From positions 1 to 60,091 of the forward strand of contig WFSJ01000030.1 in the NCBI GenBank assembly GCA_015486055.1: a DNA stretch of 60,091 bases, given 5' to 3'. A program made the position numbers and the translations under genes. The notes below the pieces were generated by a model. It saw nothing but the letters and a program-made list of their open reading frames with translations. It searched no databases and had not been told where the DNA came from. Shown here one piece after another: positions 1-60,091 of this stretch (position 1 is its first letter; the number at the start of each line of letters is the position of its first letter). The stretch is from Acidobacteriota bacterium (GTDB taxonomy: Bacteria; Acidobacteriota; Aminicenantia; S016-38).

Positions 1-430
1 TATGTGGAATATACAAGGGCATTTCCAGAAGAGGAAAGCTTTGTTACAAAAGCATCCCAGTGCCCTGCGTTGTATGCTTGGAAAGGGTTCTTCGTTGGAA
101 AATCTGTAGAGCCTGTCTCCCCTGTTACATAAGCATTACCAGAAGAGTCAACAGCTATACCCTTACCCTCATCATGGTAACTTCCGCCAAGGTATGTGGA
201 ATATACAAGGGCATTTCCAGAAGAGGAAAGTTTTGTTACAAAAACATCATAGCCTGCCTTGTATGCCTGAAATGGGTTCTTCGTTGGAAAATCTGTAGAG
301 TATGTACTCCCTGCTATATAAGCATTTCCAGAAGAGTCAATTGCTATACCTCTGCCCTCATCATAGTCATTTCCACCAAGATACGTGGAATATACAAGGA
401 CCACAGGGTCAACAATAAGCTCTTTTGTCT
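1..430. repeat. Tandem SBBP coding repeats, period 192 then 189 bp
   Basis: Near-identical DNA blocks recur: the segment beginning TATGTGGAATATACAAGG at position 1 recurs at 193, and a diverged copy (TACGTGGAATATACAAGG) recurs at 382. The spacing is therefore 192 and 189 bp, or 64 and 63 codons. The units encode successive propeller blades of the minus-strand SBBP protein, and the array continues beyond the window edge. Confidence 0.85.
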
Positions 431-1214
431 TATCGTAATCGCCCACCTTAAGACCATACCTTACTTGCCCAAACTTCTTAAACTTAACTTCTACCTCCTT
501 CCCGCCCTGTCTTGCAATTGGCCTCCTGTGGAGGAGCTTTCCAAATTCTCCTTCAACTACTATGTTTCCTTCATCGTCTATGTGGGTCTTCACTCGCTCG
601 TATGCAAACTCTATTCGACTTGGATCCCCACCTGGTTTTATTATCCAGTCATATTCTATCTGCGACTCTTTGCCGTATACCTTAAGGTCTATCCCAGGAT
701 ATACATCCTTGTAGTGAACAGCAAAATAGGTGGGTATCTTTGTCTTCCACCTTGAAGGGTCATTCCCTATAAAGTAGTTTACTGTGTAATTGCTCTTCCC
801 TTCTCCTTTAACCTTGCTTTTCGGGTTCGCTCCTATAATCCTTAGGCGTTGAACCTCTCTTTTAAATTTTACATCCTTTCCTTTTTCTTCCTGAAGTCTT
901 TTCCTTCCCCTTCCCTTGTTTAGGGCTAGATTTTTCTCTCCTGCCTTCTTTACACTGTCAAATACAAGTCCTTCTTTTGTAATCCACAGGGTGTAACTCC
1001 TTGTCTTTGCATAATATAGTGCCTTTTTATTCACCTGCCCTTTGTTTTCAATAAAATAAAGTGGAATCTTTCCAAAATCCTGAACCACCTGAACACCTGT
1101 CTTTAAGGATTTTTCCTTAACCTTTAAGGCCGCCGAAACTCTTCCCTCATCCTTGTAAGGATAAGAAAGCACAACTACTACTAAAATAAAAGAAAAAAAG
1201 AATATTTTCCTCAT
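1..1214 (-). CDS. SBBP (beta-propeller) repeat secreted protein, C-terminus beyond the window
   Basis: The frame is open from an ATG at 1214 to the window edge (about 404 codons), so the C-terminus is missing. A strong ribosome site (AAGGAGG) precedes the start. Residues 1-18 form a hydrophobic signal peptide. A conserved N-terminal domain follows, with FIENKGQV near residue 50 and YPGIDLKVYG further on; this domain normally precedes SBBP repeats (DUF7948-type). From about residue 275 there are repeats of the pattern VYSTYLGG..DEG.GIA.DSSGNAY..G.T.STDFPTKNPFQA...FVTKLSSSGNAL, which is the SBBP beta-propeller repeat (PF06739). The product is probably a secreted or cell-surface propeller of unknown ligand. 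It has its own divergent promoter. The 231-codon frame at 60-755 on the opposite strand is only its shadow. Confidence 0.88.
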   Translation of the reverse strand, partial: MRKIFFFSFILVVVVLSYPYKDEGRVSAALKVKEKSLKTGVQVVQDFGKIPLYFIENKGQVNKKALYYAKTRSYTLWITKEGLVFDSVKKAGEKNLALNKGRGRKRLQEEKGKDVKFKREVQRLRIIGANPKSKVKGEGKSNYTVNYFIGNDPSRWKTKIPTYFAVHYKDVYPGIDLKVYGKESQIEYDWIIKPGGDPSRIEFAYERVKTHIDDEGNIVVEGEFGKLLHRRPIARQGGKEVEVKFKKFGQVRYGLKVGDYDKTKELIVDPVVLVYSTYLGGNDYDEGRGIAIDSSGNAYIAGSTYSTDFPTKNPFQAYKAGYDVFVTKLSSSGNALVYSTYLGGSYHDEGKGIAVDSSGNAYVTGETGSTDFPTKNPFQAYNAGHWDAFVTKLSSSGNALVYST

Positions 1215-1234
1215 AATTTCCTCCTTTTCTTTCT

Positions 1235-1249
1235 TATAATAAAATTATA
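1235..1249. promoter_or_regulatory. Facing divergent -10 elements (SBBP gene / TlpA leader)
   Basis: TATAAT lies on the plus strand at 1235-1240. A second TATAAT reads on the minus strand from 1249 to 1244. The two hexamers face away from each other 3 bp apart. The minus element would start the SBBP mRNA near 1237, just upstream of its AAGGAGG site. The plus element would start a transcript near 1247 that carries the long leader of the thioredoxin gene. No convincing -35 box was recognised on either side. Confidence 0.5.
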
Positions 1250-1435
1250 GTTTCCCTTAGAAAAAAATCAATTCCCATCTCAATCTACTGCAATAGGTTT
1301 TGAGCTGGTAGACCGTTCCCCTTAAGAAGTGGAGGGAAGAAAAGTTTAAGACTATAAGGATAAGGAAACCGCAGCAGGGTTTTGTTTACCCCTCACGGTT
1401 TGCTATATAAGAGTAAGCTATGAAAGGAGCATAGA
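1250..1435 (+). other. Gene-free leader with possible RNA hairpins, class unknown
   Basis: This is the only stretch longer than 300 bases without an obvious gene (1215-1599 as a whole). By eye it holds a two-tier hairpin: AAACCG (about 1366) pairs with CGGTTT, enclosing GGGT/ACCC. A second hairpin, CTATG-AAAGGAG-CATAG (about 1418-1434), exposes a Shine-Dalgarno-like loop. I could not match it to 6S RNA, tmRNA, RNase P RNA, SRP RNA or any riboswitch whose core I know. It may be a structured 5' leader or a small RNA; nothing is established. Confidence 0.3.
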
Positions 1436-1501
1436 ATGGCAGGTTTTTCACTCTGGGCTGGGATGTTTAAGTCCCTTGGAGGTGGAGAGAAAATATTATA
1501 A
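1436..1501 (+). CDS. Possible 21-residue micro-ORF in TlpA leader
   Basis: ATG at 1436 opens 21 codons ending in TAA (1499-1501). An AAAGGAG element at 1423-1429 sits 6 nt before the start, and it forms the loop of a small predicted hairpin. The peptide starts MAGFSLWAGMF and contains a GGG stretch. I recognise no family. Support comes only from the well-placed ribosome site and from a second micro-ORF directly downstream in the same orientation. It could equally be chance. Confidence 0.25.
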   Translation: MAGFSLWAGMFKSLGGGEKIL

Positions 1502-1515
1502 AATAATGGAGGAAA

Positions 1516-1599
1516 ATGATGCAGATTACACAAATTCAACTAAAAAACTGTTCACTCTTTAGGGGAACAGCAAAAGAATCATTCTTGGAAGCGTGTTAA
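1516..1599 (+). CDS. Possible 27-residue micro-ORF directly before the TlpA gene
   Basis: ATG at 1516 (or 1519) opens 27 codons ending with TAA at 1597-1599. A GGAGGA element at 1508-1513 gives very short spacing (2-5 nt). The peptide begins MMQITQIQLKNC and has two cysteines, one of them the last residue. Its stop codon abuts another ATG (1600) that is in frame with the thioredoxin gene. Family unknown. A regulatory leader peptide is possible but unproven. Confidence 0.25.
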   Translation: MMQITQIQLKNCSLFRGTAKESFLEAC

Positions 1600-1632
1600 A
1601 TGCTAAAAAACAATAAAAAGGAGGTAAAAGAA

Positions 1633-2121
1633 ATGACCAAGAAAGTCTTGTTTTATGCAATTGTAGTTTTTGCCATGCTGGCACTCTTCACTCCATCCCT
1701 TCTTTCCAATGAGGCTGTCTCTCCAAAATGTCTCAATATTGAGCTTCAAAACCTTGAAGGGAGAAGCTTTACATTGGCAGACTTTAAAGGAACACCGACT
1801 GTTCTGGTCTTCTGGGCAAGCTGGTGCCCACACTGCAGGCGTGAAATGCCGCAGTTAAAGGAACTCTACGAAGAAGGTGGGGATATTCAGATACTTGCGG
1901 TTTCAATGGATAAAGACCAGGAAGCTCTGAGGAACTATCTTGATGAATTAGAGCCCAATTTCCCCATTTTCGTAAGAAATGAAGAACTTGCAAACTGTAT
2001 AGGGGGCGTAAGGGGAATCCCCACACTCTTTGTTTTAGACAAAGACTTCTCAACTGCTGAAAAATTCGTAGGCGAAACATCCAATGAGAAATTAAAAGGA
2101 GCCTTAAAAGAACAAGAATAG
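1633..2121 (+). CDS. TlpA/ResA-like thiol-disulfide oxidoreductase
   Basis: The 162-residue protein has an N-terminal hydrophobic segment (about residues 5-20, signal peptide or anchor) followed by a thioredoxin fold. The redox motif WCPHC lies in FWASWCPHCRREMP, and the cis-proline region is RGIPTLFVLD. TlpA/ResA-type proteins keep exported thiols or apocytochrome haem-binding cysteines reduced, or act as envelope peroxidases. The substrate here is unknown. I chose the start at 1633 because AAGGAGGT at 1618-1625 serves it; the upstream in-frame ATG at 1600 would place that site inside the gene. No clear lipobox is present. Two possible micro-ORFs and a long leader precede it. No cytochrome-maturation gene is adjacent. 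Confidence 0.85.
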   Translation: MTKKVLFYAIVVFAMLALFTPSLLSNEAVSPKCLNIELQNLEGRSFTLADFKGTPTVLVFWASWCPHCRREMPQLKELYEEGGDIQILAVSMDKDQEALRNYLDELEPNFPIFVRNEELANCIGGVRGIPTLFVLDKDFSTAEKFVGETSNEKLKGALKEQE

Positions 2122-2177
2122 AAAATCTTGAACTTGAAGGATGAAATCTTGACTGCATTGATGGAGGGAGACTATTG

Positions 2178-2183
2178 TATAAT
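2178..2183 (+). promoter_or_regulatory. -10 element for mnmA
   Basis: TATAAT at 2178-2183 would place the transcription start near 2190. That leaves a short leader carrying GAGGA (2194-2198) before the mnmA start. No -35 hexamer at normal spacing is evident. Confidence 0.45.
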
Positions 2184-2213
2184 AGGATTTTCTGAGGAAT
2201 ATTGCCCAAACTG

Positions 2214-3245
2214 ATGAAAAAGGTAGTTATTGGAATGAGTGGAGGGGTTGATTCCTCCGTGGCAGCTTATCTTCTCGAAAAATGGGGATATGAAGTCATT
2301 GGCATCTCCTTGAAGCTTTATCCTGAAGTCTCAAGGTGCTGCAGACCTGAGGATATAGAGGACGCAAAAAAAGTGGCACAGTTCCTTAATATTCCTCACT
2401 ATGTTCTTGATTATACCGAAATGTTCAAAAAGGAGGTGGTAGATTATTTCGCAGGGGAATATCTTTCGGGAAGAACTCCGAATCCATGTGCTATTTGCAA
2501 CCTAAAAATAAAGTTCGGACTTCTCCTCAATAAGGCAAAAAAAATGGGGGCAGATTATTTCGCAACAGGCCATTATGCAAATATTCTTCACAAAAAAGGA
2601 GAACCATACCTCGCTCCTGCCAAGGACAGGGAAAAATCCCAGGAGTATTTTCTTTCGCTGCTACCACCGGAAGCTCTGAAATATGTAATTTTTCCCTTAG
2701 CTGAACTCAACAAAGGTGAGGTTAAGGAAATAGCACTCAAAGTAAATCTACCCCTGAGAGAAAAGAGAGAAAGCCAGGATGTCTGTTTTGTCGGAGAAGG
2801 AGGTTACATAGAATTTCTGAGAAGGAATTATAAAATAAAAGAGGAAAAGGGACTTATAATTGACAGCGAGGGCAATCTCCTTGGGAAACATACAGGTTAT
2901 ATCAAATACACAATAGGACAAAGAAAAGGGCTGGGCATAAGTTCAGCCCAACCTTTATATGTAATAAAAATAATCCCTGAGAGAAACCTTATTATTGCAG
3001 GAAAAAAGAATGATGTATATCACAAAACTATAAGTGTAAAGCCTTTTTTATGGAGAGGGAAAGAGGAAGGAAAATATAAAGTAAAAATAAGGTATAACCA
3101 CAAACTCGCATCAGCTGAAGTCTTCTTTACTAAAGAAGAAATTAAAGTGAATTTTGAAAGACCCCAGTTCGCCCCTACCCCTGGACAGCTTGCCGCTTTC
3201 TATGACGATGAATATCTTCTAATAGGCTCAGGGTTTATAAAATAA
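2214..3245 (+). CDS. mnmA: tRNA-specific 2-thiouridylase MnmA
   Basis: MnmA activates U34 of tRNA-Lys, -Glu and -Gln with ATP and inserts sulfur relayed from IscS (directly or through Tus proteins). The PP-loop SGGVDSS is at residues 9-15. The two functional cysteines of the family are present: C95 in NPCAICNLKIKF and C191 in SQDVCFVGEGGYIEF. The C-terminal beta-barrel region contains IGQRKGLGIS. Length (343 aa) is typical. ATG 2214 gives the usual family N-terminus (MKKVVIGMSGG). An in-frame TTG at 2202 lies closer to the weak GAGGA site and could also be used. It is an isolated gene on its own promoter. Confidence 0.95.
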   Translation: MKKVVIGMSGGVDSSVAAYLLEKWGYEVIGISLKLYPEVSRCCRPEDIEDAKKVAQFLNIPHYVLDYTEMFKKEVVDYFAGEYLSGRTPNPCAICNLKIKFGLLLNKAKKMGADYFATGHYANILHKKGEPYLAPAKDREKSQEYFLSLLPPEALKYVIFPLAELNKGEVKEIALKVNLPLREKRESQDVCFVGEGGYIEFLRRNYKIKEEKGLIIDSEGNLLGKHTGYIKYTIGQRKGLGISSAQPLYVIKIIPERNLIIAGKKNDVYHKTISVKPFLWRGKEEGKYKVKIRYNHKLASAEVFFTKEEIKVNFERPQFAPTPGQLAAFYDDEYLLIGSGFIK

Positions 3246-3351
3246 AGAAAGAATAAATGGAATTGACATTCACAGTAACATTTTTCTGTTTTCAAGGACA
3301 AGAAATAAAATAATTAAGAAGAAAGCGCTTTTTACCCGCATTCACATTTTT

Positions 3352-4671
3352 TTACAGGACTGGTAAGTATTTTTCTATTTCATATGTGCTTACTTTCCTT
3401 CTGTAGTCATCCCATTGGGCCATCTTTGAGGCTATGAGTTTCTGGAAAGCAGATTCCCCAATTGCCTGTTTCACTATATTTCCCTTTTGTGCTTCAATTA
3501 TTGCTTCAATGAGGCTTCCTGGAAGAGAGCTTATTCCCTCTTTCTCTCTTTCCTCTGTGGTAAAAGCATAAACATTATCTTCCCTTGCAGGTGGAAGCTT
3601 AAGTTTGTTCTTAATCCCTTCAAGCCCTGCAGTGAGAAGAACCGCAAATACAAGGTAAGGATTTGAGGCAGGGTCAGGGGAACGGTATTCAATCCTCATA
3701 GAGCTTCTCTTATCCAGTGAAATCGCAGGAATCCTTATCAAGGGAGATCTATTGTATCTTCCCCAGCATATATAAACTGGAGCTTCGTATCCAGGAACAA
3801 GCCTTTTGTAAGAATTGACCCATTGATTTGTTATCAGGGTTATTTCTCTTGCATATTTTAAAAGCCCTGCTGTATATCCTTTTGCCACATTGGACATTAG
3901 ATAAGGGTCTTTTTCATTGAAGAAAGCGTTTTCGCCCCCATGGAAAAGTGATTGATGAAGATGGAGGCCACTTCCATTTATTCCTTCTATCGGCTTCGGC
4001 ATAAAGGTCGCATAATATCCGTTCTTCTCGGCTACATATTTAACTATAAATTTTGCCGTGGTCAGGGAATCCGCCATTGTCAGAGCATCACTATATTCAA
4101 GGTCTATTTCATATTGAGAGGGTGAGACCTCATGATGAAAATATTCTACCCCTATTCCCATAGAAGCGAGAACTTTTATGGTTTCCCTAAGAAGGGATTC
4201 CCCTGTATCAGGTGGAACATAGTCAAAATAACTATTATAATCAAGAAACTCAGTAGAAGATGGGGATTTGAAATAGAAAAACTCAAGCTCTGGCCCTACA
4301 TAGAATTTGAGCCCCATTTTTTCTGCTCTATCAAGAACTCTTTTAAGAATCCTTCTTGGGGCATCTTCATAGTCAGTTCTCTCAGGGTTTTCGATGTCAC
4401 AAAATACCCTAGCTATCTTCCCACTCTTACCTTCAACTGGAAGGATTGAAAATGTTGAAAGCGCAGGAAATAAGAACATATCGCTTTCTTCTATTCTTGT
4501 AAATCCCCTTATGGAGCTTCCGTCAAAAGAAGCTCCGTATCTTAAAATCTCTTCCCATCTCGAAGAAGGGATTGAAACGCTTTTTAAATTCCCTTCCAAA
4601 TCGCTAAACCACAACTGAATAAAGCTAATCTCCTCTTTCTTTATAATCTCTCTGATTTCTTCTGTTCCCAT
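3352..4671 (-). CDS. glnA: Type I glutamine synthetase
   Basis: GlnA makes glutamine from glutamate, ammonium and ATP in the cytoplasm. The 439-residue length and the sequence fit the compact GSI-alpha class. The N-terminal beta-Grasp domain contains FDGSSIRGF. The metal and glutamate-binding segment EFFYF is followed by NGSGLHLHQSLF and by the ATP-site loop NSYKRLVPGYEAP. The canonical adenylylation motif (NLYDLP-like) is not seen, as expected for GSI-alpha, so feedback inhibition or a protein partner is the more likely control. An AGGAGGTG site precedes the ATG. No glnB, amt or gltB is nearby. Confidence 0.95.
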   Translation of the reverse strand: MGTEEIREIIKKEEISFIQLWFSDLEGNLKSVSIPSSRWEEILRYGASFDGSSIRGFTRIEESDMFLFPALSTFSILPVEGKSGKIARVFCDIENPERTDYEDAPRRILKRVLDRAEKMGLKFYVGPELEFFYFKSPSSTEFLDYNSYFDYVPPDTGESLLRETIKVLASMGIGVEYFHHEVSPSQYEIDLEYSDALTMADSLTTAKFIVKYVAEKNGYYATFMPKPIEGINGSGLHLHQSLFHGGENAFFNEKDPYLMSNVAKGYTAGLLKYAREITLITNQWVNSYKRLVPGYEAPVYICWGRYNRSPLIRIPAISLDKRSSMRIEYRSPDPASNPYLVFAVLLTAGLEGIKNKLKLPPAREDNVYAFTTEEREKEGISSLPGSLIEAIIEAQKGNIVKQAIGESAFQKLIASKMAQWDDYRRKVSTYEIEKYLPVL

Positions 4672-4691
4672 TTTTCACCTCCTGCTCAGTT

Positions 4692-5798
4692 TTATTTCAA
4701 ATTTATCACAGCCTTTTTTACCGCTTTACAAACATTTAAAACATCTTCTTTGCTCATCCATGGGCCAATCGGAAGGGCAAGAAGCTGAGAGGATATCCTC
4801 TCAGTATTCGGAAGACATCCCCTATTGCATTTCAGATATGAAAAAACAGGCTGTAGATGAAGGGGCACAGGATAATAAATCCTTGAAGGAATTCCCATCC
4901 TTTTAAGTTCTTCCTTGAGCCTGTCCCTCTCCTGGTGAAGGACTACAAAGAGATGATACACAGGTTCTACTCCCTCTGGGATTTTCTGGATTTTTATCTC
5001 CTCAACTTTGGAGAGCCTTTCCCGGTATATTGAAGCAAGTTCCCTTCTCTTCTGATTCCAACTGTCTATATATTTCATCTTCTTTAAAAGAATTCCGGCC
5101 TGGAGCGCATCCATCCTTCCATTTTCGCCAAGGAAAACTGAGTAATAGGAATCCTTCTGTCCGTGATTCTTGAGCATTGTTATTCTATCAGCGATTTCTC
5201 TGGAATCAGTTGTAACAGCTCCCGCCTCGCCAAAGACTGAAAGGTTCTTTGTGGGATAGAAGCTAAAAGCAGCGGAAAGACCAAGGGAACCTGCTTTTTT
5301 CCCTTTATAGCTTGCTCCGTGAGCCTGGGCAGCATCTTCTATGACTGCCAAGCCGTGCTTTGCAGCCATTGCATTTATCCTGTCCATGTCAGCAACTGAA
5401 CCAAATATGTGAACTGGAAGTATGGCCTTCGTCCTTTCTGTTACAGCCTTTCCTACCGACTCTGGGTCTATGAGAAAAGTTTCAGGGTTAACATCAACGA
5501 ATACAGGTTTTGCACCGAGAAGTGCTATCGTCTCTGCTGTTGCTATAAATGTAAGTGAAGGTGTTATCACCTCGTCTCCCTTCTTAATACCAAGGGCCCA
5601 CAAGATATACTTTAGGGCGTCTGTGCCTGAACTAACTGAAATTGCGTGTTCAGTCCCTACCCACGATGCAAAAGCCCTCTCAAACTCATCCACAAAATGA
5701 CCTCCCACATACTGACCTGTTTTCATAATTTCGGCAAAAACACCCTCTATTTCTTTCCCCAACTCCTCTTCCTTTACAATAAGATCCATAAACTTCAT
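4692..5798 (-). CDS. DegT/DnrJ/EryC1/StrS-family PLP aminotransferase
   Basis: Members of this family transaminate nucleotide-linked keto-sugars for surface glycans or natural products. The Schiff-base lysine is in SFYPTKNLSVFGEAG (about K184), and the PLP-contact segments SVSSGTDAL, VIEDAAQAHG and LPVHIFG are present. I place the start at ATG 5798 (MKFMDLI) because the minus-strand TATAAT at 5829-5824 would start RNA near 5817 and an AAAGAAAGGG site then precedes this ATG. An in-frame ATG at 5825 overlaps the -10 hexamer itself and is unlikely. No sugar-nucleotide genes are adjacent, so the substrate is open. Spacing to glnA downstream is 20 bp, so co-transcription is likely. Confidence 0.88.
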   Translation of the reverse strand: MKFMDLIVKEEELGKEIEGVFAEIMKTGQYVGGHFVDEFERAFASWVGTEHAISVSSGTDALKYILWALGIKKGDEVITPSLTFIATAETIALLGAKPVFVDVNPETFLIDPESVGKAVTERTKAILPVHIFGSVADMDRINAMAAKHGLAVIEDAAQAHGASYKGKKAGSLGLSAAFSFYPTKNLSVFGEAGAVTTDSREIADRITMLKNHGQKDSYYSVFLGENGRMDALQAGILLKKMKYIDSWNQKRRELASIYRERLSKVEEIKIQKIPEGVEPVYHLFVVLHQERDRLKEELKRMGIPSRIYYPVPLHLQPVFSYLKCNRGCLPNTERISSQLLALPIGPWMSKEDVLNVCKAVKKAVINLK

Positions 5799-5823
5799 AG
5801 CCCTTTCTTTAAACTCAGATGGC

Positions 5824-5836
5824 ATTATACTATAAT
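5824..5836. promoter_or_regulatory. Back-to-back divergent -10 elements (DegT gene / MATE gene)
   Basis: TATAAT reads on the minus strand from 5829 to 5824, and TATAAT reads on the plus strand at 5831-5836, separated by one base. The plus hexamer is followed by exactly 6 nt and then TTG (5843), the proposed leaderless start of the MATE gene. The minus hexamer gives the DegT gene a leader of about 20 nt. Two polymerases could not occupy these sites together, so the two genes would compete for transcription. Confidence 0.55.
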
Positions 5837-5842
5837 ACTCGC

Positions 5843-7201
5843 TTGAGAGGAAAAAAACTATATTCTAACTCTTTTAGAGATCTTGCGATATTGTCAACTC
5901 CCACCTTTTTCTCCTTTCTTCTTCAGAACCTATACTCCATAGTTGACATTTTCTGGATCTCAAGGCTGGGGACAAGCGCCATCGCAGCAGTTTCCCTTGC
6001 TTCCGTACTCAGCTTTATGGTATTCACTTTATCCCAGACTATAGCTGTTGGGACGACCGCTTATGTTTCACAATTCAAGGGGAAAGGAAATTGGAAAAGT
6101 ATAAGAGATTTTTCCTCTCAGTCTTTAAGTTTGTCCTTTTATGGAGGGATAATTTTCACCCTCATTGCATTTGCTTTCCCAAATCAGCTAATGATAATAA
6201 TGGGGGGAAAGGGAGAGGTCGTATCCCTTGGAAGTGCCTACATAGTTTACGTCTCTGCGTTTATCCCTTTCTTCATGCTCAATTTCGCCATAAATGCTGT
6301 ATTCAGGGCTACAGGTGATACTTTCACCCCTATGGTTATCCTCATGGGCTCGAATATATTGAATATAATTCTTGACCCTATATTCATATTCACTCTAAAG
6401 ATGGGGGTAAAAGGAGCTGCCCTTGCAACAGGAATTTCCTACACTTTGGCCTTTTTTTACGGACTTGGAAAACTTGTAAAACTTTTAGAGGCAAAGACTT
6501 TTGAGCCGCATAAGCCTGACTTGAAGCTTGGATGGAGAATTTTAAAGGTTGGAATTCCATCTGGAATTCAATTCACGATAATGAGTCTCACAATCTTCAT
6601 AATCTTGAGGATTGTGGCAGGATATGGTTCTGCTGTGATAGCAGCTGTTGGTATAACCGGGAGGCTCATGCAATTTGTCCAGATTCCTATCATGAGTCTC
6701 GCTATCTCGTCATCTATCGTTTGTGGACAGTATTTGGGAATGGAAAACGGAAAAGAAGCCGAAAGAACCGTAAAGAAAACATTGTTTATAAATGAAATTA
6801 TAATGATAGGTCTTATTCTAATCATATTTCCTCTTGCAAAGGAATTAATGGGCATTTTCTCAAAGGAAACAACAGTTTTAAAAAATGGAGTTACCCTTCT
6901 TAAATTTTTCATAATAGCCAGGATTTTCGTCTCAATTAACATAACAATCTCCTCATCTTTCAGGGCCTCGGGGGATACAATGCCACCTCTTTATGTATCA
7001 ATAGGTAGGATAATTCTCCTTTCTGCTCTCGCCCCAATTCTTGCTCATTATTTCGGCTTGGTAGGGATATGGGCATCCCTCGTTCTCGCCTCGTTCCTAT
7101 CATCCATAATGTCTATAGCATTCTTCCTAAAGAGGGATTGGAAGGGAAGAGCGGTCACACGGAAATTTGCTATGGGAATAGACTCTGGGAGTCAAAAATG
7201 A
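5843..7201 (+). CDS. MATE-family multidrug/cation efflux transporter
   Basis: This is an inner-membrane antiporter exporting drugs or metabolites with Na+ or H+. There are about 12 hydrophobic helices. The N-terminus reads LAILSTPTFFSFLLQNLYSIVDIFWISRLG, the typical MATE helix 1-2 region, and the internal duplication shows in two FRA.GDT.PP/TP motifs (NAVFRATGDTFTP and SSSFRASGDTMPP). TTG 5843 is preferred as start: it lies 6 nt after TATAAT, and the N-terminus then has normal length. The upstream ATG 5819 would put the promoter inside the coding region. With TTG the protein has 452 residues. The substrate cannot be predicted. Confidence 0.9.
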   Translation: MRGKKLYSNSFRDLAILSTPTFFSFLLQNLYSIVDIFWISRLGTSAIAAVSLASVLSFMVFTLSQTIAVGTTAYVSQFKGKGNWKSIRDFSSQSLSLSFYGGIIFTLIAFAFPNQLMIIMGGKGEVVSLGSAYIVYVSAFIPFFMLNFAINAVFRATGDTFTPMVILMGSNILNIILDPIFIFTLKMGVKGAALATGISYTLAFFYGLGKLVKLLEAKTFEPHKPDLKLGWRILKVGIPSGIQFTIMSLTIFIILRIVAGYGSAVIAAVGITGRLMQFVQIPIMSLAISSSIVCGQYLGMENGKEAERTVKKTLFINEIIMIGLILIIFPLAKELMGIFSKETTVLKNGVTLLKFFIIARIFVSINITISSSFRASGDTMPPLYVSIGRIILLSALAPILAHYFGLVGIWASLVLASFLSSIMSIAFFLKRDWKGRAVTRKFAMGIDSGSQK

Positions 7202-7311
7202 GCAAGCCTGGATTGCCAAGTAAAAATCACAAACACAAGGAAAAACTAACTATAAGTCAATTTGTCTTTTGGGCTTGATCAAATGTAAAATGTTAAGTTA
7301 CTCCAAAAAGC

Positions 7312-8667
7312 TTATTTCATACCAAGCCTTTTCATAATCATATTCAGGGTCGAAGGATTAATTTTAAGAATATTAGCAGCTCTCTTCTGAACCCCTTCTG
7401 CTTCTTCAAGGGCCTTCTTTATCACCATCCTTTCAAATTCTTCAACAATCCATTTATAGCTTTTCCCCCTCATATCAAAAGATATCCCGTTGAGCTTGCT
7501 CCCTAAAATTTCATTTGGAAGGTCATCAACGCCTATCCAATCCTCTTTGGAAAGAACGACCCCTCTCTCTATCGTATTTTTAAGTTCCCTGATGTTCCCT
7601 GGCCAGTTGTATTTAAGGAGCTTCTCCATTGCAGGCTCTTTTATTCCCCTTATTCTTTTACCATATTCCCTTGAAAAAAGATCGAGAAAATGAAATATAA
7701 AAAGAGGAATGTCCTCCTTTCTTTCTCTGAGAGGGGGAAGTTTAATCTTCACAACATTTATCCTGTAAAAAAGGTCCTCTCTGAATCTACCCTCTTCCAC
7801 AGCAGCTTCCACAGATTCATTTGTAGCAATAAGGAGCCTAACATTAACCTTTTGCGCTTTTGTCTCTCCTAACTTTATAAACTCTTTTGTCTCTAAGAAC
7901 CTTAAGAGTTTGGTCTGGGTTGAAAGAGGAAGCGTTGTTATATCATCAAGGAGAAGGGTACCTCTCTCTGCCTCTTCTATAAAACCTTTTTTATTCTCTG
8001 TTGCCCCGGTAAAAGCACCTTTTTTGTGGCCAAAAAGGTGAGATTCAACAAGTTCTGCAGGAACATTCCCACAGTGAAATATTCTGAAAGGACCTCTGCT
8101 TCGTTTAGACCTTCTGTGAATTTCCTCTGCAACTACCTCCTTGCCTGTTCCGCTCTCCCCTTCTATCAAAACCGTTGCATCTATAGATGCTACCTTGTCG
8201 ATAAGTTCATAAACCTCCAACATTCTTCTGTTTTTGCCTATAATATTTCCATAACCTGTTATTTTCTCAAGCTTTTTCTTCAACTCTATATTTTCTCTAA
8301 GCAAATCTCTAAGCTTTAAAGCCTTGGTAACGCGGTCAAGGAAAACCTTATTGGAAAATGGTTTCTCTATAAAATCAAAGGCACCATCCTTTATGGATTT
8401 TACAGCAGTCTGGACTGTTCCATAGGCTGTAAGAACTATCACAGGAGAATTGGGCTGCATTTCCTTGATCCTGGGAAGGTATTCAAGACCATCCCCATCA
8501 GGGAGCTTAAGGTCAAGCAGAATAAGGTCAAAATCCTCATTATTTGCTTTATCCATCGCTTCTGCTATCGTATATGAAGGAATAGGCTCTATATTTTCCC
8601 TTTCAAAAAGTCTTTTTATCACATCTTGAACTACTTCCTCGTCATCTATTACCAAAGCCCTATGCAT
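7312..8667 (-). CDS. NtrC-family sigma-54-dependent response regulator
   Basis: Three domains are visible. A receiver (residues 1-120) has D8/D9 and the phospho-acceptor D52 in LLDLKLPDGDG. A sigma-54-interacting AAA+ domain (about 140-380) has Walker A GESGTGKE (170-177), the sigma-54 contact loop GAFTGA (217-222) and Walker B LLLDD (238-242). A C-terminal Fis-type helix-turn-helix (about 410-450) ends the protein. An intact GAFTGA loop means it should activate sigma-54 promoters. The start overlaps the sensor kinase gene by 8 bp, so the two are a translationally coupled pair. I saw no convincing -24/-12 promoter in the window, so its targets are probably elsewhere. Confidence 0.95.
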   Translation of the reverse strand: MHRALVIDDEEVVQDVIKRLFERENIEPIPSYTIAEAMDKANNEDFDLILLDLKLPDGDGLEYLPRIKEMQPNSPVIVLTAYGTVQTAVKSIKDGAFDFIEKPFSNKVFLDRVTKALKLRDLLRENIELKKKLEKITGYGNIIGKNRRMLEVYELIDKVASIDATVLIEGESGTGKEVVAEEIHRRSKRSRGPFRIFHCGNVPAELVESHLFGHKKGAFTGATENKKGFIEEAERGTLLLDDITTLPLSTQTKLLRFLETKEFIKLGETKAQKVNVRLLIATNESVEAAVEEGRFREDLFYRINVVKIKLPPLRERKEDIPLFIFHFLDLFSREYGKRIRGIKEPAMEKLLKYNWPGNIRELKNTIERGVVLSKEDWIGVDDLPNEILGSKLNGISFDMRGKSYKWIVEEFERMVIKKALEEAEGVQKRAANILKINPSTLNMIMKRLGMK

Positions 8668-11239
8668 ATTGCCTCCATGAAGGAAGGGTTATTAAAAATG
8701 TGGTCCCCTTTCCTTCTTCACTTCTTACAACTTCTATTTCCCCTCCATGTTCCTTTATTATGGCAAAGGTTATGGAAAGACCGAGCCCTGTTCCACCTGG
8801 CCTCGTGGAAAAGAAAGGGTCGTAGATTTTGTCAAGAGCATCTTTGGGTATTCCTTTCCCAGTGTCGGAAAACTCAATCTTGGTAGTTCCATCTTCTTCA
8901 CTTGCTTTTATTCTTATCTTTCCTCCCTCATTCATCGCTTCAAGAGAATTTGAAAATAAGTTAAAAAATACTTGCTGCATTCTATCCGGATTAACATAGC
9001 CCCATACTTTCCCATCTATGATTACATCAACACCTTTCTTCTTAATTTGGGGACCAAGAACTTCTACCACATCTTTTATTATATCAATAAGATTAGCTCT
9101 TACAAATTCTTCGTGGGTTCTCCTTGAGAAATTGAGAAGGCTTCTTACAGTTTTCATTATTCTTTTTATCTGGGCCTGAATCTTCTCTACATATTCCATC
9201 TTCTCCCCTTTAAGGCCCTCTGAAAGCATCTCAATATAGCTCATTATTCCGGTTATTGGCGTATTTATCTCATGAGCTATACCCGCAATCAATACTCCGA
9301 GAGAGGCAAGCTTTTCGGAAGTAATAAGCCTCTGCTGAAGCATGAAATTCTCCGTGGTATCTTCAAATAGAAAGATATAGCCTTTTGCTACCTTAAAAGA
9401 AGTCTTCATTATTGAGAAAAGCCTCTTTTCTCCCTCCCTGTTTTTTATCCATCTCTCATAGTTTCTCTCTTCCTTGCTAAAAAGAAGCTCATTCTTTATA
9501 AGAAGTTCAATTTCATCCCTATTGAGATTTTTCTCCGCATTCTCATTCATCCTGAGAATGTTTCCTACTCCATTAGTTATAACGAGAGCGACTGAAAGGC
9601 TCTCAACTATGCTTTCGTTAAATTCTTTTAACTCCTCGAGTTCCTTTGCCCTTTTTTTTAAATTCGTATAAAGGAGAGAATTCTCAAGAGCAAGACCAAT
9701 GTATGGAGAGACAAACTCAAGGAGTTCATAGTCCTCTACATTATAAAATTTTCCTCTTTCCTTAGGGGCAAGCAAAAGAAATCCCATTTCCTTATCTTTC
9801 CTTGAAAATTTCCAAAGTTTAATATATCCAGGTATAAGGGCAGGAGTTTTCATCTTAAGAGGACTCCGCATTTTTCCATTCTTTCCTATTAACTCGTAGT
9901 CTTTACCATTAAATCCGTAAAAAGCGATCCCCTTTGAAGATAAAGCTCTGGAGAGGGTTTCGGTTAGCTTCTTCCCGAGTCCAAGCCATTCCTTTTCCGC
10001 CGCAATTTCTTTTGATATCTCAACAAGATGGGTTCTGTAAAAGAAGCTTTTCCTGTAAAAAACTCTATCTATAAGCTCGCTGGCCTTTTGATAAAGTATA
10101 GGAAATACAAGAATAGCGATAAACACTGTGGCCGCCATGGAAAAAATAGCAAGACCCCTTTTCTCGCTGGGAAAAAATCTTATCGCAAAGAAGAGAAATA
10201 AAGTTAAAACTATGAGAAAGGAAATAGTGAAAGCTATCCCCTTCTTGAGCAGTATGTCAACATCTGGAAGCCTGAATTTTGTGAGGCTTGAGAGAAAAGA
10301 AAGGGGAAGAAAAATTTGAAAGGCAATTGAAAGTTCTCCAAGCTGTCCGACCTGTTTTCCCGTAAGGCTCGGAATCAAATAAAAAAATATAAAGGGTAAG
10401 ATGGCAATGGCTATCCCTGTAAGCACCCACTTTATCTGAGCCCTTTCCTTTTCTAAATTGACCTTAAAAAGGAGATAGATTAAGAATAATACGGAAAGGA
10501 ATGAGTAAAAAGCAATGGAGAAATACTGTAAAGCTCCAAGGATATTCTTTAACTTAAGAAAAACTCCGAATGGAATTTTCCCGGACATAATATAAATAAC
10601 AGACTGAAAGGAAAAAAGGAGAGAGGGAAGAGAAAAAAGCATGAGCTTTTTCCATTTAAAGTCAATCCTGTGGGGAAAAAGAGAAAAGAAAAAGAGAAAA
10701 TAAGGGGGAAAAAACCAGAGGGAAAAATTCCTCAAAAAATAAAACAGGGAATCCATAAGCGAACCGTCTGAAAGTGTAGAAAAAACATAAAGGGAAAAAA
10801 GGAGGGAAACAAGCACAAGAAATTTTTCTTTCACTTCCTCAACATCTATTCTGAAGAAAAGGAAAAAACCGATAAAAAGAGAAAAGAATCCTACAACTGA
10901 CATAAAGATATAAGATAAAGAAACAGGGACTCTTTTTAAAAGAACAAATTGAAGGGTTCTTTTTCCTGAGGGTTTCTCTACTCTATAAACTACCCCTTCT
11001 CCTTCCTCATAAAGCGATATTTCTCTGTGGAGATCAGACAATTTATTTACTTCCTTACCCCCTATCTCAACAAGTCTATCTCCTCGGGAAATTTCGGGAA
11101 TTGAAGATGAGATGCATACAAGATTGCGACTCCACTGTATGGAATCGCTCAATGAAGAATTAAAGGTTTTCTTGTAGAAATCAACAGAGCCAAGCATGAA
11201 TATTATCAATGCTACCAATAAAAACCCTTTTCCTCTCAA
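8660..11239 (-). CDS. Membrane sensor histidine kinase with PDZ-like domain, GAF and PAS
   Basis: The 859-residue protein has an N-terminal membrane segment (1-20), then an extracytoplasmic PDZ-like stretch (about 40-105; ISRGDRLVEIGGKEVNKLSDL resembles the PDZ ligand strand and helix). Seven or so further helices (about 110-365) follow, then a GAF-like domain (about 390-530), a PAS-like domain (about 540-640), HisKA with H656 in GIAHEINTPITG, and HATPase with DTGKGIP and GGTGLGLS. It presumably phosphorylates the overlapping NtrC-type regulator. The frame opens with TTG at 11239, only 10 bp after tRNA-Leu on the same strand. A later TTG (about codon 8), served by GAGAGGA, is an alternative start. 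The signal is unknown. Confidence 0.88.
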   Translation of the reverse strand: MRGKGFLLVALIIFMLGSVDFYKKTFNSSLSDSIQWSRNLVCISSSIPEISRGDRLVEIGGKEVNKLSDLHREISLYEEGEGVVYRVEKPSGKRTLQFVLLKRVPVSLSYIFMSVVGFFSLFIGFFLFFRIDVEEVKEKFLVLVSLLFSLYVFSTLSDGSLMDSLFYFLRNFSLWFFPPYFLFFFSLFPHRIDFKWKKLMLFSLPSLLFSFQSVIYIMSGKIPFGVFLKLKNILGALQYFSIAFYSFLSVLFLIYLLFKVNLEKERAQIKWVLTGIAIAILPFIFFYLIPSLTGKQVGQLGELSIAFQIFLPLSFLSSLTKFRLPDVDILLKKGIAFTISFLIVLTLFLFFAIRFFPSEKRGLAIFSMAATVFIAILVFPILYQKASELIDRVFYRKSFFYRTHLVEISKEIAAEKEWLGLGKKLTETLSRALSSKGIAFYGFNGKDYELIGKNGKMRSPLKMKTPALIPGYIKLWKFSRKDKEMGFLLLAPKERGKFYNVEDYELLEFVSPYIGLALENSLLYTNLKKRAKELEELKEFNESIVESLSVALVITNGVGNILRMNENAEKNLNRDEIELLIKNELLFSKEERNYERWIKNREGEKRLFSIMKTSFKVAKGYIFLFEDTTENFMLQQRLITSEKLASLGVLIAGIAHEINTPITGIMSYIEMLSEGLKGEKMEYVEKIQAQIKRIMKTVRSLLNFSRRTHEEFVRANLIDIIKDVVEVLGPQIKKKGVDVIIDGKVWGYVNPDRMQQVFFNLFSNSLEAMNEGGKIRIKASEEDGTTKIEFSDTGKGIPKDALDKIYDPFFSTRPGGTGLGLSITFAIIKEHGGEIEVVRSEEGKGTTFLITLPSWRQYA

Positions 11240-11249
11240 GTCTATAAAG

Positions 11250-11332
11250 TGCCGAAGAGGGGACTCGAACCCCTACGAGCTGCGCTCACTAGATCCTGAA
11301 TCTAGCGCGTCTGCCAATTCCGCCACTTCGGC
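11250..11332 (-). tRNA. tRNA-Leu (anticodon CAG)
   Basis: On the minus strand the acceptor stem GCCGAAG pairs with CTTCGGC, followed by discriminator A. The anticodon stem CTAGA/TCTAG closes the loop TTCAGGA, giving anticodon CAG (reads CUG). A long variable arm (GAGC-GCA-GCTC), typical of class II tRNAs, and a T arm AGGGG-TTCGAGT-CCCCT complete the cloverleaf. CCA is not encoded. It lies directly upstream of the sensor kinase and downstream of the CFA-synthase-like gene. Confidence 0.97.
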
Positions 11333-11390
11333 ACAATTTAATTATAACATTAAAGCCAGACTGGAGAAGCTCAGTTTCAGACCCATGAGA

Positions 11391-12689
11391 TCACCAATTT
11401 CTATAAAAGCTTTCTCTATTTATTGGAAGATAGTTTTTCCCCCCTGGAAGGTTTTTGACAAGAAGAGCCTGGTGAAGACCAAAATTTTCTGCAGAAAAAC
11501 CATAGCTGGAACCATTGAGAAAAATTCTCCAGGTTCTGTAAGTAACCTCATCAGCTTTCTTTAAGGCCTCTTCCCTCTTTGCCTCAAGCCTCCTTGCCCA
11601 ATGCTGTAAGGTCTTTGCATAATGTTCCCTCAGGTTCTCAACATCCCTTACCTCAAACCCGACTTTCTCTGCTACAGATAAAGTATGCGATATGGATTGC
11701 AGCTCTCCATCAGGAAAGATGTAGCAATCGGAAAATGACCACCTTCTTGGGGTCTTTTTCCTCTTCCTCCTTGTTATACCGTGATTAAGAAAGAGCCCCC
11801 CTGGCTTAAGAAGCCTGTAAGCCCTTGTGAAATATTCTTCCAGCATTTCCCTTCCAACATGCTCAAACATTCCAATGCTGACTATCTTGTCAAAACTTTC
11901 CCATTCGTTAATTTCTCTGTAGTCCCTGTAATCAACCTTGATTTTTCCTTCAAGGCCCTTTTCTTTGATCTTCTCATTAGCATATTCGTACTGGTTTTTA
12001 CTAAGGGTTATGCCATAGCCCTGGATTCCATATTTTTCCCCTGCGTAAATAAGAAATCCTCCCCATCCGCATCCAATGTCAAGTATTTTTTCTCCCTCTT
12101 TCAGCATTAACTTCCTGCTTATAAGTTCAAGCTTGTTTCTCTGGGCTGTGTGAATATCCTCCCCCCAGTCCCTGAAATAGGCGCAGGAATAGTTCATAAG
12201 TTCATCCAGCCAGAGTGCATAAAACTCATTGGAAACATCATAATGATATGATATTGCTTCTCTGTCTCTTTCTACTGAATGAACCTTGCCTCTGAGACTT
12301 GCAGCATTTCTTACACCTTTCAGCCTTTTATATTCAAATTTGGAATTCAATATGCTCAGCACCTTTCCCCAGAAACCCGGTTTTTTTACCATCTCCTTGT
12401 ATTTCCTCTCAATATGGTCCTCGAGCTTGAAAAGTGACATCATGTCCCCTTCAATATCAAAGTCACCATAAATAAAGCTCTCCCCCAATCTTCTGTCCAC
12501 AGGAAAATAAAGCATACTTGCCAGAGCTTTCGGGTGATTAAGGACTATAACAAATTCTGTTTTACCTTCCCCATCTGGATTCCATTCCGTGCTATCCCAT
12601 AGCCTAATTGAAAATTTTTTAAACTCACTATCCCCAAAAAAATCCCTTATTAGTTCAAGATTTTTTCTCTTAAGTTTCTCCTCTCTCAT
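11391..12689 (-). CDS. Cyclopropane-fatty-acyl-phospholipid synthase family methyltransferase
   Basis: Enzymes of this family transfer a methylene or methyl group from SAM to unsaturated acyl chains of membrane phospholipids. The N-terminal half carries the lipid-binding part of the family (GESFIYGDFDIEGDMMSLF). The SAM site is ILDIGCGWGGF (about residues 200-210), followed by GITLSKNQYEYA and FDKIVSIGMFEHVG. The segment YDVSNEFYALWLDELMNYSCAYF is diagnostic. Length (432 aa) is normal for the longer forms. AGGAGGTAAATAA precedes the ATG. The gene overlaps the preceding Mut7-C gene by 4 bp, which implies co-transcription. Whether it makes cyclopropane or methyl-branched chains cannot be told. 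Confidence 0.92.
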   Translation of the reverse strand: MREEKLKRKNLELIRDFFGDSEFKKFSIRLWDSTEWNPDGEGKTEFVIVLNHPKALASMLYFPVDRRLGESFIYGDFDIEGDMMSLFKLEDHIERKYKEMVKKPGFWGKVLSILNSKFEYKRLKGVRNAASLRGKVHSVERDREAISYHYDVSNEFYALWLDELMNYSCAYFRDWGEDIHTAQRNKLELISRKLMLKEGEKILDIGCGWGGFLIYAGEKYGIQGYGITLSKNQYEYANEKIKEKGLEGKIKVDYRDYREINEWESFDKIVSIGMFEHVGREMLEEYFTRAYRLLKPGGLFLNHGITRRKRKKTPRRWSFSDCYIFPDGELQSISHTLSVAEKVGFEVRDVENLREHYAKTLQHWARRLEAKREEALKKADEVTYRTWRIFLNGSSYGFSAENFGLHQALLVKNLPGGKNYLPINRESFYRNW

Positions 12690-13144
12690 TTATTTACCTC
12701 CTTCAATCCTATATTCCTAAGAAGACTTTTCATCCTGACCATATGGGTTCCATCCCAGTAAACTTTCCCACATTCTCTGCAGACTGAAAATTTAGTAGCC
12801 ATTTTAAAAGCAAGGGGCGGAACAAGCTTCTCAGCATCTTTTCTGCTTATTTTCTTTAATTCCCCATTGCATACAGGACATCTTGTAAATGGCTTAGCCT
12901 CCCCTGTAAGATGAAATCTTTGAAAAATCTCTCTCACCTGATTTTCAAGTCCCTTCCCCATTACTAAATATCCACCCTTAGCTGCCAGTTCTCTATCCTT
13001 TGTTAGAAGAGCTCTTTCCTCTGACCTCGCAATTTTAAGAAGTTCCTCATCGTTTGCAGAACAATCAAAAAATGTATCGAAGCCGAGGATTCTCAACCAT
13101 TTTGCAAGTTTTCCCAACATACAGTCAACGGTGAATCTTCTCAT
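12686..13144 (-). CDS. Mut7-C RNase-domain protein with zinc ribbon
   Basis: The 152-residue protein starts MRRFTVDCMLGKLAKWLRILGFDT, which is the Mut7-C (PIN-like fold) signature; LLTKDREL follows with its conserved aspartate. The C-terminal half carries CPVC and CREC pairs, typical of the zinc-ribbon part of Mut7-C proteins. A ribonuclease role is inferred for the family rather than proven. The start at 13144 is chosen because homology begins there. An open frame extends upstream to 13363, but that part is antisense-free overlap with the GH99-like gene and reads as noise. It overlaps that gene by 20 bp and the downstream CFA gene by 4 bp. Confidence 0.82.
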   Translation of the reverse strand: MRRFTVDCMLGKLAKWLRILGFDTFFDCSANDEELLKIARSEERALLTKDRELAAKGGYLVMGKGLENQVREIFQRFHLTGEAKPFTRCPVCNGELKKISRKDAEKLVPPLAFKMATKFSVCRECGKVYWDGTHMVRMKSLLRNIGLKEVNK

Positions 13145-14480
13145 TGCTCTTAAATTCCCTTGAAAGCAAAGACAATAAATCAAGATAGTAAAATCCGTAT
13201 TCTTCTGAGGGCTCAAATTCCGTTCCTTCATGCCACTCATTGAAAGTGGAAGCAAAAATTCCATCAGGACCATAAGATGATATGAGTGCAAAGAGCGCCT
13301 CCATAGTTTTTCCCCCTCTTCTTGGAATGAATTTCCCACTCCCACATCCTTTTCTTTTGTCAAACCCTGGAAAAACGGGAAGGAATAAGGGCATATCCTT
13401 CAGGATGGAGACTATCTTTGCCCATTTAAAGTACTTTTCCTGCGTTTTAAAAGAGGCATCCCCGAAAAATATGGGGAGGTAAAAATAAAGGCCTCTAAAC
13501 TCTCCAATAACTGAAGGACCCATAGCATCGGCAAAGGGGTAAAGATAAAAACCCCTTTCCTTTAATATCCGAAAAACCTTCCCCCAGAAAGTTTTTGGAA
13601 AGGAATCGGCTGCATAAAGGAAGATGGCAGGTTTTCCTTCCAATCTTATAAAAAGAGGAGAGGACGAAAAGCTTTGAAGAACATTGCTTATTTCATCTGC
13701 AGCTACCTCCGGTGTTACCTCTCTGTCATAATCCACAAATGGGAAGGAAAAGGAAAATTTAAAGCCCTGGTTTTCTGCCTCCTTTACAAAAGAAAGAACC
13801 CCATGATATGAATGATTATTTTCCCCAAACCAGGGAATTACGAAACCATCTATCCCTGAAGTTTTTGCCCAAAATATATGTTTCTTTATCACATATTCTG
13901 AAGCTGAATCGTAAGGACCCAAAATTGGATGGTGAGCAGCATTTATGTCTCCCAAGTCAGGATTATGCCCACAGGAATTCCAGTGTATCCATCTACCTGC
14001 AGGACCAGAAGGATTTCCATACCATGTATAATAAAAGCTGAGGACTAATTTTCCAAAATGAGTTTTTCCCTCCTTTTCTATGGCTTCGTAGGGAATTTTT
14101 ACATTGAATTCTTTGGAGTTTTTCCCATTTCTATGAATATCGTTTACTATCTGGACTTCCTTACCCTTGGAAGAAAAAACAATTTTCACGACCCCAATCC
14201 ATCCCTTCCTGACCCGGATTTTCAAATTTCCATTGAAGTCATAAAGATAGAGAGTGTTTTTAACCTCGGTTTCCCTTCCTAAAGGTTGATTCAGCGTTAT
14301 CCTGTCCATAAAACACCTAAAACGAGCCTCTTCAGGCTCTTTCCCATTGCAGTAAGCTATGCTTGCGTTCTCAAGGTTTATTACCGTCCAGTCGCTTGAT
14401 GAATAAATTTTTATCTGTGTCCTGTAAAAGTTCATGGAGAAGACAAAAGAAGGAATTAAAACAAAAAATATTCCCCTCAT
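13125..14480 (-). CDS. Secreted GH99-like (endo-alpha-mannosidase/WbsX-type) protein
   Basis: A short signal peptide (1-15) precedes about 130 residues of beta-rich sequence, then a TIM-barrel region resembling glycoside hydrolase family 99 and WbsX proteins. Visible markers are FYYTWYGNPSG, DGFVIPWFGE and the C-terminal FNEWHEGTEFEPS, where GH99 enzymes carry their catalytic or substrate-contact glutamates. It may cleave or remodel an alpha-mannose-containing glycan outside the cytoplasm; substrate unknown. TAAAAT (14492-14487, minus strand) lies exactly 6 nt before the ATG and no Shine-Dalgarno is present, so a leaderless mRNA is likely. It heads a three-gene unit with the Mut7-C and CFA-like genes. 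Confidence 0.82.
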   Translation of the reverse strand: MRGIFFVLIPSFVFSMNFYRTQIKIYSSSDWTVINLENASIAYCNGKEPEEARFRCFMDRITLNQPLGRETEVKNTLYLYDFNGNLKIRVRKGWIGVVKIVFSSKGKEVQIVNDIHRNGKNSKEFNVKIPYEAIEKEGKTHFGKLVLSFYYTWYGNPSGPAGRWIHWNSCGHNPDLGDINAAHHPILGPYDSASEYVIKKHIFWAKTSGIDGFVIPWFGENNHSYHGVLSFVKEAENQGFKFSFSFPFVDYDREVTPEVAADEISNVLQSFSSSPLFIRLEGKPAIFLYAADSFPKTFWGKVFRILKERGFYLYPFADAMGPSVIGEFRGLYFYLPIFFGDASFKTQEKYFKWAKIVSILKDMPLFLPVFPGFDKRKGCGSGKFIPRRGGKTMEALFALISSYGPDGIFASTFNEWHEGTEFEPSEEYGFYYLDLLSLLSREFKSNEKIHR

Positions 14481-14486
14481 AAAAAG

Positions 14487-14492
14487 ATTTTA
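14487..14492 (-). promoter_or_regulatory. -10 element of leaderless type for GH99-like gene
   Basis: TAAAAT on the minus strand is followed by six bases (CTTTTT) and then the ATG at 14480. Transcription would start at or next to the initiation codon. The same geometry recurs at five other genes in this window. Confidence 0.55.
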
Positions 14493-14549
14493 TCACTCTT
14501 ATCAGGGTAAAGTCAGTGATAATATATAGATGTAAATCCTAAGCAGATG

Positions 14550-14558
14550 TGGTAAAAT
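14550..14558 (+). promoter_or_regulatory. Extended -10 promoter upstream of secA
   Basis: TGG-TAAAAT at 14550-14558 fits an extended -10 element. Transcription would start near 14564-14565, at the first codon of a 15-codon ORF that overlaps the secA start. Confidence 0.45.
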
Positions 14559-14563
14559 TTAAT

Positions 14564-14603
14564 ATGGACTTAGCTAATGAACTCATCTTGATGAGGAGGA
14601 GCA

Positions 14604-14611
<8 letters not shown>
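14564..14611 (+). CDS. Possible leaderless 15-codon leader peptide overlapping secA
   Basis: ATG 14564 encodes [15 protein letters not shown] and stops at TGA 14609-14611, five bases inside secA. The ATG lies 5 nt after the TAAAAT hexamer, close to the 6-nt spacing seen at leaderless genes here. Its codons for M-R-R cover the GAGGAGGAG ribosome site of secA, so ribosomes translating it would occupy that site and terminate at the secA start. It resembles a translational coupling leader. No family match and no arrest motif is recognised. Confidence 0.3.
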
Positions 14612-19586
<4,975 letters not shown>

Positions 19587-19629
19587 GAGGAAATTTTATA
19601 AAAAATATAGAATTTTTGCCTCAGAACTG

Positions 19630-19635
19630 TATAAT
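19630..19635 (+). promoter_or_regulatory. -10 element upstream of LolA-like gene
   Basis: TATAAT at 19630-19635 lies 30 bp before the ATG. It would give a leader of about 24 nt containing the AAGGAGGG ribosome site. No good -35 box is seen. Confidence 0.45.
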
Positions 19636-19665
19636 ATTAATGGAGTAATCAAAAAGGAGGGAAAA

Positions 19666-20394
19666 ATGAGAAAAATAGCCTATTTCGTTATGGTGACCCT
19701 GTTGGTTTCGCTATCATTCTCCCAAACTGTGGATGAGATAATCTCAAAAAATTTAAAGTCAAGGGGAGGAATTGAAAAACTCAGGCGAATAAAGACCCTT
19801 ATGATAAAGGGAAAAATTGTAAACCAGAGTATGGAGATGCCTTTTGTTCTGTGGACCAAGAAGCCAAATATGGTTAGAACAGAAATAACTATTCAGAAAA
19901 ATAAGATGATTCAGGCATACGACGGAAAGAACGCATGGTGGGTAATGCCACTTCTCAACATAAATGAACCCCAGCCCATGCCCGAAGATTATGCCAAACA
20001 AGTAAAGGAGCAACAGGATTATGATAGCCCTTTCCTTGATTACAAAAAGAAAGGGTATAAAATAGAATTTCTTGGGAAGGATAACCTTGAGGGAACAGGA
20101 GTTTACAAGCTCAAGTTGACTAAAAAGAACGGGAAGGAATACATATATTATCTTGACGAGGCCTCGTGCATTGAGCTCAAGATGGAGGGAACTACTGTAA
20201 AAGATGGTAAAGAAATCAGGGGGGAAACTATATTTGGGGATTATAAAGAAGTTGATGGTATATTCTTTCCCTTCTCAATGGAAATGAAATCCCCATCATC
20301 TCAAGGTGGAAGCCAGATGATTATAGAGGGAATAAAAATAAATCCCTCCATTTCAGACGGATTCTTCAAGATGGAAAATTACAAGAAGGATTAA
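19666..20394 (+). CDS. LolA-like outer-membrane lipoprotein-sorting family protein
   Basis: A signal peptide (1-19, ending SLSFSQ) is followed by a beta-rich domain with features of the LolA/COG2834 superfamily: VDEIISKNLKSRGGIEKLRRIKTLMIKG, WTKKPNMVRTE, MIQAYDGKNAWWVMP, and a C-terminal GETIFGDYKEVDGIFFPFSMEM. Proteins of this subgroup are periplasmic carriers of lipoproteins or other lipids. This one may not be the true LolA, because no lolCDE or lolB gene is near. AAGGAGGGAAAA precedes the ATG. Its stop is directly next to the stop of the convergent gene (0 bp between), so no room exists for a separate terminator. Confidence 0.75.
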   Translation: MRKIAYFVMVTLLVSLSFSQTVDEIISKNLKSRGGIEKLRRIKTLMIKGKIVNQSMEMPFVLWTKKPNMVRTEITIQKNKMIQAYDGKNAWWVMPLLNINEPQPMPEDYAKQVKEQQDYDSPFLDYKKKGYKIEFLGKDNLEGTGVYKLKLTKKNGKEYIYYLDEASCIELKMEGTTVKDGKEIRGETIFGDYKEVDGIFFPFSMEMKSPSSQGGSQMIIEGIKINPSISDGFFKMENYKKD

Positions 20395-20997
20395 TTATTT
20401 TTTCTCCTTCTTTTTGTATTCTTTAAAACTCAATATGTGCAGGGGTTTAATCCTCTTTTTTCTCAGCTTTGAGTTCATTCTTGGAACCTTTCTGTCTATG
20501 ATATTATTGAATTTTCCTCCTTCCTCTTTCATCTGTTCTTCAAGCCATCCAAGATATCGGAGCTGAGCATCAGTTGGCTTTCCTCCATAACTTAAAATGG
20601 ACCCGTACAATCCAATGACTTTTTCCCTTAATCTGTCTGCTTGAAGCATACCACCAGAAATTAACTGGTCCCTGAAGTCTTTCAGTCCTTTTGAGAAAGC
20701 TGCAAGCTCTTTTTTCAGCTTTTTACCTGATTTCTTCTCCTTTTCCTCACTCTGTTTCACAAGCTCATTTATCGTATCAACTATATAGGCAAGCCTTTCC
20801 TGCATTCTATAAAGTTTCATTATAGCCTCATGCCTTATTCTTCTCTCTTCCTTTGAGTATTTCTGGAGGGGATAATCTTTTACTTCAATCTTTCCTTCGT
20901 AGGCTTCCTTCCCCTTTATTAATTTGACCTTATATGTTCCCTCTGGAAGCATTGGGCCTAAAAGAATTCCCGCAGAAAGCGAAGGCGAAGGAGATGT
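20395..20997 (-). pseudogene. C-terminal part of the sortilin/BNR protein, out of frame with the N-terminal part
   Basis: The downstream frame reads TSPSPSLSAGILLGPMLPEGTYKVKLI, which is the expected continuation of the sortilin-type protein after VYWDMRLKPPK. It then has a charged, coiled-coil-rich C-terminal domain (about 180 residues) common in this family. The first ATG in this frame (20952) has no ribosome site and cuts the domain, so independent translation is unlikely. The two frames join at the T6 run 20997-21002 (A6 in the mRNA): dropping one A restores one protein of about 1029 residues. The cause could be a real mutation, a consensus error or slippage. Confidence 0.8.
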
Positions 20998-23485
20998 TTT
21001 TTGGAGGTTTCAACCTCATATCCCAGTAAACTCTGTTTATACCCTTATGCTTTGTAGTTGGAATTGTCTTAATTAATTTTCCTTTACCGTCATAAACCTC
21101 CAACTTCAGAGTGCCGAATATATGCCTTTTCTTAAGATAATAATTTATCATTGCCCCATTTGGCGGATTTGGTCCTGAATACTGCCCATCCCCTAGGAAT
21201 TCCATAATCCAGGCTTTAGCCTTCTTGAGAACAGGCCTTGAGGGAAGAACTTCTGCACTTTTGGATAAGACATCTGGATTTAATGCTCTCAAAGGGGTAA
21301 TATCATCAATTATCTGAATCCCAAGACCATGGGTAGCAAGTATAAGGTCTGCCTCTCTCGGATGAATCGCTATGTCCCTCACAGCAACCTTTGGTAGATT
21401 TTTAAACCTCGCCCAGCTTTTTCCTCCATCTATGGATATATAAAGCCCAAATTCTGTGCCCAGAAAAAGTAGATTTGGATTTACAGAATCTTCCTTGATT
21501 TTAAAGCAGTATCCATCAATGTCGGCTGTTGCAAGGGATTCCCAAGTTTTTCCAAGGTCTCTTGTCCTGAAAACATAGGACCTCTTGTCCCCTGTTCTGT
21601 GACCGTCGAATGTGACATAGGCCGTGTTTTTCCAGTGACTGCTTGCCTCGACAGAGGAACACCATGTCCCTCTTGGAAGGCCATTTATATTGGAAACGAC
21701 ATTTTCCCATGTTTTCCCATTATCCTTTGTAACCTGAAGGTTCCCATCATCTGTTCCTACCCAGATTATATCCTTATCCAATGGGGATTCTGAAATTGTA
21801 TATATTGTGCAGTAATTCTCCGCAGTTGATACATCAAGGGTGAGTCCTCCTGATTTGTCCTGCTTAAGTTTTGAGGGATCATTTGTTGTAAGGTCAGGGG
21901 AAATCCTCTCCCAGCTTTCTCCTTTATTCCTCGTTCTCAGAAGAAATTGGGAGCCAATATAAATAATCTCTGGGTCATTTGGGCTGAGCGCAACTGCAGC
22001 ATTCCAGTTAAATCTGTATTCTGGTTCACCTTTTTCAGGAAGAGGTGTTATGTCCTTTGCTTCCCATGTTTTCCTGTTAAATCTCTCAATTTTCCCTCCC
22101 TGCCAGGTTGAGTAAACTATTTCCGGAGACTCAGGGTCAAAGAAGGCATAGAAACCATCTCCTATTCCAACAGGGAACCAGTCCTTGTTCCTTATTCTGT
22201 CAGAAATGCTTTCAGAGGGACCGCACCAGGAACCATTATCCTGAAGACCAGTGCATACCCTATAAGGATAGCTCATATCATAATTCACATGGTAAGCCTG
22301 AGCAACTGGAAGGCTTCCGACAAATCTGAAACGATTCCCTCTATCATAAGATACATATATACCCCCATCTGTTCCGAGGATAAGGTTATCCGGATTTTCA
22401 GGGTTTATCCATAGAGCATGGTCATCGGGATGAATTCCTCCAGAAATTCCAAAATTGGATGAAATAGAGGACTGAGAAAAGCTCTTGCCTCCATCATCGC
22501 TGACCCAGAGAGAAAAGTTAGGGCTGTAAACTCTATTGTGGTCCTTCGGACTGACATAGAGATTGGCAAGATAAAACGGACGAGCTGATACGAAAAAAGA
22601 AGAGTTAACCCTTTTCCAATTCTCACCCATGTCATCAGAACGGTAAAGCCCTGTCTTTTTCGCCTCAACAATCGCATAAATCGTGGAAGGCCTTGAGGGA
22701 GCAATTGCGAGTTCTATTCTACCGAGTTCTCCCTCTGGAAGTCCCCTCTTCAGCTTTACCCATTTTTTTCCGCCGTCAGAAGTTTTATACAAACCACTTC
22801 CAGGACCACCGGAACGGAAGAAATAAGGCCATCTTCTTACCTGCCACATCGCAGCATAGAGAATATTTGGCTCCTGAGGATCCATCTCAAGGTCAGCACA
22901 TCCCGTTTTCTCATCAACATAAAGTATCTTTTCCCAGTTCTTTCCACCGTCTGTTGTTTTATAAAGTCCCCTTTCCTTATTAGAATCCCACAAATGACCG
23001 AGAACGCAGACATAAACTGTTTTTGAATCTTCAGGCTCTATGACTATTTTAGCTATCCTCTCTGAATCCTTGAATCCAACGAACTCCCAGTTCTTACCTC
23101 CATCATCGGTTCTGTAAAGCCCTGTTCCAACCGAAACCGTATTCCTTACATTTGTCTCTCCTGTTCCCACCCACACAGTCTTTGGTCTTTTCTGATCTAT
23201 TGTAAGGGAGCCTATAGACATTGTATATCTTTCAAATACCGGGTAAAAACTCACTCCCCCATCATCAGATTTCCATACCCCTCCACCTGCTGTTCCCACA
23301 TAAATTATCTTGGGATTGCTGTTTACAACATCAATAGCCGTTATTCTCCCGCTTGTTACTGCAGGGCCTATTGCCCTCGGTTTGAGACCGGTGAAAAGAT
23401 AGGACTCGGTCTTAAAGCCTCCCGAAAAAAGCCCAACCGCAAAAATTAGCGAAATTAATATTTTATTTCTCATCTTCGCTTCCAA
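20930..23485 (-). CDS. Sortilin/VPS10-type BNR-repeat exported protein, N-terminal part (frameshifted)
   Basis: A signal peptide (about 5-22) is followed by a long array of BNR/Asp-box motifs (SDDGG, TDDGGKNW, TSDGGKKW, SIDGGKSW and more), which build a double beta-propeller of the WD40/YVTN/BNR-like exported family. Homologues are near 1000-1100 residues. They are abundant in Acidobacteriota, Aminicenantota and Bacteroidota; their function is unproven and glycan or peptide binding is suggested. Here the frame ends 21 residues after LKPPK because of the A6 run at 21002-20997. The start could be TTG 23485 (TAAAAC lies 6 nt upstream, the leaderless geometry) or ATG 23473 (MRNKILIS). The SDR gene lies 12 bp upstream. 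Confidence 0.85.
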   Translation of the reverse strand: MEAKMRNKILISLIFAVGLFSGGFKTESYLFTGLKPRAIGPAVTSGRITAIDVVNSNPKIIYVGTAGGGVWKSDDGGVSFYPVFERYTMSIGSLTIDQKRPKTVWVGTGETNVRNTVSVGTGLYRTDDGGKNWEFVGFKDSERIAKIVIEPEDSKTVYVCVLGHLWDSNKERGLYKTTDGGKNWEKILYVDEKTGCADLEMDPQEPNILYAAMWQVRRWPYFFRSGGPGSGLYKTSDGGKKWVKLKRGLPEGELGRIELAIAPSRPSTIYAIVEAKKTGLYRSDDMGENWKRVNSSFFVSARPFYLANLYVSPKDHNRVYSPNFSLWVSDDGGKSFSQSSISSNFGISGGIHPDDHALWINPENPDNLILGTDGGIYVSYDRGNRFRFVGSLPVAQAYHVNYDMSYPYRVCTGLQDNGSWCGPSESISDRIRNKDWFPVGIGDGFYAFFDPESPEIVYSTWQGGKIERFNRKTWEAKDITPLPEKGEPEYRFNWNAAVALSPNDPEIIYIGSQFLLRTRNKGESWERISPDLTTNDPSKLKQDKSGGLTLDVSTAENYCTIYTISESPLDKDIIWVGTDDGNLQVTKDNGKTWENVVSNINGLPRGTWCSSVEASSHWKNTAYVTFDGHRTGDKRSYVFRTRDLGKTWESLATADIDGYCFKIKEDSVNPNLLFLGTEFGLYISIDGGKSWARFKNLPKVAVRDIAIHPREADLILATHGLGIQIIDDITPLRALNPDVLSKSAEVLPSRPVLKKAKAWIMEFLGDGQYSGPNPPNGAMINYYLKKRHIFGTLKLEVYDGKGKLIKTIPTTKHKGINRVYWDMRLKPPKNISFAFAFCGNSFRPNASRGNI

Positions 23486-23497
23486 ATCATGGTTTTA

Positions 23498-24445
23498 TCA
23501 TTTAAGTTTTTCTTTTACCTTATTTATCATGTCCTCAGTCATTGATGAGAGGTCATAATCAGGCTTCCATCCCCATTCTTCCCTTGCAGCGGAGTCATCT
23601 ATTGATTGGGGCCATGAATCTGCAATTTCCTGACGGAAATCCGGCTTATACTCACAGGTGAATTCGGGAATGTGCTTTTTTATCTCCTTAGCAAGCTCCT
23701 CTACAGAAAAGCTCATGCCCGAAAGATTGAAATCGCCATGGTGCTTTAACTTGGAGAGGTCAGCCTCCATAAGCATAACAGTTGCTTTAAGACAGTCAGG
23801 CATATACATCATCGGGAGTCTTGTTTCCTTCCTCAAAAAAGCAGTATATCTTTTATTCTCCACTGCCTCGTAGAATATTTCCACTGCGTAATCTGTTGTT
23901 CCTCCTCCTGGGAGGGTTTTGCTGCTTATTATTCCAGGATATCTTATTCCTCTTACATCCAACCCGAATTTCCAGAAATAATATTCTCCAAGTCTTTCAA
24001 CAATAACTTTGGTAACGCCATAAATTGTCCGGGGTTTCAGGACAGTTTCCTGGGGTGTCTTAACTCTCGGAGTCTCCGGACCAAAGGCAGCTATCGAACT
24101 CGGGATAAATACCCTCTCCATATTCTTCTCTCTGGCTATTTCAAGGATATTATATAAACCGTTAACATTAACATCCCAGGCAAGCCATGGATTCTTCTCG
24201 CCATTGGCGGAAAGTATCGCTGCCATATGAAATAAAGTATCAATGGAGTATTTATCAACGACCTCTTTTAAGGTTTTCTTATCCCTGACATCCAGAATTT
24301 CATATATTCCTGACTCCTCAGTATCCTTCAGGGGCTCCTTTATATCAGAGGCTATAACATTCTCTGCTCCGTACCTCCTCCTGAGGAAAGATGTCAGCTC
24401 ACTACCTATTTGACCGCATGCCCCAGTAATAAGTATCCTTTTCAT
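23498..24445 (-). CDS. SDR-type L-threonine 3-dehydrogenase (GalE-like fold)
   Basis: The 315-residue extended short-chain dehydrogenase has the NAD loop TGACGQIGSEL (7-17) and the catalytic YGVTK tyrosine-lysine pair. The region PGGGTTDYAVEIFYEAVENKRY, the segment TRLPMMYMPDCLKATVMLM and the C-terminal PDFRQEIADSWPQSIDDSAAREEWGWKPDYDL are characteristic of SDR-type threonine dehydrogenases rather than UDP-sugar epimerases. The enzyme oxidises L-threonine to 2-amino-3-ketobutyrate. The usual partner, 2-amino-3-ketobutyrate CoA ligase (kbl), is not in this window. An AGAGGTT site precedes the ATG. Confidence 0.85.
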   Translation of the reverse strand: MKRILITGACGQIGSELTSFLRRRYGAENVIASDIKEPLKDTEESGIYEILDVRDKKTLKEVVDKYSIDTLFHMAAILSANGEKNPWLAWDVNVNGLYNILEIAREKNMERVFIPSSIAAFGPETPRVKTPQETVLKPRTIYGVTKVIVERLGEYYFWKFGLDVRGIRYPGIISSKTLPGGGTTDYAVEIFYEAVENKRYTAFLRKETRLPMMYMPDCLKATVMLMEADLSKLKHHGDFNLSGMSFSVEELAKEIKKHIPEFTCEYKPDFRQEIADSWPQSIDDSAAREEWGWKPDYDLSSMTEDMINKVKEKLK

Positions 24446-24510
24446 CAGTTCAACCTCTCTTTTATTTATTCTAAGGAGAATTTACCGCTGGAGAATTTTA
24501 CTGTCAAGAA

Positions 24511-26589
24511 TCATATTCTAAACAGGTAAGAGAACTTAACGAAAAATGTGAAGTTTCTGGTATCCCATATGCCATTTTCTCTGTAGAACTCAGAGGAGGC
24601 ACCAAGATAAAAAACTGTTCCTGGTGAATATTCATAGGCAAGGAGCAGGCTCCCGTAGTGGTCCTTATAATAATCGTTATATTCCCAGATAGCCCTGAGA
24701 GAGAATTCTCTTGTAAATAGAAATACAGCTTTGTTTCTGAATATATTCATTTTGTAAACGAGACTTCCTCCTCGCTTTTCATAAAAATAATCTAAAATAT
24801 ACGAAGAATTTATGGCCAATCTTTTCAAAGGATAAAAGGTCATATGAAGATTTCCGGAAATGTCATAGCCGAGATATGGGTCATCGCTGTAGTAAATGGA
24901 ATCGCCTATAAACATTCCCCCTCCAAGGGATAAATATTTACTCGGAGATGAGTTGAGAAACATCCCTACTCTATTCTTGTTGAAGCCAATATCATTGTAT
25001 TTCTCATAGGAATTACTGAGGAAAACATTCAGGAACGAGTTAGCAAGGGAAATTAAATGAAACCCTAATCTAACACTCTGATCTGTCTTTTCCCCTTTCC
25101 AATCTGTTATGTATTTTACAAAAAGATTCGGTCCTCCTTGGATGAAAAGTTTCCTTTCTGGATAGAAATCATAACCCATCCAGGAATAATAGCTTATCAT
25201 ATCTTTTCTCTTTATAAATCCCTCTTGGGCATCAAAACCAGGGGATATCATTTTTGTCCCAATCATAAAATTGAAATGTTCTTCCCCATAACTGAACTCC
25301 CCTTCAAATGCCTGTCCACTGGTTTGCTCTTCCTTGGCAGTTCTTGAGAGAAGTCCCTGGAAGGAAAACACAAAGTTATTATTTCTCAGGTAACCGTCTA
25401 TGCCTCCAACTGAGTTGTAAAAACCATCTCCCCATCTCTTGTCCGTCAAGGAAAACCCTAAGAAGCTTCCCTTCCACACCTCATATTTGTATCTTCCTAT
25501 GTTTACATAAGCGCTGTCTTCGCCTCCTTGAGTCACATCCCAGAGGTTTTCAAAGGAGGATATGTCGTAGGCGGATATAACCCCAAAGGAAGAGCGGACA
25601 TACCTTCCGGTAAGCTTCACCCCGTATCTCGGCTGTGCTATTCTTCTTGAATAAAAAACCTGAATCGGAGTTTTGAAAATCTCCGCAGCCTCAAGGAAAA
25701 ATGGCCTTTTCTCTTCATAATAGAGAGCATATCTCTGGTTAACATTGATCTGACCAGCATCCGCTTCTATCTGGGAGAAATCAGGATGATATGCAAGGTC
25801 AAAGGTTATATCAGAAGTGAGACTATCCTTGAAGGAGAATCCGAACTCCGGCTTAAAGTTCTGTTCTTCTGCCCTCAGTCCGGTCAGTGTCGGTATAAGT
25901 TCAAGGTGAAGGCCAGGCTTTATATTATCTTCTATAACGAGCGTCCCTTCCTGATGAACCAATCCCCTTATTTTCCTGTCCAAATGAACAAGGGAGTCTA
26001 ACTCGTTATTTCTTATTATTTTCCTGAAAGCGTGGAATCCCCATTTGTGAATTTTCCCCTCAGAAGGAAATCTCAGGGACTTAAAGGGTATTTTTGCCTC
26101 AACAAAATATCCCCATGGGTATACTTTCCCTTTTGAATACCATATTGCATCCCATGAAAAATCCTCCTGGTTACGATAAGAACTGTCATCATGAACCCCC
26201 TCGCCCTGAATTCCGTAAGGATTCATAAGAAAGATGAACGCTTTTACTCTGGTATTAAATGGATCTATTAATATACCAACTAAATCATCGTTGAAGAAAT
26301 CCTCCCTTTTTGAGATCCTCGCCCTTATCTTTTTAGGATCATCATAAGCTTTAAATGCAATGTATAAGTTCTTTGAATCATACCCAATATAGAACTCTGT
26401 TTTCTCCGATGGAGATTCGTTATATTTCGGCTGAAACTGCTGAAATTTGTCAAGCTTAAGGAAATTCTTATAAACATCATCAATCTTCCCGTCTATCTTT
26501 GGCGGGGTATTGATTCTTGGAATCTCAAAGCTAACCTCTTTTGCCAATGCTAATGAAATGAGAATGAAAAATAGTATAAATTTCTTCAT
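24511..26589 (-). CDS. CBM9-like/DUF5916 outer-membrane-type protein
   Basis: A signal peptide (1-16) is followed by a CBM9-like (DOMON superfamily) domain: the segment PRINTPPKIDGKIDD near residue 25 is its classic start, and FYIGYDSKNLYIAFKAYDDPKK, VGILIDPFNTR and WDAIWYSKGKV continue it. The C-terminal 430 residues match the DUF5916 pattern (FSQIEADAGQINVNQRYALYYEEKRPFFLE), and the rest is alternating aromatic beta-strands ending FFVKFSYLFRI. This suggests an outer-membrane beta-barrel tethering a sugar-binding-like domain. Function is unknown; cell-surface binding of glycans is an inference. An AAGAGGC site lies before the ATG. Confidence 0.85.
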   Translation of the reverse strand: MKKFILFFILISLALAKEVSFEIPRINTPPKIDGKIDDVYKNFLKLDKFQQFQPKYNESPSEKTEFYIGYDSKNLYIAFKAYDDPKKIRARISKREDFFNDDLVGILIDPFNTRVKAFIFLMNPYGIQGEGVHDDSSYRNQEDFSWDAIWYSKGKVYPWGYFVEAKIPFKSLRFPSEGKIHKWGFHAFRKIIRNNELDSLVHLDRKIRGLVHQEGTLVIEDNIKPGLHLELIPTLTGLRAEEQNFKPEFGFSFKDSLTSDITFDLAYHPDFSQIEADAGQINVNQRYALYYEEKRPFFLEAAEIFKTPIQVFYSRRIAQPRYGVKLTGRYVRSSFGVISAYDISSFENLWDVTQGGEDSAYVNIGRYKYEVWKGSFLGFSLTDKRWGDGFYNSVGGIDGYLRNNNFVFSFQGLLSRTAKEEQTSGQAFEGEFSYGEEHFNFMIGTKMISPGFDAQEGFIKRKDMISYYSWMGYDFYPERKLFIQGGPNLFVKYITDWKGEKTDQSVRLGFHLISLANSFLNVFLSNSYEKYNDIGFNKNRVGMFLNSSPSKYLSLGGGMFIGDSIYYSDDPYLGYDISGNLHMTFYPLKRLAINSSYILDYFYEKRGGSLVYKMNIFRNKAVFLFTREFSLRAIWEYNDYYKDHYGSLLLAYEYSPGTVFYLGASSEFYRENGIWDTRNFTFFVKFSYLFRI

Positions 26590-26640
26590 CTTAGCCTCTT
26601 AATAATATACGAAAAAAAGGGATTGTAGTTTCGGGGAATC

Positions 26641-29004
26641 TCAGCCTATCGCGGATTTAAGACGGGAAAGAAGTTCCTCCATCTCAAAGGGTTTTTGAAT
26701 CACATCATCTATACCTTCTCGTCTTAATGTCTCCATTTCTTTTTGTGTTATATAACCACTGATAACAATGACTTTGACCTTAGGGTTTATGCTCTTTACT
26801 TTTCTTGCAAGCTCAATCCCTCCCATTTTTGGCATTGTAAGATCGGTAAGAACAGCAGAGACCCTATCTTTGACTTTCTTATAGAGAATCAGAGCTTCCT
26901 TTCCATTCCTGGCCTCCTTCAATTCATATCCACTGAGACTCAGTATTTCTTTCTCAACTTCAAGGACTTCCATATCATCCTCCACAAGAAGGAGCATCTT
27001 CTTGTGTGGGGCAGAAGGTTTGGTTAGTTCTGTTTTTCTTTTCCCCCTTTCCTTCAGAATTGGTAGATAGATGGTAAGCTTGGTTCCTTTCTCCAGCTCA
27101 CTCTCTAAAGAAACATACCCCCCATGTTTTTTTACTATGCCGTATGTTTGGGAAAGACCAAGGCCTGGATTTTCTTTCCCCTTTGTTGTAAAGAAAGGTT
27201 CAAATGCCCTTTTCCTTTCCTCTTTGTCCATTCCTTTCCCTGTATCCTCTATAACTATTTCAGCGTATTCTTCTCCCTGCTTAATTCCTTCTATTTGTCC
27301 AACTTCCTCTGACCTAACCCTTCTTAACCCTATTAATATTTTCCCATATTCAGGAATAGCATCTTTCGAATTGATTATTATGTTGTTTATTGCTGTTTTT
27401 AAGCTTTTTGGATTTCCCAATAAAAATATTTCCTTCTCCTCAGCAGAATATAAAATATTTATTCTCTCCGGAACAACCTTCCTTAAAAATTTCAAGTGCT
27501 CCTTCAAAAACGAATTAAGCTCTATGGTCGTTCTTTCAGGTATAGCTGCTTCTCCCAACTCCATAATCTGCGAGACAAAATCTGAAGCAGAAAGCGCATT
27601 CCTCTTGACTCTCCTCCACGATGGATCTTCCGGGTTTTCCTTCAGCTTAATTTCAGCTGTTGAAAGAATAACATCGAGAATATTGTTAAGTTCATGGGCA
27701 AGTCCCCCTGTAAACTGCCCAATCATCGTCAACTTGGAAGTTCTCTCTGCCTTTTCCCTTGCCCTTATTTCCTCAGTAATATCCCTGAAAAGTCCTACTA
27801 TCTCTTTAACATTTCCATCTTTATCAAAAATTGGTCCCCTACTCACAAATAAAGACCTCTTTCCATAGCCTGTATGATATTCCTCGATAGTGGTCAAGGG
27901 CTTTTTTGATCCAATTATCTTCTTAACTATAGCTTTTGCTTTCTCCGCCTCAGGAGGAGAAAAGACTTCCTCAGGGGTTTTCCCCTCAATGTTCACCCCG
28001 AGTATTTCCTTCCCTTTAGGATTTACCATCTTATATACAATTTTCCCACCCTCAATAGAAACTAAGTAAATTCCCATCATAGAAAAATCATATATTGCCC
28101 TTAGACTCTCCTGAAGAGATTTAACTTTCTCTTCAAGAAACTTCCTCTGGGTAATATCAAAGGCAATGCCGAGATTTGCAGGCTTTCTCTCATATTCTAT
28201 AGGAGTCCCCTTAAATTCCATCCACCGGATATCCCCGTTCTTCCTCAATATCTTAAACTCATAAGTCTCAGGAAACACTTTCTCACCCCGCTGTCTCCTT
28301 ATTCCTCTTTCTTTTACAACCTCTTTATCGTCAGGATGAATCAACTCCCAAAAATTAATACGATATGCCTCTTCCTTTGTATAGCCTGTAATTTTCTCAG
28401 AAGCAGGATTTACAAACTTGAATTTATCATCCTGAACTATAAAAATAGCTGCAGGAGACCTTTCAAATATGAGTTTTAATTTGTCTTCTTCTTCCCTAAG
28501 CTCCTGATAAAGTTTCATATTATGGAGGAATGATCCAAGATAGGAAGCAGCAATTTTTCCTATGGAAATTTCCTCCTCAGAAAAACTCCTCGGCTTACGA
28601 AAATACAGGGCAAGTACCCCAACGGATTTGTTCTGGAATATAAGGGGAAAAATTATAATCGCCCTTATACCTCCTGTTTCCATAAGCTTCCTTATAGAGG
28701 AAAACCTATCGTCTTTCTTTATATCTTCCGAAAACATTATCTCCTGGGTGAAAAAGGCCTGGGCCCCTGGAAGTTTCACAGTTTTCTCTCTTATAAAATT
28801 TCTGTATTCATCAGGGACCCCCTTTGTCCATACAGCATAAACACCTGGTGGATTTGGCAAGAAAAACAGAGAAAATCCAGATGCTTTAAAAAACTCTTCG
28901 ATTCTCTCTGCTAAATTCTCGCCAATTTTTTCAGAATCTGATTCTATACTATGAGATATTATATCTTCAAGAACCTGGAATAAGTTCCCCTTGACTTTCC
29001 CCAT
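26641..29004 (-). CDS. Soluble hybrid histidine kinase (GAF-PAS-PAS-HisKA-HATPase-REC)
   Basis: No transmembrane segment is visible, so the protein is cytoplasmic. A GAF-like domain (about 25-165) precedes two PAS domains (about 175-290 and 300-415; the first contains WMEFKGTPIEYERKPANLGIAFDITQRK). HisKA carries H437 in GGLAHELNN, the HATPase has EDTGKGMDKEERKRAFEPFFTTKGKENPGLGLSQ, and a C-terminal receiver has the acceptor D721 in VLTDLTMPKMGG. No DNA-binding output or separate regulator gene is adjacent, so the phosphate probably moves to a distant protein. A small membrane protein gene lies 6 bp upstream and is likely co-transcribed. Confidence 0.92.
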   Translation of the reverse strand: MGKVKGNLFQVLEDIISHSIESDSEKIGENLAERIEEFFKASGFSLFFLPNPPGVYAVWTKGVPDEYRNFIREKTVKLPGAQAFFTQEIMFSEDIKKDDRFSSIRKLMETGGIRAIIIFPLIFQNKSVGVLALYFRKPRSFSEEEISIGKIAASYLGSFLHNMKLYQELREEEDKLKLIFERSPAAIFIVQDDKFKFVNPASEKITGYTKEEAYRINFWELIHPDDKEVVKERGIRRQRGEKVFPETYEFKILRKNGDIRWMEFKGTPIEYERKPANLGIAFDITQRKFLEEKVKSLQESLRAIYDFSMMGIYLVSIEGGKIVYKMVNPKGKEILGVNIEGKTPEEVFSPPEAEKAKAIVKKIIGSKKPLTTIEEYHTGYGKRSLFVSRGPIFDKDGNVKEIVGLFRDITEEIRAREKAERTSKLTMIGQFTGGLAHELNNILDVILSTAEIKLKENPEDPSWRRVKRNALSASDFVSQIMELGEAAIPERTTIELNSFLKEHLKFLRKVVPERINILYSAEEKEIFLLGNPKSLKTAINNIIINSKDAIPEYGKILIGLRRVRSEEVGQIEGIKQGEEYAEIVIEDTGKGMDKEERKRAFEPFFTTKGKENPGLGLSQTYGIVKKHGGYVSLESELEKGTKLTIYLPILKERGKRKTELTKPSAPHKKMLLLVEDDMEVLEVEKEILSLSGYELKEARNGKEALILYKKVKDRVSAVLTDLTMPKMGGIELARKVKSINPKVKVIVISGYITQKEMETLRREGIDDVIQKPFEMEELLSRLKSAIG

Positions 29005-29010
29005 TTTTTT

Positions 29011-29376
29011 CTAATCCAAGGCAGTATCCAAAGGACTTACAGCAGTTATTTTTATCTGCTTTTTAAGAGTCCAGAAAAGCATGTTCTTCTCAATAGGATA
29101 TTTTACCTCAATGTAGAGGTTATCTTTGTCCCTTGATATGTATACATTATCCTCATCTACATCCATTCTGAATCTGTCGGCTATTCCCATAACCCTATCC
29201 AATATTTCCCCGTCAGTCAGCTCTCTTCCTCCTTTTGTGGCCTCAACAATAGCTTTTCTGAAAACCTTTGCGTCTATGTTAATCCTTGCATAGGAATATG
29301 CTACAAACCCTGCATATACTATAATGAGAAGCAATACAATATTGAAAAAGCTTGAGCTTCCTTTATTCATTTCCAC
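29011..29376 (-). CDS. Small single-pass membrane protein, unknown
   Basis: The 121-residue protein has a short cytoplasmic N-terminus (Ser-rich), one membrane helix (about 12-30, NIVLLLIIVYAGFVAYSYA) and a compact extracytoplasmic domain ending DTALD. The topology recalls pseudopilin- or DUF4845-like proteins, but I cannot assign a family. A good GGAGGTGG site precedes ATG 29376, and it appears to head the transcript of the hybrid kinase, with divergent promoter elements at 29392-29409. Confidence 0.7.
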   Translation of the reverse strand: MEMNKGSSSFFNIVLLLIIVYAGFVAYSYARINIDAKVFRKAIVEATKGGRELTDGEILDRVMGIADRFRMDVDEDNVYISRDKDNLYIEVKYPIEKNMLFWTLKKQIKITAVSPLDTALD

Positions 29377-29391
29377 CTCCTTATTTTTTAT

Positions 29392-29416
29392 ATTATAATT
29401 ACAATTATATTATAAC
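29392..29416. promoter_or_regulatory. Cluster of divergent -10 elements
   Basis: The AT-rich stretch holds TATAAT on the minus strand (29397-29392 and 29409-29404) and TATAAT/TATAAC on the plus strand (29394-29399 and 29411-29416). It lies between the small membrane protein gene (start 29376) and the S9 peptidase (start 29437), both of which have good ribosome sites. It probably serves both directions. Confidence 0.5.
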
Positions 29417-29436
29417 TTAACAAGAAGGAGGAAAAA

Positions 29437-31887
29437 ATGAAGAAAATTTTTTCAATCCTCTCAATATTCGCCTTAAGCTTTTTCCTATTTTCTACGGAGT
29501 GGCTCCACTTAGGACCAATACAGGAGCAATCCCCTCAGGTATTAAAGGGAAAGGATGCACAGGAGGAAGTTTTAAATTCAGGGTTAGGCATTCTACCTTT
29601 TTCACCAGTTGAGGGCAAAGAAGTGGAAATATACAATGGCCGAAATCTAAAATGGGAAAAGGTAAAGGGAAAAATTTCCGGAACTGAAACACTGTCTCTC
29701 CACTTCTTCGCAATTTATCTTTCACTAAACAAATGGGTCAATATTCCAATAAAGATAGAATCTCCTCATCCTTTTGTGGCATTTCTCGATGGGAAACTCA
29801 TAGGAAAAGCAGGAGGAGAACCATTAGAAAAAAAAGAACTACTTGAACCGGGAAAGCATTCTCTTGTTATAAAACTTCTATACGATCCAAAAAAAGGCGA
29901 GGGTATATCACTAAAATTGAACGCGAAGGGAACAGAACTTTCATTCAACCCCAGAAGACCCCTTTCCCTTCGGGAAATAATGAATCTTGAACGGATAAGT
30001 GGAATTCTGGTCTCTCCCTGTGGGAAGTTCGTCTCCCTCGGCCTTAACAAATGGAACTATGATGGAAAGAGGGAAAATTGGGTGGAGATAATAAGACTCA
30101 AGGATAAGAAAGTCATAAGGTCCTTTAGAGGTCTGAAAATAAGCAGCTTTCTGTGGAGACCCCACAGCTGCCAGTTTTCTTACATTATAAGGAACAAAGA
30201 TAAAGCCTCAATATGGATCTCGGGAATGAGCGGGGATACAAAGAAAATTGTCGAGGAGAAGGATCTTGGAAGTTATTCATGGTCAAAGGATGGCGAATTT
30301 ATCGTTTATTACATAGTGAAGAAAGGCAAGGAATTTGACAATAATGGCCTTAAAAGGGTTAAGAACCCTCCTGACAGACAGAAAGGCTTCAGGAGAACTT
30401 ATAAGATATATCAGATATTCCCTGATACAGGTTTTAAGAGAATCCTCGGTATAACAAAATCATATCCTGCTGCCATTAGCCCCGACGGAAAAAATATTCT
30501 AATGGAGAGAGAAATTTTTGATAGAACAAAAAGGCCGTATTCAATAGTAAAATTTTCATTGCTTGAACTCAAGAACCTCAAGGAAAAGGAGCTTATAAAA
30601 GAACCGTGGGTTAATTATGGAGTGTGGTCCCCGGATAGTAAGAAACTCCTCTTTGTCGGAGGCCCATCAGCTTTTGGTGGGGCTGGAAATGTTCTTCCAA
30701 AGGGAAGAATACCCAATGAATACGACAATCAAGCATATATTTACGATTTTAAGACAGGAAAAGTGGAGGTTATAACGAAGAATTTTAAGCCGAGCCTGAA
30801 CAATGTTGTTTGGGCCGATGACGGTAATATATATTTCACAGCAGAGGATAAAACTTTTGTACACCTCTATAAATATAACCCTGTAGAGAAAAAAATATCC
30901 CTTCTTCCATCCGGAGCAGAAGTGGTGAGGGGCCTTGATATTGGGGAAAGTGGGCTAATATCATATATTGGAACAGGGACAAATTTTCCCAAAAGAGCAT
31001 ATGTAATAAAGCCGGGAGAAAGTAAACCCTTCTTTGTGTATTTCCCTGCTGCGAAAGAGTATTCCACAGTAAATTTCGGGAAGATTGAGGATTGGGACAC
31101 AAAAGTTGGAAAATTCATGTTAAAGGGAAGAATATACTACCCACCAAATTTCGATCCTCACGAGAAATACCCCCTTATAATTTATTATTATGGAGGAACC
31201 AGCCCAATAACCAGGGATTTTGACGGAAGATACCCGAAGGAATGGTGGGCCTCAAAAGGCTATGTTGTATATACAATGGTCCCAGCAGGTTCAACGGGTT
31301 TCGGAGAGGAATTTTCTTCCTATCATGTGAACGACTGGGGAAAATTAGCAGGGAAACAGATAATAAATGCAAGCAAAAAATTCATGAAGACTCATTCCTT
31401 CGTGGGAAAGGTTGGGATAATCGGTGCCTCTTTTGGAGGCTTTATGACTCAGTATCTCATTACAAAAACTAGCATTTATGCATGCGCGGTTTCTCATGCA
31501 GGAATAAATCTAATACCTCATTACTGGGGTGAAGGATACTGGGGATACACTTACAATGCAATATCCGCTGCCTTCAGCTTTCCATGGAATAGAAAAGATC
31601 TCTATGTTAATCAGAGCCCTCTATTTTTCGCAGATAGGATAAAAACTCCCCTGCTCCTTCTCCACGGAACCTCAGATACAAATGTTCCTCCAGGAGAAAG
31701 TGACCAGATGTTCACAGCACTCAAACTTCTTGGAAGTCCAGTTGAACTTGTAAAAATAAAGGGGGAAAATCACTGGATCATGGGATACAAACACAGAATT
31801 GGATGGTATAAAGCAATAATCGGGTGGTTTGACAAATGGCTTAAGGGAGATCCCACCCTCTGGAATTCCATGTTCAAGGAGAAATGA
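29437..31887 (+). CDS. Secreted S9-family prolyl oligopeptidase-type peptidase
   Basis: A signal peptide (1-19) precedes a beta-sandwich-like region (about 20-170, starting EWLHLGPIQ and containing FVAFLDGKLIGKAGG). A beta-propeller (about 180-560) follows, then an alpha/beta-hydrolase domain. The catalytic triad is readable: S665 in GASFGGF, D747 in GTSDTNVPPGES and H779 in GENHW. Such exported S9 peptidases trim short proline-containing peptides in the periplasm. The extra N-terminal sandwich is not part of most S9 enzymes. AAGGAGG lies before the ATG. The end overlaps the next gene by 4 bp, opening a run of secreted-protein genes. Confidence 0.92.
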   Translation: MKKIFSILSIFALSFFLFSTEWLHLGPIQEQSPQVLKGKDAQEEVLNSGLGILPFSPVEGKEVEIYNGRNLKWEKVKGKISGTETLSLHFFAIYLSLNKWVNIPIKIESPHPFVAFLDGKLIGKAGGEPLEKKELLEPGKHSLVIKLLYDPKKGEGISLKLNAKGTELSFNPRRPLSLREIMNLERISGILVSPCGKFVSLGLNKWNYDGKRENWVEIIRLKDKKVIRSFRGLKISSFLWRPHSCQFSYIIRNKDKASIWISGMSGDTKKIVEEKDLGSYSWSKDGEFIVYYIVKKGKEFDNNGLKRVKNPPDRQKGFRRTYKIYQIFPDTGFKRILGITKSYPAAISPDGKNILMEREIFDRTKRPYSIVKFSLLELKNLKEKELIKEPWVNYGVWSPDSKKLLFVGGPSAFGGAGNVLPKGRIPNEYDNQAYIYDFKTGKVEVITKNFKPSLNNVVWADDGNIYFTAEDKTFVHLYKYNPVEKKISLLPSGAEVVRGLDIGESGLISYIGTGTNFPKRAYVIKPGESKPFFVYFPAAKEYSTVNFGKIEDWDTKVGKFMLKGRIYYPPNFDPHEKYPLIIYYYGGTSPITRDFDGRYPKEWWASKGYVVYTMVPAGSTGFGEEFSSYHVNDWGKLAGKQIINASKKFMKTHSFVGKVGIIGASFGGFMTQYLITKTSIYACAVSHAGINLIPHYWGEGYWGYTYNAISAAFSFPWNRKDLYVNQSPLFFADRIKTPLLLLHGTSDTNVPPGESDQMFTALKLLGSPVELVKIKGENHWIMGYKHRIGWYKAIIGWFDKWLKGDPTLWNSMFKEK

Positions 31888-32753
31888 GAGCAATATTTTT
31901 AATTCTCATTTTTTCTCTTAGCGGAGCAAATACATATCCCATTGCTGAGGGTAAAAAAATTACTCAGGGATGGGAGAGGGTTTCAGAATTCAGAATAACA
32001 CAGCCGGGGTGGATTTTCCTCAGCGGAGAGGGAGATGCCCTAATAATAAATCCTTTTGGGGAGATACTCCCATTTTCAAGAGATACTAAAATTCCATCCC
32101 ATTTAGTTTCTCCTGGTAGATACTTCCTCCTCTTGAAGTCCCCCACCAGCTGGAAAATTCTATTCCTACCGAGTGCTGAATGGAAAAAAGTTAATAGACC
32201 TCTTACAGGTAATGAATGTTCAAGATGGTTAAGGAAAAAGGACTTCCTTGAAGAGGGAAAAACTGTCTCCGAGAAGCTTGAGAAATTGGGCATCGTTGCT
32301 TTATATCAACTTAAAGCTAAGCTTCCCGAGAAAATAGAATTCACCCCTGATTGGCTTTCATGGTGGGATGAGAAACCCAGAAAATTCAAGGATTTCAATC
32401 CGACACAGGATGCTTCTTCTGCTGATTATATTTACAAGCTTCCCCTAATAATGGAGGCTGAAAGGAAAAGAACAGGAAAAGTCTTCTGTATACCCGGCCT
32501 TGAAGCAGAGGAACCTTTTCTCCCTTCAATTTACAGATACTTGGGATGGGATAATGTAAATTCAAGGACACTCAACAGCGTTGCCATAAGGTTGAGCCTA
32601 TACATTAAACTCAGGGAAAAAGAATTTTCTCCTGAGGATGCCTATCTAAGAGCAGAATCCCAGGCAAGGGAAGAGTATTACGGAACACAGGAGAGTTTTT
32701 CTGATCTTCCCGAAATATTCGAAAAAATATATAGGAGATTCTTCCAATGGTAA
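31884..32753 (+). CDS. Unknown secreted protein following S9 peptidase
   Basis: ATG overlaps the S9 stop codon (ATGA). A signal peptide (1-15) is followed by a beta-rich segment (about 25-105), then an alpha-helical domain (110-289) rich in Trp, Glu and Lys with two cysteines (in NECSRW and VFCIPG). The beta segment (SEFRITQPGWIFLSGEG to SPGRYFLLL) has the look of a pre-peptidase-like sandwich, but I cannot confirm that. No family was recognised for the helical part. Its location between a peptidase and further exported proteins suggests an envelope role. Confidence 0.65.
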   Translation: MRAIFLILIFSLSGANTYPIAEGKKITQGWERVSEFRITQPGWIFLSGEGDALIINPFGEILPFSRDTKIPSHLVSPGRYFLLLKSPTSWKILFLPSAEWKKVNRPLTGNECSRWLRKKDFLEEGKTVSEKLEKLGIVALYQLKAKLPEKIEFTPDWLSWWDEKPRKFKDFNPTQDASSADYIYKLPLIMEAERKRTGKVFCIPGLEAEEPFLPSIYRYLGWDNVNSRTLNSVAIRLSLYIKLREKEFSPEDAYLRAESQAREEYYGTQESFSDLPEIFEKIYRRFFQW

Positions 32754-33454
32754 GTTCTCTGCTCCTTTCACTTCTAATTTCTCTTCCATTCAAGACTTAT
32801 CTGAACCAGCAAAAATGTGGAAATCCTGAGATTTTCGCAGTTAAAAATGCAATAGTCCTCAACTGTGAGGCATCCAACTGGAAAAAAGATGATATCACGA
32901 ACAGAACCCTTAAGCTATTATCAGCCCTATTGCTCGAACACCCCTACAGTGAAAACCTCTCCCTGATTCTCAGAAAATCAGATGTTCCTGTGATTGAAAT
33001 AATAAGTCAAAGACAGGATTTACTCCAATTCTTCAAAGGGAAAATCAGCTCTGAGGAAGTCGTCAAAAGATTTAAGGCATATCATCTTGAGGGAAAACTC
33101 TACAAATTTACAGGAATACCTCAGTCAATAGGAAAAAAGGAAATAAAGGAAAGTGAGATAGAAAATAAAGGTGAAGTCCAGCTTCTATCCGTAAATTGTC
33201 TTAAGGGCAAAATACAGGCTGAAATTTCATATTCCTTTGAAGAAAGAGGAAGAGTCCTTCTTGTCCTTTACAAAGAGGATAAAATATTCAAAACAAAATA
33301 CATAGAAGTTGAGGGAGGTGGGACAAAAAGCATTCAAATAGAGGGAAAAGGGGGAGAGTTTCTCATTCGTCTTATGGTCTGGAGGGGAAAATGGAAAATT
33401 CTCAATGAAAAGAAAATCCAATGTAAAATTGACAGGGGAAAATATAATCAGTAA
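32747..33454 (+). CDS. Unknown secreted protein
   Basis: The start overlaps the preceding gene by 7 bp. Residues 1-15 are a hydrophobic signal (SSLLLSLLISLPF). The mature part (about 220 residues) has two cysteines early (QKCGNP and VLNCEAS) that could form a disulfide. A middle helical part and a C-terminal beta-sandwich-like part (about 145-225, GEVQLLSVNCLKGKIQAEIS onward) follow. No family was recognised. It is co-transcribed with the S9 peptidase and its unknown neighbour. Confidence 0.65.
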   Translation: MVSSLLLSLLISLPFKTYLNQQKCGNPEIFAVKNAIVLNCEASNWKKDDITNRTLKLLSALLLEHPYSENLSLILRKSDVPVIEIISQRQDLLQFFKGKISSEEVVKRFKAYHLEGKLYKFTGIPQSIGKKEIKESEIENKGEVQLLSVNCLKGKIQAEISYSFEERGRVLLVLYKEDKIFKTKYIEVEGGGTKSIQIEGKGGEFLIRLMVWRGKWKILNEKKIQCKIDRGKYNQ

Positions 33455-33475
33455 ACTTTAGAAAGAGAGGTGAAA

Positions 33476-34195
33476 ATGAAAAGATTTCTTATACTAATAT
33501 TGCTTCCTGTGTTTTTATGGGCAGGAAAAAGCCCGCAATACACACTTTCAGGCTTTTTTACCTACAGGAGCCTCAATGCCAAAATAGGGAAACAGGAAGT
33601 TTCCCTAAATATAACTCAAGGCGGGATTAAAACTTCAATCCTAATGGATGAGACGAAAGAGCTATATTTTAGCGCTTCTTATGGAAAGTTTTCCTTTGGA
33701 AATGGAATAGTCTTTTCTTCTCTTCCGGTTTCGGTTTCAACAAAGTTTTCAAAGCCGGGTTTTTCAATCTCAGTGGGTGGATTCCTTGAACCCTACAGCT
33801 TTTCAGAGGATTTTTCCTTTGTTATAAATCCCGAACTTTCATATAGTTATTCAAGCCATCAGTGGGACATATCTCAAGGGCCATATCTTAAGGGGACTGT
33901 AAATGGAAAGATCTACTTTATAGAGGGAAAAATAGGCTTACTCGGGATGTATGAGGGAAGTGATAACTTTGAACCCTATATGGGGTTATATCTTGACTAT
34001 TTCTGCGGAATTGCTGGATTTAGCGAGAAAATGAAGGATCTTACTGGAGATGAGAACGAGATAATAAAACCTAAACTTCCCATTATGTTTCTCGTTGGCC
34101 TTAATTTTTACTATGGAGACAATCTGAGCGGTGGAATATCCGTTGGCCTTCTCAATGGTTTAAGCACAAGTGGAAGGTTAGGGTTTACTTTCTAA
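33476..34195 (+). CDS. Putative outer-membrane beta-barrel protein
   Basis: A signal peptide (1-17, ending FLWAG) is followed by amphipathic alternating strands rich in Ser, Gly, Phe and Tyr (for example FSFVINPELSYSYSSHQW). The last strand ends in phenylalanine (GRLGFTF), the usual recognition signal for the BAM machinery. At about 220 mature residues it would make a small barrel of 8-10 strands. I start at ATG 33476 because AGAGAGGT at 33464-33471 serves it; an in-frame GTG at 33470 overlaps that site. Cargo or function is unknown. Confidence 0.7.
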   Translation: MKRFLILILLPVFLWAGKSPQYTLSGFFTYRSLNAKIGKQEVSLNITQGGIKTSILMDETKELYFSASYGKFSFGNGIVFSSLPVSVSTKFSKPGFSISVGGFLEPYSFSEDFSFVINPELSYSYSSHQWDISQGPYLKGTVNGKIYFIEGKIGLLGMYEGSDNFEPYMGLYLDYFCGIAGFSEKMKDLTGDENEIIKPKLPIMFLVGLNFYYGDNLSGGISVGLLNGLSTSGRLGFTF

Positions 34196-34206
34196 GGGAG
34201 TAAAAA

Positions 34207-35442
34207 ATGAAAAAAATATTTCTCATAACTACAATAGCCCTAATTTTATTGGGGTGGGCATACTGGAAAGATGGCGTGGATAACTCACCCAGGAGGCCAA
34301 TAAATTCCAATATCACCCACAGAATCCTGATAAAGTTTTATTCTGACATCAGGGGAAAAGAGGAGATAATCAAAGGCTATGGACTTAAAAGGATTGGTTC
34401 CATATTGAAGGGAAAATGGGAGGTAGCCAGATGCCCTGATAATGTAAACCTGAAGGAAGCCATAAATAAACTGCTAAATGACAAGAGGGTAATCTGGGCA
34501 GAACCCGATTACATTGTAAAAATAGCCGAAGAAACCATACCCAATGATTCTCTTTTCGGTCAGCAGTGGTATTTGAAAAACGAAGGAACGGTTCAGGGCT
34601 ATGTAAAAGGCGCAGATGTAAAGGCAACCTATGGATGGGATTTTACAACTGGAAGTGAAAATGTAATAATAGGAGTAGTGGACACAGGAGTGGATTATAA
34701 TCACCCTGACCTTGAGAATAAAGTTATAAAAGGATATGACTTTGTAAATAGCGATTCCGATCCAATGGATGATAACGGACATGGGACAATGGTTGCAGGG
34801 ATAATAGGTGCAGATTCAAACAACGAAGAAGGAATCGCCGGCGTGTGTTGGAAATGCAAGATACTTGCAGTAAAGGCCATCGATTCACAGGGAACTGGAT
34901 ACTATTCCTGGATATCAGATGGCATTGAATACGCAGTTGATCAGGGAGCAAATGTAATAAATATATCAGCAGGGGGGAATTCGCCAGGAGTTGTGCTTGA
35001 GGAAGCCCTTGACTATGCAATCTCAAGGAATTCCTTGGTGGTAGCTGCAGCAGGAAACTCAGGAGGCCAGCTCCTCTACCCTGCTGGATATTCTCCGAAG
35101 TGTATATCCGTGGGAGCAACTGATTATGCAGATAAAAGGGCAAGCTTCTCAAATTATGGACCAAACCTTGATATAATGGCTCCAGGGGTGGATATAGTTT
35201 CAACTTTGAATGGGGGAGCTTATGCAGTAGGCAGTGGAACCTCTTTTTCTGCCCCAATTGTAAGCGGTGCAGCAGGACTGCTAATCTCTCTGAAACCTGG
35301 GTTGAATGTTGAACAATTAAGGAAAACTTTAATATACACCAGCGATGATGTAAATTCTCAAAGTCTTCCTGGTTTTGACTACTATATGGGCTATGGCAGG
35401 CTCAATCTACAAACGGTATTCTCACCAATCCACCTGGAATAG
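34207..35442 (+). CDS. Subtilisin-family (S8) serine protease with propeptide
   Basis: An N-terminal hydrophobic segment (4-19) is followed by an inhibitor-I9/fervidolysin-type propeptide (about 38-105; HRILIKFYS to WAEPDYIVKI). The catalytic domain carries D159 (VVDTGVD), H192 (NGHGTMVAG) and S346 (GTSFSAP), with the oxyanion N284 in AAGNSGG, so it looks active. Export and autoprocessing of the propeptide are expected from the family. AAGGGAGTAAAA precedes the ATG. The end overlaps the start of uvrB by about 50 bp, an unusually long overlap between unrelated genes. Confidence 0.93.
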   Translation: MKKIFLITTIALILLGWAYWKDGVDNSPRRPINSNITHRILIKFYSDIRGKEEIIKGYGLKRIGSILKGKWEVARCPDNVNLKEAINKLLNDKRVIWAEPDYIVKIAEETIPNDSLFGQQWYLKNEGTVQGYVKGADVKATYGWDFTTGSENVIIGVVDTGVDYNHPDLENKVIKGYDFVNSDSDPMDDNGHGTMVAGIIGADSNNEEGIAGVCWKCKILAVKAIDSQGTGYYSWISDGIEYAVDQGANVINISAGGNSPGVVLEEALDYAISRNSLVVAAAGNSGGQLLYPAGYSPKCISVGATDYADKRASFSNYGPNLDIMAPGVDIVSTLNGGAYAVGSGTSFSAPIVSGAAGLLISLKPGLNVEQLRKTLIYTSDDVNSQSLPGFDYYMGYGRLNLQTVFSPIHLE

Positions 35443-37417
35443 AGCCTTCAGGCTCGAATCCCCTTTCTCCCCTACAGGAGACCAGCCCCAGGCCATTGAC
35501 AGGATAGTAAGGCATTTCCAAAAGGGGAAAAAGCATGTAGTTCTCTTAGGTGTGACAGGTTCAGGAAAAACCTTTACAATGGCAAATGTAATAGAAAGGC
35601 TACAGAGACCTGTCCTCGTCATTTCCCACAATAAAACCCTTGCCGCTCAGCTCTATCAGGAGTTCAGGAGATTCTTTCCTAAAAATGCAGTTGAATACTT
35701 CGTAAGCTATTACGATTACTACCAGCCAGAGGCTTACATTCCCCAGACAGATACATACATAGCAAAGGAAGCCACGATAAACGAGGAACTGGACAAATTC
35801 AGACTGAGAGCAACTCAGTCCCTCCATGAAAGAAGGGATGTAATAGTTGTAGCTTCGGTCTCCTGTATATATGGAATGGGCGACCCTGAAGTTTATTTCG
35901 GAATGGTAATAAGGCTGAGAACCGGTGAGAAAGTGAAAAGAGAGGATTTAATATCAAAGCTTGTGGAAATTCAATATAAAAGAAGTGAAGAACTCCTTCC
36001 AGGGTCCTTCAGGGTGAGGGGTGACCAGATAGAAGTATTTCCCCCTTCCGAAGAAAACGGCTTCAGGATTGAGTTGTTCAGCGGTGAAATAGACGCAATA
36101 TTTGAGATAGATTCCCTATCAGGTAAGGCAATATCCCTGAGAAAACTGCTGAGAATTTATCCTGTAAACTATTTTGTCACCCCTGAAGATCGTTTAAAAA
36201 AGGCAATAGAATCAATTGAAAAGGAACTTCAGAAAAGGGTAGATGAACTGATTAAAATGGGTAAAACATTTGAAGCAGACAGGCTTGAAAGAAGGACAAG
36301 ATATGACCTTCTTCTCTTAAAAGAGACAGGACGCTGCCCCGGGATAGAGAATTACTCAAGGCATCTGAGCGGAAGATTGCCGGGTCAGCCTCCCTTCACG
36401 CTAATGGATTACATTCCCTCAGATTCTCTCATAATAATAGATGAAAGCCATATGACAGTCCCCCAGCTAAAAGCAATGTATGAAGGTGACAGATCAAGAA
36501 AACAAAAGCTCGTAGAGAACGGTTTTAGACTTCCATCCGCTCTTGACAATAGACCCCTTAGATTTGAGGAATTTGAGGATAGGGTCGGCCAAGTTCTCTA
36601 TGTTTCCGCAACCCCAGGACCTTATGAGCTAAGGAAGGCGGGAGAAACAATCGTTGAGCAGCTTATAAGACCAACCGGGCTTCTGGACCCAGAAATTGAA
36701 ATAAGACCTACAAGGGGACAGATCGAAGACTTTATAAAAGAGGTTAAGAAAAGAACTGAGATGAGAAACAGGGTACTGGTTACGACCCTTACAAAAAGGC
36801 TGGCAGAAGAGCTTACATCTTTCCTCCATTCGGTGGGGATAAGAGCGACATACCTTCATTCGGACATAGACACTCTTGATAGGATGAAAATAATAAGCTC
36901 TCTGAGAAGGGGAGATGTTGATGTTATAGTCGGGATAAACCTTTTAAGAGAGGGACTTGATCTTCCAGAGGTCTCCCTTGTTGTTATTTTTGACGCTGAC
37001 AGAGAAGGATTCCTGCGCTCAACAACTGCTCTTATCCAGACCTTTGGAAGAGCAGCAAGGAACCAGAGGGGAAAGGTTATAATGTTTGCGGACAGGGTAA
37101 CATCAGCAATGAAAGAAGCCGTTAAGGAAACAAGAAGGAGAAGAAGAATTCAGAATGCCTATAATAATAAAATGGGTATAACCCCAAGGACAGTGAAAAA
37201 GGAAATTGCATACGAAATGTCGGCCTCAGATTACCTTGACATAAACAAGGTAGCAGAAGGGGCTGAGGATTATATAACGGCAGAAGACAGGCATAAGATG
37301 ATGGAGAAACTTCAAAGAAAGATGAAGGAAGCATCCTCAAAGATGAATTTTGAGTTAGCTGCAAGATATAGAGATAAAATAGAGCGATTGAAACAAATAG
37401 AGGTAATCATGGGGTAG
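35393..37417 (+). CDS. uvrB: Excinuclease ABC subunit B
   Basis: UvrB verifies DNA damage after UvrA loading and recruits UvrC. Walker A is GVTGSGKTFTMA, and the damage-probing beta-hairpin region YYDYYQPEAYIPQTDTYI is present. Helicase motifs IIDESHMTVPQ and QTFGRAARN are visible, and the C-terminal UVR motif (KMMEKLQRKMKEASSKMNFELAARYRD) binds UvrC. The start is uncertain: ATG 35393 gives a 26-residue extension before the conserved FSPTGDQPQAI, and TACTAT lies 7 nt upstream. TTG 35375 is another option. Neither has a Shine-Dalgarno. The stop is TAG at 37415. Confidence 0.94.
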   Translation: MAGSIYKRYSHQSTWNRAFRLESPFSPTGDQPQAIDRIVRHFQKGKKHVVLLGVTGSGKTFTMANVIERLQRPVLVISHNKTLAAQLYQEFRRFFPKNAVEYFVSYYDYYQPEAYIPQTDTYIAKEATINEELDKFRLRATQSLHERRDVIVVASVSCIYGMGDPEVYFGMVIRLRTGEKVKREDLISKLVEIQYKRSEELLPGSFRVRGDQIEVFPPSEENGFRIELFSGEIDAIFEIDSLSGKAISLRKLLRIYPVNYFVTPEDRLKKAIESIEKELQKRVDELIKMGKTFEADRLERRTRYDLLLLKETGRCPGIENYSRHLSGRLPGQPPFTLMDYIPSDSLIIIDESHMTVPQLKAMYEGDRSRKQKLVENGFRLPSALDNRPLRFEEFEDRVGQVLYVSATPGPYELRKAGETIVEQLIRPTGLLDPEIEIRPTRGQIEDFIKEVKKRTEMRNRVLVTTLTKRLAEELTSFLHSVGIRATYLHSDIDTLDRMKIISSLRRGDVDVIVGINLLREGLDLPEVSLVVIFDADREGFLRSTTALIQTFGRAARNQRGKVIMFADRVTSAMKEAVKETRRRRRIQNAYNNKMGITPRTVKKEIAYEMSASDYLDINKVAEGAEDYITAEDRHKMMEKLQRKMKEASSKMNFELAARYRDKIERLKQIEVIMG

Positions 37418-37572
37418 TTCTTGGAATCTCTTTTCTTTTAACACTTGCATCCCTTTTTATTTTCCCATACTCTTATTATAATTTTCTATTCAGGCTCTTT
37501 TTCCTTTTAGCCTTTGCCAGTTCCCTTCTCATTGCTTATAAAGGTAAAAAAATTAACCTCAACATTGGGAAG

Positions 37573-39306
37573 GTGCTCCTTCTCTCAGCACTTCTCACAG
37601 TATATTCTGTTTTCTCAATGAAAAATCTCGGATTCAGCGGGGATGAACCTCATTATCTTCTCCTGACAAAGTCCATAATTTACGATGGGGATCTTGATGT
37701 AAAAAACCAGTTTATGGAAAAGCAGTGGCAAGAATTTTACAGAATGAAGGTAAATCTGGTCCCCCATGCACATTCAGTAAGGGGAGGATGGTATTCAATC
37801 CATCTTCCAGCCCTATCCATACTTGTCTCCCCCTTTTATTTACTATCAAAGCCTTTCCCAACTGAAATTAAGAAAATAATAATCAGACTCGGCTTCTCCT
37901 TATATGGATTGCTCTTTCTTTTACTTCTCTATCATTTTCTAAGAAGGGAATTCGGAGAGGAAATTTCCTTAAAGGCGACATTAATAACAGCTATTACTGT
38001 TCCTGCATTCCCTTTCTTCTTCCACATCTACCCTGAAGTACCAGCAGCTCTTTTAACACTTTTTTCTCTCTACACGATTCTTTACTTGAAGAACAAATAT
38101 TTCCTCGGAGTAATTGGGCTTCTTTCAGGATTCTTTCCATGGTTCGGGGTTAAATACTTCATATATTTGTTTGCCCTTCTGATAATTGCAATATTTATAT
38201 TGAAAAAAGACAGTCCTATTTTCATCATGCCTCAGGTCCTTTCTACAATCCCATTTTTCGCATACCTTAAAATTCACTATGGCACTTTCTCCACCCTTCC
38301 TGTATATTTCGGAATACTTCCGCCTGAAAAAAAGGCAGAACTTGTAAAGGCTATAATATACAAAATCCCAATGGAATTGAGGATAGGCTCCTTCCTTGAT
38401 TATTTCCTTGACCAGAGGGATGGGCTTCTTCCCTATGCTCCAGTTGCAATATTTGCCTTAGCAGCTTTAATTAAATACTGGAAGAAGAAACCCGCAATCA
38501 TAGGACTTCTCTTCTTTCTTCCCTTTGTTTTCAGCTACGGCTGGCAGACCCAGAGAGGAGGTTATTCTCCACCTGCAAGGCCTCTGGCCTCTTTAGTCTG
38601 GGTTCTTGCAATTGGATATGCAATTTTCATAAAGGAAGCAAGGAACAAAAACTTAAGGTTTGCCTTCTGGTCAATGGTTTCTTTATCTGTCCTTCTTTCA
38701 ATACTCCTTTCCTCAAATCCCTTTGCTTACTATGGTCCAACAACCCATGATGTCGCAAACAGGGTCGGTCTCCTTTTTCACAAGCTCTCTACCCCTTTAA
38801 TATACCTTCCAAATTATCTCCCTTCATTCCTTAAGCATCCCTCTGCCCCCATAACAAAATGGGCTCCGAACTACTTCTGGACATTATTTCTCGTTTTAGT
38901 TCTTACTTACATGATAATTTCATTCAACAAAACTTCTAAGGATAGTAGAATTACATTTTCTTCTTTATTATTTGTAATTCTCCTTCCTTTTCTTGTAATG
39001 CCTCAGATTCCACTCTCAAATGGAAGACTTTTTATGGGAAGAAAAGGAAGGGCACTCATTTACAACTGGAGGAAAATTCAGGGAAGATGCATTAAAGGAA
39101 TGAAAGATGAATCAATAGTGATCGTCACAAAATCCCCAATAGAAATTTCAGGAAAGGGAAAAGTCTTAATCCAGGGCCTTAAAAAGATAGATCTCAGTGG
39201 AAAAAAAACAATTAACCCATGGGAATTTCCCCACTTCAAATTCAAAGGTGGATATTTTATTGAGATCAGGCTGATAAAGGGAGAATCAATATTTATCTGC
39301 CCTTAA
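37573..39306 (+). CDS. Polytopic membrane protein, GT-C/ArnT-like glycosyltransferase candidate
   Basis: There are about 10-12 membrane helices. After the first annotated helix comes SMKNLGFSGDEPHYLL, an acidic loop like the catalytic Asp/Glu loop of GT-C enzymes (family 39/83-like, which use polyprenyl-phosphate sugars). The C-terminal 100 residues form a soluble, basic domain. GTG 37573 is the first ordinary start codon. However, the same frame is open back to 37378, and from about 37420 it encodes two clear membrane helices (ISFLLTLASLFIFPYSYYNF onward). The true start is therefore probably upstream, near the uvrB stop. See the finding on this start. Confidence 0.7.
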   Translation: MLLLSALLTVYSVFSMKNLGFSGDEPHYLLLTKSIIYDGDLDVKNQFMEKQWQEFYRMKVNLVPHAHSVRGGWYSIHLPALSILVSPFYLLSKPFPTEIKKIIIRLGFSLYGLLFLLLLYHFLRREFGEEISLKATLITAITVPAFPFFFHIYPEVPAALLTLFSLYTILYLKNKYFLGVIGLLSGFFPWFGVKYFIYLFALLIIAIFILKKDSPIFIMPQVLSTIPFFAYLKIHYGTFSTLPVYFGILPPEKKAELVKAIIYKIPMELRIGSFLDYFLDQRDGLLPYAPVAIFALAALIKYWKKKPAIIGLLFFLPFVFSYGWQTQRGGYSPPARPLASLVWVLAIGYAIFIKEARNKNLRFAFWSMVSLSVLLSILLSSNPFAYYGPTTHDVANRVGLLFHKLSTPLIYLPNYLPSFLKHPSAPITKWAPNYFWTLFLVLVLTYMIISFNKTSKDSRITFSSLLFVILLPFLVMPQIPLSNGRLFMGRKGRALIYNWRKIQGRCIKGMKDESIVIVTKSPIEISGKGKVLIQGLKKIDLSGKKTINPWEFPHFKFKGGYFIEIRLIKGESIFICP

Positions 39307-39309
39307 TGT

Positions 39310-39315
39310 TATAAT
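39310..39315 (+). promoter_or_regulatory. -10 element of leaderless type for glgB
   Basis: TATAAT is followed by six bases (CTCTAT) and then ATG 39322. No Shine-Dalgarno precedes the start, so the mRNA would begin at the start codon. Confidence 0.6.
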
Positions 39316-39321
39316 CTCTAT

Positions 39322-41481
39322 ATGGAAATTGATTCTCTCCTTTGCGGAAAACATTCAGACCCTCACAGAATCCTTGGAATCCATAGAAGGGGAAATAGAT
39401 ATACAATAAGGGCGGTTTTCCCATGGGCAAAGGAGGCATGGGTTCTTAGCGAAGGGAAAAGATACAGAATGGAAAGATATGGAGACACTCCTCTTTTTAA
39501 GCTTAACCTTGGGGAGAAAATTTCATCTTACTTCTATGAGGTGGAATACGAAGGGGGAAAGAAAAAGATAGAGGACCCATACAGGTTTCTTCCAAACCTT
39601 GGAGAACAGGATCTATATCTTTTCAACGAGGGAAAGCACTATGAATTGTGGAATAAAATGGGAGCCCAGGTTAAAGAAACTAATGGAATAAAGGGAACCT
39701 CCTTTGCGGTATGGGCACCGAATGCTAAGGGAATTTCAGTTGTTGGAAATTTTAACCGATGGCATCCTTTGGCCCATCCAATGAGGGAACTGGGAAATTC
39801 CGGGGTCTGGGAGCTTTTCCTCCCAGGAATATCAGAGAAAGAACTATACAAGTTCAGGATAATGGGAAGAAATGGGGAGGAACTTTTCAAGACAGATCCT
39901 TACGGTTTTTATTTTGAAATACCTCCAAAATCGGCTTCAATAGTTTGGGACTCAAATAAATATACATGGCAGGACGGGGAATGGATAAAAAAAAGGCGAG
40001 AATACAATCTTTATAAAAATCCCCTATCAATTTATGAGGTTCACCTCGGTTCCTGGGCAAGGGTTCCTGAAGAAGGAAACAGATGGCTCACTTATAGGGA
40101 AACCGCTCATAAGCTAATACCTTATGTCAAAAAAATGGGATTCACCCATATTGAACTTCTTCCTGTTATGGAGCATCCATTCTATGGCTCCTGGGGTTAC
40201 CAAACAACAGGATATTTCGCTCCTACCTCAAGATATGGAAATCCTGATGATTTCAAATATTTGGTAGATTATGCACATCAAAACGGATTAGGAATAATTC
40301 TTGACTGGACACCTGCCCATTTCCCTACAGACCCTTATGGGCTTGCAAGATTTGATGGGACAGCCTTATATGAACATGAAGATCCAAAGAAGGGTTATCA
40401 TCCTGATTGGCATTCTTTTATATTTAATTATGGAAGAAAGGAGGTTTCAAATTTCCTTACGGCCTCAGCCCTCTTCTGGACAAAGGAATATCATGTCGAT
40501 GGACTAAGAGTTGATGGTGTAGCCTCAATGTTATATCTTGATTACAGCAGAAAACCTGGTGAGTGGAGCCCAAATAAATACGGAGGAAGGGAAAATTTAG
40601 AGGCCATAGAGTTCATAAGGGAAATGAACAAAGAAATATATGCAAGAGGGGAGGGAACTTTCACAATTGCAGAGGAATCAACTGCCTGGCCGATGGTATC
40701 CAAACCTGTTCATCTTGGAGGGTTGGGATTTGGGTTTAAATGGAATATGGGCTGGATGAATGACACACTTTTCTATTTTTCAAAGGATCCGATTTACAGG
40801 AAATATCACCATAATAAATTAACATTTTCCATATGGTATGCCTTCTCAGAAAACTTTATACTTCCCCTTTCTCATGATGAAGTCGCTCACGGAAAGGGTT
40901 CTCTGCTTGGAAAAATGCCCGGGGATATATGGCAGAAATTCGCAAATCTAAGGCTTCTTTTAGCCTATCATTTTGCCCATCCAGGAAAAAAGCTACTTTT
41001 TATGGGGGGAGAAATAGCCCAGTGGAAGGAATGGAACCATGAGGAAAGCATTGACTGGCACCTCCTTAAATATGAGTCCCACAGGGGGATACAAAAACTA
41101 ACACAGGAGTTGAATAAAATTTACAGGAATGAGCCTTCTCTGCATCAGAGAGACTGTGAGGCCCAGGGGTTTCGCTGGATTGACCTTGGTGATTCCCTTC
41201 AAAGCGTCGTATCATTTGCAAGAACAGGGGATAATGGGGAGTTTATAGTTTGCGTGTTCAATTTCACCCCTGCAATAAGACATAATTACAGGATAGGAGT
41301 TCCCGAATCGGGGTTTTACAGAGAATTGCTAAACACAGATTCCGAGATCTTTGGAGGTTCAAATGTTGGAAATTTCGGAGGGGTTTATTCTCAAAAAATT
41401 CCATCCCATGGTTTCCCATGTTCCCTGGAGCTTACCCTCCCTCCTTTAGCCGCTCTTTACCTCAAAAAAGGAAAAGAATGA
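39322..41481 (+). CDS. glgB: 1,4-alpha-glucan (glycogen) branching enzyme
   Basis: GlgB cuts alpha-1,4 chains and transfers them to O6, creating glycogen branches. Two N-terminal carbohydrate-binding (CBM48-like) regions (about 10-100 and 115-215; FAVWAPNAKGISVVGNFNRWHP) precede the GH13 barrel. Conserved signatures are HLGSW, LLPVMEHPFYGSWGYQ, the nucleophile D398 in GLRVDGVASM, the acid/base glutamate region AEEST (E451/E452) and LPLSHDEVAHGKGSL. Length (719 aa) is normal for the two-CBM class. Leaderless start expected (see the -10 element). No glgA, glgC or glgP lies in the window, so the gene is separated from the rest of the pathway. Confidence 0.95.
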   Translation: MEIDSLLCGKHSDPHRILGIHRRGNRYTIRAVFPWAKEAWVLSEGKRYRMERYGDTPLFKLNLGEKISSYFYEVEYEGGKKKIEDPYRFLPNLGEQDLYLFNEGKHYELWNKMGAQVKETNGIKGTSFAVWAPNAKGISVVGNFNRWHPLAHPMRELGNSGVWELFLPGISEKELYKFRIMGRNGEELFKTDPYGFYFEIPPKSASIVWDSNKYTWQDGEWIKKRREYNLYKNPLSIYEVHLGSWARVPEEGNRWLTYRETAHKLIPYVKKMGFTHIELLPVMEHPFYGSWGYQTTGYFAPTSRYGNPDDFKYLVDYAHQNGLGIILDWTPAHFPTDPYGLARFDGTALYEHEDPKKGYHPDWHSFIFNYGRKEVSNFLTASALFWTKEYHVDGLRVDGVASMLYLDYSRKPGEWSPNKYGGRENLEAIEFIREMNKEIYARGEGTFTIAEESTAWPMVSKPVHLGGLGFGFKWNMGWMNDTLFYFSKDPIYRKYHHNKLTFSIWYAFSENFILPLSHDEVAHGKGSLLGKMPGDIWQKFANLRLLLAYHFAHPGKKLLFMGGEIAQWKEWNHEESIDWHLLKYESHRGIQKLTQELNKIYRNEPSLHQRDCEAQGFRWIDLGDSLQSVVSFARTGDNGEFIVCVFNFTPAIRHNYRIGVPESGFYRELLNTDSEIFGGSNVGNFGGVYSQKIPSHGFPCSLELTLPPLAALYLKKGKE

Positions 41482-41511
41482 GAGTTTTGTAGTTTAAAGT
41501 GGACATTTCTG

Positions 41512-42432
41512 ATGGAACTCATTGAAGATGTAAGAGAGTTTATTCTGCACGGCGGAGGGTTTAATCCAGATCTTGCTCTTGAAATAGCTAATTATCAACT
41601 AAAAAAAATCCCCCTCTATAGAGAATACTGTGGAAAATTGGGATTTTCTCGATTCAAAAACTTAGGGGATATAGTTTTTTTCCCTGCGGAATTCCTCAAA
41701 TATGAGAAAATATTTTCCTTCCGAAATCCAGAAGGTTATTTTCTATCAAGTGGGACAACCGGAAACCAAAGCAGAGTTTTTTATAATAAAGATTCCCTTT
41801 CCCTGTATAAAATTTCGGCCCTCCGTTCCTTTCCATTCAGAGAAAAAATACTTTCTCTAATACCGAGATTTGAGTTTTCTCCTCATTCTTCTCTATCTTT
41901 TATGATGAAAATCTTTGAGGAAAAAATGAAGGTTGATTATTTAAACGACAGTTACGAACTCAAACCAGAAAATGTTTACCCTCTTATTAAAGATGAATCT
42001 GGAATATTATTCATGACATCAACGCAGCTTTATAAAATGGCCAAATGGCTGGAAAAAAAGGGCAGTTTCGTGGACAGTAAATTTATTATAATAGACACAG
42101 GGGGATACAAAGGCCTAAACCAGAAATATGACAGGGGAGAACTTCAGAGATACTCCTCAAAATTTTTTCCAAATTCTGAGTTCTGGACAGAATATGGAAT
42201 GAGCGAGCTTTTCTCTCAGTTTTATACTCCTTATCAAGGATTATACAAGGACTATCCCTATGCGAAAGTTTTTACTGAGGGCAAAGGTCTCCTAAGTATA
42301 TTTGACTTTTCAAATTTCTGCACAGTCTCCGCTCTTTTAGTCCCAGACATCGTTGAAATAAAAAAAGAAGGATTTAATGTTATTGGAAGAACAGCTAAAG
42401 GAATAAAGGGATGCGGATATGTTTTCAGGTAA
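41512..42432 (+). CDS. LuxE/PaaK-like acyl-protein synthetase (adenylate-forming)
   Basis: The 306-residue protein resembles LuxE, which activates fatty acids as acyl-AMP and passes the acyl group to its own cysteine or to LuxC. The phosphate-binding motif YFLSSGTTGNQSRVFY (about 78-93) fits the adenylate-forming family. Further markers are LFMTSTQLYKMAKWL, IIDTGGYKG, FWTEYGMSELFSQFY and the C-terminal IGRTAKGIKGCGYVFR. The cysteine in GCGY is at the place where LuxE-type proteins carry their acyl-accepting cysteine, but that is inference. The start has only a weak ribosome site. The gene overlaps luxC-like by 14 bp, so the two act together. Confidence 0.82.
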   Translation: MELIEDVREFILHGGGFNPDLALEIANYQLKKIPLYREYCGKLGFSRFKNLGDIVFFPAEFLKYEKIFSFRNPEGYFLSSGTTGNQSRVFYNKDSLSLYKISALRSFPFREKILSLIPRFEFSPHSSLSFMMKIFEEKMKVDYLNDSYELKPENVYPLIKDESGILFMTSTQLYKMAKWLEKKGSFVDSKFIIIDTGGYKGLNQKYDRGELQRYSSKFFPNSEFWTEYGMSELFSQFYTPYQGLYKDYPYAKVFTEGKGLLSIFDFSNFCTVSALLVPDIVEIKKEGFNVIGRTAKGIKGCGYVFR

Positions 42433-43405
42433 GCTTTTAGAAAAGGGAGCAAGGGCAGCGAGAAAAATCGCCTTAATGATTGAGAAAGGAGAGGAAGTGA
42501 GCGACAGGGGATATCAAAAAAAACTCCTAAAAGAAATCCTTCTTTATACCGCCTCTGAACTTGAAAAATTAAAGATGGATAGGTTCAAGGGACCGCAAAA
42601 AGTATTTGTCTTTCTCCCTGAAAATGTTCCTGTGATTCCTTTCCAGCTCTTGACCCTAATTGAAACATATTCTCTTGAGGTTTTATTCAAAGCTCCCTCA
42701 TCCGAAAGGCTCTTTTACGAGATTCTCAGTAAAGAAATGGGGCTTAACTTTATATGGACAGACCACGAAATAGCTTTAAAAAAGGCGAAAGAATTCGATT
42801 TCATAATAGGATTTGGAGAGGAAGGGCTGGGAAAAATATTAAAGAACTTAGGAAAACCATATAGATTCTTCGGGCCTAAATTCTCAATAGGGGTTATAAA
42901 TGGGAAAAACCAAGATGAACTTAACAAAGTCCTACTTGATTCTCTTTCATTTGATGGAGAAGCATGTCTTTCACCTGTTTTTCTTTTCCTAAGAGATATT
43001 GAATTAGAGGTTCTCTGGGAGATGATGGGAGAAGCTTCAAGAAAAAGGCCGCCTCAAAAAAGCTTTAATAAATATGCTTTACAATATGCGGCATCTTTCC
43101 TTCTTTACTATAGCAAGGATTTCAAAATAAATAAGGACAGAGCTTTATTCCTTGTTGATAAATTTCCCAAGTTTATTCCTCAAAGGACAATCTTTGTTGT
43201 TAAGGCAAACACCCAAGAGGAAATTTTAAACTTCCTTGGGGATAAAGCCCAGAAAGTTCAGGGAATAATCACGATGAAAAGACCTGAGCTTCTCTTTTCC
43301 GAAACCAGCGTTTCAATTGTGCTCCCTCCTGGAAGTTCTCAATTCCCATCTTTAACATGGTTTTTTCGGAGGGGAATTACAATGGAAAATTTCTTCTCAA
43401 TTTAA
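42419..43405 (+). CDS. LuxC-like acyl-CoA/acyl-protein reductase
   Basis: LuxC-family enzymes (PF05893, aldehyde-dehydrogenase fold) reduce an activated acyl group to the fatty aldehyde with NADPH. The 328-residue protein contains FVFLPENVPVIPFQLL, a feature of the family N-terminus, and the putative catalytic C183 in FDGEACLSPVFLF. LuxC and LuxE form a fatty-acid reductase complex in luminous bacteria. No luxA, luxB or luxD is present here, so the aldehyde must have another use, such as ether lipids or waxes. The protein is shorter than typical Vibrio LuxC (about 480 aa), mainly at the N-terminus. Confidence 0.78.
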   Translation: MFSGKLLEKGARAARKIALMIEKGEEVSDRGYQKKLLKEILLYTASELEKLKMDRFKGPQKVFVFLPENVPVIPFQLLTLIETYSLEVLFKAPSSERLFYEILSKEMGLNFIWTDHEIALKKAKEFDFIIGFGEEGLGKILKNLGKPYRFFGPKFSIGVINGKNQDELNKVLLDSLSFDGEACLSPVFLFLRDIELEVLWEMMGEASRKRPPQKSFNKYALQYAASFLLYYSKDFKINKDRALFLVDKFPKFIPQRTIFVVKANTQEEILNFLGDKAQKVQGIITMKRPELLFSETSVSIVLPPGSSQFPSLTWFFRRGITMENFFSI

Positions 43406-43469
43406 TACCCATTTTATCTTTCCTCAATTTTGTTTTAGAATAACACTGACTAAATCTGAGAGGTGAAAG

Positions 43470-44576
43470 ATGTTGGATATCAAGAAAGTGGAGGGTAAAA
43501 AGGACATTAAACGGTTCATAATGCTCCCGTGGAAAATTTACAAGGGAGATAAGAATTGGGTTCCACCCTTAATCTCCGATGTAAAAAAGCTCCTTGATAG
43601 GGAACGCCATCCATTCCACAAGCACGCTGAAGTGGAATACTTTTTAGCCTTTAAAGACGGTAAGATCGCTGGCAGAATATCTGCTTTCATCAATCACCGC
43701 CATAACGAATACTGGAATGACAAAGTCGGATTTTTCGGATTTTTTGAGTCAATAAATGACAAAGAAGTATCAAGAGCCCTGTTCGAAAAAGCAGAGGAAT
43801 GGCTCAGAGAAAGGGAAATGGAGAGTATGAGGGGACCCATGAACTTTTCAACCAATGAAACCTGCGGCCTCTTGTACAAGGGATTTGATTCTCCACCGGT
43901 AGTTGAGATGACCTATAACCCAAGATATTATGTCAATCTTTTTGAAGATTACGGAATGAAAATAGTTAGATTTCTGTACTCCTACAGACTTTCAAAGGAT
44001 ACTCCAATCCCGGAAAAACTCAAGAGAGTGGCAGAGTACAGGCTAAAGAAAATCCCTGTAAGGAAGGCAAACGTAAAGGATTTTAGAAACGAAATTGAAA
44101 GATTTAAGCTTATATACAATGAAGCGTGGGGAAAGAATTGGGGATTTGTTCCTCTCACAAACGAGGAAATAGATTTCATTGCAGAGGAACTAAAACCAAT
44201 ACTTGATCCTCATATAGTTTTCTTTGCGGAAATAGACGGAGAACCTGCTGGGGCTTCTCTTTCCCTTCCTGATTTCAATCAGATCCTTAAGTATGCAAAT
44301 GGAAGACTTTTTCCATTTGGGCTGATAAAGCTTCTGCTCCACAAAAAGGAGATAAACATGCTCAGAACCTATGCTATGGGAGTCAGAGAAAAATTCAGGT
44401 TCAGGGGACTTGAGGCTTTAATGATATATAAAACTATAAAGGAAGGAATAAAAAGAGGTTATCTTGGTGCTGATATGGGGTGGATTCTTGATTCGAACTA
44501 TCAGATGAACAAAATCTTGGAGGATCTTGGTTCTGAAAAATACAAGGAATATGCAATCTACGAGAAGGAATTCTGA
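43470..44576 (+). CDS. GNAT-fold N-acyltransferase family protein
   Basis: This 368-residue protein belongs to a distinct GNAT-related family, marked by WVPPLISDVKKLLDRERHPF, AEVEYFLAFKDGKIAGRISAFINHRHNEYW, VGFFGFFES, MNFSTNETCGLLYKGFDSPPVVEM and NPRYYVNLFEDYG. A second acetyltransferase-like half follows (about 180-368). Bacterial ceramide synthase (bCerS) of Caulobacter is, to my recollection, annotated in the same broad group, so an N-acyltransferase acting on long-chain acyl-CoA is plausible. I could not align them. A GAGAGGTG site precedes the ATG. It is immediately followed by the phosphodiesterase gene. Confidence 0.72.
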   Translation: MLDIKKVEGKKDIKRFIMLPWKIYKGDKNWVPPLISDVKKLLDRERHPFHKHAEVEYFLAFKDGKIAGRISAFINHRHNEYWNDKVGFFGFFESINDKEVSRALFEKAEEWLREREMESMRGPMNFSTNETCGLLYKGFDSPPVVEMTYNPRYYVNLFEDYGMKIVRFLYSYRLSKDTPIPEKLKRVAEYRLKKIPVRKANVKDFRNEIERFKLIYNEAWGKNWGFVPLTNEEIDFIAEELKPILDPHIVFFAEIDGEPAGASLSLPDFNQILKYANGRLFPFGLIKLLLHKKEINMLRTYAMGVREKFRFRGLEALMIYKTIKEGIKRGYLGADMGWILDSNYQMNKILEDLGSEKYKEYAIYEKEF

Positions 44577-45857
44577 GTGAAAAAATTTGTCCTTTTGGGA
44601 ATTGATGGGGTCCCCTTTGAGCTCGTGGAGGATTTTTCTAAAAAAGGGATAACGCCGAATCTCGGAAAACTTGCAAGAAAAGGAAGCTTCATAAAAACTC
44701 AGGCTCCCTTCCCTGAAGTTTCCTCTGTCTCTTGGAGCTCATTTATGACCGCTAAAAATCCAGGTGCCCATGGGATATACGGATTTGTTGAGCTTGATGG
44801 AAGGACATATGAATACAGGTTTCCGAATTTCCTGAATTTGAAGGAAAAACCATTTTGGGAAAAGGAAAGCAGAAGAGCAGTAATCATAAATCTTCCCCAA
44901 ACCTATCCTGCAAGAAGAATAAATGGAATTTTGATCTCTGGCTTTGTTGCCCTTTCCTTAGAAAAAGCGGTCTATCCTCCTGCTCTTCTCCCCTTACTTC
45001 GGAGGTTGAAATATAAGGTTGATGTAAACGCATCCCTTGGAAAAAGCGATAAAGATAAATTTATAAATGAGCTCTTCGATATTCTAAAGATCAGGGAAAA
45101 GGTCATGAAAAAATTATGGAAGAAAGACTGGGACATTTTCTTCCTGGTAATCACAGGGACTGATAGGCTTCACCATTTCCTATTTGATGCATACGAAAGC
45201 GAATCTCATCCTTATAGAAAAGCCTTTGAGAGTTATTATAGAGAGGTTGATAGGATAGCTGGAAAGCTTGCTGATATGGCGGAGAGAAGAGATCTTCCCT
45301 TGGCTATATTGTCAGACCATGGTTTCTGCGGAATAAAACAAGAAGTATATCTATCTCAATATCTAAGGAAATGGGGATTTCTTAATTTTGATGAGAATAA
45401 GCCAGGAAATCTCACCTCAATAAGTCCTTCTTCCAGGGTTTTTGCACTTGACCCATCCAGGATTTACATTCACCTTAAGGGAAAATATTCAAGGGGAAAA
45501 GTTGAGCCTTCAGAATATGAAAAGCTAATTGAGGAACTCAAAAAGAAATTTCTCTCAATAGAAATTGATGGGCAAAAGGTCATAAAAGCTGTTTTCCATA
45601 AGGATGAAATATACTCAGGCCCGTATCTGAACTCTGCCCCTGATCTTGTTCTTCTTTCAAATCACGGATTTGACCTGAAATCAGGGACAAAGGCAGAGGT
45701 TCTTCATGGCAAAACCCACTTTACAGGGATGCATACCCAGGATAATGCCTTCCTTATAACTTATCCGAAGATGGAATTTCCCTTTCACCCTTTTATCTAC
45801 CAGGTTTCTGCTCGCATCACCTCCACAATTGAGACTCCAAACTCTCCTATATGCTAA
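44577..45857 (+). CDS. Type I phosphodiesterase/nucleotide pyrophosphatase-like hydrolase
   Basis: The GTG start directly follows the TGA of the GNAT gene (0 bp). The alkaline-phosphatase fold shows a first metal aspartate in VLLGIDGVPFEL (residues 4-15) and a nucleophile region SWSSFMTAKNPGAHGIYGF. The other metal ligands are in TGTDRLHHFLFD, ILSDHGFCG and, near the C-terminus, GKTHFTGMHTQDNAFL. Enzymes of this group cleave phosphodiester or pyrophosphate bonds in nucleotides, phospholipids or alkylated glycerols. The protein lacks a signal peptide, so it is probably cytoplasmic. Position behind the acyl genes suggests a lipid head-group reaction. Confidence 0.82.
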   Translation: MKKFVLLGIDGVPFELVEDFSKKGITPNLGKLARKGSFIKTQAPFPEVSSVSWSSFMTAKNPGAHGIYGFVELDGRTYEYRFPNFLNLKEKPFWEKESRRAVIINLPQTYPARRINGILISGFVALSLEKAVYPPALLPLLRRLKYKVDVNASLGKSDKDKFINELFDILKIREKVMKKLWKKDWDIFFLVITGTDRLHHFLFDAYESESHPYRKAFESYYREVDRIAGKLADMAERRDLPLAILSDHGFCGIKQEVYLSQYLRKWGFLNFDENKPGNLTSISPSSRVFALDPSRIYIHLKGKYSRGKVEPSEYEKLIEELKKKFLSIEIDGQKVIKAVFHKDEIYSGPYLNSAPDLVLLSNHGFDLKSGTKAEVLHGKTHFTGMHTQDNAFLITYPKMEFPFHPFIYQVSARITSTIETPNSPIC

Positions 45858-45860
45858 AAT
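45855..45860 (+). promoter_or_regulatory. -10 element of leaderless type for ribE
   Basis: TAAAAT overlaps the last codon of the phosphodiesterase gene. Six bases (ATTCTT) separate it from ATG 45867, and there is no Shine-Dalgarno. Confidence 0.55.
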
Positions 45861-45866
45861 ATTCTT

Positions 45867-46448
45867 ATGTTTACAGGGATAATTTGCAAAAAGGGAAAAA
45901 TAAGATCAATATCTCCAAATCACATTTCCGTTGAAGCGGAGCTTAAGGTAGCTCCAGGGGAAAGCATAGCTGTTGATGGCGTATGCCTTACAGTTACCAG
46001 AATAAAGGGGAAAATCATTCAGTTCGACCTTCTTCCTCAAACATGGGATATAACCGCCTTTAAGTCCAGAAAAACTGGGGAAGAAGTGAATATAGAACTT
46101 CCTGTTACCCCTCAAAGTTTCCTTTCCGGACACATTGTCCAGGGCCATGTTGACAGTGTTGGAAAAGTTTCCAGAACCGAGAAAATTGGAAACTCTACAA
46201 GAGTAAAGTTTTCAACGGAAAAGGAAATTCTTAAATACCTTGTTCCCAAGGGATCAATCGCTGTTAATGGGGTAAGCTTAACTATTTCAGAGCTTTCAAG
46301 GGACGGTTTCTATGCCGAATTGATCCCTGAAACCCAGAAGAGAACCAATCTCAATAACTTAAGGATAGGTTATATTGTAAACTTGGAAGCCGATATCATA
46401 GGAAAATATATTTACACCTATTTACGAACTCTCAGTGAATCAAAGTAA
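45867..46448 (+). CDS. ribE: Riboflavin synthase (alpha subunit type)
   Basis: RibE dismutates two 6,7-dimethyl-8-ribityllumazine molecules to riboflavin. The protein starts with the family signature MFTGII and has two tandem lumazine-binding beta-barrels (about 1-90 and 95-185), each with a conserved GVCLT/GVSLT motif, and GHIVQGHVDSVG between them. Length (193 aa) is typical. It follows the LuxE-LuxC-GNAT-phosphodiesterase genes by 9 bp but appears to have its own leaderless promoter. Its 3' end overlaps the convergent OPT transporter gene by 31 bp. No other rib gene and no FMN riboswitch is visible. Confidence 0.94.
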   Translation: MFTGIICKKGKIRSISPNHISVEAELKVAPGESIAVDGVCLTVTRIKGKIIQFDLLPQTWDITAFKSRKTGEEVNIELPVTPQSFLSGHIVQGHVDSVGKVSRTEKIGNSTRVKFSTEKEILKYLVPKGSIAVNGVSLTISELSRDGFYAELIPETQKRTNLNNLRIGYIVNLEADIIGKYIYTYLRTLSESK

Positions 46449-48352
46449 ACAAACGAGAGTATAAGGATAAACATTAAAAGCCCAAGCCAGTTCCCCAGTT
46501 TTCCAGTATTCCCGATAACCGGAATGATATGGACTTTTGACTCTTCCTCAATGTATTTCAGGAGGGCTCCTACCACCCCAATTAGCGCACCGCCAGCAAT
46601 AAGCCCTGAGGATATCAATATTCCCTTTTTGTGGGCTCTTTCCCCACCTTTCTTCTTCACAAAATAGGCGACAAGAGCTCCGAATAGTATGGGTGAATTA
46701 AGCTCAATCGGTATATACATCCCAAGGGCAAAGGCAAGGGAACTTATTCCGAAAAGCTCAACGACAATTGCTATCCCTGCTCCTGCAAGATAAAGTGCCC
46801 AAGGTATCCCTCCACTTCCCATCATTCCTTTTATAACTGCTGCCATGGCATTGGGCTGCGGAGCTGGAAGCGGGTTGGGATGCGGAGGGGAAAAACCATA
46901 AACTTTTGCAAGGAGGATAATCACATATGTTACAACAACAGAAGAAACAACAGAACCAAGAATATTCCAGATTTGAATCTTGTTTGGCGATGCTCCAACC
47001 CAGTATCCTATTTTAAACTGTGTGATAAGGCTTCCTGCCATTGAAAGAGCTGTACAGACAACACCGCCGATAAGAAGGATTTCAAGCATTCCCCTGTGTC
47101 CATGAAGGCCAAGTTCCATCATAACAAAAGCAGAAACTATAAGCGTCATCAAGGTCATCCCGGAAATTGGAGTTACGCTTATCATGGCTATCGCCCATGC
47201 TGAGACGCTCGTAAAAAGAAAACCTATTATGAACACGAGAAGAACTGCTGCTATGGAAAGTAGAACAGAATGGGGTATATTACTTAGGACAGAAAACTTG
47301 AAGTAAGCAAAGAGAACCACCAAGGTAAGACCCATTATAGAAAGGACAGTCCCCATGGGGATATCTCTATCATATCTTAAAGTCTCTTTTCCTTCTGAAT
47401 GTTTCTTGCTTCCCTTCTTAAATTGTGAAAATCCTACTCCAATGGCTTGCTTTATCACCTTCCTCATCTTCCAGATTGAAATGAGACCTGCCATAAAAAT
47501 TCCTCCTATTCCCATATACCGAGCATAGTTAAGAAAAAGCTGATTCTGTGTAAGAGAAGGGTGATAAAAGGAAAAGACGGGTACTATTATAAATGTTGAA
47601 AGAAAAGAACCCCCGAAAATCATGGCTGCATAATCGACCCCTATTATATATCCAAGACCTGCGATTGCAGCGGTTGTATCAAGAGAAAATATGGCCTTGA
47701 ACTTCTTTGTCAGGGGTGCAAATAGGCCAATTAAGGATGTTGCAAAAACCTCCCTCCATGCTTCAATAGAAATGGCAAGGAAATCGTATATCATTCCTAT
47801 GAGCATTGAATAACCTAAAACTACGGCATCCTTCCCACCTTTTTCTCCCGCCATAAGAATCTCCGTTGTGGCAGTCGCTTCAGGAAATGGGAGTTTCCCG
47901 TGCATGTCTGCAACGAAATATCTCCTGAACGGGATAAGAAAAACTACTCCAAGAATTGCCCCTAAAAATGGAACGAAAAATACCTGAAATGGTGATGAAA
48001 GCTTCTCTATTCCGAGGACAAAAATCGCTGGCATAGTAAAGACAGAACCGCCTGCAATTATCCCTGAAGTTGCTCCTATTGCCAAAACATTAACATTCTC
48101 AAGAAGGGTTGATTTTCTCCTGAAAAGAGCTGAAAGCCCAACTGCTAAGATGGCTATCGGTATTGCCGATTCTATGCCCTGCCCCAGCTTAAGAGCAATA
48201 TAGGTAACAGCTGCAGAGAATATAATTCCCATTATAATACCTATAACAATGGACCTGAAAGTAACCTCAGGCACTTTCCCCGTTATTATAGGCGTATACT
48301 TTTCCCCTTCTTTAAGTTCCCTGTAAGCATTTTCTGGAAGACCATTATTCAT
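46418..48352 (-). CDS. OPT-family oligopeptide/metal-chelate transporter
   Basis: The 644-residue protein has about 14-16 hydrophobic helices and the OPT pattern (GIIMGIIFSAAVTYIALKLGQGIESAIPIAI at the N-terminus, PFPEATATTEILMAGEKGG, and SGLIAGGALIGVVGALLKY near the C-terminus). It should import peptides or peptide-bound metals at the inner membrane, driven by protons. A proline-rich loop (PPHPNPLPAPQPNA, about residue 485) sits between two helices and may be cytoplasmic or periplasmic. No Shine-Dalgarno is clear; TAATAA lies 6 nt before the ATG, a weak version of the leaderless spacing. Confidence 0.9.
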   Translation of the reverse strand: MNNGLPENAYRELKEGEKYTPIITGKVPEVTFRSIVIGIIMGIIFSAAVTYIALKLGQGIESAIPIAILAVGLSALFRRKSTLLENVNVLAIGATSGIIAGGSVFTMPAIFVLGIEKLSSPFQVFFVPFLGAILGVVFLIPFRRYFVADMHGKLPFPEATATTEILMAGEKGGKDAVVLGYSMLIGMIYDFLAISIEAWREVFATSLIGLFAPLTKKFKAIFSLDTTAAIAGLGYIIGVDYAAMIFGGSFLSTFIIVPVFSFYHPSLTQNQLFLNYARYMGIGGIFMAGLISIWKMRKVIKQAIGVGFSQFKKGSKKHSEGKETLRYDRDIPMGTVLSIMGLTLVVLFAYFKFSVLSNIPHSVLLSIAAVLLVFIIGFLFTSVSAWAIAMISVTPISGMTLMTLIVSAFVMMELGLHGHRGMLEILLIGGVVCTALSMAGSLITQFKIGYWVGASPNKIQIWNILGSVVSSVVVTYVIILLAKVYGFSPPHPNPLPAPQPNAMAAVIKGMMGSGGIPWALYLAGAGIAIVVELFGISSLAFALGMYIPIELNSPILFGALVAYFVKKKGGERAHKKGILISSGLIAGGALIGVVGALLKYIEEESKVHIIPVIGNTGKLGNWLGLLMFILILSFVYFDSLRVRK

Positions 48353-48456
48353 AAGAACTTATTAAACCAAAAATTCAAATAGGAGTAAAATATTTATGTG
48401 CTTTTGAGAATATACAACGAGAGAAAAATAAATACAATAAAAAGAGAGGGAACTAT

Positions 48457-48558
48457 ATGATGAAAAATTCGCAATTCTCTTCATTCTTTCTTTTGCCATT
48501 GCTTCTATTTTCAGGAAAGCAAATGATTATTGTCCCGGAGAAAACACATGATATTTGA
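48457..48558 (+). CDS. Possible 33-residue hydrophobic small protein
   Basis: ATG 48457 (or 48460) has a good AGAGAGGG site at 48442-48449. The peptide reads MMKNSQFSSFFLLPLLLFSG at its start, a hydrophobic core like a signal peptide or small membrane protein, then MIIVPEKTHDI. It ends at TGA 48556-48558, overlapping the start of the next membrane protein gene by 11 bp, which implies coupled translation. No family recognised; a regulatory leader is also possible. Confidence 0.4.
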   Translation: MMKNSQFSSFFLLPLLLFSGKQMIIVPEKTHDI

Positions 48559-49000
48559 CTACGAGGACGAAAAAAAGTCATGGGATAAATTCCCATCATG
48601 GTTAGTATTCCTTGCCTTCTTTATTATCCTGTGTCTCTTAATCACCACAGGTTATTCAATTCTTTACCATTCAGTAACACTAAAACAGTTCTTAACTGGG
48701 TTGAGCATCGGGCTTGTTTTCTCAATAGGTTCAATACTATACTTGAGGGTTGAATTCTCAAATGAGGATGTCATAAAAACCTTTGGAAATTCTCTGCTTT
48801 TAACCTTGGCAATGTTTTTAATTTCAGGATTTATAGTCATGATGGTTGTAATTATAGGGCCAAATATAGCACATGGGTTAAGAATAGAAGCTATGAAAAT
48901 ACTCATCTTCAGCTTTCAGCAGATAGCGACATCTTTCCTCTTCGCTTCAGCGGCTTTCCTTGCATTATTCTCCCTCGTAAGAATAATAATTAAAAGATGA
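48548..49000 (+). CDS. Small four-helix membrane protein, unknown
   Basis: ATG 48548 (MIFDYEDEKKSW) is preceded by CGGAG at 7-nt spacing. An in-frame TTG at 48530 exists but lacks support. The 150-residue protein has four hydrophobic helices (about 16-36, 46-62, 79-103 and 119-143) linked by short polar loops and ends in a basic tail. Family not recognised. It overlaps priA by 4 bp (ATGA), so priA translation is coupled to it. A functional link to replication restart is not implied. Confidence 0.65.
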   Translation: MIFDYEDEKKSWDKFPSWLVFLAFFIILCLLITTGYSILYHSVTLKQFLTGLSIGLVFSIGSILYLRVEFSNEDVIKTFGNSLLLTLAMFLISGFIVMMVVIIGPNIAHGLRIEAMKILIFSFQQIATSFLFASAAFLALFSLVRIIIKR

Positions 49001-51117
49001 AATATTACAGACTTGCACTTCCGATACCCGTACTATCTCTGTTTACTTACTCCTCGGAGGAAGAAGTAAATACTGGAACTGTAGTAGAGGTGGAATTCAG
49101 GGGAAAGAAAATGATTGGAATAGTCTGGGAAGAAGGCAAGGAGGAAAACTTTGCTATAAAACCCATTCTGAAGATATTTAAGGAAAAACTTGAAGCCAAG
49201 ATGATGAAACTTGCGGAAAGGTTAGAGGAAATGTATCTCCATCCAAGAGGTTTGTATGCTCAGCTCATGCTTCCGCCAGGTTCTCTTACCTCATCAACAA
49301 GAAGATTTACCCCTACTGTAAGAGGGATTTTCCTTTCAATTACAGGTTCAGACATTGAAAAAGCTATAATAAAACTTCTTATAAAATTCCCTTACACAAA
49401 ATCCTATGTCAGAAAAAAGCTTGGCAGAAGGACGAATTACTATTTGAAGAAGCTGTTATCCTCGGGATTTTTAGAATATTTTGAGGAGGAGAGGCGAAAG
49501 CCCTTATGGTCAAATAAAAGCGACCCCTACCTTTATCCTGAAATGCCAAAAACAGAGTTGAACGAGGAAGGAAAAGAAATAGCAGGGAAAATTATCTCTT
49601 CTCTTGGGGAATTTTCAGTCCATCTGATCTTCGGAATTACAGGGAGCGGAAAGACCTTTATTGCAATGAAGATAATAGAGGAAGTTCTGAAAAAAGGTGG
49701 TGGTGTTATATATCTTGTCCCTGAAATTTCAATGGTGCCCTTCCCTTACCAGCTGCTTTCAGACAAATTCGGTAAAGTTGAAATAATTCATTCCCTTCAG
49801 AGCAAAGGTATGAAAGGGGGAAGCTGGGAAAGGTTGAGGAGAGGCGAGCCAAAGATAGCGCTTGGAGCTCGCTCTGCCCTATTTTCCCCGGTAAAAAATC
49901 TGAAGCTCATAGTTATAGACGAAGAACATGATCTCTCATACGCCCAAGAAACTTCCCCAAGATACAGGGCAGTAGAGACAGCAATTGAAAGGGGGAAAAT
50001 AGAGGGAGCAACTGTGCTTCTTTTAAGCGCGACGCCAAGCGTTGAAACTTTCCTGAAAGCGAAAAATGGTGAATTTAAACTTCATAGACTCACAAAAAGA
50101 ATAAATGATCTTCCTCTCCCGAGGGCAGAGATAATTTCTATGCAGAGAAAAAAACATCTAATCTCAGACGAATTCGCAAGAGCCCTCGATGAGGAAAGTG
50201 GGAAGGGAAATCAAGCACTTGTTATGTTGAACAGGAGAGGATTTTCTTCTTATTATTATTGCCCTAACTGCGGATACATTGCAACATGCCCCCATTGTGA
50301 GCTTCCACTTACTTATCACAAGGAGGAAAATTATCTCGAATGTCATTACTGCGGATACAGGGAGGGACCTCCGTCATTATGTCCTGTTTGTGGGTCAGAG
50401 ATGAAGCCATCAGGAACACCGGGACTTCAGCGCCTTGTAGAATCTTTTAAGGAAAGGTTTACTGACCTTAAAGTAGAAAGATTCGATGCCGATATTGGAA
50501 GAAAAAAGAGGGAGGCAAGGAGAATATTGAGGGAATTCTATGAAGGTAAAATAGATCTGATTGTGGGAACACAACTCATATCAAAAGGACACAATTTTCC
50601 AGGAGTCACTTTAGTTGGTGTCTTCTTCCCAGACATTCTCTTGAATTTTCCTGATTTCACAGCATCTGAGAGGACCTTTCAGCTTATAACACAAATGATA
50701 GGAAGAGCTGGGAGAAACAGGGAAGGAAGGGCTATGATTCAAACATATTTCCCAGCACACCACGCAATAAAACTCGCAGCTTTGCAGGACTATGAGGGTT
50801 TTTTTAAAGCCGAAATTGAGTTCAGAAAAAGGTTGCTTTATCCCCCTTTTGTTAAGTTAATAAGAATTCTCATGGAGGACAAGGATAGAAAAGCTCTGGG
50901 GGAAAAATCCAGGAAAGTCTTGAATCTTCTTTCAGGCCTCAGGACAAGAGGACCTGCCATGGCACCCTTCAGAAAAATCGCGGGGAAATGGAGAGCCCAC
51001 ATCTTTGTTGAGATAGAAAAAAATGAATCCTGGGAAAAATTCTCAAAACTTTACAAAGAAAGTTTCAACGACTTCAAAGGAATTTCAATCATAGTCTCAC
51101 CTTCTCAGGTTTTATAG
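48997..51117 (+). CDS. priA: Primosomal protein N' (PriA) helicase
   Basis: PriA recognises stalled forks and reloads the replisome. The N-terminal 3'-end-binding and winged-helix parts (about 1-195) come first. Walker A is GITGSGKT and the Walker B is VIDEEHDLSY. The zinc-binding region contains CPNC, CPHC, CHYC and CPVC pairs (about 425-470), and helicase motifs LVGTQLISKGHNFPGVTLVG and QMIGRAGRN complete the core. Length (706 aa) is typical. The stop is only 6 bp inside the convergent cysteine-rich gene. Confidence 0.95.
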   Translation: MKYYRLALPIPVLSLFTYSSEEEVNTGTVVEVEFRGKKMIGIVWEEGKEENFAIKPILKIFKEKLEAKMMKLAERLEEMYLHPRGLYAQLMLPPGSLTSSTRRFTPTVRGIFLSITGSDIEKAIIKLLIKFPYTKSYVRKKLGRRTNYYLKKLLSSGFLEYFEEERRKPLWSNKSDPYLYPEMPKTELNEEGKEIAGKIISSLGEFSVHLIFGITGSGKTFIAMKIIEEVLKKGGGVIYLVPEISMVPFPYQLLSDKFGKVEIIHSLQSKGMKGGSWERLRRGEPKIALGARSALFSPVKNLKLIVIDEEHDLSYAQETSPRYRAVETAIERGKIEGATVLLLSATPSVETFLKAKNGEFKLHRLTKRINDLPLPRAEIISMQRKKHLISDEFARALDEESGKGNQALVMLNRRGFSSYYYCPNCGYIATCPHCELPLTYHKEENYLECHYCGYREGPPSLCPVCGSEMKPSGTPGLQRLVESFKERFTDLKVERFDADIGRKKREARRILREFYEGKIDLIVGTQLISKGHNFPGVTLVGVFFPDILLNFPDFTASERTFQLITQMIGRAGRNREGRAMIQTYFPAHHAIKLAALQDYEGFFKAEIEFRKRLLYPPFVKLIRILMEDKDRKALGEKSRKVLNLLSGLRTRGPAMAPFRKIAGKWRAHIFVEIEKNESWEKFSKLYKESFNDFKGISIIVSPSQVL

Positions 51118-51570
51118 GCCAAGAGCTGTTATTATTGCATCTGACCTTCTTATTGAACTGTTGGAGCATCCCTTCTTGCTGCAAAAGGTTATCGCATTGT
51201 TAAAACTAAAAGTCTTATCCAAGAATAGAACATAAATTTTCCCTTCACCGCAAATATTACATGTGGAAAGAACTGGAAGCTCCCTATCACATACAGGACA
51301 TCGGAACTTTACAACCTCCCCATCATCAACTTTTCCTCTGAGAAACACAGCATTAAAATCCCCAAGAATAGGGGATAGCACAACTATCCCTTCCTCCCCA
51401 TTTTTCTTCCTGAAAGCGAGTTCAATCCCAGGATGGTCGCTTACTTTGTGTTCCTTGGATATAAGATTATGTCCCTCAGGACAATAAACCTCCTTAACAA
51501 TAAGTTCTTCCCTGTTCAGTTCCTTTGCCGGAATTTTTAATTTCCCTTCAGTATCAAATATTTCGCTCAT
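51112..51570 (-). CDS. Cysteine-rich, probable zinc-binding protein, unknown
   Basis: The 152-residue protein starts [34 protein letters not shown]. It has cysteine pairs CPEGH (about 29), CPVC and CNIC (about 92-110) and CSKKGC (about 129-134), consistent with two metal sites. No signal peptide is present. I cannot assign a family. An AGAGGGAAAAA site and TATAAT-like sequences (TTATAATTTTATTATAG, 51580-51596, both strands) lie upstream. Convergent with priA by a 6 bp overlap. Confidence 0.6.
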
Positions 51571-51707
51571 TTTTTCCCTCTTATAATTTTATTATAGTTC
51601 GTTTCAGTTTTCAACCTTTTTGTACAGTTCCTAATTTAGAGCAATGGTCTTTTTCTTGCAATTTTTTTCTTATTGTGTTATTTTTCTTTCATTATTTGGA
51701 GGCATTT

Positions 51708-52553
51708 ATGGGAATTCAAAATTTGATTTTTTCCCTTCAGGAATTTTGGGTCAAACAGGGATGTTACATAACTCAACCTTACGATATTGAAGTTGGAGCC
51801 GGGACAATGGCCCCCGAAACTTTCTTTGGGGTTCTCAAAGAAGAAGCAGTTAAAGTCGCATATGTTCAGCCTTCAAGAAGACCAACCGATGGAAGATATG
51901 GAGAAAATCCCCACAGGGTTGAAAAACATCTTCAATTTCAGGTTATAACCAAGCCCGCTCCCGAAAATATAATAAGCATATATTTACAGAGTCTTGAAGG
52001 TCTTGGTATAAATCTTATTGAGCATGACCTAAGATTTGCCGAAGACGATTGGGAATCTCCCACAATAGGTGCATGGGGTATAGGATGGCAGGTTCTTCTT
52101 GATGGTCTTGAAATAACCCAATTCACTTATTTCCAGCAAAACGGAGGAATAGAGCTCAAGGAAATACCTGTTGAAATAACCTATGGAATAGAAAGATTGG
52201 AGATGTTTCTAGAAAGGAAAGACAATCTATATGATCTTGAATGGGGGGGAGGAAAAACTTATGGAGATCTCAGATTGAAGGGGGAAAAGGAATTCTCAAC
52301 TTACGATTTTGATGAATCGGATAAGGATATGTTGTTTGAGATTTTTAAAAAATATGAAGCAGAGGCTAAAAGATTAACGGAAATTGGCCTCATACTTCCT
52401 GCTTATGATTATGTTCTTAAGTGCTCCCACACTTTTAATCTTCTTGATGCAAGAAGGGCTATAAGTGTGGGGGAAAGGACAAAATATATCCTGAGAATAA
52501 GAGATATTGCCTGCAAGATTGCAGAGAAAGCTGCAGGAGTAAAGGATGAGTGA
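51708..52553 (+). CDS. glyQ: Glycyl-tRNA synthetase alpha subunit
   Basis: GlyQ carries the class II catalytic core of the two-subunit bacterial glycyl-tRNA synthetase. The sequence [38 protein letters not shown] is diagnostic, followed by [29 protein letters not shown] 51708 is chosen: TTGGAGG lies 5 nt before it. An open frame upstream to 51525 is not homologous. Length 281 residues, typical. It overlaps glyS by 8 bp. Confidence 0.97.
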
Positions 52554-54585
52554 ATTTTTCTTTGAGCTTTTAGTAGAAGAAATGCCGCCTTCTCATCAGT
52601 GGATAGCGAAGGAATACCTTCAGGAAAAGATAAAGAATTTTCTCGAAGAAAAAGCATTTTCATACGACAGGTTTGATCTTAACACTACACCCAGAAGAAT
52701 CATTATAAATATTGAGGGAAAACTCAAGTCTTCAACCGCAAAGGAAACTATTTTCGGCCCCCCTGTAAATGCAGGTTTTGATGAGGAAGGGAATCCAACC
52801 CAGGCTGCTCTTGGATTTGCAAAGAGGCTCGGGATAGAAGTATCACAGCTTGAAAGGATAGAAAAGGATAAGGGTGAATACTTAGCTTACTCAAGAGAGA
52901 TAAAAGCACCTGAATTCAAGGTTATTTTCCCTAAAGCCCTTGTGGAATTTCTCTACTCTATTCCCTTCCCAAAAATAATGAGGTGGGGAGAATTCAGATT
53001 CTCAAGAAAGGTGAAGAACATTTTAACCATAATGGATGGTGAAAAGCTTGAAATGGAAGCTTTTGGTCTGAGCTCAAATAACATAAGTCAGGGACACAGG
53101 ATTTTTTCTCCTATCCTTACCGAAATTTCATCTTCAAAGGAGTATTTCTCTCTTCTTAAACAATCCCATGTTATAGCAAAAAATGAAGAAAGGGAAAAAA
53201 TGATAAAAGAGGCTCTTTCATCCAAGATAGAAAATAGTACTCCCCCTTCCGAAGAATTTATGAACTACTGGAGAGATTCGGTTGAATATCCAAATGTCTT
53301 CAAAGGAGAATTTTCCAAGGCTTATATGGAACTTCCCGAAGAAATAATCTCCACATCTCTTGAAAAGGAAATGGGATTATACGTTCTGAGAAACAAGGAG
53401 GGTTTAAGTAATGAATTCGTAGGTGTGGCAGATAATCCCAATTTAGATCTTTCACTCATTATAGAAGGATACAAAAGAGTGGCAAAGGCAAAACTCGAGG
53501 ACGCATTTTACTTCTGGAAAAAAGACAGGAAAAAATCTCTATCAGAATTAAGAAAGGGACTGAAAGATGTAATCTATAACGATATTCTTGGAAATTATTA
53601 TGAAAAGACCGAAAGGCTGGAAGAATTATCTAGCAAAATCGCCGAAATGCTTGGAGTTGAACCTGAACCTGTAAGAAAGGCAGCAAGACTTTCAAAGGCG
53701 GATTTAATTTCTGAATTAGTAGGGGAATTTCCCTCCCTTCAAGGTATAGCAGGAGGTCTTATACTCTCCTATCAGGGCGAAGACGAAACTGTGTGGAAGC
53801 CAGTCTATGAGCATTACAGGCCTGATTCATATAAGCACGAGCTCCCATCAACCATGGGAGGTTCTATACTCTCCCTTGCGGACAAAATAGATGATCTTTT
53901 ATGCGCTTTCGCTACAGGATACAGGCCCAGTGGCAGCGGAGATCCATTGGGAACAAGAAGAGCTGCCCTCGGAATAATAAGGCTGATTACGGAAAAGCAA
54001 CTTCCTGTTAGTCTTGAGGAATTGATAGAACTCGATATGGGAATCCTATCTCAAAAAATCACATTGGCGGATAGGCTTCTCCAGGATATAAAGGATTTTA
54101 TAGTGAAAAGATTCGAGAATAAATTAGTCAGTGAAGGAACCGATGTAGGAATAATAAGAGCAGTTGTTTCCTCATCAGAGTTTGACCTGCTAAAAATACA
54201 AAGGAAAATAAATGCCCTGAAAAACCTCAAGGAAAGAGGTCTGCTTTCAACATTGACTCAAACACACAAGAGAATAACAAACATATTAACTGGTAAAGAA
54301 GCAGGGAAATTAGATAGCTCCCTTTTCTCAACTTCACAGGAGAAAGAGCTTTATGAAATTCTATCCGCTGTAAAGGAGGAGGTAGAAGGGATAAAAGAAA
54401 AGGAAGATTTTCGCCAGATTCTTGACGGTCTTCTCTGGCTCTGTCCCTTCATAGATGAACTCTTTAATAATGTGATGATAATGGACAAAGATGAAAAAAT
54501 CAGGGAAAACAGAATTTCTCTTCTTCATGTGGCTGATGAAATCTTCAAGGAATTCGCAGATTTCAGCTTGATTCAGGAAAATTGA
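52546..54585 (+). CDS. glyS: Glycyl-tRNA synthetase beta subunit
   Basis: GlyS binds tRNA-Gly and completes the alpha2-beta2 enzyme. It begins [18 protein letters not shown], typical of the family, with [13 protein letters not shown] shortly after. The HD-like domain region [23 protein letters not shown] and [23 protein letters not shown] are characteristic, and the DALR-type anticodon-binding region is C-terminal. Length (679 aa) is normal. The stop overlaps the TTG start of parB. Confidence 0.96.
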
Positions 54586-55322
54586 ATACAAAAACCCTTA
54601 AGGATATCCAAATAAGTGAAATAGCTCCAGGGAAAAATCAACCAAGAGATTTGCTTGGAAACCTGACAGAATTGGCTAATTCAATAAGAGAAAAGGGGAT
54701 AATAGAACCTTTAATAGTCAGAAAAAAGGGGGGGAAATACGAGATAATTTCCGGGGAAAGAAGATACAGAGCCGCACTTATTGCAGGTCTCACTCATGTT
54801 CCATGTATTGAACTTGATATTAACGATAAAGAGGCGCTTGAGGTTGCTTTAATAGAGAACATACACAGGAAAGATCTTACCCCATTTGAGATAGCTGAGG
54901 CATATAGAGCTTTGGTTGCTATTTATGGATATACCCATGGGGAAGTAGGCAAAAGAGTCGGAAAAGCCAGGTCAACAGTGACAGAAATGATAGAAATAGC
55001 CAACATTCCCCCAAGGATAAAAACTCTCTGCGTAGAACTGGGAATCAATGCTTACTCTGTGCTTCTTCTAATTGCCAAGCAAAAGGACGAAAGGTCTATG
55101 GAGGAACTGGCAAGAAGAATAGCCGCTGAAAATCTCTCAAGGGAAGAGGCGAGAAGGTTCGCAAGAAAAGAAAGGCCAAGGAAAAAAGTGCTGAGCTTTT
55201 CTCCTGAGAAAGGAAATTTTTCAGTCAGAATAAACCTGAAGAAGGAAACAGACAGAGAGGAAATAATAAATTTCCTCGAAACAATAATAGAAAAACTGAA
55301 AAAAGAAGAAGGATCTCTTTAA
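54582..55322 (+). CDS. parB: ParB-family chromosome partitioning protein
   Basis: ParB is a CTP-dependent DNA clamp that loads at parS and recruits SMC. The N-terminal motifs are IAPGKNQPR and GERRYRAA (CTP-binding box II), ENIHRKDLTPFEIAEAY (box III) and a helix-turn-helix (about 115-140, YTHGEVGKRVGKARSTVTE). A short C-terminal dimerisation domain follows. Total length is 246 residues. TTG 54582 is the start, overlapping the glyS stop; an AGGAAA site lies nearby. No parA and no parS-like palindrome (TGTTTCACGTGAAACA) was seen nearby. smc lies 3 kb downstream. Confidence 0.88.
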   Translation: MNTKTLKDIQISEIAPGKNQPRDLLGNLTELANSIREKGIIEPLIVRKKGGKYEIISGERRYRAALIAGLTHVPCIELDINDKEALEVALIENIHRKDLTPFEIAEAYRALVAIYGYTHGEVGKRVGKARSTVTEMIEIANIPPRIKTLCVELGINAYSVLLLIAKQKDERSMEELARRIAAENLSREEARRFARKERPRKKVLSFSPEKGNFSVRINLKKETDREEIINFLETIIEKLKKEEGSL

Positions 55323-56326
55323 TCCCCTGGTTCCATTGCCTTCCTTATCAGATGACGGGTAAGTCCAAGGTCAACTTTCTTTCCAAGAAGAAGTGAAATC
55401 CAGAACCTCTTTCTAAGCTTTGAAATTAATAGAACTTTCTTCTTTCCTTCAAAACTCATCATTTCTAAACCTTCTGGTAAGACTTCCCCAAGCTCTTTGC
55501 TTAGTTTCACAAGATCAAGTGATTTTTCTACAAGTTCTCCCACCTCACCTTCCTTAGCTATTAGCTTTCCATCCTCTCCAAAAATACAAATGCTGAGGGA
55601 TTCTTCAATCCTGAGAAGGGAAGAAATCAGCTTTTCATACCCCGGAATTTCTTCTTCTTTTATCACTTCCCACTCATCAATTTCCCTGAGAATTTCCTCG
55701 GGGGATCTTTTTATGGACCTTGTCGCTTTCTTGCCTCTTGTTATCTTAAATATAGGGTTTCCAAACCTCGCAATTTTCTTAAAAGCCTCTTCACCTTTGA
55801 AATCCCCCACCTCCGCATCAATGAGCTTCCCTTTCTCAATGAATAATATGCCTTTATTCTTCTCACCTTCTACAATAAGCTTAGCATCGCGCCCACTCAG
55901 TCTTAATATCTCTAAAACCTCTGGAAGCGAAATTTTCTCTAAAGTTCTTATTTCCTGCTTCGCTATTTTTAAGGAGGATTTTATCTCATCAGCAAGGGAT
56001 TTGAGTTCTACAGGCTTCTCTATATATTTTACAGCTCCCAATCTCTGAGCATCACTTTCAACCTTGGGCGTTCCAAAAGCAGTCATAAATATAACAGCTA
56101 TCTCCGGATAATATTTGGAAATCTGAGATAAAAGCTCGAGACCTGACATCCCTGGCATTTTAAGATCAGTAATAACAACATCCACTTTCCTATTATTCAG
56201 GATTTTCAGGGCCTCTTCCCCATTTGTTGCGGTTATCAAATCCACATCATATAGATAAAATTTCAAGCCCTCCTGAATGCTTAAAAGAAAACTCGTATCA
56301 TCATCAACTATTAATACGCTCGCCAT
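55319..56326 (-). CDS. Response regulator with PATAN (DUF4388) and roadblock-like domains
   Basis: A receiver (1-120) has the acceptor D54 in VVITDLKMPGMSG. A PATAN-type segment (about 130-190; LPEVLEILRLSGRDAKLIVEGEKNKGILFIEKGKLIDAEVG) follows. The C-terminal 110 residues (EKLISSLLRIEESLSICIFGEDGKLIAK onward) resemble roadblock/LC7 domains, which control small GTPases. No DNA-binding domain is present, so output is by protein contact. The TATAAT at 56338-56333 sits 6 nt before the ATG (leaderless). A PAS kinase lies immediately upstream. The gene overlaps parB tail to tail by 4 bp. Confidence 0.82.
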   Translation of the reverse strand: MASVLIVDDDTSFLLSIQEGLKFYLYDVDLITATNGEEALKILNNRKVDVVITDLKMPGMSGLELLSQISKYYPEIAVIFMTAFGTPKVESDAQRLGAVKYIEKPVELKSLADEIKSSLKIAKQEIRTLEKISLPEVLEILRLSGRDAKLIVEGEKNKGILFIEKGKLIDAEVGDFKGEEAFKKIARFGNPIFKITRGKKATRSIKRSPEEILREIDEWEVIKEEEIPGYEKLISSLLRIEESLSICIFGEDGKLIAKEGEVGELVEKSLDLVKLSKELGEVLPEGLEMMSFEGKKKVLLISKLRKRFWISLLLGKKVDLGLTRHLIRKAMEPGD

Positions 56327-56332
56327 AAAAGA

Positions 56333-56338
56333 ATTATA
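56333..56338 (-). promoter_or_regulatory. -10 element of leaderless type for the REC-PATAN gene
   Basis: TATAAT on the minus strand is followed by six bases (TCTTTT) and ATG 56326. It lies in the 12 bp gap after the kinase gene, so the regulator can be transcribed apart from its kinase. Confidence 0.55.
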
Positions 56339-57301
56339 TCATCCCTCTGGAAGTTCTATAAAAATTTCTGTCCAGCTTCCTTCCTCGCTTTCAATCCACA
56401 TCCTTCCACCCATTGTTTCCACCATTTTCTTAGCCTGATACAATCCAACTCCTTCTCCTCTTTCTTTCGTTGAAAAGAAAAGTTCAAAAGCTCTTTCCAT
56501 TTCCTCCTTATTTATACCTTTCCCTGAGTCAAAAAAGCTGATAAGCAAGTTATTCTTCTCTCTCTTTATCTTAAGTTCAATCATCCTCTTTTCCTTCTCC
56601 TTTAAGGCATCGATGGAATTTTCAAGAAGAACAAGAAGTGTGGAAAAAATCCAATCGGGATTCCCGTGAACAATTATTTTTTCAGGGATTATATCATAAA
56701 CAAAATCAATCCCCAGCAAAAAACACCGCTGCTGAGCTCTTTTTATAAACTCCATCACTATGGCATTGAGCTCAAAATCCAGAAAGTCGTATTCTCCTAT
56801 ATATGATAACTCCTTAAGATGTCCAAGAAATCTCTCAAGCCTTCGGACATCTTCTAACAATCTGGAGATATATTCTATCTTTTTTTCCTCAGAAATTCTT
56901 GAGTAGAAATCACTAAAAACCTGAAGGGAAACCTTCATTGAGTTAAGAGCATTTCCCAGGCTATGTCTTATCATCAATATCAAATTTTCAATGGACTCTT
57001 TCTCTATTTCACGAACAATGAGGAGAAAACCTGAGGAGATTTTTTTGAAGAAACTTTCATAGCCAATTCCTTTATGGTTGAAGAAAAGTTCTCCCTTTTC
57101 CTTCTCATAAAGAGGGCAATCCTGACATTTTTCTTTCTTTTCCCTTATAATTTCCCAGCAGGGTTTCCCTATAACTTCCTTGGGGTCTTTGCCCATAAGA
57201 GCAATTGAATTTACCTTTTTTATATTCAAATTCTTTTCCAGAATATAAATCCTCTCGGGCAAGTTCTCAAATATTTCTTTCCATTCCTCATTGAGTATCA
57301 T
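56339..57301 (-). CDS. PAS-domain histidine kinase with cysteine cluster
   Basis: The cytoplasmic 320-residue kinase starts with a PAS domain (about 1-95) carrying the motif GKPCWEIIREKKEKCQDCPLYE, a three-cysteine pattern common in PAS domains that bind iron-sulfur or haem or sense redox state. The phospho-acceptor is H113 in MIRHSLGNALN. The ATPase domain has HGNPDWIFSTLLVLLENSIDAL and DSGKGINKEEMERAFELFF. It probably phosphorylates the adjacent REC-PATAN regulator. A weak GGGA element is the only ribosome-site candidate. Starts 15 bp after the Y1 transposase gene ends. Confidence 0.85.
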   Translation of the reverse strand: MILNEEWKEIFENLPERIYILEKNLNIKKVNSIALMGKDPKEVIGKPCWEIIREKKEKCQDCPLYEKEKGELFFNHKGIGYESFFKKISSGFLLIVREIEKESIENLILMIRHSLGNALNSMKVSLQVFSDFYSRISEEKKIEYISRLLEDVRRLERFLGHLKELSYIGEYDFLDFELNAIVMEFIKRAQQRCFLLGIDFVYDIIPEKIIVHGNPDWIFSTLLVLLENSIDALKEKEKRMIELKIKREKNNLLISFFDSGKGINKEEMERAFELFFSTKERGEGVGLYQAKKMVETMGGRMWIESEEGSWTEIFIELPEG

Positions 57302-57316
57302 TGCTTTTATTTCCCG

Positions 57317-58120
57317 CTAAACTATGTAAAAACCTTCGGATATCTTTTTTGGCTTCTTGTTTTTAATTCTACCCCAATACTTTTCTACAAATTCAAGTTT
57401 CCCAAATACTAATCCTTCTGGATTGTAATTCAATGCGAGTTCCACTTCTTCCGGTATTTTCTTTTTCTTTACCTTGCCCTCCTCTCTCATCCTTGCCACA
57501 TTCTTAAGAATCCTTTTGTACTCCTTGAAATTTAAGCCTTCTTTAAGCACGGAGAGAGGAGTAAGCCAATTCAATCCTTCTTGCCTGGTTGCATAAGAAC
57601 AATAAGGATATTTTCTTAAATTTCCTTCCATCCCTATTTCCTCAGGCAAAAGATCTATGTATGCGGCAACAGCCAATGCGATTTTCCCTTCCTCTATAAG
57701 AATGGACTTAAACCTTGCCGTCCACAAATTCCCTTTGCATTTATTCCTACGGTTATACCATTGGGTAAAACGTTGTTTCAAACCTTTTACAAAGGCTGAA
57801 ATATCAGAGAGTTTTTCCCTCCAGTATTGAACTGGTTTTTCCTCTATTATATGCCCGAACAATGATCTTGCCCTTTCCATAATTTCTTTATCCCCATATT
57901 TTACAGGATTCCGGATTTTTACAAGAAGGTGAAATTGGTCGGGAAGCACAGTATATGCAATAACATTTACAAGATAATACTGACTTAGTTCTTGAAACAA
58001 CTTAATGAATTGGTCTCTTTCGTATCCGTTGAATTCTTTACTTCCCTCCCACAAAGTGCGAGAGATTATGTGATAATATGCTGTTCCTTCCTTAACTTTC
58101 ATCCTTGGCTTTCTTGCCAT
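57317..58120 (-). CDS. Y1 (REP-associated type) transposase homologue with altered HUH motif
   Basis: The 267-residue protein resembles TnpA-REP (RAYT) HUH endonucleases, which nick single-stranded hairpin DNA via a catalytic tyrosine. The N-terminal segment GTAYYHIISRTL and a tyrosine region QRFTQWYNRRNKCKGNLWTARFKS (Y122) fit. However, the metal-binding HUH motif, usually NHFHLLV, reads DQFHLLV (residues 61-67): the first histidine is glutamine. A C-terminal helical extension (about 170-267) is basic. GGAGGT precedes the ATG. No terminal inverted repeats or REP hairpins were found beside it, so it may be a domesticated copy. Confidence 0.8.
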   Translation of the reverse strand: MARKPRMKVKEGTAYYHIISRTLWEGSKEFNGYERDQFIKLFQELSQYYLVNVIAYTVLPDQFHLLVKIRNPVKYGDKEIMERARSLFGHIIEEKPVQYWREKLSDISAFVKGLKQRFTQWYNRRNKCKGNLWTARFKSILIEEGKIALAVAAYIDLLPEEIGMEGNLRKYPYCSYATRQEGLNWLTPLSVLKEGLNFKEYKRILKNVARMREEGKVKKKKIPEEVELALNYNPEGLVFGKLEFVEKYWGRIKNKKPKKISEGFYIV

Positions 58121-58204
58121 AACTTACCTCCAAGAAAAAAGTTTAACACAAAGGGGAAAGCGGGAAAAGAAGTTTAGCCCTTATGAAATGCCCAATTAAA
58201 ATGG

Positions 58205-58210
58205 CATAAT
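58205..58210 (+). promoter_or_regulatory. -10 element of leaderless type for smc
   Basis: CATAAT is followed by six bases (ATTTCT) and then ATG 58217. No Shine-Dalgarno is present between the element and the start. Confidence 0.5.
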
Positions 58211-58216
58211 ATTTCT

Positions 58217-60091
58217 ATGTATATTTATTCAATACTCCTGAGTGGGTTCAAGTCATTCCCTCAGAGGACTATCATAAAGTTTCATCCAGGAGTTACGGCT
58301 ATAATAGGGCCCAATGGTTCAGGGAAAAGCAATATTGTAGATGCAATACTCTGGGCAATGGGAGAAGGGAGGTCGTCCATTTTAAGAACATCAATCATAG
58401 AGGATGTAATATTCAAGGGTTCAAAGACAAGGGCACCCCTGGCAAGGGCAGAGGTTCTTATAAATTTGAATGATCTTGAGGATACAATAACCATAGGGAG
58501 GAGGATTTACAAAGACGGGGAAAGCGAATTCCTGTTGAACGGAAAAGTGATGCGACTCAGGGAAGTTCAGGATAAGCTATGGGAAATCGGAATAGAATCA
58601 AGAGAATATGTAGTCATAGAACAGGGACAGGTTGAGCAACTTCTTTCAATGTCCTCTGAGGAAAGGATGGTTTTTCTGGAATCTGCAGCAGGGGTGAGAA
58701 AATATAAGGAAAGAAGGAGAGAGGCACTCAGGAAAATATGGGACATAGAAAAAGAACTGGAAATTGTAAGGATGAAAGAAAACGAAATGGAGGAAAGCTA
58801 TCAGAGGACAAAGGAGCAACTTCAAAGGCTGAACAATTACAGGAAGCTCACAAAGGAGAAAGAAGAATTAATATCCACACTCATAGCCATAAAAAGAGAT
58901 AAGATCGAGGAAGGCTTGGAAAATCTGAGACTGGAACGAGAAAATCTTAGAGGGAATCTTGAGACATTACGGATAAGAAAGGAAGAACTTCTCAGAAAAT
59001 TGAGGAGCTTCGAAGAGAAAAAAACTTCCGTTCTTGGTAAGATAAATTCTATGGAGGAAGCGCTCTCCGAACTTAAAGACAGGGAATTAGAATTAAAACC
59101 AGCACTGATAAAACTAAGGGAAGATGTTGCTACATCAAGGGAAAAACTCAAGTCCTTAACTTTAAAGGAAGAAGAACTTGCGAAAAGAGTGGTTTCTCTT
59201 GAAGAAAGGATAAAAGATCTTGAATCAGAAGAAAAAGAGGAAAAATTAATATACAGTAAATTGAGTTCTCAGCTGAAAGATGCCCGAGAAAAATTGAATG
59301 AAAAAGAGGAAGAGGTGGAAGTTCAAAGAAAAAACTATTTAACCATTCTCTCCAATTTAAGGGAGAAAGAAACAATAGCCCAGCAGGAAAGGGAAAAGAA
59401 GAACGAGAGAAAGAAAAGGCTGGAATTTCTGAGAGAAGAAGGAGAAAGAATAGGCAATGAGATTAGAAAACTGGAGGAGGAAAAAGATTTAACAGAGCTT
59501 CACAACCATGTCGAAGCACTCAGAAAAAGAAAGCATTCGCTGGAAAATGAGATAGCCCAAGATAAAAATAAGGCAACAATTTTAAGAGACAGGGAAAACC
59601 AGCTAAAAAAATCCCTTAGGGTTATGGAAAAGGCTCTAAAGGGAAAGGGTCCTCCAAAGATAAATATAAAAATAAAAAAGGAATATGCGGATCTTGCTGA
59701 GCTCCTGTGGGAGAGGGAAATGCGCAGTCAAACTATAGAAAAGATAGAAGGAAATCTTCCCTCTGGATTCTACTTACTCAAAAAAGAATGGTCAAGGGAA
59801 GAATTCTCTTCAATTTCAGGAGCTGATGTAAAACTCAGGGATGCTCTCTGGAGGGAAAACCTTGAGAAAGCAATGGAAACATGGAATCTCACTGGAAAAC
59901 CCGTTGTATTTCCCGAAGGGGTTATATTTCCAGAAGGAGTGCTCAGGATAAAAGGGGAAGAGCAGGGAACTCTTTCCCTCAGAATTGAAGAGGAAAAAAT
60001 AAAGGAAGAGTTAGAAAGAACAAAGTGGAAAAGGAAAGAAATAGAGGAAAAAATATATGATGATGAAAATAAATTAAGAGAGATAGAGAAA
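58217..60091 (+). CDS. smc: Chromosome segregation ATPase SMC, C-terminus beyond the window
   Basis: SMC dimers extrude DNA loops and organise the chromosome, with ParB loading them. The N-terminal head has Walker A IGPNGSGKSNIVDA (about 30-43) and the Q-loop region VIEQGQVEQLL, with FLESAAGVRKYKERR at its end. Charged coiled coil runs from about residue 165 to 475. A compact hinge-like region follows (about 480-600; DLAELLWE, GFYLLKKEWSREEF and ALWRENLEKAM). The frame stays open to the window end (625 codons). The start is leaderless-type (see the -10 element). Confidence 0.92.
   Translation, partial: MYIYSILLSGFKSFPQRTIIKFHPGVTAIIGPNGSGKSNIVDAILWAMGEGRSSILRTSIIEDVIFKGSKTRAPLARAEVLINLNDLEDTITIGRRIYKDGESEFLLNGKVMRLREVQDKLWEIGIESREYVVIEQGQVEQLLSMSSEERMVFLESAAGVRKYKERRREALRKIWDIEKELEIVRMKENEMEESYQRTKEQLQRLNNYRKLTKEKEELISTLIAIKRDKIEEGLENLRLERENLRGNLETLRIRKEELLRKLRSFEEKKTSVLGKINSMEEALSELKDRELELKPALIKLREDVATSREKLKSLTLKEEELAKRVVSLEERIKDLESEEKEEKLIYSKLSSQLKDAREKLNEKEEEVEVQRKNYLTILSNLREKETIAQQEREKKNERKKRLEFLREEGERIGNEIRKLEEEKDLTELHNHVEALRKRKHSLENEIAQDKNKATILRDRENQLKKSLRVMEKALKGKGPPKINIKIKKEYADLAELLWEREMRSQTIEKIEGNLPSGFYLLKKEWSREEFSSISGADVKLRDALWRENLEKAMETWNLTGKPVVFPEGVIFPEGVLRIKGEEQGTLSLRIEEEKIKEELERTKWKRKEIEEKIYDDENKLREIEK

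Follow-up and report, generated by a model that had tools for sequence, protein, structure and literature searches.

Genes and features of the locus

The window, the whole stretch of DNA that was analysed, comprises 60,091 nucleotides of a Candidatus Aminicenantes MAG of 1.86 Mb (source genome). Four open reading frames on its plus strand lie close together:

41512..42432, plus strand: luxE, compact LuxE-like acyl-protein synthetase of 306 aa (profile match to PDB 7xc6_E, conserved motifs)
42419..43405, plus strand: luxC, compact LuxC-like acyl reductase of 328 aa (PF05893 just below the cut-off, ALDH-fold model)
43470..44576, plus strand: GNAT, tandem-GNAT N-acyltransferase of 368 aa, probable bacterial ceramide synthase (relatives' neighbours, tree, fold)
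44577..45857, plus strand: PDE, type I phosphodiesterase of the alkaline phosphatase superfamily, 426 aa, GTG start (PF01663)

The layout given in an earlier sequence-only reading was recovered exactly, with a 14 bp overlap between luxE and luxC, a 64 bp gap between luxC and GNAT, and a 0 bp gap between GNAT and PDE. Since glgB ends 30 bp upstream of luxE and riboflavin synthase starts 10 bp downstream of PDE, the operon limits of this four-gene set are arbitrary. No luxA or luxB family member was found among the window proteins scanned, and a luciferase remnant was rejected on this ground. Pseudogenes were rejected as well, as the reading frames are intact and conserved across two families. 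The PHROGs search returned no match and thus no hint of phage origin. An IS200-like transposase reading frame (Y1_Tnp) is located close to the window end at 57317-58120.

LuxE and LuxC

Judged by their sequences, LuxE and LuxC of the window are compact, divergent members of their families with conserved catalytic cysteines. LuxE scored below the cut-offs of PF04443 (14.7 bits, cut-off 24.9) and NCBIfam NF052244 (25.1 bits, cut-off 550), and a profile of nine LuxE orthologues matched the LuxE of PDB entry 7xc6 (7xc6_E) at 4e-15. The adenylation motif SSGT.G and the C-terminal acyl cysteine C301 are both present. The motifs SSGTTG and EYGMSELFSQ as well as C301 are invariant or nearly so in the nine orthologues and mostly retained in Bacteroidota homologues. 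LuxC reached 19 bits against PF05893 (cut-off 21), and its orthologue in G018 (L033) exceeded the cut-off with 25.3 bits, the others scoring about 13. The structure model of LuxC (pLDDT 91.5) shows an ALDH fold and matched LuxC 7xc6_A in a fold search with a probability of 1.00 and a TM of 0.72. Searching the PDB by sequence with this LuxC profile returned chance PPAR-gamma matches only. The catalytic residues of both enzymes were checked by alignment, and the two cysteines proved invariant:

42412..42414, plus strand: codon of C301, the putative acyl-accepting cysteine of LuxE, in a GCG motif close to the C-terminus, invariant in alignments, position counted on the sequence
42965..42967, plus strand: codon of the catalytic cysteine C183 of LuxC (SFDGEACLSP), invariant in nine orthologues and in Bacteroidota homologues

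The earlier suggestion of an aldehyde-making pair without luciferase is upheld to the extent that both proteins are intact homologues which could, in principle, make an aldehyde without it.

Conservation of the gene set among relatives

Adjacent luxE and luxC genes were seen in at least eight genomes. These come from two families, namely from the genus of the source genome (g1) and its sister genus (g2), both of family f1, and from genus g3 of family f2. The pair is therefore not due to chance. In G001, it is split between contigs. All four genes occurred together in three genomes only (G000, which is the source genome, G001, and G002), which belong to the one genus g1. Their order is kept and their spacing is similar in all three, so a functional link is conceivable. 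The sequence-only reading had proposed that the four genes form one pathway. This did not hold up, as a search of related genomes for the co-occurrence of all four families found it in g1 only, and GNAT and PDE are widespread without luxE and luxC and occupy other loci in the nearest genera. GNAT was detected in 138 of 142 genomes of the class, irrespective of luxE, and luxE in 10 of 142. GNAT as a part of the luxE-luxC module was rejected, being nearly universal in the class without that pair.

In the sister genus, luxE-luxC come immediately after the type IV pilus genes pilB-pilT-pilC-pilS-pilR in four genomes, and GNAT heads a locus of its own that also holds an M24-type peptidase gene and a transporter gene. 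The search for PDE in this genus turned up no orthologue, its best matches being paralogues of 33% identity. Between pilR and luxE, the sister genus has a small gene of ~165 aa that partially matches PAPS-reductase (L030 8142-8657, with equivalents in L029, L031, and L032).

Within 41512-44576 of the window, luxE and luxC are much less alike between close genera (46-57% identity) than the neighbouring GNAT is. Across the two genera g1 and g2, GNAT is 79-82% identical, compared with 51-57% for luxE and 46-56% for luxC, which argues for a different constraint on GNAT and on luxE/luxC.

Probable separate transcription of GNAT and PDE

The gap between luxC and GNAT contains two elements:

43436..43441, plus strand: TAGAAT, -10-like element of a probable GNAT promoter, recurring in 7/7 genomes, promoter function putative
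43458..43469, plus strand: Shine-Dalgarno block GAGAGGTGAAAG of GNAT, near-identical in seven genomes

In 7/7 genomes, a TA(G/A)AAT element lies 28-32 nt ahead of the GNAT start codon, and in seven the block GAGAGGTGAA recurs upstream of GNAT. This applies to loci with GNAT behind luxC as well as to those where GNAT stands alone at the head of its own locus. The remaining upstream sequence differs between the genomes by eye. Because the element and the Shine-Dalgarno block are conserved also at stand-alone loci, a separate GNAT promoter is likely, and GNAT-PDE probably form a separate transcript with its own promoter after luxC. A sigma-70 consensus scan did not list the TAGAAT element before GNAT; the sigma-70 and terminator scan stayed below shuffled expectation and was uninformative.

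GNAT as a probable ceramide synthase

GNAT of the window matched PF00583 at 3.5e-6, above the cut-off, and has a tandem GNAT fold; a PDB sequence search yielded no relative. Its resemblance to proteins linked with ceramide, noted earlier from the sequence, was borne out by the gene clusters in which its relatives are found. Relatives adjoin a gene resembling serine palmitoyltransferase (SPT) and/or a CerR-like SDR gene at four loci of Bacteroidota, Mcinerneyibacteriota, and an unassigned bacterium (L021, L022, L023, L024). Within the class, SPT, SDR, and GNAT are clustered in G011 (L146), and SDR and GNAT in G008 (L150). In the tree, the window GNAT groups with the relatives from ceramide clusters, apart from paralogues of about 30% identity. 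These form a second GNAT clade in the class (e.g., L144 1170-2306 and L145 8383-9516), whose members in G012 and G015 lie between peptidase-like and sugar-phosphate nucleotidyltransferase-like genes, named by sequence appearance.

At C24:60430-61611, the source genome carries a gene resembling SPT, with a CerR-like SDR gene in divergent orientation beside it; the pair spans C24:60430-62588 (L130 8428-10589). The best model for this SPT is NF047600 (serine palmitoyltransferase) with 527 bits, below the cut-off of 640. SPT-like genes were found in 125 of 142 class genomes. In G007, GNAT is present and no close SPT match was found. The divergent SPT-like/CerR-like SDR pair also recurs in other Aminicenantia.

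Caulobacter makes ceramide with the enzymes Spt, bCerS, and CerR (PMC11087976, PMC11324152). Ceramide synthase is the best reading of the window GNAT because its relatives adjoin SPT and CerR-like genes, and the source genome has both an SPT and an SDR. GNAT is thus most likely a bacterial ceramide synthase that is independent of LuxE and LuxC. It would act, from its own promoter and on a putative acyl acceptor, as the N-acyltransferase of a separate sphingolipid pathway together with the SPT and the CerR-like reductase of contig C24. Nearly the entire class Aminicenantia can probably make sphingolipids.

Phosphodiesterase

PDE matched PF01663 at 6e-40, above the cut-off, and its motifs GIDGVP, SVSW.SF, GTDRLHH, LSDHGF, and GMH are invariant. 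A PDB sequence search recovered no relative. Orthologues were located in polysaccharide clusters, with identities of 54-56% in f2 and 42-44% in G021, and their neighbours include glycan genes, for example a GDP-fucose synthase homologue. The enzyme may accordingly be described as a predicted hydrolase of a type otherwise found in surface-polysaccharide clusters. A conserved f2 cluster (L135-L138) contains a glycosyltransferase-like gene, an SDR gene, the PDE orthologue, the GDP-fucose synthase homologue, and a membrane protein gene.

An aminotransferase as proposed partner of LuxE and LuxC

The pair luxE-luxC seems to have its true partner in a class-III aminotransferase, AT3. In G015 and G018, AT3, luxE, and luxC form an operon in which AT3 and luxE overlap by 14 bp and luxE and luxC by about the same. 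In G007, AT3 is followed by luxE, within which the contig ends. Among the 142 class genomes, the ten with AT3 orthologues (53-56% identity) are precisely the ten with luxE, and they include all seven f1 genomes. Fisher tests of this co-occurrence gave 1.5e-15 by genome and 4.8e-5 by genus, values that draw on a small number of lineages (family f1 and, in f2, genus g3) and hence a small effective sample. No further genome with an AT3 orthologue was found among 396 sampled across the phylum. G021, a genome of 85% completeness, holds a luxC fragment and no close AT3. Conserved catalytic residues add to the case for the three-enzyme module.

In 7/7 f1 genomes, AT3 overlaps or adjoins a gene for a flippase-like protein (PF03706/TIGR00374, LPG_synthase_TM). 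In the source genome, both genes are found at C10:243-2397 (L157), away from luxE-luxC. As AT3 resembles ArgD/GabT-type enzymes of small-molecule metabolism, a fatty substrate is not secured for it.

Because AT3 shares its operon and its genomes with luxE-luxC, the three enzymes are read as a route from an acid via an acyl-enzyme and an aldehyde to an amine, the activities, substrate, and direction being inferred from computed homology, catalytic residues, gene orders, and co-occurrence. LuxE would adenylate a carboxylic acid and hold the acyl group as a thioester on C301. LuxC would accept this group on C183 and reduce it with NAD(P)H to the aldehyde, which AT3 would convert to a primary amine by PLP-dependent transamination. 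A lipid-like acid is probable, a guess prompted by the coupling of AT3 to a flippase-like membrane protein in f1.

Interpretation and alternatives

The four neighbouring genes are real. The best explanation, held with moderate confidence, is that they do not form one pathway and that the stretch joins parts of three systems. With the same reasonable degree of confidence, these are taken to be an acid-to-amine module of LuxE, LuxC, and AT3, a separate ceramide-synthase GNAT, and a polysaccharide-type PDE. Should this be right, LuxC-LuxE would have a role outside bioluminescence as the half of an acid-to-amine pathway that carries out the reduction, and the compact LuxE common in Bacteroidota would gain a testable hypothesis. 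It would also illustrate that gene packing within one window can suggest a false pathway.

An unlikely alternative is that the pair supplies an aldehyde or alcohol to the synthesis of ether lipids, wax, or hydrocarbons, with AT3 co-occurring through shared ancestry only. Fatty aldehyde is the product of canonical LuxE/LuxC, the co-occurrence is backed by only two or three independent lineages, and compact LuxE is common in Bacteroidota without close LuxC or AT3 neighbours. However, AT3 and luxE-luxC overlap translationally in g3, and f1 retains AT3 although it is unlinked from luxE-luxC.

Still less probable is that LuxE-LuxC put a fatty or small acyl-derived group on a surface appendage or glycan. 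Such a role has been proposed for the flagellin glycosylation islands of Aeromonas, Enterobacteriaceae, and Dickeya, where luxE and luxC occur outside bioluminescence (PMC7874193, PMC4875605, PMC7575072), and it would suit the position of the pair directly behind the pil genes in the sister genus. In g1 and g3, however, the pair is without pilus gene neighbours, and unlike in the flagellar islands, ACP, FabG, or glycosyltransferase neighbours are absent.

Equally doubtful is a variant in which LuxE, LuxC, and AT3 turn a fatty acid into a long-chain primary amine, i.e., a sphingoid-like base without SPT. In g1, the adjoining ceramide synthase would N-acylate this amine to an N-alkyl amide lipid, which the flippase-like protein would move across the membrane. 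To our knowledge, no amine-lipid route via LuxE, LuxC, AT3, N-acylation, and a flippase is known.

The lowest probability falls to a single fatty-acyl lipid pathway, with fatty aldehyde from LuxE/LuxC, N-acylation by GNAT, and head-group removal by PDE: the constant order and similar spacing in g1 and the link of the GNAT family to ceramide-type lipids favour it, but the set is not conserved outside the genus, GNAT is far more widespread than luxE, PDE orthologues lie in polysaccharide loci, GNAT probably has a separate promoter, and GNAT and luxE/luxC differ in their identity between genera.

Comparison with known systems

The LuxC-LuxE complex of luminous bacteria (PDB 7xc6) is a homologous pair with adjacent genes, conserved acyl cysteines, and a LuxC of ALDH fold. 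While the window proteins have 306 (LuxE) and 328 aa (LuxC), those of 7xc6 have 373 and 477 aa, respectively. The window pair further differs by its low identity, the absence of a luciferase from the window, the co-occurring AT3, and the gene order, as luxE here precedes luxC with the 14 bp overlap.

The flagellin glycosylation islands likewise hold a non-luminous LuxE-LuxC, and in the sister genus, the pair has genes of a different surface appendage next to it. In contrast to the islands, no set of ACP, ketoreductase, AMP-synthetase, or glycosyltransferase genes stands alongside the pair here. The compact LuxE profile matched 135 of 395 Bacteroidota genomes (E <= 1e-25) in single copy. Given this number and the non-luminous LuxE/LuxC of the flagellin islands, the missing luciferase is unremarkable. 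The Bacteroidota proteins share the size class, motifs, and cysteine with the window LuxE, while identity is only 26-31% and most of the loci examined (L182-L195) are without LuxC nearby; compact LuxE-LuxC pairs were found in L191, L193, and L195. AS87_03730 of Riemerella anatipestifer, a LuxE homologue that has been deleted and whose chemistry was left unsolved in that study, is counted among the compact Bacteroidota LuxE by description only (PMC4772473). As cited in the same paper, the LuxE domain of Vibrio cholerae RfbN acts in tetronate synthesis (PMC4772473), so LuxE-like proteins need not use fatty acids.

The bCerS/CerS of Caulobacter (CC_1154), compared through gene context, is similar to the window GNAT in being from an N-acyltransferase family found beside SPT and CerR-like genes, and an SPT and an SDR are also present in the source genome. 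The window GNAT, whose activity is predicted, differs in standing behind luxC, away from SPT and CerR.

While non-luminous LuxE/LuxC are already known, the LuxE-LuxC-aminotransferase module would be the new element. No description of such a pathway was found in a literature search that covered mainly open-access papers. A parallel in chemistry is the PigE-type system of the prodigiosin pathway, in which an acyl group is first reduced and then undergoes transamination of the class-III type. AT3 matched the PigE model in its aminotransferase portion; PigE has a reductase portion besides. In PigE, a single protein combines transamination with an unrelated thioester reductase, whereas here separate proteins and an ATP-dependent activation by LuxE would serve the same sequence of steps.
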